A DNA stretch of 64,000 bases from Eunapius fragilis (taxonomy: Eukaryota; Porifera; Demospongiae; Spongillida; Spongillidae): the NCBI GenBank assembly GCA_963681505.1, contig OY811976.1, positions 1,422,359-1,486,358 on the forward strand. The letters run 5' to 3'. Below, one piece after another: positions 1-64,000 of the stretch. Both the position numbers and the translations under genes were made by a program. How positions within the stretch are numbered: the first letter of the stretch is position 1; each line of letters opens with the position of its first letter. The notes below the pieces were generated by a model. It did not search any database, was not told the origin of the DNA, and worked only from the letters and a program-made list of their open reading frames with translations.

Positions 1-2151
1 AAATGTTGCATCTGCTTCTGTGAGTCTCCTTAGAGGTTCACTCACTTCAGATAGCCTGGGAACATATCGGGACAGATAGTTGCACATTCCGAGGAACCTT
101 CGTACGTCTGACACACACGCTGGCTCAGGCATCTCCTGTATTGCAGTCACTTTTGCTGGATCTGGTCTGATGCCACTGGCCGATATGATGTGCCCGATGT
201 ATAGCACTTCCGACAAATGCAGACGCAGCTTTTCCTTGTTTAACTTAAGGTTACATTCTCTGGCTCTGTGCAGTAACTTCAATAAACTGTCATCATGATT
301 CGCTCTCGCCTCTTCCATAGTGCCCCCAACACCAAACACCAAAACATCATCAGCCACTACTGCCACTCCGGAAAGTCCATGTAGAGCCCCTTGGAGCCGT
401 TTTTGGAACTCTTCTGGAGCCGACGAAATCCCAAAAGGCATACGTAGCCATCGGAACCGTCCACTTAGACCCCAGAAAGTTGTCAGATAACTGCTCCTGT
501 CTGTCAACTTCACCTGAAGGAACCCGTCCTTGGCGTCCAGTAGACTAAAAATTTTGGCTCCTTTCAGCTTGGGCAGGACATCATCGATGGTAGGCATATA
601 GAAGTGGTTTCTTCTAATGGCCTTGTTAAGATCCCTGGGGTCCAAACATATTCTCACTTGCTTTTTATCCGGCTTCCAAACAGCTGTAATATTGCTCACC
701 CACTCAGTAGGCACATCCACGGGGGCAATCACCCCTAACTCCACTAACTGTGTCAGCTTGTTCTCCACTGCTTCTTTCATCGTATGAGGAATCTTCCGCG
801 GCCTGTTCTGGACAGCAGGTACCATCTCGTCAATTTCAATATCATACTCCCCAGGAAGGGACCCAAGGCCCCCAAAAACATCATCAAATTCCTCTAACAC
901 CTGCACCCTGGTGATTTTCTTCCGTTCCTGGATGGCATATACAGTTCCTACTTTGTAACTGAGAAGATTTAGGGTGAGACATGTATCCAATGACAAAAGT
1001 GAATGGTGGTTGCTTCTCATCACCTCGAAGTATAAGCTTTTGACCTTCCGTTCTGCCTCCTCTACTTGCAGGTTACACCCACCCAGTGACTTTCGGAGGG
1101 ATCCATCATACATCACTAGTGTGGTGACACTGTTTACCAATGCTGGTTTTCCTAAAACCACATAGTCCCTCCATGACAGAACATTACATGTGGCTGCTGT
1201 GTCCAACTGACACTCCACAATGACATTCTTCTTCCCCACTATAAACTGCATCCTAGCCAACAGCTTCTTTCCTGACCTATGAACTGTTATCTGCAACACT
1301 TCTTCATGACCCAGTGACTGGCTATCACCTTGCACCATGTGTGTTTGTTCACTGTTGCGACACCTCCTTGCAAAATGGTTCAGCAGCCCACACTTCAAAC
1401 ATTTCTGTCTGTATGCAGGACATTGTCTTGGCTTGCGCGTTCTGCCACACTGTCTGCACTCCCTAACGTCTCCATACCTTTGACCTTGATCATTTTCCCT
1501 TGTCCGAGTATTTGCTAGCTTTTGGTACCCTGCCCTCTGAACCGCTGACACGCTTTCTGCACTTTCTGAGACACTCTTTACCTCAACTGGTACTTCCCCG
1601 CCATCAACCTTCTTTTCCTTACCAACCCAAGATTCCAGGTCTGCTGACGTTGCCTCCATCGTTTGACACATCTGAATGGCCTTTGGCAGCTCCAGTTTAT
1701 CAGTCTCGAACAGACGTCTCCTCATCCTGTCGCTGTCTACTCCCCTTATAAGCACATGCAGCATCAAGTCGTCTTTCAGTGCGCCAAATTCACAATCTTT
1801 TACTTGCTTCCTTAGATCCGCTACGAACTGATCGATGGTACGATGGTCTTGCTTCATCTGAAAGAACCGATCCCTGATGACGTGTTTACTCGTCCGCCTA
1901 GCACACACTGAGTCCAGTTTCTTCACTATTGTGTCGAAATCATTCTTGTCCTCTCCGTCGGCAAAAACTAGTGCTTCGTGTATATCATTAACTCGCTGCC
2001 CCACCGCGCGCAAAAGAATAGCTAACTTCATCCCACTCGATGCATCCGCCTTGCCAATAGCCACAAGAAACAGGTTAAACTCCTTCTTAAACCTCGCCCA
2101 TTGATCTGTAAGATCTCCTCCTACGGGCTCCGGCACTAAGTATTTTTCCAT
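1..2151 (-). CDS. Ty3/gypsy retrotransposon gag-pol polyprotein, 5' part (runs off the window)
   Basis: One uninterrupted minus-strand frame opens at the ATG at 2151 and is still open at base 1, about 717 codons. In order it shows a gag-like region (residues about 1-230), a degenerate CRQCG finger followed by a canonical CX2CX4HX4C zinc knuckle (CLKCGLLNHFARRC, about 243-257), a retropepsin-like active site reading LDTAAT (about 314), and the reverse transcriptase. The RT carries the LDPRDLN motif (about 503), SLLDAKDGFLQ, and a VADD catalytic box (about 602). RNase H and integrase would lie left of base 1. Knuckle layout and RT motifs fit the metazoan K02A2.6-like gypsy group. No stop or frameshift was found in the visible part, so the copy may be young. 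The protease has DTA where DTG or DSG is usual. The element is preceded by a short LTR at 2203-2374. Product class is seen in the sequence; subfamily is inferred. Confidence 0.9.
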   Translation of the reverse strand, partial: MEKYLVPEPVGGDLTDQWARFKKEFNLFLVAIGKADASSGMKLAILLRAVGQRVNDIHEALVFADGEDKNDFDTIVKKLDSVCARRTSKHVIRDRFFQMKQDHRTIDQFVADLRKQVKDCEFGALKDDLMLHVLIRGVDSDRMRRRLFETDKLELPKAIQMCQTMEATSADLESWVGKEKKVDGGEVPVEVKSVSESAESVSAVQRAGYQKLANTRTRENDQGQRYGDVRECRQCGRTRKPRQCPAYRQKCLKCGLLNHFARRCRNSEQTHMVQGDSQSLGHEEVLQITVHRSGKKLLARMQFIVGKKNVIVECQLDTAATCNVLSWRDYVVLGKPALVNSVTTLVMYDGSLRKSLGGCNLQVEEAERKVKSLYFEVMRSNHHSLLSLDTCLTLNLLSYKVGTVYAIQERKKITRVQVLEEFDDVFGGLGSLPGEYDIEIDEMVPAVQNRPRKIPHTMKEAVENKLTQLVELGVIAPVDVPTEWVSNITAVWKPDKKQVRICLDPRDLNKAIRRNHFYMPTIDDVLPKLKGAKIFSLLDAKDGFLQVKLTDRSSYLTTFWGLSGRFRWLRMPFGISSAPEEFQKRLQGALHGLSGVAVVADDVLVFGVGGTMEEARANHDDSLLKLLHRARECNLKLNKEKLRLHLSEVLYIGHIISASGIRPDPAKVTAIQEMPEPACVSDVRRFLGMCNYLSRYVPRLSEVSEPLRRLTEADATF

Positions 2152-2202
2152 CTTTCTCACCTTTACTGACTCAGGCTTCTTTTTTTTTCACTTCTGACAC
2201 CA

Positions 2203-2374
2203 TGTTATGGTGATAGGACCAACCAAGAACCCGATGCAGACAGATGTCCTCGAGCACGCCAATGTCAATGCAATGTACAACAACTCCAATATACGCACAC
2301 CCCCTCGTGCCCACACCCAACATCCCCGCACAGGAAATATACGAACTTTGATTAGTTGACGTCACGACTTCACA
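2203..2374 (-). repeat. Probable 5' LTR of the gypsy element, with adjacent primer-binding site
   Basis: Read on the minus strand, this stretch begins TGTGAAGTCG and ends CCATAACA, giving the TG...CA limits expected of an LTR. It is followed at once (2185-2202) by TGGTGTCAGAAGTG, a typical retroelement primer-binding site, and 34 bases later by the gag ATG. About 172 bp is short but normal for this gypsy group. A TATA-like stretch lies inside. The 3' LTR is outside the window, so limits rest on the TG/CA ends and the PBS only. The first flanking bases on the right are ATATT, a candidate 5-bp target duplication that cannot be tested here. Confidence 0.6.
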
Positions 2375-2742
2375 ATATTATTTAAAACTAGATCACGTTA
2401 ATACCGGAAGTGATTGTAACTATAAGTTGTCGACACGCCAGAAAATCTCGTACGACCAGCTCAGAAATTTAAGAAGAAATTTCTGAAATACAGATAGATA
2501 CCCGGCAGAATATAATGAAATTTCCGTATTCTAGTGAAATTTCCGGATATCTAGGAATTTTACTTCGATTATTGAGAAATTTTAGTCAGGAATATCGAGT
2601 TGCAACGACCCATTGTTATAGAACAAAAGAAAAATTATTAGTTCGCTTACCAGATTATCGGTGTACCCAGCCAAGTGAGAGTTGTCACGAATTGATAAGT
2701 CGTTTCACGGATTCCCGATGAGGCGTCGGGTGTGCGGCGTAG

Positions 2743-3232
2743 GCCTGTCGAAAAAATTCCACCGGAATTTCGGCATTTTTAGGCAGTTTCTAATTTCACA
2801 AAATGCCATGCACCAATTATATACACCGCATACTACCGACAACGGGTCAGTAAACCACAAAAACTAACGGTATGCAGAAATATCGGTTTTTCACTAATAT
2901 GGCGATCAACGAGGTCCCATCGTCCTAATTGGCCAGAAAAAGACAATCGAAGACGGCCAGACCCAAGGTCACTGTAGCAGCAGGCATTGCTAACGTGGCT
3001 GCTTTGTTGTCGTCTTTTGCAATCCAGCAGCGTACGGGTGTTGCACTCGAACCGTGGTACTTAGTTGTTGCGTCTTCTCCACTTCCAATTTGTGTACCTG
3101 GCCTTTTCTCTTCTTCCGCCGCTTCTTTGTGCGTTGGACCAAATTAAACTATCGTGACAGTTAAAAAGATAACCGGCATTTTATTACGGTCGGAATTTTT
3201 GAGAATTTTTGTGCGGCATTTTTTCGACAGGC
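2743..3232. mobile_element. Nested MITE with GCCTGTCGAAAAAAT inverted ends
   Basis: The left end reads GCCTGTCGAAAAAATTCC and the reverse complement of the right end reads GCCTGTCGAAAAAATGCC. The 490-bp segment is missing from the otherwise matching copy at 5158-5699, where the sequence runs straight from GTGTGCGGCG into GGCGGCAAAA. It has only short chance frames, so it is a non-autonomous insertion of unknown superfamily. The target duplication is obscured by the GGC-rich target. Confidence 0.65.
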
Positions 3233-3506
3233 GGCGGCGGCAAAAAAAAAAATTCTGCGGCGGGCTGATAATAAACCATTTCCGTGTTTACCCTATGCAA
3301 AGGGTGTATACCGTAAACTTGTTTAATATTATTTTATCATTCTGATCCTTGAGTAACGCAGTAACGGACATTGTAGCAGCCAAACTGCTGGCAAACATGG
3401 GTAAGTCTACAATGTGATGTGCGCCGAGATCTGAGGGAGAGTTCACGACAGTCGATCATGACATTGCCATTGTGCGATCAAATAAGCCGCCAAACGTCTC
3501 CTTCCA

Positions 3507-3740
3507 GCAACTCGCGTCTACGTAATTGTTTATTGCTAGTCACGTACTTACGTCATATGTATGTTGCTATAAATATACCCCGCGTGGGTACGAGATAAGC
3601 AATAACCGGACGGGAACGAACGACGGAGGAAACAATATGCTCGCGTGTAGTTATTTATAGCAACTGTATACATAAATAGCAACATACATATGACGTAAGT
3701 ACGTGACTAGCAATAAACAATTACGTAGGACGCGAGTTGC
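3507..3740. repeat. Insertion with 64-bp inverted arms
   Basis: Bases 3507-3570 and 3676-3740 are near-perfect inverted copies (GCAACTCGCG... and ...CGCGAGTTGC) around a roughly 105-base centre. The related copy at 5158-5699 lacks the whole stretch, which shows it was inserted or lost as a unit. The flanks CTTCC and AGAAGG may extend the inverted repeat by a few bases. No coding potential. Confidence 0.65.
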
Positions 3741-3766
3741 AGAAGGTCTATTCACATTTATGTATA

Positions 3767-3935
3767 GAGAGGTTGCAGTGTCATCCCGGGAACAGCGGCG
3801 GCCATGTTTTTTGGTGTCCCCAGTTCTGTTACAGGTTGTAAATAATCTGTTACAGATTGGAGACATTCTGTAACCGAACTGGAGACACCAAAAAACATGG
3901 CCGCCGCTCTTCCCGGGATGACACTGCAACCTCTC
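3767..3935. mobile_element. 169-bp MITE flanked by TATA duplications
   Basis: Two arms of about 68-73 bases, starting GAGAGGTTGCAGTGTCATCC, face each other and differ at only a few positions. The element is flanked by TATA at 3763-3766 and 3936-3939. The empty site is preserved in the sister repeat near 5518-5525 (TTATGTATACGCC), so removing the element plus one TATA restores the uninterrupted sequence exactly. This fixes a 4-bp target duplication. The transposase family that moves it is not known to me. Confidence 0.8.
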
Positions 3936-4110
3936 TATACGCCGAGGGAATACAACCACTTTTGTAGTGGCACGAACTAACTATGCAACTTAAGTACGCC
4001 ATTCGTATGAAACTTCCTGTCACGCGGTCAATGGCTTTGAATTTAAATTGTTTTTTTTTTTGTTTCGAGCGGGCGGAGTCCGTGAAACGAAAAATCAAAT
4101 CGTCATGGCC

Positions 4111-5157
4111 TAGGGGCGTTTACAGAACAATTTATGAGGGCTGCCTCTCGTACCCAGACGTATTTATACGTATGGGTACGAGACTACCTGCATACATAGT
4201 CATGTGCATCTAATAACCTATTGGTATGCACAGTCCGGGTATGCATGTGGCAGATAATACAAGCATCTGGACAAACGGAAGGTATATAGGTTTCATTTTC
4301 AATTTGTGTTGCGGTCATTTGACTGGATCACTGTAAGTTTGTAATGCTAATAGTTCACATTGGGCACATATGTACCCATCAAGCTAGAATTCTAGAAACA
4401 CACTGGCACACACACACATGCACACACAAACATCCTAAACAACATGCACCTTTTCAAATAACCTACCATCAAACACACTCATAGCAGATTTGCCAATCAG
4501 TGAACCACAGGAAGGTCACATCACATCCACCACACTTCACTCATGTAAGCTGCTGTTGAACACAATGACGCTAGTCCCGTTTACATACTGGTTGTAAACA
4601 GTATGGCAGTACGTGAGTTCCACACCACGACACGGTATACCACAGGGAGCGTGCTTGGAACATCGGGGGGAGGGTACCAGTACAACGTGCACAGAGCAGG
4701 TCACGTGAAGCGTCCCAGGAGCGGATAGCTTGTCTAGGAGTGGGAGCGAGTGGGAGGGGTGAAGCACAGAACTTACGCACGCGCACTCAAAACACACACG
4801 ATTGCTGAAGCACATAGCCACACACAACCACAGGCTCTTTCCATTATCTATTACACCCTACCTAGGCTTCTTTAGGTCGCTGGAGGACCAGATACCTCCC
4901 GCAAATCTTGACCGGTCGGTACTTTAGCGTGGCATTGGGCAACTTAGCTGCTATTCAGGGGCAGCGTCACCCACCGCGATATCCTATTGTAGCCTTCGGG
5001 GGTAGAGGTTAAGTCCACATCGCCGCTGCTGGTAGGGGGCAACACCAAACCCTTGCTAGTAACAATGAATTGCATCTACAACGCAAGATACAGCGAACGG
5101 CAGGTCAGGACAGGTGGACGTGTCATACGGTCCTTGTACAATTGGCAGATCGCTGCG
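4111..5157. other. No gene recognised
   Basis: Mixed-composition DNA with a short CA-rich microsatellite (about 4402-4433). Overlapping minus-strand frames at 4537-4827 have no recognisable domain or splice context, and I read them as chance frames. About 4860-5050 is more GC-balanced than its surroundings and may be a fossil repeat. Confidence 0.4.
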
Positions 5158-5699
5158 TCAGGCCACGACGAATTGATAAGTGGATTCACGATGAGGCGTC
5201 GGGTGTGCGGCGGCGGCAAAAAAAAAAAAAAAAAAAAAAAGTGAATTTAATTTTGCGGCGGGCCGACAACAAACCTTTCCGTGTTTCCCCTATGGAAAGG
5301 GGTGTATACCGTAAACTTGTTTAATATTATTTTATCATTCTGATCCTTGAGTAACGCAGTAACGGCAGCCGAACTGCTGGCAAACATGGGTAGGCGTATC
5401 CAAGTGTACAATGTGATGTGCCCCGAGATCAGAGGTAGAGTTCACGACAGTCGATCATGACATTGCCATTGTGCGATCAAATAAGCCGCCAAACGTCTCC
5501 TTCCATTCACATTTATGTATACGCCGAGGGAATACAACCTCTTTTGTAGTGGCACAAACTACTATGCAACTTTAGTACGCCATTCGTATGAAACTTCCTG
5601 TCACGCGGTCAATGGCTTTGAATTTATTTTATTTTTATTTATTTTTAGTTTCGAGCGGCGGAGTCCGTGAAACGAAAAATCAAATCGTCATGGCCCGAC
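5158..5699. mobile_element. Non-autonomous DNA transposon, copy B (empty-site copy)
   Basis: The left end TCAGGCCACGACGAATTGAT and the reverse complement of the right end (TCGGGCCATGACGATTTGAT) form a terminal inverted repeat that continues, less well, for about 30 bases. CGCTGCG occurs directly outside both ends (5151-5157 and 5700-5706), consistent with a target duplication of about 7-8 bp. A poly-A run of 22 bases lies at 5219-5240. The body matches copy A but lacks the three nested insertions. No coding sequence. Confidence 0.75.
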
Positions 5700-5706
5700 C
5701 GCTGCG

Positions 5707-6639
5707 AGAAAACCGGCACCATAAGAACCATGCAATGTGATACACAGCCAAATTTCATTTACTGGGTCAAACATGTATACATACCATACGCGACGTAATC
5801 TGCACTGGTTCAAAATGTTAACACAGTCTGGTTCATACGATGTGGGGAAATACTATGTAGAGGCTTGATACACCCTACGCTAAACAACATGTGCCACATA
5901 GTGGGAACAGATTGATAACATACTGTACCAGAAAAGCGGTTTCCCTTATAAGGTACGGTTTGTACGAATTGTATTCATATGTTACTACATACAATTGCGT
6001 CATCGCTATAATTAGATATATATTTTTAGAAATACATTTTTAAGTTGTGCAGTACAATACAAAAGTTATGCTAAAAATACAAGTCTGTTCTCCTGAATGA
6101 TTTCGCATTCCACGTTCCTGGAAGAGGTCACACAGTCTTCTGAAACTGGCAAGTAGCACTGTATTCACATGAACCAAAGACACAGGTCGTTGTCCAGCAG
6201 TGCGGCAGATAGGTTCAAGAGTGGGCAATCATAGCTCATTCACCACAGGCAGTCCATCAGGTAACAAGAGAACTCATGAGAGCCTTGCACCAGGCAGTGC
6301 ACACTGATATTGTAGGTTCAAATGTTTGATCTAAATAAAGAGCATACATGCTCATACATCTTTCATTTATGTAATAAAACTCACACTGCAATCAGTAGCC
6401 AAGGATGGTGGTGTGCAGATATAAGTCGTAATGTTGAAACTGTACATGATGTCCACAATACCTGACGAGCAAGCAAACAAACTCAATATAGCAAACATAC
6501 ATGTATCCTTTAAACGGCCAACTCTATTCATTTTCAAACATGAATACTGCCAAAGATTTTTTAAACATTATAGACCATTATTAAACATTATTATTTAAAC
6601 GTTATAAACATGAATACTGCCAAAAACTTGTTAATCGAT
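5707..6639. other. No gene recognised
   Basis: AT-rich DNA between the transposon copy and the piggyBac pseudogene. Short repeats such as CATGAATACTGCCAAA (near 6539 and 6609) occur twice. No convincing open frame or RNA gene seen. Confidence 0.4.
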
Positions 6640-8373
6640 CAAAACAGTTTCAAAAACAATCAAACTAAAGAGTTTCCAAAAACAAACTAAGCGGCCTGAT
6701 GAAAAGGCAAAGAAACAATCAGCATGTAGTGCAAACTTGCACAATGAACAAAAATAGCTTGTCTGGCTGCGTTTTTTGGTGCTATGATAGCACACAACAC
6801 ACATGCGTTGACTGTCTGGCAACTTGGTGATGAGGTGTGGTCCAGGAAGCTGGCGCTCGGGCCCCCAGGGTGTCAGGATTACAGCGTTTGCGTGGACCAC
6901 ACTCATCTTCTGTCACTGAGCGTTGACGGTTGAGGGAACGTGCAGCAAACAGTTGTACCACTCTTAAACGAAAGACTTTGTGTGTCGATTGAGTAGTGGA
7001 ATGGGTGGTGTTGTAGTAAATGAGAGCATTGACCAAAAAAACATCAATGCCATAGTAGAAAAGTGACATGTACCAGCGCTTCTTGTGTGTCAAATATGTG
7101 TTGTAGGAAGCACGCAGAGAATTGGCTTGGTCGCAGCCACACATGTATTTGTTGTAGTCAATTGCAACAACCGGTGCTGTCTTCATTAATGATGCACTGC
7201 CTCGCCTTCGTCTGCGTACTTCTCCTCCAGACTCGCGACCATCATGACATGTAGAGAGAAACCAGACACCACTCTGTGTTGTGTCTCGCCACACACAGCT
7301 CAGCAGATGTGGAGGTGCCATTGACCATCGCCATTCTCCATCTTCCAAAGGCTGCTGTTTCACAGTCTACTCCAACTCCTTATCGATGCCATGATCAGTG
7401 CGTACGGTGCCATACATGTACAGTCCATTCTCTAGCAGCTTCTTAGCAGTATCTACTGATGTGTAGAAACGGTCAGTGGCAATGCAGAAGGGCTTTTGAG
7501 GGAGTGGTGCGCACACATCAAGCACAAGTGTTTGTGTGTTACGGAGCTTGTCGCGTGTGTCCACCACGAAGGAATAGCAGTATCCGCAGTGAGCACAATG
7601 GAGGCTGATTACCTTTATGTAATCAGATATGGGCTTCTTTGTTTCCCCACGATATGAAATGCGGGAGTAGCGATGGCCACACATGCACTGGCTCTCATCA
7701 AGAGATAGTTGTTGTTGTGGATTGTAGCGAGCCTGAGAGATTTGCTGTACAAGGTCAAGAAATGGACGGACTTTGGCAAGACGATCACTCTCATTCTCAG
7801 TAGGTGTGGGGTTGGCAACCATCGCGAGGGAGAATGTTCTGTACAATGCCCTGGGTCAATAACGTATCAGTACTCCTAGTCTTCTTCATTTGGCAGCTGT
7901 ACAAGGTCCATGATAATAATGACAGCAAGATATGCATACACATCAGCCAAAGTGATGTCCTTGTACAACTTGAGCAGCACTGGTGGTTTGGAGGAACCAA
8001 GTTCAATGTGTGCTCGGCGATTGATCCTATTTTAATCATGTTCACTATGTGAGGAGTCGACCACATGTTCTGGTTCAGCATCTGGGCAAATAGGTCCAAC
8101 ATCTTCCAAGGCAAACGCAAGCATCGTGACAGAAATGCCTTGGTGCTGCTGCCAGTCTGCAACATTCTTTGTTGTCTGCGAGGTGCTGGACTGCCACCAC
8201 GACCCGTGCCTCGTCCACGACTACGACTACGACTCCAAGAGTCCAGCATTGTTCGTCACACAACGTGTGCTTGTTTCAGGTTCTTCATTCTCACTGCTGA
8301 CGTCTTCATCGCTCCTATGGTACAAAACTTCTTCGTTATCACTTGACTCTTCTGAATCCGACACCTCCGCCAT
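6640..8373 (-). pseudogene. piggyBac-type transposase, broken by stop and frameshifts
   Basis: The minus strand carries in order: an acidic N-terminus from the ATG at 8373 (MAEVSDSEESSDNEE), an in-frame stop soon after, a segment with ITLADVYAYLAVIIIMDLVQ (near 7900-7960), then the DDE core in the frame 7846-7367. That core has DRLAKVRPFLDLVQQ, the first catalytic aspartate in LSLDES, and DRFYTS (usually DNFYTS). After a stop at 7367 the frame 7363-6782 adds IDYNKYMCGCDQ, the third acidic site, and the RWYMSLFYYGIDVFLVNA helix. A C-terminal cysteine-rich finger (CVVCYHSTKK...CSLCKFALHADCF) follows in another frame at about 6860-6740. The order and spacing match piggyBac transposases of about 550-600 aa. 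At least three frame breaks and one early stop show it is dead. I could not identify TTAA-flanked termini. Confidence 0.85.
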
Positions 8374-10233
8374 CTTTATTTAGCGATTTATTCATACTTA
8401 CACTATTCATGTTTAGGCGTTATTCATGTTTTTAAAAAAAGCAGCCCATGTTTTTCTTATGGGTAGTGTGCTGCAGGATCAAGACCGAAAATGGAAGGTG
8501 GAGAGGAAAACATGCTACACACACATTAAGTATTTGTTACTTGGCCTTAGCTAAAGGTTACAGATAAGGGTCAGAGTACAAATTTCAAGTAAATCATAAT
8601 ATGCATGTTATAACATGAATGGCTATTTAAAGAATACGCCCATAATGGATGCCATCAAAACATACAACAGTCACACACAGAAACACACAACACAAATGTC
8701 CAAACACAGAAATATCCACACTCATAACATACCACATGCATGCACACTCCCTGCACAAACCTTTCTCATAACACCTGGTTGATAACTTAGGTCAAAGGAG
8801 CTCTTGCTCAGAGACAGCGTACCATGTGTTGTAACAGTAGAACAAAATATGTTTAGAGCATCACCACACCTACAACTGGTCCCCACATGTTTAAAAATCA
8901 GTATGAAAGCAGGATAGATGACCTACCTTTCACTTGCAATGCCATCATGACAAATATATACAGACAGTCGAGATATTGGTATAACGTCTAGGGGCTAGTC
9001 CACCTGAATACATTGTACGTTCTTACATTGGAGTTGAAGGCTCAAACCTTAAGGGATAAAATGATGGTACAATTAACCAAACCAGAAACAAAAATTTACC
9101 TTTCAGCTCAGGGCCATGTTATCAACAAGACGAAGGAGGAGGTGTGTTCATCCAATTATTGTTGTTACAAACTAGGCCATTATAATCACCACATAAATAC
9201 CAGGTCATGGTTCTCACTCTTCGTTGTGTACCCTTTTAGCTACCAAGAACTCACGTTTCGACATGGTGCGCACACTTCAGAATCAAGGAATATTAATAAC
9301 TTTTAATAAGCTCTGTCGGGGTACCGGCCGGTGGGGACACGGCATTCATGCACATTTTAATGTCGCAATTCTTCTTAACTGGAGGGTACAGGTACAGCTG
9401 CAGGATCTTTGTTATTGCATTTAACACCTTTCGTATAAAGCACTCAAATACTCCAGACATATGCCTACATTACAAAGAGCGCGGTTCGTGCTGTGTGGCT
9501 CAAGTTAATTAATGTACCATGGGAAACCATCAGCAATGGAATTGCAGTCTGCCTTGCACGAAGATGACGCATTTATCATCCCACACATAATTTCCCCACG
9601 CGCTGCTGATATGATCATGACGTCGTAACGGCTACCTCTCCTATGTTAGTTACTAAAGACACTATACAGCAATGCCGAGCATATTTGAAGTAGACTTATC
9701 TGTCGCATCTCTCTCACGGCGCACACAGTACATTGCCGTAAACGTAAATCTAAATTTCCACATGATTGGTTCAATATGTATTCAATACGAGGTTTGTATG
9801 TTAAACGGTCTTGGCTCATATTGTTGTCTGTATGTACCTAAATGTACTGACATTATTTTGATTGCGGCTGTCATATCAGATTGTGGCTTGCTGAGCCAAA
9901 TGTGATAAACATCTTGGCTCAGAATGTTGATTTTCTCATTATCTGGTACAGTTTGTAACAATTTGGCTGTGTACATTGTAAGTGGCTGTTGAGTATAGGG
10001 AGCCGTTTGTTTCAATATTCGATGCCAAATATTTCATTCGATGATTCTTATATAGCGTTCGATAACTATTTCATTCGACAACGCATTCGATCGATCGGAA
10101 ACGAGGCGGTACGAGTCTACGAGAGTATGGCGTTTCCAGAATAGATGTACCGAGACTTTGAGTACTCCTCAGGAATGGGAATTGCCTAAATAATTGTTAT
10201 CAGACGGAGAACCGGTACCAGTTTTGTTTCTCA
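8374..10233. other. No gene recognised
   Basis: AT-rich sequence with several short frames (9013-9306, 9672-9905 and its antisense) that show no domain, no compositional bias and no clear splice sites. ATTCGA-rich short repeats occur at about 10018-10100. Confidence 0.4.
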
Positions 10234-10430
10234 CGAGGGGTCCGCCATCACTGAAAACTCGTACGCTCTACTCAGAACAAATAGAAATCAATAAAAATCC
10301 GGCAGAAATCACGAAATCGCGTTGAAATCTTGAATTCCGGTAGAAATCATGAAATCACTTGAAATCCGGCAGAAATCACCGGTAGAAATCATATTCATGA
10401 AATCTTGAAATCCGGCAGTAAATAAATTTT
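10234..10430 (+). mobile_element. Truncated terminus of the P-like transposon family (left end)
   Basis: It begins CGAGGGGTCCGCCATCACTG, matching the left inverted repeat of the complete element at 43325 with one or two changes. It continues with the same subterminal array of GAAATC/AGAAATC repeats and CTCGTACGCTCTA. The match fades by about 10430 and no right end follows. It is a one-ended remnant or a deleted copy, showing that the family is present more than once in this genome. Confidence 0.7.
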
Positions 10431-10734
10431 AACAGTTTTTTATTTTATTTTAATAACTAATCATAACTGTTTATTGTTATAATAACTGGTTAATATGAAC
10501 AATAACTACCTTTCCTAGATCTAGGTAGTTAAACGGTTAACCGGTTACGGGTACCGTACCGACGCTCACATTCACTCCCCCATCCGCTACATAAAAGCAG
10601 GTGCACATGCGCATGACACTCGCGATTCCGGCCGTGGTTGTAATATGCCTCGCTACTGCATCTTTGTTTATTGTTTTTTAATTATTATTATGTATTTTTT
10701 CCTCCGTCACTATTGAGGTTAGTGATGTGATCTG

Positions 10735-10875
10735 CAGGGTCGGCACGCCCACGGATTGGCAGTGCTTAGTATAGTTGGGCGTAGCCCGACCTTCGCGTAT
10801 TGGCGGAAGGTCGGGTACACAGTTTTTGTACAAGCTGCAACGAGGATTGCAGTCCAATCAGAATGCAGCAATTCG
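10735..10875 (+). repeat. Dispersed repeat shared with the receptor-gene promoters
   Basis: A stretch with GTTGGGCGTAG, then GCTGCAACG and GATTGCAGTCCAATC, recurs in inverted orientation near 58370-58485 and 63345-63440, upstream of the two receptor genes. Similarity is clear over short blocks but patchy, so this is an old interspersed repeat. Confidence 0.45.
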
Positions 10876-11787
10876 ATGCGGGCAATTATCTCCTAATCAA
10901 CATACACAAGTGTTTATTCATTCAATGTACAGCTGTTGAAAGAGTTGTATAGAGATAACAGTAGTGCAGTGTGTGATCGAGGCGGCCGTGGAACCATAGA
11001 TTGAAACGCAATATCTAACGCCATAGAGTCGCGTGTTCTATCATCGTTTCGCATGAATCTAATTAAGTTCGCGCGGGCTTTCATGGTGTGAAACTGTAGA
11101 ATCGGGCAAGACGAAGACATCAGAAGGTAAAAGAGACAGATCACGATTCCCTAAAGTCTTGAGATGGTTTCTAACTCTTTTGGTTCGTTCACAAAAAATA
11201 TATCTAAAGCTTTAGAATGCGTGTGATCACAAAACTAGCCGATCAAGCGTTGCCAAAGCAAAGTGAGATTTTGGGGCGAATTGCCGTGGCAACATGCAGC
11301 ATGTTCAAGCGACAAAGCATGCCTTACGAGAACGCTCAATGCGTGAAGCGTGGCGTAGTGCTAGTTTGAAGAGAACAAGTCCTATCGTTGTAAAGATATA
11401 TAGCTTCGAACACAAAAATATGACTAAAATACCTTCCGCGCCAGTCAAATTGTTGTATCACCATGGTGGATGAACGTGGCTTCAAAGTTAGTTTTACGAG
11501 AAGAACAAAGGCCAATAGGTGGCGTAGAGGGGGTTTAAAGCTTTCTGTACTTATAGAAGCGTACTTACAGCCCTGCATATCTGATAATTTAATTAGGACA
11601 TGTCTCGGCGAGGACGATTGTCAAAAACAACAAAAGTGCCATGAATGCAGTGAACTTACTGTCTCAATTGGGATTGACATTTGGAAGGATGCCAGGAGGG
11701 CCCATCTGTGGCAGCAACTGAATGAAGTAACGGTTGTGCCGACACTCCTACCTCACACCATGGCACCATGTAATGAATACTCTTAAA
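10876..11787. other. No certain gene
   Basis: A plus-strand frame at 11463-11786 is rich in Arg, Lys and Cys and lies just before the helicase-like frame. It has no recognised domain. It could be an upstream exon of the helicase-like gene, but no splice sites tie the two together. Confidence 0.35.
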
Positions 11788-12086
11788 ATGTACATGACGT
11801 CATATTTACGTGAAACAGTGTCAATGCCATTGCAATGTATTGCGTTTCCAATCCCGTTCCGTCAATCTATGGTGGAACTAGGCTACTCTTCAATGAAGCC
11901 TGAACAGGTCGAAGTGGCTGTGGCTCTAATTGAATGCAGGGACGTATTTGCTATTCTACCCACGGGTTTTGGTAAAAGCCTCTGTTATGCTTGGTTGCCA
12001 GTGGCGTTTGATAAATGTCAAAGAAAGAGCGAGGCTATTCCATTGTCGTTGTATTGTCCCCTCTAGTGGCCATCATGAAAGACCAG
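11788..12086 (+). pseudogene. RecQ-like DNA helicase, first helicase exon, frameshifted
   Basis: From the ATG at 11788 the frame reads a RecQ motif-0 segment (LGYSSMKPEQVEVAVALIEC) followed by a Walker A motif LPTGFGKSLCY (about 11955-11990), as in superfamily-2 RecQ helicases. The motif Ia segment SIVVVVLSPLVAIMKDQ follows, but in a different frame from about 12015, so one frameshift separates motifs I and Ia. The exon ends with a strong donor, CAG|GTAAGATC, at 12086. No later helicase motifs (DEAH box, motif VI) are visible within the next few kilobases on this strand. It is a broken gene or an isolated exon of a multi-copy family. Helicase identity is firm; whether it is host- or transposon-derived is unknown. 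Confidence 0.7.
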
Positions 12087-12473
12087 GTAAGATCAGGAAA
12101 TGGATGCTTTATTTATGAAACATTTAATCATTGAGAGCACAGATCGAGTGCTTCAGCAGCTTTTCTTAAGTTGTCTCTTATGCTATTTTGGGTCAACAGG
12201 TACAGCATGTTGGGATGCCTTGTGTTTCCTTCGACTGTTCTTCTTTTTCTTCTTGGACAAACGGGTCATGTCTAAGTGGATCTCTGTCCTTCCCTCTTTA
12301 ACAGGGTCCTCAAAGCTCTCTAACAACTGGCTATTCTCTATCAGCGTTAGGTTGGGTTTTGGGCAGTCCACATCATCCCTACCGAATGAAGACACCGAAT
12401 GAAGACTGCCTTACCACCTTGTATAGGGTTGGGTAGCTGTAAATTATATGACAGCTTTTATGTTGCTTTATAC
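12087..12473. other. Between helicase exon and coiled-coil exon
   Basis: A minus-strand frame (12395-12183) reads a plausible C-terminal exon ending in a lysine-rich stretch (SKKKKKNSRRKHK). It could be the last exon of the coiled-coil gene at 12474-13310. However, the AG acceptors I can see before it do not keep the phase, so I leave it uncalled. Confidence 0.3.
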
Positions 12474-13310
12474 CTTTTGCTCATTCTGTTGTCGCCCCGC
12501 CCTTAGCCCCTCCTTCTGTTGTCGTCCTGCCCTTGGCCCCTCTTGTAGCTCCACCTTGAGCCCTTCCTTCTGTGGCTCCACCTTGATCCCTTCCTTCTGT
12601 GGCTCCACCTTGAGCACTTCCTTCTGTGGCTCCACCTTGAGCACTTCCTTCTGTGGCTCCACCTTGAGCACTTCCTTCTGTGGCTCCACCTTGAGCACTT
12701 CCTTCTGTGGCTCCACCTTGAGCACTTCCTTCTGTGGTTTTGTCTTGAGCACTTCCTTCTGTGGCTCCACCTTGAGCACTTCCTTCTGTGGCTCCACCTT
12801 GAGCACTTCCTTCTGTGGCTCCACCTTGAGCACTTCCTTCTGTGGCTCCACCTTGAGCACTTCCTTCTGTGGCTCCACCTTGAGCACTTCCTTCTGTGGC
12901 TCCACCTTGAGCCCTTCCTTCTGTGGCTCCACCTTGAGCACTTCCTTCTGTGGCTCCACCTTGAGCACTTCCTTCTGTGGCTCCACCTTGAGCACTTCCT
13001 TCTGTGGCTCCACCTTGAGCACTTCCTTCTGTGGCTCCACCTTGAGCACTTCCTTCTGTGGCTCCACCTTGAGCACTTCCTTCTGTGGCTCCACCTTGAG
13101 CACTTCCTTCTGTGGTTTTGTCTTGAGCCCCTCTTGTAGCTCTGTCTTGAGCCCCTCTTGTTGTAGCTGTGTCTTCAGACCCTCTTCTTGTAGTTCTGCC
13201 TTGAGCCACTCTTGTTGTAGTTCTGCCTTGAGCTCTGCCCTTAGTCGTTTTCTCTCACCCTTTAGTTCATAGCGATCCTTTTGTTCTGCTAGCATCAGGC
13301 TTCTCTCCTG
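12474..13310 (-). CDS. Coiled-coil exon expanded by a 27-bp minisatellite
   Basis: On the minus strand an 837-base exon (279 codons) is bounded by a good acceptor (CTTTCAG|CAGGAG at 13310) and donor (CAAAAG|GTATAA at 12474), both in phase 0. The N-terminal part is a Glu/Lys/Leu-rich coiled-coil-like region (LKGERKRLRAELKAELQQEW). It grades into about 20 copies of a nine-residue unit, PQKEVLKVE, and ends with an Arg/Gln-rich tail. The graded flank and the splice borders make this strand the likely coding one; the plus-strand and the other minus-strand frames over the array are open only because 27 is divisible by three. Function is unknown; it resembles repetitive coiled-coil proteins. Flanking exons were not resolved. 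Confidence 0.55.
12560..13120. repeat. 27-bp minisatellite, about 20 copies
   Basis: Tandem units of the form TTCCTTCTGTGGCTCCACC followed by TTGAGCAC, nearly identical through the centre. A few variants are shared (GTTTTGTC in two units, GAGCCC in two). High homogeneity indicates recent expansion or gene conversion. The length is a multiple of three, so copy-number change keeps the reading frame. Confidence 0.9.
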
Positions 13311-14465
13311 CTGAAAGGACATAACCATATTACCACCTCCCTCAGTTAGCAAATATAACATCATCCATACCACGCAATATTCACAACATGTACATGCCCC
13401 CAGTGGGTGTTCGCTGTAGCCCAGACCTACGCTATATTTTTGTGCGAAAAAACGATGGAGAGCGAAAAAATTGGTACTCATGTACAGGTACACATGCACA
13501 TGTGGTTATGTCACTGTGTAATCCTGAGGGGAAGTCAACATTTTCATGGTGCAGTTTCTGGTGCCATGCATGGGTTACTTACTGAGCACATGCATATTGA
13601 AAAGATGTAGCATGCAGGGAGGTGAGGGGAGGGAGGAAGTGGTATATGGTAGTCATTCAACAAGTTGCAAAGTTGACCCCAAGACCACGAATAATATATT
13701 CATATTCTAAGCTACAGATGTGAGGCAGACAATAGGAGACATATGTGACATACCCTCCACACATACCCCTCACACCCAGCTTGCCACTTGCAGCATGACT
13801 GTGTGTGAGTGTGTGTGACACACTCATACACACACAAACACATCGTGAGTATCATACTTGATGTATTATCAGGGGTGGATCGGGGGGGGGGAGGGGGGGG
13901 GGGGGGGGGGGGATAGTCCTGGGAGTCAGGCCCCAACCCCCAGGCCTTACTATCAAATTACCCACTATTGCATATGTGTGCAAAGCCATGTTGTCCAATT
14001 TTTGGCTTAACAATATGGTTTGTATTAACTATCTGAAAGCTTTCAAACAAATACAGTGTATGAGTACTGTACAAACCGATGTTCTTGAACGATGTTCATG
14101 AGATATGATGCATGTGCTCAGGTGAGACAGAGAGACCTGTTATAACAATAAGTGATTGCTAGTATCATTCACCTCTTAGTTATTTGAAACACCTATTGGT
14201 TTTCAAGAAAGGAGATTTATTGATAGCAGTATCTATACTGTACTGCACATGCAATGCATAAATGAAACCATCGGCCTAAACTTCACATGTGGTGCTGCTA
14301 CCCACCAGCCCCTGCTGTGTCCTGGGGCTATTGACTGTGCGGTCCCCAGTACCACCTCAATCACAAGGATTGAGGTGGTGAACACCTCGGCATTGCTGTG
14401 CAACAGCAATGCAATTGACCTACCTCAGGCCGCGTCAGGGACATGGGCCTATTCAGGCTCACAAT
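13311..14465. other. No certain gene; contains a poly-G tract
   Basis: Contains short TG/CA microsatellites (13795-13845) and a run of G broken by a single A at 13882-13912. The plus frame 14249-14467 has no recognised domain; it may be upstream sequence of the Ulp1-like fragment. Confidence 0.4.
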
Positions 14466-14692
14466 GAAGTCAACATCTGGGAGTCAGGGGGGCATTTGTC
14501 AATCCACCAGAATGACTATAAATGTGGACCACATGCAGCCAGGTTGCTCATTGGATGGATGACCTTCCATGTAGTTGGTAAGTGTACCATTGATACTGTC
14601 TGCATGATGCTTTTATAAGCCTTTCTCCTCCCCAGCCTTGCCTGGTCCTACCTACCCTCTCCTCTCCTCCTCCAACAGAAGTGGATATGTGA
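14466..14692 (+). pseudogene. Ulp1 (C48) cysteine-protease-like 3' exons
   Basis: The frame around 14466-14580 reads HLSIHQNDYKCGPHAARLL, matching the C-terminal active-site region of Ulp1/SENP-type C48 peptidases. The Q...CG pair supplies the oxyanion glutamine and the catalytic cysteine. A strong donor (GTTG|GTAAGTG) ends this exon at 14579. An acceptor after a pyrimidine tract (CCTCCAACAG at 14678) opens a short exon that reaches TGA at 14692 in the matching phase. The upstream catalytic His and Asp exons were not found, so the gene is partial or broken. In sponges such protease genes may belong to the host or to transposons; context does not decide. Confidence 0.45.
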
Positions 14693-14889
14693 AATCCCTT
14701 CCACCCAAGGACAGTTGTGGGTCAATCACAACACACACATCACAGACAAGCTTCAGGTGAGGCCCTCCAATGGGAAGGTCAGGTGGCAAAGGTATAGGGC
14801 TACCCATCCAGTTAATGACGTTTGTGGGTTCAGTTTACGTCTGTGTGGTTTGTCTGTCATCCATTTTGTATAAGCAGATATAAGGTATG

Positions 14890-15090
14890 GAGGTGTGTAC
14901 AGATAAAGTAAGAAAGAAGGAGGGAGGGAGGAGAATGAAGTGAAAGGGAGGAAGATGAGGAGAGAATGAGAAGGAAGGAGAGGAGGAGGGAGGAGAGTAG
15001 GAGAAGGGGAAGGAGTCTGCAGAGGATGAAAAGAAGGGGAGGGGGAGAGGAGGAGGGAGATGTGGGAAAGAGGAGAAGGAGGAGGGGGCG
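14890..15090. repeat. Polypurine tract (GGA/GAAGG-rich)
   Basis: About 200 bases almost free of pyrimidines on the plus strand, with irregular GGAGGG, GAAGGA and AGGAGA units. It is able to form triplex DNA. A TG repeat follows at about 15208-15235. Confidence 0.8.
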
Positions 15091-15668
15091 ATAGTTGAAG
15101 GTTATGTATCTTTTTAGTTGGGAATGAGGTTTGTAATTCCTTCATTGTGCACTGCCTGATCTGTTTATCTTTGTACACAGACAGTGAGCACACAAATCCC
15201 GTCCATGTGTGTGTGTTGTGTGTGTGTGTGTGTGCTCTACCACTACAGTCATGCCATCTGTGTGCATGTGAACATATATATTCTATATTCTACAGAGCCA
15301 AGATGGCCGAATACGTCACCTTAGACAAGTCAAACACGACCATATGGCACCGATGGCGCCAATCACAAAGCAGACTGTGAGTGTGTATTTACAACAGATT
15401 CGGCTTCCAGGTGTATGCCAGTCGTATCATGTAATAGCCAACCTAGTACCCCATACGTTTGCTTCTTAGGAATTTTCAGTGAAAAGTTTGCACATACAAG
15501 CAAGATATTAAGGCACGCTCCAATACATAACAAACACTGCACAAGGTCTTCTCTTTCAGGGTTGAAATCCAGTAGCCTGGCTCCTTGCTAAGTATCCATC
15601 GCTGCGAGGGGAGGAGAAATTTATAATTTTTAATTGAAAACGCTGATGTGTTGTTTAAATACACGTAA

Positions 15669-16129
15669 TTTAACCGATAAACTGCTACGGTCATCAATTG
15701 ATGACAAATACGCGGTAGTCATCAATTGATGACAAGAACCGCCCCGATAAATTTACAACCTGTTACGCGTACTCGTTGCGAAATTTCATTATTCATACCA
15801 TCAACCAAACGTTGAAAGGTTGAATACGGATTAGGTGAGGTGTTTCATATGTGTTACCACTTGAAAATACAGCGAACCTTGTCAGTAAAAATCCGTTACA
15901 AAACGTGTGCTGCTTCAAATTTTGTTCTCAGGTGTAACCCCTATGCAAAAAAACTTTTACATCCTAGAGAGTAGAAAAGACTACTGTGTCAAAGTGTTTC
16001 AGGTCTACAGCATTAACAGTTCAAAAGAAAACACCACCCCCTATCGAAGCGTTCGTTACTAGGGAAAATTACAATTTCGTCACTAAGCAACCATTACGTG
16101 ACGTGAAAATTAGTCATTTATCGGTTAAA
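15669..16129. mobile_element. MITE with TTTAACCGATAAA inverted ends
   Basis: The left end TTTAACCGATAAACTG and the reverse complement of the right end (TTTAACCGATAAATGA) match over 13 bases. Near the left end a palindrome, TCATCAATTGATGA, occurs twice (about 15692 and 15719). A second, right-truncated copy lies at about 19303-19610 in the same orientation. No coding sequence. Confidence 0.65.
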
Positions 16130-16149
16130 GTGGGGACTAGATAATTGAT

Positions 16150-16460
16150 ACTCATACATTTTTTTAGGTATGTTTTAAGATGAAGTTGATTTTTTAATAT
16201 TATTAGTATGCAGTATTGAAAATCTGACAACACAGTGCTATTAACCAAACATTTGTACAAGTACCGGAAATAAGGAATTGTCACGTGACTAACACGTCTG
16301 TTGATTTTCGTTTTTTAGTATCCCAGTTGCATATATCTCAGCTCTGAGGCAGCAGGTCAACAAATCTGCCCAATGTTTAGATGAGTCATATTCATACCCT
16401 GGAAATACTTTCTCATGTGAGACACATTTGTCTAGTCGAAGTGTTTAGCATGTCATTTTG
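16150..16460 (+). repeat. Dispersed repeat, second copy at about 24955-25270
   Basis: Shares blocks such as TATGCAGTATT, ACCAAACATTTGTA, TCTCAGCTCTGAGGCAGCAG and GAGACACA with 24955-25270 in the same orientation, at roughly 75-80% identity by eye. The second copy runs on toward a conserved peptide-like stretch (25270-25379) that resembles the frame at 18979-19120. Repeat and frame may therefore belong to one transposon family. Confidence 0.6.
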
Positions 16461-16504
16461 CAGTGCGAACAGTAAATCGATTTTTATAGTGATTGCACCA
16501 TAAA

Positions 16505-17900
16505 AGGGAGGCTGACCTGGAAAAATAAGTGCCCTTCATATGAAAGATAATCTTACGTTTAACACAGGGATTTATTTGCTACGGAATAAGTGATTAACAT
16601 ACTCATACGTCACTGAATCCCATTATTAAAAGACGCAGTTAACTGAATAACTTGTCATGGGATTATTCTACATTGTTGCCAACACTATTAATCTTGCGGT
16701 TTCTGTCCACCATTTCCCCTTAAGCAAAACATGCGTGCTGCATTGTGTAAGTGTACTTGTATGTTTAAAGCACTCTATATCTCTTCAATGGCGCGTACTG
16801 GTACATGTAGTGGCTTAAAACGCTTTAGCGTGTCGCTACCACTACAAACCAATGCTCGTGTGTATACCAACCGGCAGATTTTTGTGGGGCAAAAGGGTTC
16901 AGCAATGCTAAACCTGACTAAAGGCAGATGGTGTGCCATCATTGCTCCTCAATCTTGACCCCAACTTTACTGTGAAGAGGAAAATTGATGCAAATAAAAA
17001 AAAAGTTACAACGAGGATGGAAAATATGGCTAATGTGCTAAATGTGCCATTCCTATGTGAAAGGTACTTCAATAGACTTCAGAATGAATACTGTTATACA
17101 TGCTACATATGTCGAACACCAGGAGGCAATTTTGGCTTTTCTAAAGGGCACACCATTGCAGTTGCCTGGTGATGGTCGATGTGACAGTCCTGGATACAGT
17201 GCGAAGTATTGCACATACTCCCTAATGGATAATGCTTATCACAGATTACAGTTTAGTGCAGATGTCCGAGACAGGTAGTTCAGTAGCAATGTAAAAAGGC
17301 CTGGATCGTTGCCTATCCAAAGTTTTGGCTAATGGTATTCAGGTCCAATCGATAACTACTGACAGACATACATCTGCTACAGCCTATAGAAGAATAAATA
17401 TCCTGATGTAGTGCATTACTATGATGTTTGGCATTTGGTAAAGAGCATAACAAAAAAGGTAACCAAAGCGGCAAGAGTAAGGATTGTAAGGGATTGTTAC
17501 CGTGGATTCATTCTATTTCCAACTATTTGTGGTGGAGCGCTCGAACATGTGACAATAATCCTGAGTTTTTATGTGCTAAATGGACATCAGTTGTTCACCA
17601 TCTCAATTATACACCAATGGGATGATGGTTATGTGAGACATTATCTTCTGATGATGAGTGAAATAAACAATGGTTGGAAAAGAATTCACCTGCTCATTAT
17701 GCAAAATAATATATAACAAAACTTTGCAGCGAGGCATTAAAAAACTTTCCAACATACTGGCTCATTAGAAGTCTTCCATTCCATGCAAACAAAATACTGT
17801 CCTAAAAGGCTTCATTTTTGTTACAATGGAATACGGGCATGCACCAAATTTGCCATCATAGACCACAATAGCACTGAAAGAGAACAAGCCTGTACATCTA
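16505..17900 (+). pseudogene. DDE transposase of the GDGRCDSPG type, heavily frameshifted
   Basis: Fragments in three plus-strand frames line up in the order of one transposase. They are a region with VLNVPFLCERYFNRLQ (about 17030-17080), the first acidic site PGDGRCDSPGYSAKYCTYS (about 17165-17225), the second in ITTDRH (about 17355), HYYDVWHLVKSI (about 17415-17450), LLPWIHSISNYLWWSA (about 17490-17540), and the third, SLEVFHSMQTKYCPKRLHF (about 17763-17820). This D-D-E family is common in cnidarian, sponge and fish repeats. I believe it belongs near Kolobok, but that is from memory. The left edge at 16505 (AGGGAGGCTGACCTGG) matches the terminus of the TTAA-flanked element at 35301, which supports a shared family. 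At least four frame breaks; no right end found. Confidence 0.7.
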
Positions 17901-18978
17901 AAGGTGTAGTAGCACCAATTTGAAAAACGGCATTGTTTATGGTTTTGTGCTTATTACACAGGAGAACTCTGGTATAATGTTGCCTACTCACACCAAACCA
18001 AAATGTGGACAGTGAAGAAAAAAGGACTATGCATATGTTGCCGATCTCATGCAAGATGTTGTAGATCTCAGGCTACAGTCCAGTACAACAGATCTGACTG
18101 ACTACGAAACTTCACAAAGCTTAGGCATTTCATCAAACATAGCCCCATCGCTAAACCCAGTAAAAATTTTCTTATTTTAACACATAGTACTCGATTTACG
18201 TAAAGGTTTATTATTTATTTGTAATACAGTTATCTATATGTGAATATACATCTTACAAGTCAGAGTACTCTGTAAAAACTGTGTATAGATTGTCTGGTTC
18301 AGGAAACCTCCTTCTAATTGCTGTTATAACACATGAAGGAATGACTTTTCTATCCCTCCATCCCAATCGGGGTTTGGTGTAGCCAACAAATAAATTCCCT
18401 ATAGGCTGCCATGCTTATATGATCTATAAGTATGAAACATGAAAAGACTTCTCAAGTAGTGTTGGAAGTTTACTTGTTGCTTAAAGGGAGCCTGATAGGA
18501 TCTCCCCTCGTTGCTGAAATTCCAGCCAATGAGACACGAAGAACAGCTGGATTGAGACAAATTCAGGGTGGTCTACTAGGCACGTCAACCCCTTCTGCAA
18601 CCTGTGCACTCTTCAGGAGTTGCTTGCAAAATGCACTGGTCACATGAATACCATGATGTATTTCCTAGGCAGTTTATAACTGTTGGTAGCCCGCTGTCTT
18701 CTAGATTGCTACTGCTATCTGCTTCCACCTAGCCTACTACTTGCGTCGGTTCAAACATATGTCGTACAGCCATTAATAATGGAATTCAATGACATTGAAA
18801 TTATACATCATGACGCGTTTGTTTTACATATGAATAAACATTTTTTTATCTTCACTACAGAACGCGCTTAAGACTGGAGTTTTTTTACAGTTAGCTGTTA
18901 ACATAAAATGGATTTTTTTAAGCCAATAAATTTTTTTTGGAAAAAATCAGTGCAGCCTTTCTTTAAAGTTCCGACATT
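17901..18978. other. No gene recognised
   Basis: AT-rich DNA after the dead transposase. A frame at 18432-18647 has no recognised domain. Confidence 0.4.
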
Positions 18979-19256
18979 ATGGCTGAATTTCAATTGCGAA
19001 AACGGTTCTTTAAAGACCCAAATATCAACCAGCAAAGAAAGGTGGCAAGTAATAAGGCAAATCGTGCTTGGGCATTGTTGAAGCGAAGAAAGGCTCCAAC
19101 AAAGCTACCACTTTGAAGCAGTGGTTGGTCAGCAAAGCAAGTTCCTCAAAGAGGACAAATGCTAGTATCGCAGAAAGTGCAGCCAGGGAATTGGAGTCCC
19201 TCACTGTATGTATGCCAAATGTGTCCAATAGTGAAGCCATTTCAATTGCCATTTAA
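18979..19256 (+). pseudogene. Remnant of a transposon-borne ORF
   Basis: An ATG-started frame at 18979 reads a basic peptide with KVASNKANRAWALLKRRKAP. It stops and is continued in another frame by ESAARELESL and beyond to 19256. The minus strand at about 25270-25379 encodes a similar peptide (KQANHAWVSLKQRKAP). Two diverged copies with the same spacing point to a real coding family, probably an accessory ORF or transposase N-terminus of the elements around them. Function unknown. Confidence 0.45.
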
Positions 19257-19302
19257 GTCTTTTGGCTTCAGGTAACATAGTTGCGTGCTGACAACTATGA
19301 CG

Positions 19303-19610
19303 TGTTAACCGATAAATTGCTACGGTCATCAATTGATGACCATAACAGCGGTAGTCATCAATTGATGACAAGAACCACCCCGATAAAACTTTAGGTGAAG
19401 TGTTTCATATGTGTTACCGCTTGAAAATACGGCAAATGTCATCACCATTACTAAATGTGTGTCACTTCAAATTTTTTGTCGCTTTTGTTCTCAGGTGTAA
19501 TCCCCTATGTAAAAAAAAAAACTTTTACATCCTAGATAGTAGAAAATATTACTGTGTCAAACAAAAAAGTGTTTCAGGTCTACAGCATTAACAGTTCACT
19601 GTCCTGGTGC
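19303..19610. mobile_element. Second copy of the TTTAACCGATAAA MITE, right end missing
   Basis: Matches 15669-16020, including the doubled TCATCAATTGATGA palindrome and the blocks GTTTCATATGTGTTACC, TTCTCAGGTGTAA and GTTTCAGGTCTACAGCAT. It stops before the right inverted repeat. Confidence 0.65.
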
Positions 19611-20273
19611 AATATCTTTTTGTCAGCGACTGCCAAGATCCCTTAGAGATATTTTTTGAGTGTCAAATGCAGAGGTAATGATAATCACAAATGTTAAAGA
19701 GTTTATGAAGTATACACAGGCAATTAGAGTGACAGGGTCCTTATGTCAAGGTCCCATCTCTGCTGGAGTCGGGAGCAACAAGAGGAACAATCAGGTCCAC
19801 TGCCGAAGCGTCAATGTCTTAGTAGCAAAGCAAAGGATGCAGTTACAGTGATAATTATATATTAAACTTAGCACTATTGCAAATGTGGATAAGAATAAAT
19901 TTGAACTGTAATGCTAACCCTTCCTACACAAACCCAGTTTCAAGCTGCACAGAGAAGCAACAGTTTTGGGGTAAATATTCCATGTAGTGTGTTAAACTAG
20001 ATATGTAAATCCTAATGGTTTTACTTCAAAGAGTCAATGTGGATGTGTACTGATACCAAACTGACAGGTGAAAAGATGGTAAGTACACCAATGCGATAGA
20101 TGTTAGACTAAAAATATAGCAGTCTTACAATCAGCTCCACCCTCTCCCTCATACACATGCATCCACCCAAAAGAGCCCGATAGGATTACATGACTCACGT
20201 GTGTTATGAAGTTCGTAACTATAAAAAGGAAAGAAAACAAAATTTATATTGAGATACACTCATAAATTTTAAC
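19611..20273. other. Downstream flank of the CR-type gene
   Basis: No open frame of note. The NTPase gene ends at 20274; AATAAA-like A/T-rich sequence follows on the minus strand, but I could not choose a polyadenylation signal. Confidence 0.35.
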
Positions 20274-23200
20274 CTACGTGATTTTCCAAACTGCATACTC
20301 ATCAGGAGGATATTTAGTAATTTTAGCATTCTCAGCATGTTGTGGAGAAGGACAAAGCACTATCTTGCATAAGTTGTGAGGAATTGCAAACTTCCTTAAG
20401 AAATTATCATATACTGGTGACTTAAATTTGTGCTTGCCATTGAATTGTCTGGTTGCTTGGATACAGATTGCATTACCACTGTTATCTCTATACATCATAT
20501 CAACAACTTCAAAGTTCATTTTGTGCTCAAACTGTGGCACTTCATACATAATAGGTCCCATGCTAAGTTTTTTGTTAAAATGTAAAGGAGCCCACTCACC
20601 ACCAACACAAGAAGTTATTGTTTTGGAAATCCAGTTGTCACGTCTTGAACTGCTACACAACAATTCAGCAACAACTGCCTGAAAATTGGTCTTGTCCAGT
20701 GCTTTATTGTACGATCCATTAGGAGCACTATCATTCCTTTGAAGGTCTTGTATTCTGTTTGCTAGAGCTACATGCTGCAAAAAATCGAACACAGCCAACT
20801 TTACATTAGAATTTACAAACTTTTCCTCCACATTTTCATAACAGAAAGGGTAACTTGAATGCAAATGCATCAAATGATGAGTTACGGCTGATACTCTCTT
20901 AAATAGCTCGAGACATGACACGTCAGATTCCTTTAAATTCTGTAGGGTGTATTGTGATTCTGCTTTGTATTCCACATACATACTTTCTGAACAAAACACG
21001 TATCGTATTAATCCTCCAATATGATTAAAACGATCACAAACAAGTTGCTCATCAAATTTAGGATCTGCAGCATATTTCTGAATATGTACAAGTTCTTGCA
21101 GTGTATATGGCGACATATACAATGAACGCGAAAACCCCTCTTGCTTCTTATACTCATGATACTTACTCTCTCGTCTGACAGACAAAAAATACATACAAAT
21201 GGGAGCGAACTTGATGAAAGGAGCACATTCTTCTTGCTGGGGATCAAAAAGATAAATTGGAGTTTTACTCCACCCCTTAAAAAACTGCACTGTGCACCCC
21301 ATTGTGAGTCTAACTATGTAAGCCGTTTTCTTCCGAAGCAAGTACATATATAGGTTTGGGCCTAACTGTCTGAACACCACATCAGTTATTTCACTCTTAT
21401 CCTTACACAAACGCCACAGAAGGTAATACTGAAACATTGACTTTCCAATTCCTGGATTTCCAAGAAGTACTGTTTTCTTTTCTTCCATAAAGCGATCAAA
21501 TAGTTCTTTATAAAATGATCTTACAAAGATACAATTTGACATTACTGAGCAATCCTGTATGTCGGAAATACTATATTTCAGTTTGATCACATCAAATGAT
21601 TTGGATATGTTGGTTTCATCAGCTTTAGATAATGCTGATAGTAAATTTGAATGCAATTCATCCATTTCATTCACCTCAAGATGCTGTAAAACATAATTAG
21701 GGATGATATCCAAATCTGAAACAGAAAGTAATGTCTTTCAGTTGCATTGTAACAGTGACACAGAAAATCATACTTTTTCACATGGGAAAGGTTGGAGTGA
21801 GCTTACAGTTATGGTCAAGGGACTGGGTCTTTGAAATATGTAAAAGGCGTGGAATGAATTTAATTTACCACCCTTTCAGCTTTAAAATGATACCTTACAT
21901 GATACTATTCAACAATTAGTGAAAAGTACAAAGGATGCATGTTTATAGTAGGTCAAAAAGGTCTGCAAATATATAACCCAAATTATTCTCACGCCACTTT
22001 TCAATCTTCAAACAAGGTGAAGTAGGGTACACTCTTGTAGCTTGTACAGAAATGGCGAAACTGTCGGACAAAATAGGCATATCCAATTCTGCACAGAAGT
22101 AGTTCTAAAAGCCCTTGTGTACATAACAATAGCCCTACGCCACTTTTCCATCACAGATCACATTTCTGTATTAAAAGGCGCTATGCCTGAGCAGTAGCTG
22201 TCAGCCCTACGTGGATTTTGCAAAATGGTTCATAACTCTTGAGAGAGCAAACGGTGGTATCAAGATTAATAAAGCAAGAAGTCGATACATGTAGTAACTA
22301 CATTTTAATGACAAACCATACCATTTCGAACGGATTAGTAGTTTTCGTACTTTTACCTTAATGGCTCCTATTCAATGTATTGCGCACGTGACGTGTTTCC
22401 AATCCCTGTATATACTATCTTTGATAACTGCAAGCAAACCAGCAGTGTTCTCCCTAGGGAAAAAAAAGTAGAGTGGCAAAGGGGGAGGTACCCCTCCTGC
22501 CCTGCAAGGGGGTATGGGGGAGCGCTGGGAGCTCTCCCATGAAGTTTTTGCAGTTTTTGTGCTTAACCACTACCAAAACATGTGTCATTTATTATTAATG
22601 GAGGTCAGTCCATGTCATTTTAATCACTATTGCTTTTTCAGCACAACTTTATAGATGTGAGGCAATGTGCTCAGTGATACAAGAATGAACCAGAAGATAG
22701 CATGCAAAAGTTAATTTGAACTGAAGAAGAGTTGATATGATAGGCTCGGAGTTTCCTATTAGTAATCGAGCTCCATTTGTTTACAGCTGATTCAAAGCCA
22801 AACTCATCAAGAGAAGGGCCTTCTATACTGATACGAAGTAAAGCATCTAATGTGACTGATTTAAGCCTATTTCATATTCGAGTTTTCACTTTCATTGTTT
22901 AGAATGCACGTTCACAATCAGCAGTATTGATTGGAATCACGAGCCAAATTAGCTAAGCAAGATAGCTGTGGGTAGACAGGGTTTAGCTTTCCACTTACAA
23001 GATCTTTTATTACTTCAATTGTTTTACCATTACCCTAATGATCTTGTAGCAGTTAGTAGAAGTAATTCACAATGTGAGGAACTTTGATTTGACCCTGGCA
23101 AAAAGTTTCTTGAGATCCTGCCAAAAAACATATACCAGCAAAATGCTCTGTTAGCTACCAGAATCAGCAAGTTTCAGGTTGGGAACTCGCTATTTACAAT

Positions 23201-23938
23201 TTGTGTTTGGCCTTGAGCGTCTACATGTTAAGCAATTTGGCTGGCATTTCAATGTTAAAAATATGGTTATCCATAGTTACAAATCGGTGTTATCTGCCAC
23301 TGTCATTTCTATTTATACAATGTACCTGCATAGACAATTATTCAATAGCTAAGCTAGCTATTTAGATGTACATTGCGTATGCATGCATCTCTCCCACATA
23401 TACATATGCACATGCGCATTTCTATAATCTGGTTCTGCAAGTAACAGCATGATATGAAATTTGCCCAACCATCACCAAGATGAAAATTCATTGCTTAATG
23501 CAGTATGTGGTGCGAACTGCTTGTGTAAACTAACCTTCAAAATATAACTTTGGCTTTTTGGCTGCGGCTTCACCTACACAAAGGGACAAGGAAGGAAGGA
23601 AGGAAGGAAGGATGGAAGGAAGGATGGATGGATGGATGGATGGATGGAACTAACCATCAATTGGTACATCAATAAAGTAGTTTCCACTGAAATTATCTGG
23701 TAGATATATATAATCGTTGTCAATATCACACGTTTCTTGTATATTCCTGTCACATGTAAGAATGAATTACTACACATATTTATGAATGACTGACTCACTC
23801 TTCAAGATAGTATAAACCATTTGCTTTGCTGCAGAAATTTTTCACTGCAGACAAACTTACACATCTCTTTCCAGCAAAAGTCGTGACTTTAAAATGTCTT
23901 CGTAGTTCTCGAAAGAGCACAACAATTTTATCTGCCAT
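20274..23938 (-). CDS. CR (Crinkler/RHS)-type protein: header domain, P-loop NTPase, nuclease-like C-terminus
   Basis: Three exons join in frame: 23938-23799 (ATG at 23938), 23746-23655 and 21715-20274, with GT/AG borders (GTGAGT, GTTAGT; TGTGACAG, CTGTTTCAG) in phases 2 and 1. The total is 1674 bases, 557 aa. Residues 1-78 are a small header (KIVVLFRELRRHF near the start, DYIYLPDNFSGNYFIDVP near its end) that could be a beta-grasp fold. Residues 163-170 are a Walker A loop GNPGIGKS followed by MFQYYLLWRL. FLSVRRESKYHEYKK and YMSPYTLQELV follow, as in the NTPases of Crinkler and trypanosome RHS proteins. The C-terminus has FEVVDMMYRDNSG...IQATRQFNGKH (about 480-506), resembling the D...QxT pattern of the linked restriction-endonuclease-like domain. 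In this family the NTPase-nuclease pair is linked to transposons and to secreted or intracellular effectors; the role here is inferred. The first two exons recur at 31991-32306. Confidence 0.7.
21716..23654 (-). other. Long intron of the CR-type gene
   Basis: 1.94 kb between the header exons and the NTPase exon. It holds AT-rich repeat debris and a small GC-richer patch (22470-22555), and ends on a GGAA/GGAT microsatellite. No coding sequence seen. Confidence 0.55.
23581..23646. repeat. GGAA/GGAT tetranucleotide microsatellite
   Basis: Runs of GGAA then GGAT immediately after the second header exon (inside the intron, minus strand). The duplicated header copy has a diverged GGAC/GGAT array at the same place (31945-31983), so it predates the duplication. 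Confidence 0.85.
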
Positions 23939-24060
23939 AATTACACTAGAATAATCCAATTTCAGCCATTAGAATGCTAACAATTTATTCTACAATCCAT
24001 ATGCTTCATAACCATCAACATGAGTGCTAATATATGCATTGTTTTTCTCATCCTTTCATT

Positions 24061-24913
24061 TTAAAGAGAAAGGTAAGGGTGGCCATGGGTGAAGAGAAGG
24101 GTGACTATAACTTTTATTAACACTGGTGGCAATACCTCTTCCTCTTTTCTCAAACTCTTGATTTTCTGCCTCCTCGCCTCCCTTCTTCCTCTTCTTCTTC
24201 CTCTCTTCTTTGGTAGGGAGCTGGGCCAGAGCTACAAAAAATTTACCATCAACTACTAAATATTCCTCTCCTACCCTGCCCACATGCACACCACCTCCCT
24301 ACACACCCACCACTTTTATTAACACTGGTGGCAATACGTCTTTTCTCAGACTCTTCATTTTCTGCCTCCTCGCCTCCCTTCTTCCTCTTCTCCTTCCTCT
24401 CTTCTTTGGTAGGAAGCTGGGCCAAAGCTACTAAAAATTAACCATCAACTACTAAACATTCCTCTCCTACCCTGCCCACGCGCACACCACCTCCCTACAC
24501 ACCCACCACTTTTATTAACACATGTGGCAATACCTCTTTTCTCAGACTCTTCATTTTCTGCCTCCTCATAACTGCCTCCCTTCTCTTCTTCGGTAAGGAG
24601 CTGGGCCAGAGCTACTAGCAAGAGTGATTATTTTCAAATGTGTTTTGATCAGTTTGACTTTGAACTGTATACATACCAACAGGAGGGGAGATATCGGCAC
24701 TTCCAGTGCCATGGGTGAGGGGTGCTTGAACTGCTGGATGGGCTTGTCCAAAGCATGCCATACATGGACAGAAACGTTATGCCTTACAGAGATTTTTGTT
24801 AACCTACCAACAGTTTTTTTCTTTTTTGGATTTCGCAATATGGGTGAGTTGAGTTTCACTTGCTCATCTTCAGTACTAGTTGACCTTTCTCTTTTTCTCT
24901 TCTCTGGCGTCAT
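24061..24913 (-). CDS. Basic protein with a triplicated exon
   Basis: Four exons join in phase 0: 24913-24677, 24611-24534, 24427-24338 and 24231-24061, with GTATGT/GTATTG donors and GTAG acceptors; 191 aa. Exon 1 encodes a lysine/arginine-rich start (MTPEKRKRERSTSTEDEQ) and VHVWHALDKPIQQFKHPSP. Exons 2-4 are copies of one unit (LWPSSLPKKRR... and KSLRKE), each with its own flanking intron sequence, lying in a tandem array of about 200-bp units. The alternative phase (ALAQLPTKEE...) is also open, but only phase 0 fits the donor of exon 1. The third copy runs past its donor to a stop at 24061. The basic clusters could serve as nuclear localisation signals. The stop lies 116 bases before the next acceptor, which opens the CR-type gene, so the two may be neighbours or parts of one transcript. 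No domain recognised. Confidence 0.5.
24112..24616. repeat. Tandem array of exon-containing units of about 200 bp
   Basis: Two and a half copies of a unit that begins TTTTATTAACACTGGTGGC, includes TTTTCTGCCTCCTC and AGCTGGGCC, and ends with ACACACCCACCACT. Each contains one exon of the basic-protein gene on the minus strand plus intron. Copies differ by small indels that mostly keep multiples of three in the exon. Confidence 0.85.
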
Positions 24914-25594
24914 CTTTGGGAAAGAATAGAATTATTGATATGCTACAGTGGAAATTGTCCCTAAAATTTTTTTGGGTGTATTTTAACTTAAACGTGACAC
25001 AACAATATGCAGTATTAAAATTCTGACCAAACATTTGTAAACAATCACCAGAAATAAGGAACATCATGTGATTAATATGTCGGTTGATTTCTGTTTTTCT
25101 CTGTTTAGCAAATGTCTCAGCTCTGAGGCAGCAGATCCACACAAAAATTGGTGTGTAAAGGTACCATAAACCTGCCAAACGTTTGGACGAATCACATTTC
25201 AAAATCTGAGAAATACTTTGTGTTTTTTCATGCGAGACACACGTTTGTCTAGGTCGAAAAGTGATCAACCAGTGGTTCAAAGCGGCAGCTTCAGGATTAC
25301 CCCTCGGAGCCTTTCTTTGCTTCAATGATACCCAAGCATGATTTGCCTGTTTACCTGCACGCCTCCCTGAATCCGCCACTGGGTAGTGACATTATTGCAA
25401 TATCATGTTATTAATTACAGGTTGGATAAGGCTCTAGCTGAGCCCAGGATATCCAGTGAGGCTTAGCCTCCAGCCTCAGTTCCTGAGGAACAGCCCCTGG
25501 CAGTCCCTGGCTACGAGGCAATGAGGTGTGATACCCTAGCGCCATAGGCACTAGGATATCACCGCGCCTACGGCGCCGCCAAGGCGGTGGGGGA

Positions 25595-25665
25595 GTGTTT
25601 GTAATTTAAAGGTAAAATTTCTGTCTTTGGAATAGAAAATAGGGGTTCAAGTCCCTTCAGACATT
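25595..25665 (+). tRNA. trnQ: Mitochondrial tRNA-Gln (UUG), numt copy
   Basis: The 71-base sequence folds as a cloverleaf. The acceptor stem is GTGTTTG/CAGACAT with two G-U pairs, the D stem ATTT/AAAT, and the anticodon stem TCTGT/ATAGA. The loop is CTTTGGA (anticodon TTG), and the T stem AGGGG/CCCTT has loop TTCAAGT. The discriminator is T. As part of a nuclear insert it is probably not expressed. Confidence 0.75.
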
Positions 25666-25667
25666 AA

Positions 25668-25966
25668 ATGTACTACAAATATTTAACAGTTGGTAATATA
25701 TTGTTTATATTAGGAGTTTTAGGAATAGCGTTAAATAGGAGTAATCTTATAATAATGTTAATGTCAATAGAATTGATGTTATTAGCTTTTTTATTTTATT
25801 TTTAATAAACTCAGTTGTCATAGATAATTTAATAGGACAAATATTTACAATATTGATATTAACCGTAGCGGCTGCTGAATCAGCCATTGGGTTAGTAATT
25901 TTAGTTGCCTATTATAGGGTTAGGGGTACAATAGCTGTGAGATCATTAAATCTTTTAAGAAAATAG
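25668..25966 (+). pseudogene. nad4L: nad4L, mitochondrial NADH dehydrogenase subunit 4L, numt copy with one frameshift
   Basis: ATG at 25668 opens a frame with [16 protein letters not shown] and [10 protein letters not shown], the conserved start of ND4L. After TTTTATTTT the frame hits TAATAA. One base further on it continues correctly as [14 protein letters not shown], then [20 protein letters not shown], and ends LRK-stop at 25966. About 99 codons match the whole subunit. A single missing T in the T run near 25797-25803 would explain the break. It encodes a hydrophobic complex I subunit in mitochondria; here it is a non-functional nuclear copy. Confidence 0.85.
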
Positions 25967-26182
25967 AGGAGCACCGGCAGCTTGCTGTCGGTAGCCTTGC
26001 ATCGGACTGACTACATCGGCGACCTGAGACATTATAGGTGTCCGGGGCTGCTGGAGCCTATAAGGCTTCCGCCTGGGTAGGTGGCTCGTAGCCCGGGACA
26101 GTTCCACAGCGCAAAGGCTATAGCCTCACTGCACCAGAGGTCCTATTAGGCTATCGCCTTATACACGATAGATGGATGGATG

Positions 26183-26314
26183 GCATGTGATGGTCTGTAT
26201 AGACCTTGGTAAGCACGTGATGGTTTGTAGAGACCTTGGTAAGCATGTGATGGTCTGTAGAGACCTTGGTAAGCACGTGATGGTCTATAGAGACCTTGGT
26301 AAGCATGTGATGGT
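26183..26314. repeat. 30-bp tandem repeat, about 4.4 copies
   Basis: Units of CATGTGATGGTCTGTAGAGA followed by CCTTGGTAAG, with C/T variation at the CAYGTGATGG site, start about 18 bases after the numt. Confidence 0.85.
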
Positions 26315-27585
26315 ACAAATAGGTGTCAAATCCCTCTCACTTGACTTTGAAGGCAATAACTTGGATTGTGTGGTAGCTCTGCCACTTCCTTCTCTACAGA
26401 GGTGGTAATGAATTCTAAAAGAATTGCAGTTGTGAGAACCCAAAGTTGAGAGAATCGAAGTGTGGGTTCTTTCTACATTCACCTTTTCCATTTCCAGCTT
26501 CTTTTTCTCATTCAGCTCACCTGTTTGACTTAACGGTTTACCCGCGGATGTCGCTTACAAGCGACACAATTATTACGTACGGTTGCCAAGACTTTCTTAT
26601 GAAAAAAAGGGGACGAAGTAAAGACTTACATGTGTGGAACTATTAAGGGAAAGTTCCATGGTGGAGACTGCGGAGTTATGATGGTAGTGTAGCTGTTGTG
26701 CATGAAGACATTATTCGTTGCTCCATGAAATTTAATCCATGTAATAAGTTCACCAAATCCTGCTGCAAATGTTCAAGTGGGTACAAGATAAATCAGGGCA
26801 TCTGTAGAAAAATTTGAATCCAGTACTCCTCCATCTGTCATAATGCTACAGTTTGCACAAACACTCAAGTGCCAACACAAGCATCAAGAGCACCATTTGA
26901 TACACAAAACTGGATGGTTGAATGAGATGCATATGGAGGCTGCTAATGTACTACCATATAATCTCAGATAAACGCTGCAGCGTTTATTCGGAACTAAATT
27001 AATTTTTTCAAGTGCTCTTGGGATTTAAGTGCTTTCTCTGCATACACTGTACCTCACTTTTTAGGGACTGTTGTGTCTACCCATTGCCTGCGCCCGCGGT
27101 TAGGCATCACCCTGTCCCCAGCCCCGTCTCCGCTACCAATTGCACAGTGGCTTCCGAATGCGCAGTCGGCCTTACAACCACTAATGTAGAACAGCGCATG
27201 CCTTGGTACGAGGTTCCAATGCCTATGCAATGATAGATATCAACACTTAGCAGAAATCAAGTCACATATATCAAGATTCAATACATATACATTTTGAGTA
27301 CATGTACAAGGGGTCAGTGTAAAAAAATATTTATATATAGAATCACAGAAGGCATAAGTGGGTAAACTGATGCATATAGACGTTCAATAGGTTGAGAGAG
27401 TTAAAGTTGAATCAAAGCACACAAGGCTACTGTCTACACTTTCACTTATGTGAGGGAGAGAGGGATGGGATGGGAGGGAGAGGGGATGGGAGGGGAGAGA
27501 GGAAGAGAGAGGCTGGGAGGGGAGAGGGGAAAGAGGGTAAGGAAGGGGAGAGGTGAAGAAAAACATATAGGAGCTAAATATGTGT
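26315..27585. other. No gene recognised; palindrome and polypurine tract
   Basis: Contains a perfect 20-base palindrome ATAAACGCTGCAGCGTTTAT at 26968-26987 and a GGGAGAGG-rich polypurine tract at about 27450-27555. Short frames at 26172-26646 overlap the tandem repeat and show no domain. Confidence 0.45.
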
Positions 27586-29400
27586 TCATTCTCTAGAGTT
27601 AAATATCTCACTAATAGTTTTCGTGTCCTGAGGTAGGTCATCAATAAATGTAGTAAACGTTTCGTCTAGGGTTTCAGGACTTAAGTCGGATTCTAATGCT
27701 GCCATGACAAAGGAGGAGATAAACTCTTTTGTGCTTGAAGCCATTGCAAACAATTGCACATAGTCAATATACATGTTCTGCAGCTGAGGATAAAGATCAC
27801 TTGACACATAGAGATGAGCTGAACAATCTAAAGCTTTGTCTACCCGCTCATAGTCTATTAAAACAGGAATATAGCTGGATGGTGTGAGCCTTCTGTAACA
27901 TATATTTGGAAGCCGCACATCAAGATGTGCAAGGTTCAGGGAATAATGCATGAGTTTCAGACTTTCGCGAACTTCAGTGCAAATGTATTGCATGCAAGGT
28001 TTGGCATCAAGATTAGCTAAAGGTGGTAAGAGTTGCTCAAAAATGTAGAATTGGCCCAAACTTTGCACACGTACAATTGGCACACAAAAACGTTGTATCT
28101 CAGTTGCATCCAAGGTTCGAAGCACAGCATTAGCATCATTGAATTTAAGTTCAGACATAGAATGGACAAAATATTTTACAATGCAGCTCTTATCTTGTTT
28201 TGATTTGGATGCCAATTGAAATACAAATGATGGTGCAGAAGGCAATTGAACTATTTCCAAATCGTTAGTTTTCAACCAACCCAAACTTTTGCATTGCTGT
28301 AGTTGTTTGTTTAATGGAGTTGGTGTTACTAAGTTTGCAGTGATAACCTGCTGTAGCTCCTGTTCAGTAAGCTTGAAAAGGAAAGATGAGTTAACATCAG
28401 GAGATGATTTCAAATTCTGCACTAACATATTCTTAGCACTTTGGACCACATCGTTTAATGCAGTCCAGGCTTCGTTATATTGTAATGCTTCATAAGTGGT
28501 ACGAAAATGCATCTTTTCTATTACCCATTTAACAGATACTTTAATTGGTGCAGTTGCTAGTCTTGCTTTCTTTTTCCTTGGCTGTTGAGAGGTATTTTCC
28601 AAATCTTCGATGATAGAGGTATCTGCCTCAGTTTCCTCAGTTCTTTGATCATCATCATCATCAACTTGAGCATCATAGACGTCAGTAGCTACGCTCGCAT
28701 TCGTATCCTTTGGTTCTGTATGCCTTGGGAAAGCGAAACCAAAAAGTTCCCCAGTTACTATACCTATGCTTCTCAATAGCCTATGATGTTCCACTAATCT
28801 AAATGCACAACAGAGAGCTGTTTGCATTATGGTACTAGACTGTTCTTCTATGTATAGTAGTGGAACACCCCATGATCTTACATCCTTCAATAAAGTAAAT
28901 GCTTGTTTTTGAAATGTACTATCATTGATTGGGAATAAATGTGAGACAGAGTGGTAAAAAATCACAACATCCGGTTTCATCGAAGGTGAACAAAACTTCC
29001 AAGATCTTAGTAATTTGAACAAAGCAACTTCACAACGCGGAATCAATATATATCCATTCTCGCAAACAACACCGAAAATTCTGTACACCCCTTTTCTATT
29101 TTTGGCATAAACAATGTTAGACGTAGTTGTACTTTCACAAAGCTGCAAAGCAACTCTCATCATAAACAGATTTTCATAATAGGTTTTAATTGATCTGCCA
29201 CCACTATATTGTTTTATCTGGCTTGCTACATTCGTACTCAAATTGTCATCAGGAGATACAGTATCAGGTACATCAATTTCTCTAGGCATGGGTACCATTT
29301 TAACATCCATGAATTGATTTAGCGCCAGAGTAGAAGTAGAAGGAGATGAATAAGATGTCACTTTACTCTGTGTTACATTCTTTGCTCTATCAGGGGCTTG
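27586..29400 (-). CDS. Terminal exon encoding a kinase-like protein with an uncharacterised N-terminal domain
   Basis: A 604-codon open frame begins right after a strong acceptor (pyrimidine tract then TTTGTAG at 29401) and ends at TGA/TAG 27586. It is the last exon of a gene or a near-complete single-exon gene (first internal ATG near 29311). Counting from the first codon given by the GTG at 29361, CIVKYF (about 388) resembles the VAIK lysine, HLDVRLPNI (479-487) the HRDxxxxN catalytic loop with D481 and N486, and LIDYE (D503) the DFG metal site. The catalytic triad is intact. An acidic/basic linker (DDDDDQRTEE..., QQPRKKKARL) separates this from an N-terminal domain with ENLFM, KPDVVIFY and LLYIEEQ, spaced somewhat like a PD-(D/E)XK nuclease fold; that reading is weak. 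Kinase-like C-termini occur among Crinkler-type effectors. The header exons at 31991-32306 lie 2.6 kb upstream on the same strand, but phases do not join directly. Confidence 0.65.
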   Translation of the reverse strand, partial: QAPDRAKNVTQSKVTSYSSPSTSTLALNQFMDVKMVPMPREIDVPDTVSPDDNLSTNVASQIKQYSGGRSIKTYYENLFMMRVALQLCESTTTSNIVYAKNRKGVYRIFGVVCENGYILIPRCEVALFKLLRSWKFCSPSMKPDVVIFYHSVSHLFPINDSTFQKQAFTLLKDVRSWGVPLLYIEEQSSTIMQTALCCAFRLVEHHRLLRSIGIVTGELFGFAFPRHTEPKDTNASVATDVYDAQVDDDDDQRTEETEADTSIIEDLENTSQQPRKKKARLATAPIKVSVKWVIEKMHFRTTYEALQYNEAWTALNDVVQSAKNMLVQNLKSSPDVNSSFLFKLTEQELQQVITANLVTPTPLNKQLQQCKSLGWLKTNDLEIVQLPSAPSFVFQLASKSKQDKSCIVKYFVHSMSELKFNDANAVLRTLDATEIQRFCVPIVRVQSLGQFYIFEQLLPPLANLDAKPCMQYICTEVRESLKLMHYSLNLAHLDVRLPNICYRRLTPSSYIPVLIDYERVDKALDCSAHLYVSSDLYPQLQNMYIDYVQLFAMASSTKEFISSFVMAALESDLSPETLDETFTTFIDDLPQDTKTISEIFNSRE

Positions 29401-31555
29401 CTACAAAAAAAGATATCATTCAAATAAACTCTACTACTCTATGCATACATACACAATTTGATCAAAACTTTTATTGTCCAGCGTTCCACTTCTAGCTACA
29501 TGTAATGAATATGCCTTATTTAATTGAGTTGATACCTTTCCATATAATCAAGTGGGCACTGTAATTATCAGTAGCATATGTACTGCAATTAATTAAAGAT
29601 GAGACATCTTTTAACTTGCTACATGTATGCAAAAGGTTTACTTTGGTATAGTCCGCCCTCCTTTTAAGTTCATTCCCTCCTCACAAGCACAGCACAGGGC
29701 ATTACACCGTCACCGTGAAGACGACTCTTTTCATAAAACTCAGTACTCAATATCCAGAAAATTAGACTCACTCATTGTTTCCCTTTGCAACATAAAATAC
29801 AACAAAAGCTAATATTTCACTGATATAATAAGCTATACTCAGATACATGTGTAGAGCTGTGCACATGTAAATCATTGCGTACTACACTTTTTCCCTGTGC
29901 TCATGTTGAATCTGGCTTCCCAGGACTTTGTCTTACATGTACATATGCAATGTAAGAAATCCTCAAGTGCAATGATGCAATGTGCTCTGGTACAATGTGT
30001 ACAATTATGCTAATTAAACAATGTTAGAGGCAACTAATACCACGTTACCACGTTCATACAACGATGGCACGGTACGGCACGATTATCCATACGCATTGGT
30101 TTCTATGTGGTATCGATTAGTTTTTAAAAAAAGCAATTCCGTAAACTAATTAATTACCAGACATCAAAATGGATGACTTGTTTACAACGTTCCATGCGAT
30201 CGAGAAAAGGAGGCATCAGAGGCACAAGAGGAGAGCAATTATATTTTCTCAGTTTTACACATAATAATAGAAAATTGCATAGCAATTTTGCACGCAAGAT
30301 CGAAGCTGATTCCCCTCTGAAATGTTTCAACATAGCAGAGCTATCCCACGCACATGCCCGCCTGCTCCCCAAAACAAGGCCACCATTACATTTAAAAGTA
30401 TTACTATTTGTATTCTGAGTTACATAAATGTACATACAAGTACAGGATCTGATGAATGCACTTGCCTGTACTAGAGAGCAGGTACAAAGTAAATGTACAC
30501 AATGTCATATATATTAAGGCAACCCAATGTTAAAAAAGATGAAGGAAACGAGATATTAAAAACATTCTTTCTGAGAAAGTTGGTAGGATATAGGATTTCA
30601 AGGCAATGGTGGTGTAAAAAGGGGATCAACAACGATATGAACTTTTTAAACAGTCCAATATTTAGTACTTCTGTAGTACGTAGCTATAAATAGAACCTCC
30701 CTTGTTCCCTTCCTTTTTACACTATAAAGACGTGGATGTGAGGGATTGACCCAGAAGTCAAAGACCTAAAATTCTACATGTGCATGTGAATATGAACATG
30801 CTGTCACGATACATGTATGTATATTTAATTATACACATAAATTTGTAGGCATTAATTATGAGAAATGCACACATACACTCACTTCTCTCCTTTCGGGGAC
30901 AACTTTATTCACCAGAAATACATTTGCCTCTGCCTCTGCCATTATTCAGGGTGATGAATGTTTTGCTAGCTGCAAATAACAAAAGGGTTGATGACAACCA
31001 TGAGCAAAAAGAACTTTTTCACCCCACTCAAGTACAGAATTATAAGGCCCAAGACCACTTTTCTCATTAAATAGATCCCTTTGCTGTTTGTATTAAGGTC
31101 CAAACCCAAACCCTAGCGAATACACTAGTCCAAAAATGGTGACAGGCAGCCCTCCCACCGCCAGCACCACTATTTCATGTGCTTCTAACCTTATAGAAAG
31201 AACAGATGAACTAGCAAACCTGCTTTATACAAGCAAACACAACTGCAATTATCTATCTCACCTATTAAATTCACATTGTACCAAACATATGTACAATAGG
31301 GTCATTGCACTAAACATATGTACAGTAGAGTCATCATACCCAAACATATGTACAGTAGGGTCATTGCACCAAACATATACCAAAGCAACACTGCCAAGGC
31401 CTGCCTAGACACCATGCTTTCCATCCAGCCAAAGGAGAGTGCAGCTGGGAGTGGGGAAACCAGAGAGAGTGTTGTAAGCAAGCAGGCTGCTGAGATGCTT
31501 GCTAAGCTCCCTCCAAACTACCATCTGCAATCAAACTGAGCCCAGATTGAGTCAT
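29401..31555. other. Intron or intergenic DNA with repeats
   Basis: AT-rich. A short plus-strand frame at about 30168-30300 (MDDLFTTFHAIEKRRHQRHK) has no known domain. A copy of the long-armed MITE (see 40694) lies at about 30540-30715. A 30-bp tandem repeat (ACCAAACATATGTACA...) spans about 31279-31380. Confidence 0.4.
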
Positions 31556-31589
31556 AAGTCATACCTCCTCAAACGAGGAGGTATGACTT
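31556..31589. repeat. Perfect 15-bp hairpin
   Basis: AAGTCATACCTCCTC and its exact complement GAGGAGGTATGACTT flank an AAAC loop. It stands alone, without a T run that would suggest a terminator, in a region without genes. Confidence 0.85.
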
Positions 31590-31796
31590 AACAAGAGTGA
31601 CTGCCGTTTGATCAAGAAATGATGCCACATGAACCAAACATTACAACTATTTTATACATTGACAAACATAAGTGCTTTGCAGTCATAAATCACGTCACGT
31701 GAGTATAAGATCACGTCACGTGATACATGTACAGTCCATGTACTTTTGAAGTTTCCACTATTCATATATGGAGGGCTTTTGGGCTTGATTGTCTAT

Positions 31797-31925
31797 ACAT
31801 GATGAGACATGAGCATCTAGTGTAGGTGATGAGACATGAGCATCTAGTGTAGGTGATGAGACATGAGCATCTAGTGTAGGTGATGAGACATGAGCATCTA
31901 GTGTAGGTGATGAGACATGAGTGGA
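31797..31925. repeat. 27-bp tandem repeat, about 4.6 copies
   Basis: Units of GATGAGACATGAGCATCTAG followed by TGTAGGT. The frame stays open across the array on the minus strand (HVSSPTLDA per unit), but there is no other sign of coding. Confidence 0.9.
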
Positions 31926-31990
31926 TGGTTGGTGAGTGGGCGGGCAGGTGGACGGACAGTCGGACAGACGGACGGATGGATGGAACAAAC

Positions 31991-32306
31991 CATCAATTGG
32001 TACATCAATAAAGTAGTTTCCACTAAAATTATCTGGTAGATATATACATGTATAATCGTCGTCAATATCACACGTTTCTTGTATATTCCTGTCACGTATA
32101 AGAATGAATTACTACACATATTTATGAATGACTGACTCACTCTTCAAGATAGTATAAACCATTTGCTTTGCTGCAGAAATTTTCACTGCAGACAAACTGA
32201 CACATCTCGTTCCAGCAAAAGTCGTGACTTTAAAATGTCTTCGAAGTTCTCCAAAAAGCACAACAATTTTCTCTGTCATAATTACACTAGAATAATCGAA
32301 TTTCAC
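31991..32306 (-). pseudogene. Duplicate of the CR header exons, with a one-base deletion
   Basis: Exon 1 (ATG 32306 to 32141) and exon 2 (32088-31991) match the header exons of the CR-type gene (23938-23799 and 23746-23655), as do the intron between them, the downstream array and about 140 bp upstream. The start reads MTEKIVVLFGELRRHF. A T has been lost from a T run (GAAATTTTCAC here, GAAATTTTTCAC in the intact copy). This changes the frame, so exon 1 no longer joins exon 2 in the intact phase. Exon 2 carries a 6-base insertion that keeps phase, and its donor is GTTTGT instead of GTTAGT. The copy lies upstream of the kinase-like exon on the same strand, where it would serve as that gene's header if the break were absent or bypassed. 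Confidence 0.7.
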
Positions 32307-34743
32307 CCATTAGAATGCTAACAATTTATTCTACAATCCATACACTTCATAACCATCAACATGAGTGCTAATATATGCATTGTTTTTCTCATCCTTTCAT
32401 TTTAAAGAGAACGGTGAGGGTGGCCATGGGTGAAGAGAAGGGTGACTATAAATGGTGGCCATGAGCAACTATAAATGCAAGGAAGGGTGACCATGAGTGA
32501 ATAGAAAGGTGACCAATCAGTGCAAAGAAGGGTAACCATGAGGAATGTAATGGCAGGTACAATCAACCAATCCTATTCATTTGTGAAGGGATTCGAGTGA
32601 GAGCTTGCCTGTTGCGACCCGAAAGATGGTGAACTATTCCTGAGTAGAATGAAGCCAGGTGGAAGCTCGTAGCGATACTGACGTGCAAATCGATCATCAA
32701 ACTTGGGTATAAGGGTGAAAGACGTAGCCATGTGCACTCCTCCTACGTCATTTAGACACGCCCTATGTTACATTCCATGCATACTTGCAATATGATTGTG
32801 TCAGCCATATATCTATTTAGTGCTGAATGTTTCTCATTAAACTTTTACATGCCTATCCGTGCAGTGTGCACACTCCTCCCTCTTCCAGTGCTCTTCAACT
32901 CCTCCTACCCACAGCCCTCTACACTGTGTAGAAAGCCTACGTTATATACTGCTGCAACTTGGCTAATGAACCAGCAACCTCCAGAATGAACAGAGCAACC
33001 AGTAGTCACCAAACAGGAAGAGATGAAAGTACCACTGTATATATTTACTCTTTAACTCTGATGCCTCTTCCATGAAAACATATTAGTCGGGTTGTACACT
33101 AAGACAGCATCAATGTGCATACAAATTCAGTCAGCAGGGAGTTATGATTCATCAGAGTAAATATTCATGATGGTGTCATATCATAAACCATTCACGCTAT
33201 TAAAAATTGTATTGCATTAAAGCAACATTCATAATAGGTCAAACATATATGAGCATTTACACCAAAATCAAAAGCAAGGCGCCCAATTCGAGTCTCACAG
33301 AATATGGAAAAGTCTGATAATTACAGAGTGTCTACACCAACAGCTAAGTAAAATGTCAACTTCACAAACGTCATAGTTTGCACACCCCTCTGCTTTCCTT
33401 CAAAACATGCATTAGTTGGAACTAAAATCCCTCTATTTAACATTCAATTGCGTACATTTATAAGTGTTTACACAATGCTCCTAGATACTTTGAACATTAA
33501 TATTACATGTACTGTATATTAACCAATTGAGGTCAGAAGCTGCGAATTCGCGGCATAACTTACTTCGGGGCAGTTGCCACGAATAACACGGGAAAGTATT
33601 TAAAAACTGCGGCACTTAATACTAATCAGAAATATAGTACATTGATGACTCTCGCAAAAGTCACACGATATCATACAACAAAATTTTTATTCCAGCCTTA
33701 GACAACTGAAATTACGTTATGTAATTCTGGCCTCAATCGGTTACTACAACAGTGGAAAATATAAGTAGACATGCCAGCAGTTTTTTAATCCCAGTGGCAA
33801 AGGCACGGACATGGCGCACACTCATTATGATGGATTGCAACTTAGATATCTGCAACAATCTCATGCTGGTAATCAGTACCAGTGAGTACCATCGATAATG
33901 CGTTGCTCCGTTTGTTCTATAACAAAAACTGCAGTGACTCTCAATGAAGAATTGGTTTTAAACCCCACTGACAGATTCCAGCATAAGCAAGAGACTGTTC
34001 TTTGATGCGTTTTATGCCTATTATAGTAGTTTTTAAATGGTTGCTACAGTGTATGTATGCATCAATTTATTGGTTGCTACATATGCACTGCTATTGTCTA
34101 CATTGGTTACATGAAAACCTTCGGAATCTGTAAGGGTCTGGGAACCCTTATGTAATTACATAATTACATTATGCTGAACGTGTGTACTCATTAACACATA
34201 GAAGCTACTCTTGGCAGGACACTGTAATGTAAAAGAATGATCCATACCCACGGACCTCTTCGTGAATTCAGGCCAAGAAATCTATTGGACAATTTAGTAG
34301 AGTATACATATTAAAGGACTATTAAAACATGCAGTTGTGTGTATGTTATGCACGATTGAGGATTTGTACGATCCATCAATTGCACTGCACCATGGATGGA
34401 TCAATTGATTGCACACCTATCAATTGATCACGCAATAATAGATTGATCGTACACTACTGCGCTTGCACGATCGATAGATGGAATATGTGCACGTGCTTTG
34501 GTGTGAAACAGTCTTCAGTTGCTAAGGCATTACTTCAAGCCAGCCACTTCATTCACTTCAATCGCTTCATGTTGAGATGGATCTGCTTTTCAAGGAGTGC
34601 ATAACGACTATTGCTACCGCCCACCGCCAAAGCAGCCTCGACAAAAAGCCAAGAAAGGTTCAAAGCCATTGTCCACCATCTATCGTCCCCACAAGACAAA
34701 GTTGATTCCCATTTCAAGCACTGGGTTAATAAACAAGTACCTA
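32307..34743. other. No gene recognised; dispersed repeats
   Basis: At 32440-32540 the sequence contains diverged GGGTGACCATGAGTG units like the minisatellite at 38815. About 33010-33300 is a diverged copy of 38520-38800 (shared blocks GCCTCTTCCAT, AAAACATATTA, GGGAGTTATGA, TAAACCATT). Around 34360-34490 there are ATCAATTGAT palindromes. No supported gene. Confidence 0.45.
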
Positions 34744-35113
34744 ATGCTAGGTAAACCTAGCGTTCGCTAGGTAAACCTAGCGATCTTTGTGGGTAGATTA
34801 ATCCACAGCCCTTGCTATTTTATTGTCTGAAATGGCGTCTTCTCATGTGTGTGGAAGCAGGCTTGCACCGCCTCCAAGTGTGGGTTTGAATAGTATAGTT
34901 TTACAGAACTAGGTGCAAAGGTAGCAGTTAAAGGTCAGAGGTTGCAATTGAAGGATGCATTGATGCGCGCATATGGCATATGGGATGGAAGGATGTAGAA
35001 ATACAGGGGGAGGTAGTTTCAAAACCTAAAAAGAATACTAGACGGGTGAAGTGGCATTCAACCATCAAAAAACGCTAGGTTATCCTCGCGTTTTCGCTAG
35101 GTACACCTAGTGT
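34744..35113. mobile_element. 370-bp MITE with CTAGGTAAACCTAGCG ends
   Basis: The left end TGCTAGGTAAACCTAGCG and the reverse complement of the right end (ACACTAGGTGTACCTAGCG) match over most of 18 bases. The motif is itself palindromic and is repeated inside each end. No coding sequence. Confidence 0.6.
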
Positions 35114-35300
35114 TATTTTAGGAACTTATAGATTAAAAGCAGAAACTGTAAACTTGCTGATCTACCTGGACTGGAACTTTTCAAGGTGTTTGTAATTTCA
35201 AATGAAAGGAACAACAAGGTTTGTATAATATAGTTGCATACACTTATACGCAACATTAAAACTATCATTGTAGGAGGATGGTGTGAAATTACTGTGTTAA

Positions 35301-36093
35301 AGGAAGGCTGACATGGAAAAACAAGTGCCTTTATAAATGAAGAGAATCTTGTTCTTAGTTCACCTTTATTTTGACGCTTGGACGATGAGTTATTCAGAGT
35401 GGAATATTGAATGAGCGGACGCCCACGTCATGTGACATGGGCGTTGGCCCTGGTTCCCTTTATGTATTAACTATATCATTGTACAATCTCGTTAGTTCAG
35501 TTTATATTGTTCTGTGCGAAAATCAATGGGTCTTTTTTGTGTTATTGGCGGATATTGTTACTCCTATCGGGGACATAAGGACGGAACCGTTTTCCCCTTA
35601 AAAACATTCCTGTTTGACTATGGTAAGTGTTTAACAGCCTGGCAATCGCTTTCTCATCTCAGTGGTTTACTGCTCTAAACCTGCCTCTGGGGTAAGAACT
35701 GAAGGACAATGCGCGTGTTTGTGGTTCTCACTTTAGAGACAGCGATTTCGTTACGACGCAAAGTGGTTCCATACGAAGGTTACTGCCTGACACTGTCTCA
35801 TCTTTGTTCCTGGACACTGATCTCACTTATATGTCGCAATGCCTGTCATGGTCCAAAAAGGTAAGGCCTAATCTCCGACATAACTGAAGGCTACATTGAA
35901 CAAATAACCGAAATGTAATAAAGGGAACCAGCGTGACGACAGTGACAAAAAATAAAATGACGTGTTATGGACGACAACTTTACACATATATATCACGAAA
36001 ACAAAAAATAAAAATCACAAAACTTGGTGAGAACACTTATTTTTAGCAGTACTTTCAGAAAATTAAATTTTAAAAATGCATGTCAGCCTCCCT
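35301..36093. mobile_element. 793-bp non-autonomous element with TTAA target duplication
   Basis: Ends AGGAAGGCTGACATG (left) and AGGGAGGCTGACATG (reverse complement of right) are flanked directly by TTAA at 35297-35300 and 36094-36097. TTAA duplications are made by piggyBac and Kolobok transposases. The terminus matches the left edge of the dead GDGRCDSPG transposase at 16505, which favours that family as the mover. No coding capacity. Confidence 0.75.
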
Positions 36094-37255
36094 TTAACAT
36101 TTAGAAAAATATAAATACCAGGGTGATAGCTGGTAGGTAACATCCGAGCCTTAGCGTTACATCTGACAGGAGAGGGTAGTATACTTACTGGAGGACATAA
36201 TATTTTCCTTACGCTGGATTTACGTGCAGTACAATGTTGATTAGTCCTGCAGTGATTGTAATTGCATACAGTAGTTATTATGTGCAGAGGGTACTATAGG
36301 TAAATGAGACCTAGTAAGCTTCACAACAGCGCTTTGATCTGAATTTGGCTTTCATTATGGCATGCATTATTTTTCCTTATGAAGGTGCAACATCATTACT
36401 TTGGAATAACAAGAGGGGAAGACAGCAAAAGAAGTGTTCACAGCCTTCAATAACAGTCCAGATGACCATTTGTTCTAACTTTCTTGAATTTGTGTGTTCA
36501 TTCAATCTTGATTTAATGTTTTGATTTTATTATTATAATTATTAAGTTTTACAAAATATCTCTTACAGATGAAAGGCTTTAGATACTAATTCCTTACAAG
36601 AAATGCAATAATTATCATACATCCAATAAGCCCTGATTTATTGAGTTTAATAATTTGTTTTTGATTATAATGAATTAATTGATAAACAATACAATAAGTT
36701 GTTGATTTGATAAAATTTTCCCCGTTTAGTACAGTATTTTGTAGGGGTTAGAACGTTTTTTGCTACATTAAATAAATTTTAAAGATTTTTCCTGGATTGT
36801 GGGACACCCTGTACAGAAGATGAAAGGCTGAAATTATTTCACCCCAGACACTTTAATAAAGTTAAAAAATCCCTCATAATACCTTCATGAAAGAGCTTTT
36901 ATTTAATGCTAATTTCATTGATGAGAGTTGAAGGGTACACCAAATGCATCAAATACAGAGTGTCCAAGGAAAAGGTCACAATAATAACCATTAATATCTC
37001 CACAACAAAAGACATCTAAGGGATGGCCTATGCCCATGACTGCCCTACTAATAAAATAAGTTTGGGGGAAATCTGAGTCAGACATGCAGAAAGTTGCGTA
37101 CGCTTGTGTACAAATGACCCAGCTTTGCTATGGGTAAAGACTATCAGTGAAAGACTGATCTTGTATTGAGTTGTACTAGTAGCACAGAGCAATTGATAGA
37201 TGATTTCCTGGCTTGTGTTTGTATGGCGTGTGTGTGAGTGGCCTTGAGCTACCAA
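36094..37255. other. No gene recognised
   Basis: AT-rich. GATTGTGGGACACCCTGTACA (36793-36813) resembles the inverted terminus of the mariner-like element at 53800, and TACAGAGTGTCC (36955) may be another end; these look like remains of that repeat. Confidence 0.4.
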
Positions 37256-37620
37256 GGCTGGGGTTCAACACACACCACTAGCCACCGAGGCTGGGGTTCA
37301 ACACACACCACTAGCCACCGAGGCTGGGGTTCAACATACACTACTAGCTACGGAGGCTGACACACCACTAGCCACCAAGGCTGGGGTTCAACACATACAG
37401 CCGCCTAGGCCGTGGTTCAACATGTCCCTAGCTGCTGAGGCTGGGATTCGACACATACATCCCTAAGCTAGGATTCAACATTGCCACTAAAGCAACAGTT
37501 GCACTCCAGCCTCGATGGCTAGTGGTGTGTGTTGAACCCCAGCCTTGGTGGTTAGTGTGTGTTGAACCCCAGCCTAGGTGGCTCTATGTGTCGTGAACCC
37601 CAGCCTCGGTGGCTATGGGT
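37256..37620. repeat. 33-bp minisatellite present in both orientations
   Basis: Six or so units of the form CTAGCCACCGAGGCTGGGGT then TCAACACACACCA run to about 37480. They are followed after a short spacer by four units in the reverse orientation (GTGTGTTGAACCCCAGCCT). The two arrays can pair as one large hairpin. Confidence 0.85.
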
Positions 37621-37749
37621 GTGTTGTGTTGCAACTTCCTATTCTCGGCAGAAAGGTCACTGGTTGAGTATGATCAAGCCTCAGCAGCCATGACATAATA
37701 TTGTTTGAGCTGATGACATGTAACTGCTCTTCTCTCTCCACACAGATGT

Positions 37750-38520
37750 ATTCTCCTCAGGCATGTGGCCATTGCTGAGCAATCTGGAGGACCCTGAGCT
37801 ATGGAGGCTTGCCCAGGCTCTACCTGCAACGGTACTAAAGAGTAGAGCTGACAGCACTTCAAAGAAATATCTTGGTGCATCTTGGTAATGAAAGCTCTGG
37901 GCCAACTCTCGAGAAGGGGTGCCCAGCTTCCCCGTAAAGGAAGCCCATTTGGTGCTGTACATGCAGCACCTCAGTGAGTTCTGGGGACTAAAGCTGCAGC
38001 AGGAGAGGAAGCAGTGCATGCTTTGATCCTGGTTGCATGGGCTAGCAGTACTCTAGTCATTGGGGGGAGCGAGGGGGGGGGGGGGGGGGGGGGGGTCACT
38101 TTTAGTTCAAGTAACCTTAGAGGGTCTAAGACGCACTTTGGCTAAACTAAAAGTCAGAAAGGAACCTATCACAGCAGATATGTTGAAGGCCATGGTTGAG
38201 GCAGCGAGGCCAGACCCAGCCCTGACAGAGGTTAGGTTGTTAGTAGTGTGTTTTTTGGCATATGCTGGGTACATGCGCTGTGATCAATTGGTTAAACTAA
38301 AGTGTGAGGACATTGCCTTTAACACCAAAAGCATGGTGGTTAGGATAAAATCTATCAAGATCAACCAGTACAGAGATGGAGCATCCTTAGTAATTGCATG
38401 CACCAGCTTGCCAACATGCCATGTTGGAAAGGTATTTCCGCATGGGGGGATTGGAGAGCTCCCACAAAGAATTAGTGTTTTGAGGAATAATGCACTAAAA
38501 CAGGGGAGTATAAACATTTA
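37750..38520 (+). pseudogene. Tyrosine recombinase (phage-integrase type), broken and truncated
   Basis: An N-terminal core-binding segment (LPATVLKSRADSTSKKYLGA, then FPVKEAHLVLYMQHLSE, about 37805-37990) contains stops. It is followed after a poly-G run by a clear frame with TLEGLRRTLAKLKVRKEPIT, then LLVVCFLAYAGYMRCDQLVK, the segment that bears the first catalytic arginine, and DGASLVIACT. The HxxR box and the nucleophilic tyrosine are absent; the frame ends in repeat DNA at 38520. This XerD-like group is common in sponges and cnidarians, often from Crypton or DIRS elements; which one cannot be told here. Confidence 0.75.
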
Positions 38521-38814
38521 TTTCTTAACCCTTTTGCCTCTTCCATAAAAACATATTATAGTTGGGTTATACACTCATCAATTTGATGCCAAAAATAGCC
38601 ATACAAGTTCTGTGAGTAGGGAGTTATGACTCTTCAAAGTAGAAAACAATCATTCATGACAATGTTATATCGTAAACCATTTGCATTATTTAAAAGTTTT
38701 ATTGCGTTAAAGTAACATCCATATTAGGTTAAACAAATATGATCAATTACACACAAATCTAAACGGTAGTGTCCAATTTGACACTGAGGGGACATAAAAT
38801 GACCCTACAGAGAA

Positions 38815-39065
38815 TGGTGACCATGGGTGCAGAGAAGGGTGACCATGAGTTTGACCATGAGCGTGGGGAAAAGGGTGACCATGAGTGCAGAGAATGGTGT
38901 CTATGAGTGCTGAGAAGGGTGACCATGAATGCAGATAAGGGTGTCCATGAGTGCTGAGAAGGGTGACCATGAATGCAGATAAGGGTGACCATGAGTGCTG
39001 AGAAGGGTGACCATGAATGCAGATAAGGGTGACCATGAGTGCTGAGAAGGGTGACCATGAATGCT
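38815..39065. repeat. 22-bp minisatellite, about 11 copies
   Basis: Units of GACCATGAGTGCTGAGAAGGG and GACCATGAATGCAGATAAGGG (plus T) alternate, so the higher-order unit is 44 bp. Diverged single units occur at 32440-32540 and at the 3' end of the basic-protein gene near 24080-24110. Confidence 0.9.
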
Positions 39066-40693
39066 GAGGTGTGACTTGCTCCAGTTGCTCAACCAAACAT
39101 ACGGATCCATAATGAAGACACTGCCCATCATGTTTAGCACTATGAATTCAGCAGTGATACACCACGAGTAGCAGTTCGATAAACTTTCTACCCTTATGCT
39201 TGTGCACATGCAGTGATTTAACTTCAATTGGTTGATGCAATTTACTCTCACCATTATTATTAAGTAGCACACGCACTAAAAATCCAAAAATAGAAACATA
39301 GCTTGTATTTTAATGTGAAGACATAAATTTTGTGTATTTCCAAGGGTACATAACATACTGAATGACTTTTATAAGTTCACCCATGGTCATTTTGATATGA
39401 ATAACAACCACAACACTACAAGCAATTTCATATTCATCACTTCGTAGATTTTAGTCAGAATGAATCAGCAGACCCGTAGCAGCCAGTTATACATAAGTCT
39501 GTGAGGATCAGGATCAGGAGAAGCTGGTGGAGTATGTAACACACACACACCTAACCTTCTCCTCCCCTTTCCTTAATACACATTTTAACACCCATATACA
39601 AGACTAGAACTTTTTACCATCATAAACCAGTGTCATTACCCTCCAAGAATAAACCTCTCTAGACATCATCCCTTTACTTCTTAGAAGCCAAACAAGCACA
39701 CGGAGGAAACAAACAGGAACAGACCTCCAGACTGAACAGATATAACCTCCAGACTAAACAGATGAACCAGAAACCTTCAGACTGAACAAAGGACACCCAA
39801 CCTTCTGACTGAACAGTAGGCTATTAGCAACAAGACATGCAAATTATCATAATGAGAGAGACAACAAGACAGACAACAAGAGTTTATAGCCTGTGCTTGT
39901 TATACTTACACTTGTGAACATTACCTTTTGTATCACTTGTAACTTTGATAGTCAGCTAGAGAAAAGCACTCTCGGCAATAAAAAGTCTAAGGACAGAAAC
40001 AAATGAACCAGTAGCTCAAGGCGCAAACAAAAGAACTGCACGTGAGAACATTAGGCTATCATCAGGAACTACGATAGTAGTTCCTATATAGGAATTGACC
40101 CGGGTCGTGAAATCATTAAAAAACGCGCCCTGCGTACATGTATAACTCGCGTACCGAGAAACGAATAGTGTTGCTCTTTTTTGCTATCGAACCAGAAGGC
40201 AAAGACGGTCATTTTAATGTTTTACTCCAGTCCGAAACTGTTTGCTTTAAGAGAACAAAAAAGTTCGTGTTTTACCTCGTTCCCAGGCCAAATCTTCTCC
40301 GTCGTCGTCGTCGTCGTCGTCGTCTTCTCGGGTGAGTATAACTCCGGATAGGAATGGTTTTAATAGGCGCCAATTATACCAATCGCTTTAGAATCTCCTG
40401 GAAGGACATCTTCAAGTATCAGATATATGAATAAAGCTTAAAACTTACATACGTAATCATTACGTAATGCGTAGTGTTAAATACAAGCGTTCCCATGGCG
40501 ACATTTACGTATATTTAGAATTGTGCAAACAAAGAGGAGAGCAGACGTGTTAGAATTCTCCCGCGTTCCTTACAGTGATCCCAAACAAAAGCGGCCGTCT
40601 GCTCGTGACGGTAACTGAAGCGGAGGGGTGGAGGGGTGGGGGGGCACTTGCCAGTATAAATAATCTTGTCATGATAATTAAAAAAATAGAGGA
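39066..40693. other. No gene recognised
   Basis: A loose tandem repeat around CAGACTGAACAGAT (39725-39815) and a CGT/GTC microsatellite (40296-40325). A plus-strand frame at 40138-40335 ends in the microsatellite-encoded arginine run and has no recognised domain. Confidence 0.4.
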
Positions 40694-40967
40694 AACAAGT
40701 AAAGAAAAACATTCTCTAACGAGAAAGTTGGTGTGATATAGGAATTGGAGGCAATGGTGGTGTTAAAAGGGAACAAGGTTTTGAGAAAAGGGTATTGAGA
40801 CAAAAATCCTATATTGAGCACGTGTAAATGTAACAGAACCAAAAGAAGTGCTAAATACAGGATTTTTGTCTCAAAACCTTGTTCCCTTCCTTTTAACACC
40901 ACCATTGCCTCCAATTCCTATATCCCACCAAGTTTCTCGTTAGAGAATGTTTTTCTTTACTTGTTAC
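40694..40967. mobile_element. MITE with inverted arms of about 115 bp
   Basis: The two arms (AACAAGTAAAGAAAAACATT... and its reverse complement) pair over about 115 bases around a central spacer of about 45 bases, with short indels. A diverged, one-armed copy lies at about 30540-30715. The long arms would transcribe into a stable hairpin. No coding sequence. Confidence 0.75.
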
Positions 40968-41596
40968 ATTTCAGCTCCTACTGGAGCCCTACGGTCAAGT
41001 ACGGTCTAGTTCCTTAAGTGCGAAGAGCAAGGGCAAGTAACCCATCCAAACCGGTCTTAGTTATATAGTGAAATTCAGACCTCTCAACGACGCTCAGCCA
41101 AAAAGTACAGACATACATGAGCAAAGAACGACAAGGTCTAACTCTTCCAATGCTACGAGCAACACAACCACCTACCAGAAATATATAACCGCTCCTTTGA
41201 ACTCCAAATGCGTTGCGCATGCGTAATATAATACTATCCTAACAAATGCCCACCGGTTTATGGGGGGGGGGGGGGGGGGGGGTGATCACTGCCATAATTG
41301 ACACGCAGTGGCGTAGCGAGGGGGGATCAATCCCTACAGACGGCACCTATGAATAATTAATGAGCGGCATGCCGTTACAACTAATCAACACCTAATTAAC
41401 AATCCTTTCGCAGGACAGACCTTTGCGCGCCAAGCTCTCAAACCTGGTCAATATTTAACATATAATAGCTATATAATAGCTATTATAGCGGAGTACCGAA
41501 GGAGTTATTGAGTTATTGACTTATTATCACTCTGTACTCATTCTATGACCAGACATTGGGTTTATACAGAATAAACACGGTGTATACAAATCGATA
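40968..41596. other. No gene recognised; contains a 20-base poly-G run
   Basis: A G run lies at 41262-41282. Short TATAATAGC repeats near 41458-41485. Nothing else supported. Confidence 0.4.
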
Positions 41597-42479
41597 CTAT
41601 ACTGGATACTGCACACTAATATCCCTTAAAATATTCTCTAAAGCTTCTTCGGAACTCTTGCCATAGCGCTCTCGCCACATAAATTCATCTAAATAACTGG
41701 GCAGCTGATGGCTGTGCACACCCTTCATGTTCTTGAACCTCTTCTTAACTCGGCTCTCTTGAGTGGTTGACAGTGTCATGTGTCACATGTGGTATAAGCC
41801 TGCCAATAGCTGCGTATGCTGCCCACTCATCGGAGTGAACTATGGTGCCTGGTGCTGTGTGTGCTCTCACAATGGGTAGGAGTGTTCCAGTATCTCTTCT
41901 GTCAACCAGCTGCATGTACCCTAATGCAGGTGTGTGGGAGGTGTCGACCATTCCAAAAACCCATCGCTCAATATCTGCACGTCTGCCTCTGTGGTACTGA
42001 TAGAAGGAATAAAGTACCATCTCTCAATATGTGAAACTCCGTAAGAGTACCTTTGGCTTGTGGTTGAACAGTGACTCGTCAATCTGCACGATAACCCCAG
42101 GTCCTCCAAGCATAACAGGGCCATCTCTAATAAGGCGTGTGGAGCAGACCTCTCTCAGCCATTGGTATACATCTACAGCTGTGTTGCTGGACACCTTTGT
42201 GCATTCAGCGGTATCCAGTACGGGGTTTTGGCGTGCCCAGAAGTGCAGTAGCATTAACCAAGTCTGGAGAGTAAGCTTTGATTTTGCAAAGAAGCTCCTT
42301 GCCCTCACAGCTTGTCTTGTCTTGCATAAGGGGCATCACCACTCAGCACCATCCACGACATCAGTCCTTATGCAGCTCTGCATTGCAACGTTGCACCTGG
42401 TACAAGCATATTTTGAGCATAAATATGAATAAACACGACACATTGCAGTTCCAACTTCAGGGTTATCGCTCGCTGCCAT
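41597..42479 (-). pseudogene. ISXO2-like (IS1595-type DDE) transposase, broken
   Basis: From the ATG at 42479 the minus strand reads a cysteine finger (CTRC...WxCPLCKTR, with an in-frame TGA inside it), RSFFAKSKLTLQTWLMLLHF, then GGPGVIVQIDESLF with the first catalytic aspartate. In other frames KYHRGRRADIERWVFG, APGTIVHSDEWAAY with the second aspartate, and TVNHSREP follow. A last piece has SRVKKRFKNMKG and YLDEFMWRERYG. The usual segment between NHS and the RVK helix, which holds the last acidic residue, is deleted. Family members of this type are single ORFs of about 280-330 aa, often seen in invertebrate genomes. One stop, two frame changes and a deletion make this copy inactive. Confidence 0.85.
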
Positions 42480-42518
42480 TGTGAGCCTGTTATGCACAGG
42501 CTCACAAAGGCAGCGAGC
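42468..42518. repeat. Inverted repeat at the 5' end of the ISXO2-like pseudogene
   Basis: GCTCGCTGCCATTGTGAGCC pairs with GGCTCACAAAGGCAGCGAGC; one arm contains the start codon of the transposase (CAT on the plus strand at 42477-42479). Arms of 22 bases with one or two mismatches around TTATGCA. Confidence 0.75.
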
Positions 42519-43316
42519 AGTTAGCATTATCGTACAGACAGGTACACATAGTGCCAGTCCATAGCGCGAGGGTAGTTTTGCGGGGGCGGATACTTCCTCA
42601 AACTAAATTTCTTATTGTAAACGATTGAATGTACGAAGGCATAGGTTGCTTGCGAGCAGTGTATTAAATTATTGTCTGTTAATACGAAAGTATCATGTTT
42701 TTGTGGCTTAAAAAGTGCGAAAGTTGCAAAGCGGCTGGGGCTCCGCCCCAGGCCCCTTTAGGGGAGCTTTGCATACCCCCTTGGGATGATAGAGGCCCGG
42801 CATATCCCTCTCTGCCCTTGCGGCTGCATACCAACCCTCGCTGCAAAATCCTAGATCCTCCCCTTTATTTGTAGGGGGGACGCCATAATTGCATTATGTC
42901 CCCGGGCGCTCAACAACCACTGTTGACACGTATGGGATGTTATGGGATGCAAATGTCTATGGCATGTTATTTGCACGCGTGGTCACTGCCATAATTGACA
43001 CGCGCGCGTTTTTCCAATTCGGCTGGTTACAGCTCTGTAACAGTCTCGAACTTGAGTGGAGCCACCCTGTTACAGCTCCGTAAACAGAACGTATGGGATG
43101 TGATTAGTGCCAAAAGTCGGTCACGCGCAACGCAGCGACCGATGACGCAGCGCAGCGATCTCGTGCCCACGGCTGTTTGCAGCCATATATTTAATATTTC
43201 GTGGACAAAAAGGAGGCAACCCGAAAAATTGAAATGATTGCGTAATGTCCGTAGCAACGCCCTTGACAACCGAAGGGCTAAAAACGTGATCTGACAGGAA
43301 TGCCATTTAAAAGAGG
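42519..43316. other. No gene recognised
   Basis: Includes a GC-rich hairpin patch (GGGGCTCCGCCCCAGGCCCC near 42739) and short duplicated blocks (CACTGCCATAATTGACACGC near 42986, also seen near 41287). Probably repeat debris; this is the insertion site of the P-like transposon. Confidence 0.4.
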
Positions 43317-43324
43317 TGTAACGG

Positions 43325-43545
43325 CGAGGGGTCCGCCACCACTGAAATCTCGTACACTCTAGTGAGAAATCACATAGAAATCGTGAAATCAATAGAAATC
43401 CGGCAGAAATCACGAAATCATATTGAAATCTAGAAATCCGTCAGAAATCACGAAATCACTTTAAATACGGTAGAAATCACATTGAAATCTTGAAATCACC
43501 GTAAATTTAGAAATCACAGCCGTAAATTTAGAAATCACATCCGTA
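43325..43545 (+). promoter_or_regulatory. Left terminus and subterminal GAAATC repeats of the transposon
   Basis: After the 18-bp inverted repeat come about ten copies of AGAAATC/GAAATC with variable spacing and the motif TCTCGTAC. The right end (49095-49285) has the same motif in clusters. Such arrays are usual transposase-binding regions in P-, hAT- and CACTA-type elements; binding is inferred. Confidence 0.6.
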
Positions 43546-43662
43546 TTTTCTACAAAAACTTATGCATTATTTATAACTACTTTTGCAATAATTATTAATG
43601 TTTATATGCCAATTATACCAATAATGACATAATTATACTTATACTCGTACGAAATAATCAGT

Positions 43663-44730
43663 ATGGAGCTCGGAGCTTGCGATTCAGAATCAGAAGAATC
43701 AAAAGTTCAGTGTGTTGAGCGCCTGTTGAGGTCAAAGCTGCCAGGCTACATAGTCAGTTGCATGTTGGCTGCGGGATTCGACACACTCGACACTTTGGCA
43801 CGCATGGATGTTGGAAACCAACCGGGCAATTCCATCCAGATCATTGAAGAATACATCTCTTCCAACTTTCCAGGCGACGCCAGGTACATGCATGCTCCAT
43901 TACTTGGATCAACGTGCAAATTTCCCCCTGGACACCGTATTAGAATCGAGCGATTTGTGCAAGAACTGCGCTCAAGCCACGTATGTCACGACCTCCTCAA
44001 TGATGCTGTTCGGCCTGCTACGAAGAAAAAGAAAAAAAACAGTGAACCAGAAGCAGAAGCTGCACAAGCTCCAGCTGGAGAAATTCCTGCTTTAACGGAA
44101 AGCCGCACTACTTCGACGATTATAGCGAGACTTCGTCAGCAGATCAATGCGTGGCAAAAAAAGTTATCTGATGAAAGGCTGCGAAGTTTGCAAGAAAATG
44201 TACACTACGAGTTGACTATGAAAGAAGAGCAAGCTGTGGTGAGTTGCAAGTTGTGTTCTAGAAATCTCATTCTTAGTTCCAAACACAATAAGCTAATCTT
44301 GTCCAATTGGACACGTCACGTTAGTACATGTTTCAAGGCTCCCAAAGAGCATAATCACATTGAAAAATACTTCTTGAACCTACCATCACAAGCTGATAAG
44401 CCTTGCACATCTAAATCAGCTAATGCACTATCCAATTCTTCTTCAGCATTGCTTTCATCAACATCTCCAACTGTCACCACAGTGTATGCCAACTCAGCAA
44501 CTAACTTGCATGTAGATCCTCCATCACCATCACCATCACCACCATCACCATCATCATCATCATCTACTACTTCATCATCATCTAGTTCCAGTTCATCATC
44601 ACCTCCAGCTGTCACTATGCACATGATATGTCAGCAATTTGTATGTCAAAGCCAAAAAAGCACCAAGATCAGGCAGATAAATATCACATACATGTACAAA
44701 GTCCAATTGATAAATTTAGTACACCTATAG
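43663..44730 (+). CDS. Transposon ORF1: zinc-finger protein with serine-rich tail
   Basis: A frame of 355 codons from ATG 43663. Residues 20-100 look like a small helical domain (LPGYIVSCMLAAGFDTLDTL, FPPGHRIRIERFVQEL), followed by a lysine cluster (121-125). Residues 195-223 hold C195-x2-C198...W216-x2-H219-x3-C223, a BED-like or related zinc finger suited to DNA binding. A low-complexity Ser/Pro tail follows (about 260-330). The motif SSSPPAVTMH recurs downstream in another frame (44580-44890), with a good donor at 44641 (TTT|GTATGT) and several AG acceptors before 45044. ORF1 may therefore be spliced to the transposase ORF as its N-terminus; I could not find a phase-consistent set of introns. 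DNA recognition of the terminal repeats is the likely role. Confidence 0.6.
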   Translation: MELGACDSESEESKVQCVERLLRSKLPGYIVSCMLAAGFDTLDTLARMDVGNQPGNSIQIIEEYISSNFPGDARYMHAPLLGSTCKFPPGHRIRIERFVQELRSSHVCHDLLNDAVRPATKKKKKNSEPEAEAAQAPAGEIPALTESRTTSTIIARLRQQINAWQKKLSDERLRSLQENVHYELTMKEEQAVVSCKLCSRNLILSSKHNKLILSNWTRHVSTCFKAPKEHNHIEKYFLNLPSQADKPCTSKSANALSNSSSALLSSTSPTVTTVYANSATNLHVDPPSPSPSPPSPSSSSSTTSSSSSSSSSSPPAVTMHMICQQFVCQSQKSTKIRQINITYMYKVQLINLVHL

Positions 44731-45043
44731 CTGACTTTGAACCTCCATCACCATTCATATCTCCATCAATGTCGTCTCAAATCTTATCATCAGAATCATC
44801 ATCTTCATCAGCAGCTGCACCATCACTATCACTGACATCATCTACATGTAGCTCATCATCACCTCCAGCTGTCACTATGCACATCAATTGTCAGCATTCA
44901 GTACCACATAGCAGCCTCCCTAACAAGCAGGGTTTTCACAACCCCCCTCCTTTTCAAAAGAAGTAGGAGGGGGTAGTGAAAATTCCTCTTTACATGTAGA
45001 CTTAGGTAGCCTTTCAACTACACAGACTAGTACTAGTACAGCA

Positions 45044-47530
45044 ATGCATAATGACTGGAGCAGAAGCTTCAGGAAACAGCAGTCCATTCATAAAGCGGGT
45101 TCTGATCCATCACAGATTAAACTAACATCATATTTCAGTGTTGCAAAGGACATAGAAACCCTAATCATTGATAATCCTAATATTGCTAAGTGCATCGATA
45201 CTAGGCAAGCTGCTCTTAAAGGAACATTCACACCACTTTTTCAAAGCCTTGTGGATAATGCACAGTTAAATATACACAAGTTACCAAAAGAACGTCGTCA
45301 TGATCACGTCATGAAAAAATTTTCTACATCATTGTTCATTTATGCAGGACCCCTTGCATATTCATTTGTTCATCAGAACATGCCTCAAGCTCTGCCATCA
45401 CTTAGGACTGTCCAACGAATTGTCCACCATGAGTATGAGGTTATGAATGAAGGGGAATTTAGATTTGACCAATTAGCTAATCACATTAACAGCTATAAAT
45501 GCGCAAGAGTAATTGTCATCGGTGAAGATGCAACTCGTTTAGTTGCAAGAGTTGATTACGATCCGGAAACAAATAGACTAGTGGGGTTTGTGCTGTCTGA
45601 AGGTGAGGATAGCTTACCATCTATTGATGCTCATGTAGCTATTTCTTTTCAATCTATTGAAGATTCTTTCAAAAGTTCCAAGATATCGAAATATGCTTTA
45701 GTCTACATAGCCCAGCCTCTTTCACCAGGAGTTCCTGCCTTTCCTTTAGCTTGTATCGGTACTGATAATAAGTTCACTGCAGATATTCTTTTAAAGCGAT
45801 GGTCGCATATTTCAAGTGAGTGTCAAAAAAGAGGAATCTCTGTGCTAAGTTTTGGCTCAGATGGCGACTCGAGAGAACTAAAAAACATGCAGTATTGTAC
45901 TGCATTTTTTACTATGCATGCTTCAAAAGATGTGAAATCTTGCATTCCATCGCATTGGAAGTCATGGTTTTTTCTTAAAAAACCAACACAGGTAGCATAT
46001 GTCCAAGATACAGTACATGTGGGGACAAAACTGCGCTCTAGACTCTTAACTCCATCCATCATTCTTGCTTTAGGAAAGTATGTTGCTGGTGCCCATCATT
46101 TGCAGTTGGTGCAAAGTACTTATTCTAAAGATCAACATGGCCTGAGAGAGCGAGATATAGATTGCAGGGACAAGCAAAACTTTGATTCAGTGCTGCGCAT
46201 TACAAGCAGCAGTGTGATGGCACAAATTTCTCAGATCCCGGATGCTAAGGGTACTCATGTGTATCTTAAAGCTTTGAAAGCTGTTTTAGATAGTTACTTA
46301 AATAAACAGCTTAGTCCACTTGATAGAATATCCAACATTTGGTATGCTGTGTTCTTTTTTCGATATTGGCGCCAATGGCTTTTGTCTGTTCCAAGCTACT
46401 CCTTGGGCAACAACTTCATAACGCGGAATTCTTATTTGTGTATAGAGCTAAATGCACATGCTCTTATCATTTTCATGAGAACATTGCGGGATCATTATTC
46501 GGACGGTGCTGCCCTATTCAGTCCTTGGAAGCTTGGGTCACAATCATGTGAAAAAACCTTTAGGGCTGTTCGCAGCATGACCACTACTTTCTCCACTGTT
46601 ATAAATGTGGGAATGCTTGGGTTATTAAGAAGGCTACACCGACTTCAGATTCAGTTTAGACTTGAGGCTGAATCAGCACAGAATGGCATTAGGTATCCAC
46701 ACTGTGAAAAGCATAACAACAAAGATGGATCTAATACACGAGTTACATTTTCCCTTCAGGGTGTAACTGATGCTAACATTGAAGATGCTGTCGAATGTGG
46801 AAGGAAATTAGCGATGAAAGATATCGAGATGCTTGGGATGGAGTTATCTTTGGAAAGGAACATGGAAGTTGAAAATGAATCGGCAGGCAGTATAATTCCT
46901 GAAGCAGAAGAAGATGATGAAGAACTTGATGATGAAGAGCCACCAAGAAGTGATGTGAATGAAGCTGAGTTGCTGAAAGAAGCATGCTGTGCTGTTGATG
47001 AAGAGGAAGTCGTATCAAGTCTCGATGATTTAAAAAGTGCTAAACTAGTCGAGGGGGACCTTCTAAAGCAGTTGGTACAAATGCAGGAAGCTGTCTCCTA
47101 CAAGAAGGTGCAGTCAGGTACATCTCTACCAATTTATACCAAAAATCCTGTGCAAAGCTCTAAGGCATCAAAGAAGTGTTCCCGATTTGTTGAAGTAAGC
47201 CACGTTGGCCGCACAATTTACATCCACAAAACAACTGCAGTGTGGCTATTTCAAGAAGGAGAAAGAGTTAGAGAAAAGCAACCTTATTCAAGTGTTACTA
47301 CTAACGAAATCAAGGTCTGTGACTCCAATGCCACTGTTCCGACTATGTGCGATGTGATTTCAATAGGTGACATATGTGCGTTTAAGTTTCCGGAACCGTG
47401 TAAATGGAAGCTTGGCAAAGTTTTGCAATTTTGCTACACAAGTGAGAAAACAAAAATGAAACGACAGTATAAAAAAACTAGTTACAACAAAAATTCTGAA
47501 GCAAAACAGACGGGAGTCATGTGTTCTTAG
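45044..47530 (+). CDS. Transposase resembling the P-element/THAP9 RNase-H fold
   Basis: 828 codons without a break. The order of conserved-looking elements follows P-type transposases: LPSLRTVQRIVHHEYE (119-132), a first strand with VIGEDATRLVARVDYD and TNRLVGFVL (D162), and KYALVYIAQPL. Then come GISVLSFGSDGDSRELKNM (D273 and/or D275, like the CDxGSNN strand) and QDTVHVGTKLRSRLL (like DxxHxxKxxRN). A helical insertion follows, and then GSQSCEKTFRAVRSM (E503, like the ExFFxxIR helix). An acidic region (DDEELDDEEPPRSD, about 620-660) precedes a C-terminal part of unknown fold. There is no THAP finger; DNA binding may come from ORF1. Assignment to the P superfamily is inference from motif order plus the 8-bp target duplication; KDZ or hAT relatives are the alternatives. 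Confidence 0.65.
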   Translation: MHNDWSRSFRKQQSIHKAGSDPSQIKLTSYFSVAKDIETLIIDNPNIAKCIDTRQAALKGTFTPLFQSLVDNAQLNIHKLPKERRHDHVMKKFSTSLFIYAGPLAYSFVHQNMPQALPSLRTVQRIVHHEYEVMNEGEFRFDQLANHINSYKCARVIVIGEDATRLVARVDYDPETNRLVGFVLSEGEDSLPSIDAHVAISFQSIEDSFKSSKISKYALVYIAQPLSPGVPAFPLACIGTDNKFTADILLKRWSHISSECQKRGISVLSFGSDGDSRELKNMQYCTAFFTMHASKDVKSCIPSHWKSWFFLKKPTQVAYVQDTVHVGTKLRSRLLTPSIILALGKYVAGAHHLQLVQSTYSKDQHGLRERDIDCRDKQNFDSVLRITSSSVMAQISQIPDAKGTHVYLKALKAVLDSYLNKQLSPLDRISNIWYAVFFFRYWRQWLLSVPSYSLGNNFITRNSYLCIELNAHALIIFMRTLRDHYSDGAALFSPWKLGSQSCEKTFRAVRSMTTTFSTVINVGMLGLLRRLHRLQIQFRLEAESAQNGIRYPHCEKHNNKDGSNTRVTFSLQGVTDANIEDAVECGRKLAMKDIEMLGMELSLERNMEVENESAGSIIPEAEEDDEELDDEEPPRSDVNEAELLKEACCAVDEEEVVSSLDDLKSAKLVEGDLLKQLVQMQEAVSYKKVQSGTSLPIYTKNPVQSSKASKKCSRFVEVSHVGRTIYIHKTTAVWLFQEGERVREKQPYSSVTTNEIKVCDSNATVPTMCDVISIGDICAFKFPEPCKWKLGKVLQFCYTSEKTKMKRQYKKTSYNKNSEAKQTGVMCS

Positions 47531-47551
47531 TTTAATTCATCTGATTCGAAA

Positions 47552-48601
47552 ATGTTTAAGTTGAATGTAGATAGAAATACCATAGAAAATCATTCCTTTT
47601 TGTCAACAAAGTCATACTTATGCACACTGTCACGAGGCTGTTTTGCATCTTTGGATGGCCCAGAAGCAAGTAGTAGTAAGTTCTTTACCCTTGATGAAGG
47701 TAAAATCGCTTTAATGACAGCTCACACAGTAACCCTTACCACCGCTGCTATTGATCACATCACCACCTTATGTGTCTGTGCCGATGATCAACAATCTACA
47801 AAGGCCATCATAGACATATCTACAGACCAAAAAAAAGTGCAGGAAGTAGGTGAGCATATTTGGGTCAAAAGTGGAATTGTAACCCTGACGAAACAAGATA
47901 AGGATCGGTTGATTGGAGGACATGAGCTATCAGATGCTCACATCAACTTTGCTCAGTTTCTACTGAAACATCAGTTCTCTAATATAGATGGTTTCCGAAA
48001 TACGCTTGAGCAAAACAAATCTTATATCAGAAGATTTCCGGAGTCCTCTGCAAAATTAATGCAGGTCATTTTTATCAGAGAATGTCACTGGGCATGTGTT
48101 CTTATACATGAAAACCAGGTGTGTTTGTACGACAGTGCATACACATCTGTATCTGCTGATACCTTTCAAGTTGTAGCAAGGCTAGTACAATGCGCAGAAC
48201 CATCATTCCAGATACACGTTATGAATATATCTACTAAGCAGAGAGGTGCAGTAGATTGTGGTTTATATGCCCTTGCTGTGCTAACAAGTTTAGCATTTGA
48301 TCAAGATCCCACTACATTAGTTTATGATCAACAAGCCATGCGCCCACATTTGATCACAAGTTTTGAGGAAATGAAGATCACACCTTTTCCAGTCCTAAAG
48401 CACCGCAGACCAGCTGACAAAGTTTCCAAAGTTGAAGAATGTATTCTGCATTGTTATTGTAGGATGCCTGATGATGGGTACGAAATGGTCTGCTGTGATC
48501 TTTGTGATGCTTGGCATCACAAAGCTTGTGTCAATGATTCGTATTGCAAGGATAGTTCCTGGTTATGCACACATTGTAGCAAAAATGAACTTGTTCAATA
48601 A
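47552..48601 (+). CDS. Transposon ORF3: Ulp1 (C48) protease fused to a PHD finger
   Basis: 349 codons from the ATG at 47552, 21 bases after the transposase stop and in another frame. The middle shows the Ulp1-type triad and oxyanion residue: H179 in ECHWACVLIHENQ, D194 in CLYDSAY, Q230 and C236 in STKQRGAVDCGLYALAV. The C-terminus is a canonical C4HC3 PHD finger (C301-x-C303, C315-x2-C318, H323-x2-C326, C339-x2-C342). All key residues are present. Ulp1-like proteases cut SUMO or related conjugates, and PHD fingers commonly read histone H3 tails. Carrying both would let the element act on SUMO-based silencing or pick chromatin, which is speculation. The gene may be the 3' part of a polycistronic or spliced transposon transcript. 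Confidence 0.8.
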   Translation: MFKLNVDRNTIENHSFLSTKSYLCTLSRGCFASLDGPEASSSKFFTLDEGKIALMTAHTVTLTTAAIDHITTLCVCADDQQSTKAIIDISTDQKKVQEVGEHIWVKSGIVTLTKQDKDRLIGGHELSDAHINFAQFLLKHQFSNIDGFRNTLEQNKSYIRRFPESSAKLMQVIFIRECHWACVLIHENQVCLYDSAYTSVSADTFQVVARLVQCAEPSFQIHVMNISTKQRGAVDCGLYALAVLTSLAFDQDPTTLVYDQQAMRPHLITSFEEMKITPFPVLKHRRPADKVSKVEECILHCYCRMPDDGYEMVCCDLCDAWHHKACVNDSYCKDSSWLCTHCSKNELVQ

Positions 48602-49319
48602 TTATTGTTGTATCAGTTGTATTAAAATAATGTTGTGATGCTTTGATTAATTGATTGCGTAAGTATTAAATTTAATAACCATGACTATTGCATTATAATT
48701 ACGTGGGCGTCATTTATCAAAAGAGCTATTTGAAATCAGAATGTAGCTTTACAATAACAGCGAGCCGCTCTTATGACCCGTTCTAATTACGTAAACAAAA
48801 ATAGAATAGCCTTTGGGCATCGAAATTATGTCGGTTGGCACTAAAAAGCACAATAATGCGCGAGAAAATACATACAGGCAACACAGTTCACATCGAGCAC
48901 ACACACCCGCACCCCAAAAAGTCTAGGTAGAATGGCACCCTTTAAAATCATGCCATTGTTGAATTGGTTGCCGCATGCAGCCGCGCCGTGACCCGTCACC
49001 TCACTCGCCTCCCTCAGACCTCAGACCGAGCATCAGACTGACTCGGACTGACCAGCTACGTCACGAATGTATTATTACGTCAAAAGAAATGTTGAAATTC
49101 AAGTCGTATTACGGTAGAAATCACATAAAATCAGTCGGAAATCTGGAAATCACACGGAAATCTGGAAATCATATAGAAATCACGGAAATCACCTCGAAAT
49201 CTAGAAATCACCTCGAAATCTAGAAATCACCGGAAATCAAACAGAAATCTGAAATTGATTTCGAAATCACCGTGATTTCGAAATCTCGTACGGCTTATAG
49301 GGTAGTGGCGGACCCCTCG
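48602..49319 (+). other. 3' region of the P-like transposon
   Basis: Non-coding. It holds the GAAATC-rich subterminal array (49095-49285) and the right inverted repeat (49302-49319). No further ORF. Confidence 0.6.
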
Positions 49320-49327
49320 TGTAACGG

Positions 49328-49776
49328 TGTTCTCTGTGTCATGCAAGTCATGATGCCAGAATATCTCGCCATGGCAAGTTATGGTTAGCGAAAGCGGGTA
49401 ACCCTCGACGTACCTCCTGTGTTTAACGTGAGTTTACCTCGATTTCATCCCGTAAAAACCTTGAATTTAAACTTAAAGGTAAAGGAAACAGGTAGTTCAA
49501 TGCTACTTTGCTGTCTGGTAATAGCCAACCTTTTTTGGCCACGTTTTTTGGAGCTACAAAGAGCTCCTTAACGATGAGAATGAAGAATAGACACTGTCTG
49601 CATGTCAAACTTTGAAAGTTGTTCCTTTTCACATTTGTGAGTGTCATGTATGACAGCTCGTATCTCCTTTCTACAGGTTGGGCACTGTATCACTTAATCC
49701 ATTAGCTGTGTTTTGATAGTGGTGGTGCTGGCTTCAGTTGTGACAAAGTCAGAGGAGTGTCCATGGTGCAGCAAGA
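49328..49776. other. No gene recognised
   Basis: Right flank of the transposon. Minus-strand frame 49423-49647 has no recognised domain. Confidence 0.35.
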
Positions 49777-49838
49777 CACTTGACTCCAATGCAGTTGGAT
49801 GCCACATGCATGGCATCCAACTGCATTGGAGTCAAGTG
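49777..49838. repeat. Near-perfect 62-bp palindrome
   Basis: CACTTGACTCCAATGCAGTT (then GGATGCCA) and its exact complement flank the hexamer CATGCA, itself nearly symmetric. A second, less perfect inverted repeat (AGTGTATGGT...ACCATACACT, around TGTTCACATGTGCATGTGAACA) follows at 49862-49918. Confidence 0.9.
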
Positions 49839-49955
49839 CCATGCTGAGCTGCACCACGCAAACAGTGTATGGTACACTTGTTCACATGTGCATGTGAACA
49901 CATGACCATACACTCTGTGCAGACGAATACCCTGCATGGCAGCTCCAGTGGTTGG

Positions 49956-50115
49956 TGACAGGGAAGGTTGGGGTATGGAGGTGACAGGGAAGGTTGGGGT
50001 AAGGAGATGACAGGGAAGGTTGGGATGTGGAGATGACAGGGAAGGTTGGGGAATGGAGATGACAGGGAAGGTTGGGGTATGAAGATGACAGGGAAGGTTG
50101 GGGTATGGAGATGAC
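49956..50115. repeat. 26-bp tandem repeat, about 6 copies
   Basis: Units of ATGACAGGGAAGGTTGGGGT then ATGGAG, with small changes, following directly on the palindromes. Confidence 0.9.
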
Positions 50116-50829
50116 TGTGAAAGTTGGTGTGGGCAGAGTGGGGACTGTCTTGGGCTGGTCAGCCTTTGGGTGATGTCGCTATGGGTGGTTTTGGATGACA
50201 GATCTGATTGTTATAACGAAATCAGTGCATTTCTATGTAACTCAAGTACTTTATTAGCATGCATGTCACTGTTGTATGGTCCTTCCACTCAAAATGGATG
50301 CTGTAAGCAGTTTGGGGCCCAAATTGATGGTGTTTATCCATCACTGTTAACAAAAGGATAGTGGGTGGATGCCAATCATGTCCTGGGAGGTGTTGATGCA
50401 AAAGTGAGACTTCAAATCCTCTGCAAACTCTTTGCAGTCCTATGTCCTTTTGTCTCTAGCCTCAACAACAAACGGCCACACACTCTGAATCGCCCATTGA
50501 CTTTCTTTACTTGTATTTCCATTCTAAACCACAAAGTTATTCATAAAAAAACTCCTGCCCAGATCAGGGAGGAAAAAAAGGTTGGCTACTTCTGTGTGAT
50601 TTTTATGTGTTCTCCTATGTGTGCTGATCATTGTTTTAATTGCTTACAGATTTCTACGGGATGGTTCCTCTGCAACGATCGCTCAAGTTAACCTCCTTCT
50701 TTCCCGGAGTTCTTGCTTTAGTAATTGAGTATTGTATAATAGAATACAATGGCTGTTGCCTTGTCTCCACTTGGTTAATCTTAATGAAACCGTAATGAGA
50801 CCGTCAGATGCCCCTTGTCTCTTCCGTTT

Positions 50830-51420
50830 CTAAAGTAGCTCTCCTCTTGGTTTGTGTTAATTAACCAGCTCAGTCAGATGGTGACTCTCGTTCACTTCAG
50901 GGACTGCAGGTGGGTCTGTGTTAGTTAGTCATCTATTTTTAATTAAATTCTACTTTACCAGGAACATTGCTAGCAGGCTGTCACCAAACAGTGCACTTAT
51001 GCTCTCCGGACTGTATCTAACCTCTCTTAAGAGGTTGGCGTTTATTATAGACTCGGGGAGCTGGTTACCCCCTGTTCCCTGTCTGGTCCAGGATCCGACT
51101 ACGAACTGGGATCAATACGCCAAGGCACTGGACCCCAACATGTGTTCAATCCCAGAGAGTATGATGGTATGAATATTGGGTGCTTCATCAACCAGGGAGG
51201 GCTGATGGCAGGGATGAAGGCACTAGTGGCTGTGTCCAAAAGAACTGATGGCTGTACCACCTACCAGCTTAACGTTGCAGAGGCCATATTTGACGGCGCC
51301 AGCAATGCTGCGTATTGCTCTGTCAGTGAGGGCCATGACAGAGTTGTCAAGGCAGCTACAGACATAGTAGCTCTCCTCTTGGTTAATGTTAATTAACCAG
51401 TCAGCTGCCTCTTGTCTGTT
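50830..51420 (+). CDS. Unresolved multi-exon gene, candidate exon at about 51092-51320
   Basis: An acceptor after a pyrimidine-rich stretch (CTGTCTGGTCCAG at 51091) opens a frame reading GSDYELGSIRQGTGPQHV, FNPREYDGMNIGCFINQGGL and VSKRTDGCTTYQLNVAEAIF. It remains open to about 51395, with possible donors near 51320 (GTCAGT, GTGAGG). NIGCFIN is reminiscent of the NIGRFINH segment of SET methyltransferase domains, but the rest does not confirm it. The blocks GTAGCTCTCCTCTTGG and GTTAATTAACCAG occur at 50832 and again at 51367, so part of the locus was duplicated in tandem. A further candidate exon lies at 51421-51498 (ESGAETNIYTNTLIHALFQ). No product assigned. Confidence 0.35.
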
Positions 51421-51799
51421 CCAGTTTTAAACTGCTAAATGAGTCTGGGGCCGAGACTAACATTTATACAAATACTCTAATCCATGCGCTGTTCCAGGTG
51501 GCATGAGTTGTTGTCATAAACGTTAACCTCATGGCTGGTCACATCCTACATTCAGCTTCTAACTCGGATGGTATAATTTGCCGTTGGTGTTGACACATAT
51601 ACACAGTCATACAGAATGTTGACAGGAACCTTGTCAACACGTGTAATGCTAAGTCACTGGTTTAGTAATGATTTCACAATTCTCCCTTGATTGATGGGAA
51701 CGAGGTTTTGGTGTGGTAGGGGAACCCTGGGCCTCTCTCTCTCTCCCACGACTACTTTAGAGCTTTCTGTTATATACAAACGTACTACCTGGGAGAAGT

Positions 51800-53035
51800 C
51801 TGGAGTATGCATCAATGCGGTACAAATTCGCCACACAGCTAGGAGCCGATTTATATGGGTTTGAGCCCGACGTGAAGGATTCAAATTGGTGCATTATATC
51901 CAGAGACAACCAAAAAGCACTCTTGTATATGGACTCTACTTTGTACGACTTTCTGCTACTACAAATAAAAATCATTTGCAAGCAAGCTGTGTATTTGAAA
52001 ATGAAGGTCCCTCATCAAGTCAAGTGTACTGGTGAGTTAATAATTTATTAATAATTATGGCATGATGGAGGTAGTCGCACGTGGGTGTGGCCTCAGCATG
52101 ACTGCTTAATGATTAATTTATTATTCATTTCAAGGTTGATGAAGTGCCCAATATTCATACCGTCATACTAATACTCAAATTCAAGTGGACGGGTGAGTTA
52201 ATGTATTAATAATTATGGCATGGAGGTGTAGCTGGTAGTTGCATGTGGCCTGTGCATGACAGCTTAATAATTAATTCATTATCAATTTTCCTAATTTAAG
52301 GTCATGTTTTTAATTAAGTTAATAATTAAATCAGCATTTAATTGAATTGCTGTTTGGTTGCACATGATTATGGTGAATGTAAACAGTTGCTTGTAATCAA
52401 TTTTAAAAATTAACTTGCAGTTGTAATTAATTTAAGTTGAATTTGCAGGTTTGGAAATGAAAGTCCCTCATAGATTCAAGTGGACGGGTGAGTTAATAAT
52501 TTATTAATAATTATGGCATGGTGGGCGTGTGGCTGGTAGTCGCACGAGGTGTGGCTATTACAACAATAGATGTGGCCTGTGCATGACTGTTTAATAATTG
52601 GGAATGCATTGCTTTTTAATAAGTTAATAATTATAGCAGCATTCATTAGTGCGTGTGTAATAATCTGAGTGTTGTATAATGCAATCAATGGCTGTTGGTT
52701 GCACTGAGTGAGGCTTGTTGTAGTATGGCAAGCTAGATAAATATTGTTTAATAATTGGGAATGCATTGCTTTTTAATAAGTGATCTTCAAAAATGGCCTC
52801 TGCAACATATTTGGCTGGTAGATTATGGTACAGGCAATCTATTCTGTGCTGCCACAAGTGCCTTGATGTCTATCATCATGGATCCTCCCAGGAGGATGGA
52901 ACGCCCACTTTTCATGCTGGAATGTCAAACATGCATCGGGGTCCTGCCACCTTACCCGTTTGTTTGGTGCGCCGTGGGGCTTCATGGAACAAAGAATTGG
53001 GCTGTGTCCCCTCCTGTGTGCAGCAGGTTAGAATG
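51800..53035 (+). CDS. Candidate exons with a triplicated exon-donor unit
   Basis: Three units share AAGT(CCCTCAT)...TTCAAGTGGACGG|GTGAGTTAAT and a following ATTAATAATTATGGCATG intron start (about 51998-52060, 52178-52220 and 52452-52515). The first ends a plus-strand frame (51815-52032) with GADLYGFEPDVKDSNWCII. A further frame at 52793-53028 reads SILCCHKCLDVYHHGSSQED and ends at a donor (CAG|GTTAGAATG). These look like parts of one or more degraded or alternatively spliced genes. I do not recognise a domain, and exon joining could not be settled. Confidence 0.3.
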
Positions 53036-53799
53036 CACATTATGATTAATGTATGTTATTATTGTTGTGTGCACATGATGACTCATATCTCACTGAGGAT
53101 GATAATTTTAATTCCATATCAAGTAATGCATGTTTTGTTCTAACACATGCTCTAGGTGGTGGAACAATCATAGGATGACACTAGCTGATCAACAGGGAAA
53201 TTCCTCCATGAAAACTTGATTGCTGGGAGCAAAGTGGAGGCCTTACTTCGCTGAAGACTTGGCCACCGTGGATAATCAACCAATCACCTTCATTGACTGC
53301 ACTGTTGAAACTTGCTAATACATTAATAATGTTAGAACTTATGTTTGTATTATGTAACTTGATCTATTTTCAAAATCCCCAGTAAGTTAAAATACTGCTT
53401 AATTTTGTCATCATTGTGCACTTTGCACTCAGAAAAAAATAGCACTCGGATAAAATACCTTCAATATGAGGGGGCACTGTGGACTTTTTATATCAGTGAA
53501 TGGAAAACACTGAACTCATTAATTTTTTTCCTCATTGTGCATAATATCATAAGGCAATACAGGCCTTTTAGATACATAAAAGGGATAGGAAGAAACACTG
53601 GAATGTGTGTACTAACAAGATGATGGCATTGGGTTACAGTTATTGCATGGACAGCACAGGAAAACATTACCTCAGGCAAGTTTGATGTCAGGTGTCTGTG
53701 CTTAAAAAGGATGGTGTAAAAAAGGGGGAGAGGAAGAGGAACACTGGTGTGTGTCACGTGGATTAGATGATGGCATTGGGTTACCATGGACAACATATA
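53036..53799. other. No gene recognised
   Basis: Contains two related blocks with GGAAGAAACACTGG/GAGGAACACTGG and GATGATGGCATTGGGTTA (53585-53640 and 53735-53785), a local duplication of about 150 bp. Confidence 0.4.
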
Positions 53800-54191
53800 C
53801 AGGGTGTCCCACAATCAATAAAAATTGAGCACAAGTAGTTACATTAGTGGGTGTTGAGCCAGAAAAAAAATTAGTTAGTGGTTAATTAAAATGTTTGACC
53901 ATTAATAACTGCAACCAAGTTAATGAATGGAATTTAGGTTACACAATTATCCAAGTTAATAAAAAGTTATTAACTGACAATAATTATGACTTGAATATTG
54001 GTGGTCACCATAATCTTGAATGATTGGTTTGAATTATGTAGCCTCATGAGTATGCAAGATATTCACTATCAATAACTATTAATTTACTGAAGCCAATTAT
54101 TAAATTTAGTTTATTATAAATTGAAATCATTATTTGTTTAACACGACCATAATTTCTTTCCAAGTTATTATCCTTAATTGTGGATACCCTG
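53800..54191. mobile_element. Mariner-like MITE with TA target sites
   Basis: The left end CAGGGTGTCCCACAATCAAT and the reverse complement of the right end CAGGGTATCCACAATTAAGG match well and are flanked by TA on each side. CAGGGTGTCC ends and TA duplications are typical of Tc1/mariner-derived elements. AT-rich interior of 392 bp without coding sequence. Similar end sequences occur at 36793-36813. Confidence 0.7.
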
Positions 54192-54936
54192 TATAAACAT
54201 TCCTTCAGGCTGGTTTAAGCTTAGAACATTGTGTAAAAACACGGTCACATTACCTCGGGCAAACTGATTTTGTGTTACGTTGTTGCTGCACGATAAACAC
54301 TTATGATATGGGGTACTATTGTACACATGAATGCTTACGTTTCTTCCTCCGATCTCGTTGCAACGGAAAGGGGCATTGAGCATCAACGAATTGAGCCCTT
54401 AATTCGTCAGGGACAGGGGTGGCTCCTGGACCAATGTAGGATTCCTTACAGTCTCTGGCATGGTGGAGTTTTTAGAAATCAGCAGCCAGAGAACTGCTCT
54501 GACGCTATATGTATTATTTACAAGAACCAGTGATGCCACTAAGATAGGTGTATGTTTTAATTGTTTTGATTGACCAGAGCACATTGCATTTAATGATCAT
54601 TTGGTTCATCCAAGACCATCCATCCCTCCACATGTATGGATAGTGGTAACCATCCCCCAGGATATTGGGTTAACATTTGAAGTACAATTTAAAACAAACA
54701 TTTCAGTTTCAAAAGACCCTTTAGTTTCAAAAGGCCTTTTTAAACTGAAGCCCTGGAGAGGTGGGAGGAGTACTGTATGGAATACTGATTAGATGTTCTG
54801 ACACCACTTCAAACTTCAACTTTAAGGATGATTCACAAAGCACATGTATAAGACAACTGATCAAGTAACCCATCTCCTGGAATTATTATGGTTATCTTTA
54901 ATCATGATATTCAATAACATTCCTAATTACAAAAGA
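54192..54936. other. Downstream flank of receptor gene A; start of the tandem duplication
   Basis: From about 54522 (GAACCAGTGATGCCAC) the sequence matches 59465 onward (GAACCAGTGACGCCAC), marking the left edge of the duplicated block. Short frames here have no support. Confidence 0.5.
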
Positions 54937-57900
54937 TTAATGCACATGCAAATTGCAAGCATCTATTCTAACATCATAAACTGGATTATCAGCTGTGATG
55001 GGATCATTGGTGCGTTTCACCACAATGCCATATGCAGAATTTGATAGCGTGACTGGATCTGTGGAAGTTTGAAAATGGTAACATGACTCAACACTGCCCC
55101 AATGTTATAAACATAGTGGTAGAGAGGAGCTCAAATGCCATCATAGTTCTTTTGTTATGTACTAAAACAGTATTCATGAGTTCAATAGCTAATAGTGCAA
55201 TCATGTCCTGGATGACTGATGGCTAGTAAACTTTGCCCATCACACACACCTTGAATGTAGCCACTTCCTTTCTTCCTTACTGTATACACGTGCACACACA
55301 TCATCACCATGATGAAGATGAGTAGTCCAGCCATGGATAGAACAGCAGACCCAACTCCAATGCCAATGATGACATTGGTGGGAACTGAAACATCACCTGG
55401 AAGGAAAGAAATAAAAAGTTGATTATGTATTCTAATAATCATTACCTGATGCCTGGAGCAAACATGCAACGTGCAAGCACACAGAGAGGTGGTTGTAATA
55501 ATGTGACTGAAATATAAACACCTTGACTCATGACACTTTTTCACTATGGTGGCAATAGAGACAACTGAATTGTTTGGACCAAGGACAACTGAGTTCCTTA
55601 AAGAGTTAGGCCATCGGTTGAGGCAAGTGTCCAGTGAAGCTAACTCCTCTGCATACCTTACCCAGAGACTATCTGTTGAGGTGGTTGTAACAATTTGTTA
55701 TAATTAGTAAATGTTTACTAAACTAGCCTCATTGCTAACTATTCTGGTCCACAAGGCTTCAGGAAACATCATTAAATGAGTGCATGTTACTATGGTGAAG
55801 TGTGCAGCTCTAAATACAGATAGTCCATAGACAAATGTCCACTACCTGCAGAAGGTCTGTATGTACTAGATGATCCATAGGTACTAGATGGTCCATAGGT
55901 ACTAGATGGTCCATAGGTACTAGATGGTCCACACACAGTCACCACCTCTCCAGTCAATGCTGGTACTGATGACACACCTCCATCACTCTCAATGTCATAC
56001 ACTTCTACAGAGTACACCCCTGTACTCAGAGGACCATTGGGGGAGAAGGGACATGAAGACATGTTCACAGGTGTGTCCACTGATCTCACAACCACCATGC
56101 AGTATGTTACACCTGTGGCTGTGTCTGTTAGATACACCAAACATCCTCTGGCCAGGGACCCAGGGTTGAAGTGACACACCAGTCCAGTGGGAGATGAGGT
56201 GTTGACAGAGACACCAACAACATCAAATGTACCTACCAAGAAAGGATGTGTTTACATGATCAAATATACAAACAGGCCTTTGTATTCTGAATAGGCTCAC
56301 TTATGACAACAGTAGTATTTGTGTTTCCATAACCATTGTATGCAGTGATGGTGAGGTTGAGGTGTTTGTTGGGAGGTATGGAAACAGTGATGGTGGAGGT
56401 GTCTCCATATGATGGTGGGAGTGGCTTCACAGGTGGAAATGAGAACACCTCATATCCAGCTATAGCCACCATCTTGTAGGAGCACACCTTTGGAGAGGCC
56501 TAACAAAATATAATGCATCCATGAATTATAATACATCAAAACATCTTAATGCTTACCTATCTATGAATGCATTAGAGTTTAGCATAGATGGCATGACCCC
56601 TGAAATTCTTAGAATAAGTAATGCTATTTCATTTACATTTAATCATGACTTATCTCACCATTGCCATAAACACATAATTATTATAGATAAATTTTATTTG
56701 TTGTTATACTGCTACTTAAATATCTTTCAAAATAAATGAGTCATAGATAAGTAAAGAAATCATTTTTATTAAGTTTCGTAACGTTAGCAATGATGGATTG
56801 ATTGACATCTGATTATTATTATATACACAGTTTTGAGTTTTTAATTCCATCACCTACTACAATCTTCCCATGATTAGACGTAATGAAATCGTCAACGTCA
56901 TCACTATTGTACTCACCAGCAGACTGATGTTCACGGTCACATCATCACGTGGAGACGGAGGATACACAAGGGAGGTGTGGACTTGGTCATGTGATATGGG
57001 TAAGGGGGGATCTGAAGGTGGTTGAGCATGCATTGATTGCAGCCAGTAGTAAAAATGAAAGTTATTCATTTTTTTACTTACTGAGTAAAGATCAAAAGGT
57101 TGTGTAAAATTTTTTATTTCACTCACCTCCCATCTTCACTGGGCTGGTCTGAACACCTCTTGTACTTCCACACATTGGGGTAACAGTTCCCTCATAATGG
57201 TCACATGGGTCTGGGGATGAGATGGTCACCTGTGGCTCCCTCACTGTCTCATTATACACTGGTGCTCCACTTCCATTCCTGATCACCACAGCATAGGAGA
57301 GGAGGGATGGGGACTGGGTACCAGGGGGTAGTTTCCATGCCAATTTGGTGGCAGTAGCATTGTATGTAGTAATGTTGATATCAGTGGGAGCAGATGGAGG
57401 GCCTGATGGACGGCGTCAAAAGGTCACAATACATACCCTTCAGTCAACATACTGTATGAGTACATACTATATACTGGTAGACTGACCTTGTATGCTCAGA
57501 TATGCTGAACTGGTCATGATAGTTCCATTTGACACTACAGCCACACATGTTATTAGAAAATTATAGTTAACCACTGCACCCATAATAGTGAGACTACGTA
57601 TTGTCATATTTCCAATATAGGTTGGAGCAGATACACTGATGCCATGAGATGCCACACTATACAAGGCCATGTAGTCCAAAAAATAGAAGACATTGGACAC
57701 ATTAGTAGCTGAACACACAAACTGTGCAGTAGATCCCAAACACACTGTGGTGTTGACGGGAGTCTGAATAAATGCTGAGGGAGAAGTACTGGATGAGGTG
57801 GATTGTACATAACCCCCTATTCCCCCTACCTTGCCCTCTGCCTTACAGCAATCAATGGATGGGTATCCCCCTAACTATTCCCCTACCTGGAGTGGGTGTT

Positions 57901-57956
57901 TCCCTACCTGATGACATAATGTTATGGCAGATGCCACATAGCCACATGCCTACCAT
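54937..57956 (-). CDS. Ig/FN3-like single-pass membrane receptor, gene A
   Basis: Eight exons join in frame with GT/AG borders: 57956-57908, 57774-57487, 57402-57127, 57011-56917, 56499-56301, 56232-55846, 55396-55250 and 55058-54937; 1563 bases, 520 aa. Exon 2 is an Ig-like domain (VCLGSTAQFVCSAT ... FLITCVAVVSNGT). Exon 3 is FN3-like (PPSAPTDINITTYNATATKL, LAWKLPPG). Exons 4-5 form another FN3-like domain (PPLPISHDQVHTSLVYPP, LTITAYNGYG). Exon 6 is a cysteine-containing domain (HFNPGSLARGCLVYL, GVTYCMVVVRSVD) ending in a GPSSTY stalk repeat. Exon 7 has the membrane helix (VIIGIGVGSAVLSMAGLLIF) and stop-transfer RKK. The tail holds SAYGIV (an ITIM-type motif) and NPVY (PTB-type). Most introns are phase 1, as in shuffled extracellular modules. 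The first exon is short with a stop just before the ATG and lacks a clear signal peptide, so an upstream exon may be missing. Probably a sponge cell-surface adhesion or recognition receptor. Confidence 0.75.
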
Positions 57957-59854
57957 TTAGTCTCTACTCAGAACATAATTAGCTGTGGGTGGGGGTATGT
58001 ATGAGCACAGCAGAGATCACCCATGGGAGCGGATTCGGATTTTGGATCTGGGTACGAGACTATACTATTAAACAAATTCCACTCTACATGTCATGATAGG
58101 ATGGGTTGGAAAGGAGCTAATTCATAGAATTTGAGTTAAGCAGGTGTTGTTTGTGGCATAGCAATTACTATGACATATCTTCTGCTTAGTTAGACTTCCC
58201 ATTATAATAAAGCCATCTATGCTAATCCAACATTCTATGGCTGCCCCATCCTCCATGCCTACAGCCTCTTTCATGAAGGCACGAGGCTGTTACCTGGAGA
58301 ACTGAAAGCACCATTTGTACATGTACCCGGTAGAAACAGCTGCCTATACATCAGCTGCTAAGTGGGAAATAATGAACCTACTTAACGCAGCAATCCGATT
58401 GGACTGCAATTGCCGTTGCAGCATAACAAAATCTTGGTATAGGCGCGCTTGTCCGGTAGTCGTGCCACGCCCAACTATATAATTATAGCCCTCCAACGCT
58501 TACCACCATAATAGCAAGGCATCAAGTAGAACCAGAGAATTAGCAAACGACCGATAGCTGGCATCTAACTGAAAAACGTATTGCAGTATGATTTAATAGT
58601 TGTAACTGACAAACTACCTTCAAGCAAGCAATATAGGTTACAACCGCGCGCGGTAAAATTGAATGCATGTAAAGAGAAGTGTTATTATTGGCGTTATGTG
58701 TGTTGTGGTAACCGCATGGGTGTAGGAGATGACACGTAATGGTGTAGAATGGAGCCATTTGGAAAAAGGACACCTCTAAAGGTACAACACTATTTCAGAA
58801 CCTTCAGTTGTTTTTAAGTACGTTTTAAGCTTTTTTCTCATCCATTTATCCTGCTACTGTGACAATCAGATGCTGCATCGTAGGCTCATACGTTGTAGGC
58901 ATCTTCTCTTCCCTCCCCTTCCCTCTCTCTAGCTCTTTCCCCCTCCCTCCCCCTCCTTCCACTCTTCCCTCCCCCTCCCTCCCTCCCTCCCGGCCCCCTC
59001 CCCTCCACCTCTCCTCCAACACCCTTAATAGTTTGTGGCAACAATGTACTGTGCAAGACTATTCTTTTCACAATAAGACAATACTAGGAGCCTGATTGTT
59101 TCAACCCTGATACCAAGGCCTTCATACGGTCATAAAGGGCATGGGGACCAGTAAAGCTGATCACATGATCTAGCAAGGAGGCTCTGTATGGAGTGGACAC
59201 CTTTAATATGAGCTGCATGATAATGGAAGGTCTTGGTGCTAAAAAGGATAGTATATTGTTGCCACAAACTATTAATATACAGGGTACAAGGCTACTTTGT
59301 TACATGTACTAATAGTTCAAATGAGACACATAGGAGGGTGGAGGAGGGGGAGAAGGGGACGGGGAGTAGGGGTATATAATTAATAGTAGCTATATGACAT
59401 ACCTTAAGCCTTCAGCAGTGAGTCTGTAGTAGCTGGGCTTTGTATCAACACTCTATTTACATTCATGAACCAGTGACGCCACAAGATGTTTTAATTGTTC
59501 TGATTGACTGTCTCATTGCAAGACCATCTATCTCTCCACATGTATGGATAGTGGTAAACCATCCCCCAGGATAGTGGCTTAACATTTGAAGTACAATTTA
59601 AAACATTTCAGTTTCAAAAGGCCCTTCAGTTTCAAAAGGCCTTTTAAAACTGTAGCCCTGGAGAGGTGGGAGGAGTACTGTATGGAATACTGTTTAGATG
59701 TTCTGACACCACTTCAAACTTCAACTTGAAGGATGATCTTTTGCATTCATTCACAAAGCACATGTGTAAGACAACTGATCAAGTAACCCATCGCCAGGAA
59801 TTATTATGGTTATCTTTAATCATGATATTCAATAACATTCCTTATTACAAAAGA
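57957..59854. other. Upstream region of gene A and downstream region of gene B
   Basis: 57957-59100 is repeated at 62906-64000 (for example GGTACGAGACTATACTATTA, ACAGCTGCCTATACATCAGC). It includes a patch shared with 10735-10875 and a CT-rich tract at about 58905-59020. About 59100-59465 is unique spacer between the two duplicated units; it holds a GGAGG-rich patch at 59335-59370. Confidence 0.55.
58905..59020. repeat. CT-rich (CCCTCC) tract upstream of receptor gene A
   Basis: Polypyrimidine stretch of CCCTCC/CTCTCC units, also present upstream of gene B at about 63865-63960. Its place 950 bases upstream of both genes reflects the duplication; a promoter role is possible but not shown. Confidence 0.8.
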
Positions 59855-62800
59855 TTAATGCACATGCAAATTGCAAGCATCTATTCTAACACCATAAACT
59901 GGATTATCAGCTGTGATGGGATCATTGGTGCGTTTCACCACAATGCCATATGCAGAATTTGATAGCATGACTGGATCTGTGGAAGTTTGAAAATGGTAAC
60001 ATGACGTCAACACAGCCCCAATGTTATAAACATAGTGGTAGAGAGAGCTCAAATACCCTCATTGTTTTGTACTAAAACAGTATTCATGAGTTCAATAGCT
60101 AATAGTGCAATCATGTCCTGAATGAGTGATGGCTAGTTTGGTCTACACACCCACACCAGGTCCCAATGTAAGTAGTAGACTTTGCCCACAACACACACCT
60201 TGAATGTAGCCACTTCCTTTCTTCCTTATTGTACACACACACATCATCACCATGACGATGAGTATTCCAGCCATGGATAGAACAGCAGACCCAACTCCAA
60301 TGCCAATTATGACATTAGTGGGAACTGAAACATCACCTGTAAAGGAAAGAAATAAAAAGCTGATTATGTATTCTGATAGTCATTACCTGATGCCTGGAGC
60401 AAACATGTAACGTGCAAGCACACAGAGAGGTGGTTGTAATAAAAGAACTTTTAGTTTATTGAATGAAACATAAACACCTTGACTCATGACACTTTTTCCC
60501 TTTAGTGGCAATAGAGACAACTGGAATGTTTGGACCAAGGACAACTGAGTTCCTTAAACAGTTGGGCCTTCAGTTGAGGCAGATGTCTTGTGAAGCTTAA
60601 CACCTATGCATACCTTACTCAGAGACTATCAGTTGAGGTGGTTGTAATAATTTGTTATAATTAGTAAATGTCTACTAAGCTACCCTCATTCCTAACTATT
60701 CTGGTCCTCATAAGGCTTCAAGAAACGTCATTAAATTATGTTACCATAGTGAAGTGTGTATCTCTAAATATAGAAGGCCCATAGACAAATGTCCACTACC
60801 TGCAGAAAGTCTGTGTGTACTTGATGGTCCATAGGTAATAGTTGGTCCATAGGTACTAGATGGTCCATAGGAGCTAGATGGTCCATACACAGTCACCACC
60901 TCTCCAGCCAATGCTGCTACTGATGACACACCTCCATCACTCTCAATGTCATACACCTCTACAGAGTACATCCCTGTACTCAGAGGACCATTGGGGGAGA
61001 AGGGACATGAAGACATGTTCACTAGTGTGTCCACTGATCTCACAACCACCATGCAGTATGTTACACCTGTGGCTGTGTCTATTAGATACACCAAACACCC
61101 TCTGGCCAGGGACCCAGGGTTGAAGAGACACACCAGTCCAGTGGGAGATGAGGTGTTGACAGAGATACCAACAACGTCAAATGTACCTACCAAGATAGGA
61201 TATGTGTACATGATCAAACATACAAACAGGTCTTTGTATTCTGAATAGGCTCACTTATGACAACAGTAGTGCATGTGTTTCCATAACCATTGTATGCAGT
61301 GATGGTGAGGTTGAGGTGATTGTTGGGAGGTATAGAAACTGTGATGGTGGAGGTGTCTCCATATGATGGTGGGAGTGGATTCACAGGTGGAAATGAGAAC
61401 ATCTCATATCCAGCTATAGCCACCATCTTGTAGGAGCACACCTTTGGAGAGGTCTAACAGAATTATAATACATCAAAACATCTTAATGCTGTCCTTTCTA
61501 TGAATGCATTAGGAGTTTAGCATAGATGGCATGACCCCTGAAATTCTTTAGAATGAGTAACGCCATTCCATGTACATTTAATTATGACTTATCTCACCAT
61601 TGCCATAAACACATAATTATTATAGATAAATTTTATTTGTTATTATACTGCTACTTAAACATTTTTCAAAATAAATGAGTCATAGATAAGTAAAGAAATC
61701 ATTTTTATTAAGTTTTGTAACGTTAGCAATGATGGATTGATTGATATCTGATTATTATTTTAAAAACAGTTTTGAGTTTTTAATTCCATCACCTACTACA
61801 ATCTTCCCATGATTAGACGTAATGAAATCGTCAACACCATCACTATTGTACTCACCAGCAGACTGATGTTCACAGTCACATCATCATGTGGAGACAGAGG
61901 ATACACAAGGGAGGTGTGGACTTGGTCACGTGATATGGGTGAGGGGGGATCTGAAGGTGGTTGAGCATGCATTGATTGCAGCCAGTGGTAAACATGAAAG
62001 TTATTCATTTTTTTACTTACTGAGTAAAGATCAAAAGGTTGTGTAAAATTTTATTAATCACTCACCTCCCATCTTCACTGGGCTGGTCTGAACACCTCTT
62101 GTACTTCCACACATCGGGGTAACAGTTGCCTCATAATGACCACATGGGTCAGGGGAGGAGATGGTCACCTGTGGCTCCCTTACTGTCTCATTATACACTG
62201 GTGCTCCACTTCCATTCCTGATCACCACAGCATAGGAGAGGAGGGATGAAGACTGGGTACCAGGGGGTAGTCCCCAGGCCAGTTTGGTGGCAGTAGCATT
62301 GTATGTAGTAATGTTGATATCAGTGGGAGCAGATGGAGGGCCTGATGGGTGGGGTCAAAAGGTCACAATACATACCCTTCAGTCAACATACTGTATGAGT
62401 ACATACCATATACTGGTAGACTGACCTTGTATGCTCAGATATGCTGAACTGGTCATGGCAGTTCCATTTGACACTACAACCACACATGTTATTAGAGAAT
62501 TATTGTTAACCACTGCACCCATAATAGTGAGACTACATATTGTCATATTTCCAATATAGGTTGGAGCAGATACACTGATTCCACGAGATGCCACAGCTGA
62601 GAAGGGCATGTAGTCCACATTATAGAAGATAGATTTCACAACAGTAGCTGAACACACAAACTGTGCAGTAGATCCCAAACACACTGTGGTGTTGACGGGA
62701 GTCTGGATAAATGCTGAGGGAGAAGTACTGGATGAGGTGGATTGTACACAACCCCCTCTTTCCCCCTACCTTCCCCTCTGCCTTACAGCAATCATGGGAT

Positions 62801-62905
62801 GGGTATCCCCCTAACTGGGGTGGGTATTCCCCTAACTAGGGTGGATGTTGCCCTACCTGATGTCATAATGTTATGGCAGATGCTACATAGCCACATGCCT
62901 ACCAT
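59855..62905 (-). CDS. Ig/FN3-like single-pass membrane receptor, gene B (tandem paralogue)
   Basis: Exons 62905-62857, 62713-62426, 62341-62066, 61950-61856, 61453-61255, 61186-60800, 60336-60199 and 59976-59855 mirror gene A with the same borders and phases; 1554 bases, 517 aa. The membrane exon is nine bases shorter (GGATGATGAAG-type indel before the helix end), still leaving a hydrophobic helix and CTIRKKGSG. Substitutions cluster in the Ig-like exon (SATVVKSIFYNVDYMPFSAV versus SATNVSNVFYFLDYMALYSV), whereas the tail motifs SAYGIV and NPVYG are kept. The frame runs on upstream of the ATG without the stop seen in gene A, to an ATG at 62977 (MWSVSLLCSN), a possible longer N-terminus. No break found; both copies look functional. 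Role as for gene A. Confidence 0.75.
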
Positions 62906-64000
62906 TAAGTCTGTACTCAGAACATAATTAGCTGTGGGTGGTGTTATGTTTGAGCACAGCAGAGATACAGACCACACCCATAAGAGCGGATTCGGATTTT
63001 GGGTCTGGGTACGAGACTATACTATTAAACAAATTCCACTCTACATGTCATGATAGGATGGGTTGGAAAGGAGCTAATTCATAGAATTTGAGTTAAGCAG
63101 GTGTTGTTTGTGGCATAGCAATTATTATGACATATCTTCTGCTTAGTTAGACTTCCCATTATAATAAAGCCATCTATGCAAATCCAACATTCTATGGCTG
63201 CCCCATCCTCCATGCCTATAACCTCTGTCATGAAGGCACAAGGCTGTTACCTGGAGAACTGAAAGCACCATTTGTACATGTACAGGGGAGAAACAGCTGC
63301 CTATACATCAGCTGCTAAGTGGGAAATAATGACCATACTTAACGCTGCAATCCGATTGGACTGCAATTGCCGTTGCAGCATTACATAATCTTGGTATAGG
63401 CTTGTCACCGAACGCGGTAGTCGTGCCACGCCCAACTATATCTATATAATTACAGCCCTCCCTCGCTTACCACCATAATAGCAAGGCATCAAGTAGAACC
63501 AGAGAATTAGCAAACGACCGATAGCTGGCATCTAATTGACAAACGTATTGCAGTATGATTTAATAGTTAACACTGTAACTGACAAACTACCTTCAAGCAA
63601 GCAATATAGGTTGCAACCGCGCGCGGTAAAATTCAATGGTAAAGAGAAGTGTTATTATTGGCGTTATGTGTGTTATGGTAACCTCATGGGTGTAGGAGAT
63701 GACACGTAATGGTGTAGAATAGAGCGATTTGGAAAGAAGCACCTCTAAAGGTACAACACTATTTCAGAATCTTCAGTACGTTTTAAGCGGCTTCTTTCTC
63801 ATCCATTTATCTTGCTCCTGTGACAATGAGATGCTGCATTGTAGGCTCATATGTTGTATGCATCTTCTCTCCCCTCCCCTCCCCTCTCTCTAGCTCTTTC
63901 CCCTCCCTCTCCCTCCTTCCACTCTTCCCTCACCCTTCCTTCCTACCCTCCCCCTCCCTCAACAATTGTACTGTGCAGGACTATTCGTTTCACAATAAGA
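62906..64000. other. Upstream region of receptor gene B
   Basis: Non-coding copy of 57957-59100, with GCGCGC near 63620 and ATATA-rich stretches. No further gene is visible before the window ends. Confidence 0.5.

Follow-up and report, generated by a model that had tools for sequence, protein, structure and literature searches.

The window analyzed here, a stretch of 64,000 nucleotides from the sponge Eunapius fragilis, holds a mobile element of 5,995 bp at positions 43325 to 49319. Its terminal inverted repeats are 18 bp long with one mismatch (94% complementarity), and the same 8 bp, TGTAACGG, flank the element on both sides; among lengths of 4 to 11 bp, the flanks match at 8 alone. GAAATC words number 16 in the leftmost 250 bp, 15 in the rightmost 250 bp, and 4 in the intervening 5,495 bp. 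The inverted ends, the perfect duplication, and the subterminal arrays are thus as an earlier note on this DNA had described them. Table 1 gives the positions of all features.

Table 1. Features of the element and its flanks (positions in the window)
Feature	Position	Strand	Remark
Target-site duplication, left copy, 8 bp, TGTAACGG	43317..43324	.	sequence
Left terminal inverted repeat	43325..43342	+	
Left subterminal array, 16 GAAATC words	43344..43536	+	
ORF1; its second half is rich in Ser and, versus sister copies, disturbed in frame	43663..44730	+	
C-x2-C...H-x3-C zinc-finger-like motif, ORF1 residues 195-223	44245..44331	+	
ORF1 last stretch, in other frame in window copy	44628..44966	+	
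P-like transposase part, 828 codons, TAG-ended in window copy	45044..47530	+	
QIKLTSYF box	45113..45136	+	identical in 5/5 sister copies readable there
Helix-turn-helix domain, Pfam PF12017 Tnp_P_element, above curated cutoff	45236..45415	+	
D162, candidate first catalytic Asp (GEDAT)	45527..45529	+	
D273, candidate second catalytic Asp (GSDGD)	45860..45862	+	
D322-T-V-H, P-superfamily DxxH motif	46007..46018	+	
E503, candidate catalytic Glu (SCEKT)	46550..46552	+	
TAG stop splitting the fusion gene in window copy	47528..47530	+	tryptophan codon in 6/6 sisters
Ulp1-PHD part, 349 codons; own ORF only through upstream TAG	47552..48601	+	
Ulp1 catalytic-residue stretch: H179, D194, Q230, C236	48086..48259	+	kept in 6/6 sisters
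PHD finger, residues 301-342	48452..48577	+	
Right subterminal array, 15 GAAATC words plus short palindrome	49117..49285	+	
Right terminal inverted repeat	49302..49319	-	
Target-site duplication, right copy, 8 bp, TGTAACGG	49320..49327	.	sequence

The same 219-Mb genome contains six more near-full-length copies, two of which are a duplicated pair, as well as short derivatives of the element. A search for the ends, as the note had proposed, was run in this genome with a 15-base end and at most one mismatch; it gave 36 sites versus 4 for the reversed pattern, a count in excess of chance. Twenty of the 36 sites make ten inverted pairs with spacings of 0.35 to 10.2 kb. Ten insertions were readable at both ends: five had perfect duplications of exactly 8 bp, two matched at 7 of 8 positions, one matched at 6 of 8, and two were without an 8-bp duplication. 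The 8-bp duplications vary in sequence from insertion to insertion. The element is real and belongs to a young, recently active cut-and-paste family. No copy with every frame open was found among those examined, and tblastn found no relatives in viral contigs or prokaryote genomes.

The window copy had been described as intact-looking, with three unbroken ORFs. The three ORFs exist, but the copy is not intact. The TAG that ends the transposase is TGG in all six sister copies, and the second half of ORF1 is displaced: in copies C1 and C18 a single frame, with one internal stop in each copy, extends from where ORF1 starts to a stop immediately ahead of the transposase, and relative to this arrangement the last stretch of ORF1 in the window copy is out of frame. 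ORF1 has no Pfam match; its zinc-finger-like motif is presumably BED-like, judged by pattern alone.

Open frames cross the junction between the transposase and Ulp1-PHD for 1,089 codons in C1 and 937 codons in C18. A Ulp1-PHD ORF separate from the transposase, as given in the earlier note, is therefore wrong for the family, and for Ulp1-PHD an arrangement of three separate genes was rejected by the comparison of copies. The main gene of the family is predicted to encode a single transposase–Ulp1–PHD fusion that is split by a stop in the window copy. With its gene split, the window copy could at most provide a truncated transposase or depend on a more complete relative for its movement. It is very improbable that the stop is functional in the window copy, giving two proteins or being passed by readthrough or editing, with the gene unbroken. 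The diverged copy L015 does have TGA at the same codon, but it has many further stops; the diverged copy L016 has tryptophan there, as do the six sisters, and the window copy also has its displaced ORF1.

The association of the transposase with Ulp1-PHD is not peculiar to this insertion. The Ulp1-PHD sequence is carried by 6/6 sister copies, and in 4/5 diverged copies (42 to 54% identity) sequence of Ulp1 or PHD lies downstream of the transposase. These copies refute a one-time capture of a host gene by the window copy only, which the earlier note had named as an outcome that would count against it, as does a tree in which the Ulp1-PHD of the element makes its own clade; nothing in favor of such a capture came to light, and we give it virtually no chance. 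Versus the diverged copies, divergence at the three codon positions was.42/.30/.58 in the transposase and.39/.25/.60 in Ulp1, an excess at third positions in both parts. Comparisons among young copies gave no clear third-position excess, which is what copies that decay after insertion should show. From the codon pattern, selection has evidently maintained the transposase–Ulp1–PHD set through the divergence of two sub-families.

The tree has 15 Ulp1-PHD rows and is unrooted; it splits 4 P rows from 11 non-P rows at 100/99. It has long branches, the diverged P row L018 among them, and it is silent on which elements were donor and which were recipient of the module. In L048-L050 the Ulp1-PHD module adjoins sequence that reads as a gypsy-type integrase, which makes these loci candidate Ginger1 DNA transposons or LTR elements. 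For the other nine non-P rows, the upstream sequence was read for L059, L060, and L061 only.

That a Ulp1 protease is joined to a PHD finger is backed by profile and fold matches. The Ulp1 profile matched 1EUV at 1.3e-7, and the best Foldseek E value for the Ulp1 model was 2.7e-6, to SENP2; for both Ulp1 and PHD, the alignment behind the profile and model has nine rows, six of them non-P relatives. There were 26 fold matches in the PDB at E <= 0.001, with identities of 13 to 18%; 24 were to SENP or Ulp1, one was to Den1, and one was to a bacterial CE-clan protease. The protease part thus models as SENP/Ulp1: it shares the fold and the His-Asp-Gln-Cys set with these SUMO proteases but differs from them in its low identity and in its apparent fusion to a transposase. 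In single-sequence Pfam searches, the window Ulp1 protein alone had no C48 match, and the window PHD scored 19.9, under the cutoff of 24. The Cys/His zinc pattern of the PHD finger (C301, C303, C315, C318, H323, and C326) is invariant in alignment A3. Its best profile matches are PHF2 (2.2e-11) and SPP1; its fold matches are weak and include the DIDO, TAF3, and PPS fingers, several of them bound to H3K4me3. The finger resembles H3K4me3 readers, but His occupies one position of the aromatic cage typical of them.

The P-like character of the transposase, also claimed in the note, was supported by some analyses and not by others. PF12017 matched the window transposase at an E value of 1.2e-5 (26 bits versus a cutoff of 23) and scored 30.5 bits in three family copies and 29.8 in a fourth. 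All four PF12017 matches in the genome fall in copies of the element, and there were none in 14 named control genomes. D162, D273, D322-TVH, and E503, which were assigned by eye, follow the order of the P signature, D..D..[C/D]xxH..E, given as D230, D303, D339xxH, and E531 in PMC8230255; the spacing from DxxH to E is 181 versus 192 in the published signature. A profile alignment with six P-like (PF21787-type) transposases of the genome was collinear over 206 columns, with an E value of 1.1e-4 and a probability of only 57%; its score was 38.3, whereas 40 column shuffles reached no more than 22.0 and a reversed profile scored 14.8. An earlier comparison, made with just two P-like proteins, gave weak matches (E values of 0.046 with one and 0.0056 with both), and against the other protein by itself the best match was out of register. 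The genome has 57 matches to PF21787, which models the P-type RNase-H, and none of them is in the element family. Members of the P superfamily also characteristically have a GTP-binding insertion domain and cut with a 17-nt stagger. By sequence, the transposase had just two chance-level T-complex matches in the PDB (E value of 0.61), its profile had none there, and the structure model from alignment A2 was unusable (mean pLDDT of 27.5). A THAP finger, usual in the P superfamily but not taken as required, was not found, in agreement with the note: of 271 THAP candidates, 150 were scored as matches, and all of these fell outside the family copies.

We conclude that the element probably belongs to a diverged branch within the P superfamily, with an RNase-H part too diverged for PF21787. 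The alternative, a diverged member of the hAT or KDZ type whose likeness to P elements arose by convergence, is improbable. Duplications of 8 bp are made by hAT elements too, Ulp1 domains occur in KDZ elements, the SCEKTF E motif is hAT-like by eye, and the missing PF21787 match would fit; however, PF12017 is a P-element model and matched above its cutoff, the DxxH motif is P-like, as is its spacing, the profile match to P-like transposases is collinear, and no hAT Pfam family matched at E <= 10 (a search whose filters drop most weak matches).

Compared with the Drosophila P element and zebrafish Pdre2 / THAP9, as described in PMC7776569 and PMC8230255, the element has in common a PF12017 helix-turn-helix ahead of the catalytic core, the D-D-DxxH-E order, an insertion region of similar length, short inverted ends, subterminal repeats, 8-bp duplications, and internally deleted copies. 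It differs in that no THAP finger was found, in its upstream zinc-finger-like ORF, in the Ulp1 and PHD fused to its transposase, and in an RNase-H part beyond PF21787. The C-terminal Ulp1 and PHD on a transposase are a likeness to Ginger1, one of which, Ginger1-9_HM, is stated in PMC2836005 to carry both domains there, and in the host genome the module adjoins gypsy-type-integrase-like sequence. Unlike Ginger1, the element has a P-like catalytic part rather than a gypsy-type integrase, duplications of 8 bp rather than of the CCGG or CCGT type, and a separate Ulp1-PHD clade. Pfam found no integrase in the element, and its profile score with the integrase-like part of L048 was 13.6, the level of the controls. 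The transposases and duplication lengths of Mutator-like and CACTA elements differ from those of the element. The likeness is that of DNA transposons with a Ulp1 domain, ULP1 regions being recorded for both groups in PMC2528002 and PMC2836005. No description of Ulp1 in a P element was found in the literature searched, which did not extend to Repbase Reports or most subscription journals, nor in the accessible parts of PMC2528002, PMC10175614, PMC8230255, PMC2836005, and PMC7776569. Ulp1-PHD is already published in Ginger1; what the element adds is a P-like transposase fused to it.

We consider it probable that the element is a recently active DNA transposon of a P branch, with a fused HTH–transposase–Ulp1/SENP–PHD protein and an upstream zinc-finger-like ORF. 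Its parts may act as follows. The transposase part would bind the GAAATC arrays as well as the inverted ends, excise the element, and reinsert it with a stagger of 8 bp. Through its PHD finger the complex may be anchored on open, H3K4-methylated chromatin, and the Ulp1 part might deSUMOylate proteins near the donor or target site. Removal of SUMO could weaken SUMO-dependent silencing or could ease repair and strand transfer; we infer the effects on SUMO-dependent silencing and on chromatin targeting. That Ulp1-PHD serves transposition itself, by processing or deSUMOylating transposase or repair factors and with no anti-silencing role, is a real possibility, if short of probable. The fusion puts the protease within the transposase complex, and in PMC2836005 Bao et al. 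proposed that the Ulp1/OTU domains of Ginger1 may act on DNA-repair factors during transposition, but the PHD finger suggests a chromatin function. Going further, the transposase of the whole P branch may have become a deSUMOylase that is targeted to chromatin, the PHD docking on H3K4-methylated chromatin and Ulp1 de-SUMOylating silencing complexes, so that one protein would do both transposition and local anti-silencing, with unrelated elements of the same host likewise using Ulp1-PHD. This last proposal is tentative, and we hold it to be rather unlikely.

Ginger1, Mutator-like, and CACTA elements are published carriers of Ulp1-type proteases, and a P-like fusion with an H3K4me3-reader-like PHD can now be added. 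Within one genome the Ulp1-PHD module is shared by mobile elements of at least two unrelated kinds, and this makes the question of transposons versus SUMO silencing directly testable. The findings suggest that a transposon may itself encode a means to counter SUMO-based silencing, or to choose its landing sites, and that a P-type transposase can possibly do without a THAP finger. The transposase part also has the QIKLTSYF box, which by its pattern resembles a PCNA-interaction box.

In the window copy of the P-like transposon, the transposase ORF stops at a TAG codon (47528-47530) and the Ulp1-PHD ORF begins 21 bases later in the same frame. The earlier note took the latter to be a separate ORF, but for the family this reading failed. 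The codon matching the TAG is TGG in all six sister copies in the same genome, and a single open frame crosses the junction for 1,089 codons in the copy on contig C1 and for 937 codons in the copy on C18. Therefore, the family encodes a transposase–Ulp1–PHD fusion that is split in the window copy. Among the diverged copies, the codon is Trp in L016 and TGA in L015, a copy with many stops. The TGA of L015 falls on the Trp codon where the window copy has TAG, probably by coincidence; readthrough or editing at the stop codon of these two copies is less likely. When translated end to end, the C1, C18, and C2 copies each had stops or frame breaks elsewhere; matches to the second C2 copy (C2b) and to both C3 copies came in broken pieces.

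Of the four copies translated end to end, three (window, C1, and C18) have the frame of ORF1, the upstream zinc-finger-like ORF, overlapping that of the transposase with a shift of one base; in the C2 copy the two frames are in the same phase, separated by stops. The two could be joined by splicing of an intron or by a −1 frameshift. At the end of ORF1 (44942-44966), CCCCCCT lies just ahead of the stop, and the out-of-phase transposase frame is already open there.

The bounds of the element (43325-49319; 5,995 bp), its 18-bp inverted ends (94% complementary), the 8-bp duplication (TGTAACGG at both sides), and the positions of its three ORFs were as the earlier note had described them. The subterminal GAAATC arrays were also confirmed, with 16 words within 250 bp of the left end and 15 within 250 bp of the right end versus 4 in the intervening 5,495 bp.

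Across the genome (218.9 Mb, 24 contigs), transposase matches established a family with six other near-full-length copies, one each on C1 and C18 and two each on C2 and C3 (protein identity, 90 to 99%). Because identity to the window copy over the whole element is 98.4% for C1 and 98.6% for C18, the family was recently mobile. The two C3 copies (C3:13630159-13640323 and C3:13772058-13782213) have a common duplication, CGCCAACC, and matching flanks (158/158 bases on the left; 96.6% over ∼1 kb on the right), so we counted them as one insertion. Both exceed the window copy in length by ∼4.2 kb; the pair is a segmental duplication carrying the element plus an insert. Short derivatives include one 351-bp copy and two internally deleted loci, L038 and L039, with an identical junction (element position 902 joined to 5280). 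Lying at different sites with one common junction, these two point to a mobilized non-autonomous subfamily. Another locus, L037, has ends and GAAATC words like those of the family and is otherwise without match.

The end pattern, allowing ≤1 mismatch, occurred at 36 genome sites versus 4 for the reversed control, and 20 of the 36 formed ten inverted pairs. Among the ten insertions with both ends read, the 8-bp duplication was perfect in five, matched at 7/8 in two and at 6/8 in one, and was absent from two (C1 and C2b); in the five perfect cases, 8 was the sole matching length between 4 and 11. A possible extra end pair on C4, 28 kb apart, is outside these ten.

Evidence that the transposase is P-like came from both motifs and profiles. 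The Pfam P-element HTH (PF12017) matched residues 65-124 above cutoff (E, 1.2e-5), and all four of its matches genome-wide were within the family. The P-like motif order proposed in the earlier note was upheld, since D162, D273, D322-TVH, and E503 agree with the published P signature (PMC8230255, partial text). The D1-D2 spacing is 111, with 104 and 102 in two of the genome's P-like proteins and 73 in Drosophila P; DxxH-to-E is 181, with 192 in Drosophila P. The family profile matched two P-like proteins weakly (L055, in register, E, 0.046; L055 and L058 together, E, 0.0056), and for L058 alone the best match was out of register. Against six P-like proteins, a collinear match of 206 columns scored 38.3 (E, 1.1e-4; probability, 57%), whereas 40 column-shuffled templates scored ≤22.0, the reversed profile 14.8, and the integrase-like part of L048 (a non-P locus), ORF1, and Ulp1 13.4 to 14.2. 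Counting against a P-like assignment, none of the 57 genome matches to the Pfam P-type RNase-H (PF21787) fell in the family, the transposase profile found no match in the PDB, and structure prediction gave no usable model of the transposase. Some of these 57 matches have equal scores at several sites; taken together, they show that the genome is rich in P-like elements outside the family. In line with the earlier note, no THAP finger was found (0 of 150 scored THAP matches in family copies), and a Pfam search of ORF1 found no domain. The transposase segment QIKLTSYF (45113-45136), unchanged in all five sister copies readable there, fits the PCNA-interaction box pattern.

By itself, the window Ulp1-PHD protein had a single, sub-threshold Pfam match, to PHD. 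A nine-row alignment, in which six rows are non-P relatives from the same genome, matched the catalytic domain of yeast Ulp1 (1EUV; 1.3e-7) and, among PHD fingers, PHF2 first (2.2e-11). The model built from it had a mean pLDDT of 65 (mostly 71-94 at residues 101-300, 53-63 at 151-170, and <40 in the first 100). Its best fold matches were SENP2, SENP1, and Ulp1 (2.7e-6 and weaker), which with the profile matches bears out the claim of a Ulp1 protease fused to a PHD finger. The PHD part gave weak fold matches (E, 0.07-0.12) to the DIDO, TAF3, and PPS fingers, several of them bound to H3K4me3. The active-site residues H179, D194, Q230, and C236 are conserved in all six sister copies, and those readable in diverged copies (H179 and D194 in two, Q230 and C236 in one) are all conserved.

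The partnership is an old one, found in diverged copies as well. In five of these, the transposase is 42 to 54% identical where aligned; Ulp1 or PHD sequence follows it in four (only the PHD part in L017), and ORF1 sequence precedes it in two. Divergence from the window copy by codon position was.42/.30/.58 for the transposase (2,335 codons, counting pieces that overlap),.39/.25/.60 for Ulp1-PHD (395 codons), and.49/.32/.66 for ORF1 (114 codons only). This pattern demonstrates that the transposase and Ulp1-PHD were both under selection while the sub-families separated. Comparisons among young copies gave no clear excess at third positions for any part, as expected because copies decay after insertion. 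In a tree, the P-type Ulp1-PHD rows split from 11 non-P rows on a branch with support of 100/99 and a long-branch warning.

The genome holds 116 scored Ulp1-PHD matches among 892 candidates, the family's own included. In L048 and L049, Ulp1-PHD ends a protein whose start reads as a gypsy-type integrase; L050 reads similarly. Pfam placed both C48 (Ulp1 protease) and PHD above cutoffs in L048, and in L050 PHD above and C48 below. The Ulp1-PHD genes are a large population, and these three loci adjoin gypsy-type-integrase-like sequence. For L048, several copies encode proteins with 100% identity, so these genes recently multiplied. The module itself is already known, since a transposase with Ulp1 and PHD was published for Ginger1-9_HM of Hydra (PMC2836005, partial text) and ULP1 regions for plant Mutator-like and CACTA elements (PMC2528002, partial text). 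In the literature searched, which did not include Repbase Reports, no fusion of the module to a P-like transposase was found.

The protein would bind the element ends and arrays and carry out P-type cut-and-paste transposition; its Ulp1 part may cleave SUMO, and its PHD finger may dock on H3K4-methylated chromatin. An anti-silencing role is plausible because SUMO matters in Drosophila Piwi-piRNA silencing, through Panx (PMC13195609, partial text), and we give anti-silencing or chromatin targeting roughly an even chance. A purely mechanistic role, whether in transposition or in repair, fits as well and has a precedent in the proposal for Ginger1 (PMC2836005, partial text); we regard such a role as a serious possibility, somewhat short of even.

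Elsewhere in the window, a related element has its left end at 10234-10421, with 82% identity over 156 bp and one mismatch in the first end; no partner right end within 3 mismatches was recognized nearby. Other features are listed in the table.

Features of the window, with strand and basis of each reading
Feature	Position	Strand	Basis
piggyBac-type transposase-like broken ORFs	6782-8249	minus	read by eye
Repetitive overlapping ORFs, reading as a long tandem-repeat array	12448-13499	both	ORF listing
479-aa ORF, P-loop/Crinkler-type-like	20274-21713	minus	read by eye
591-aa ORF, kinase-like	27586-29361	minus	read by eye
ORF1	43663-44730	plus	
Transposase ORF	45044-47530	plus	
Ulp1-PHD ORF	47552-48601	plus
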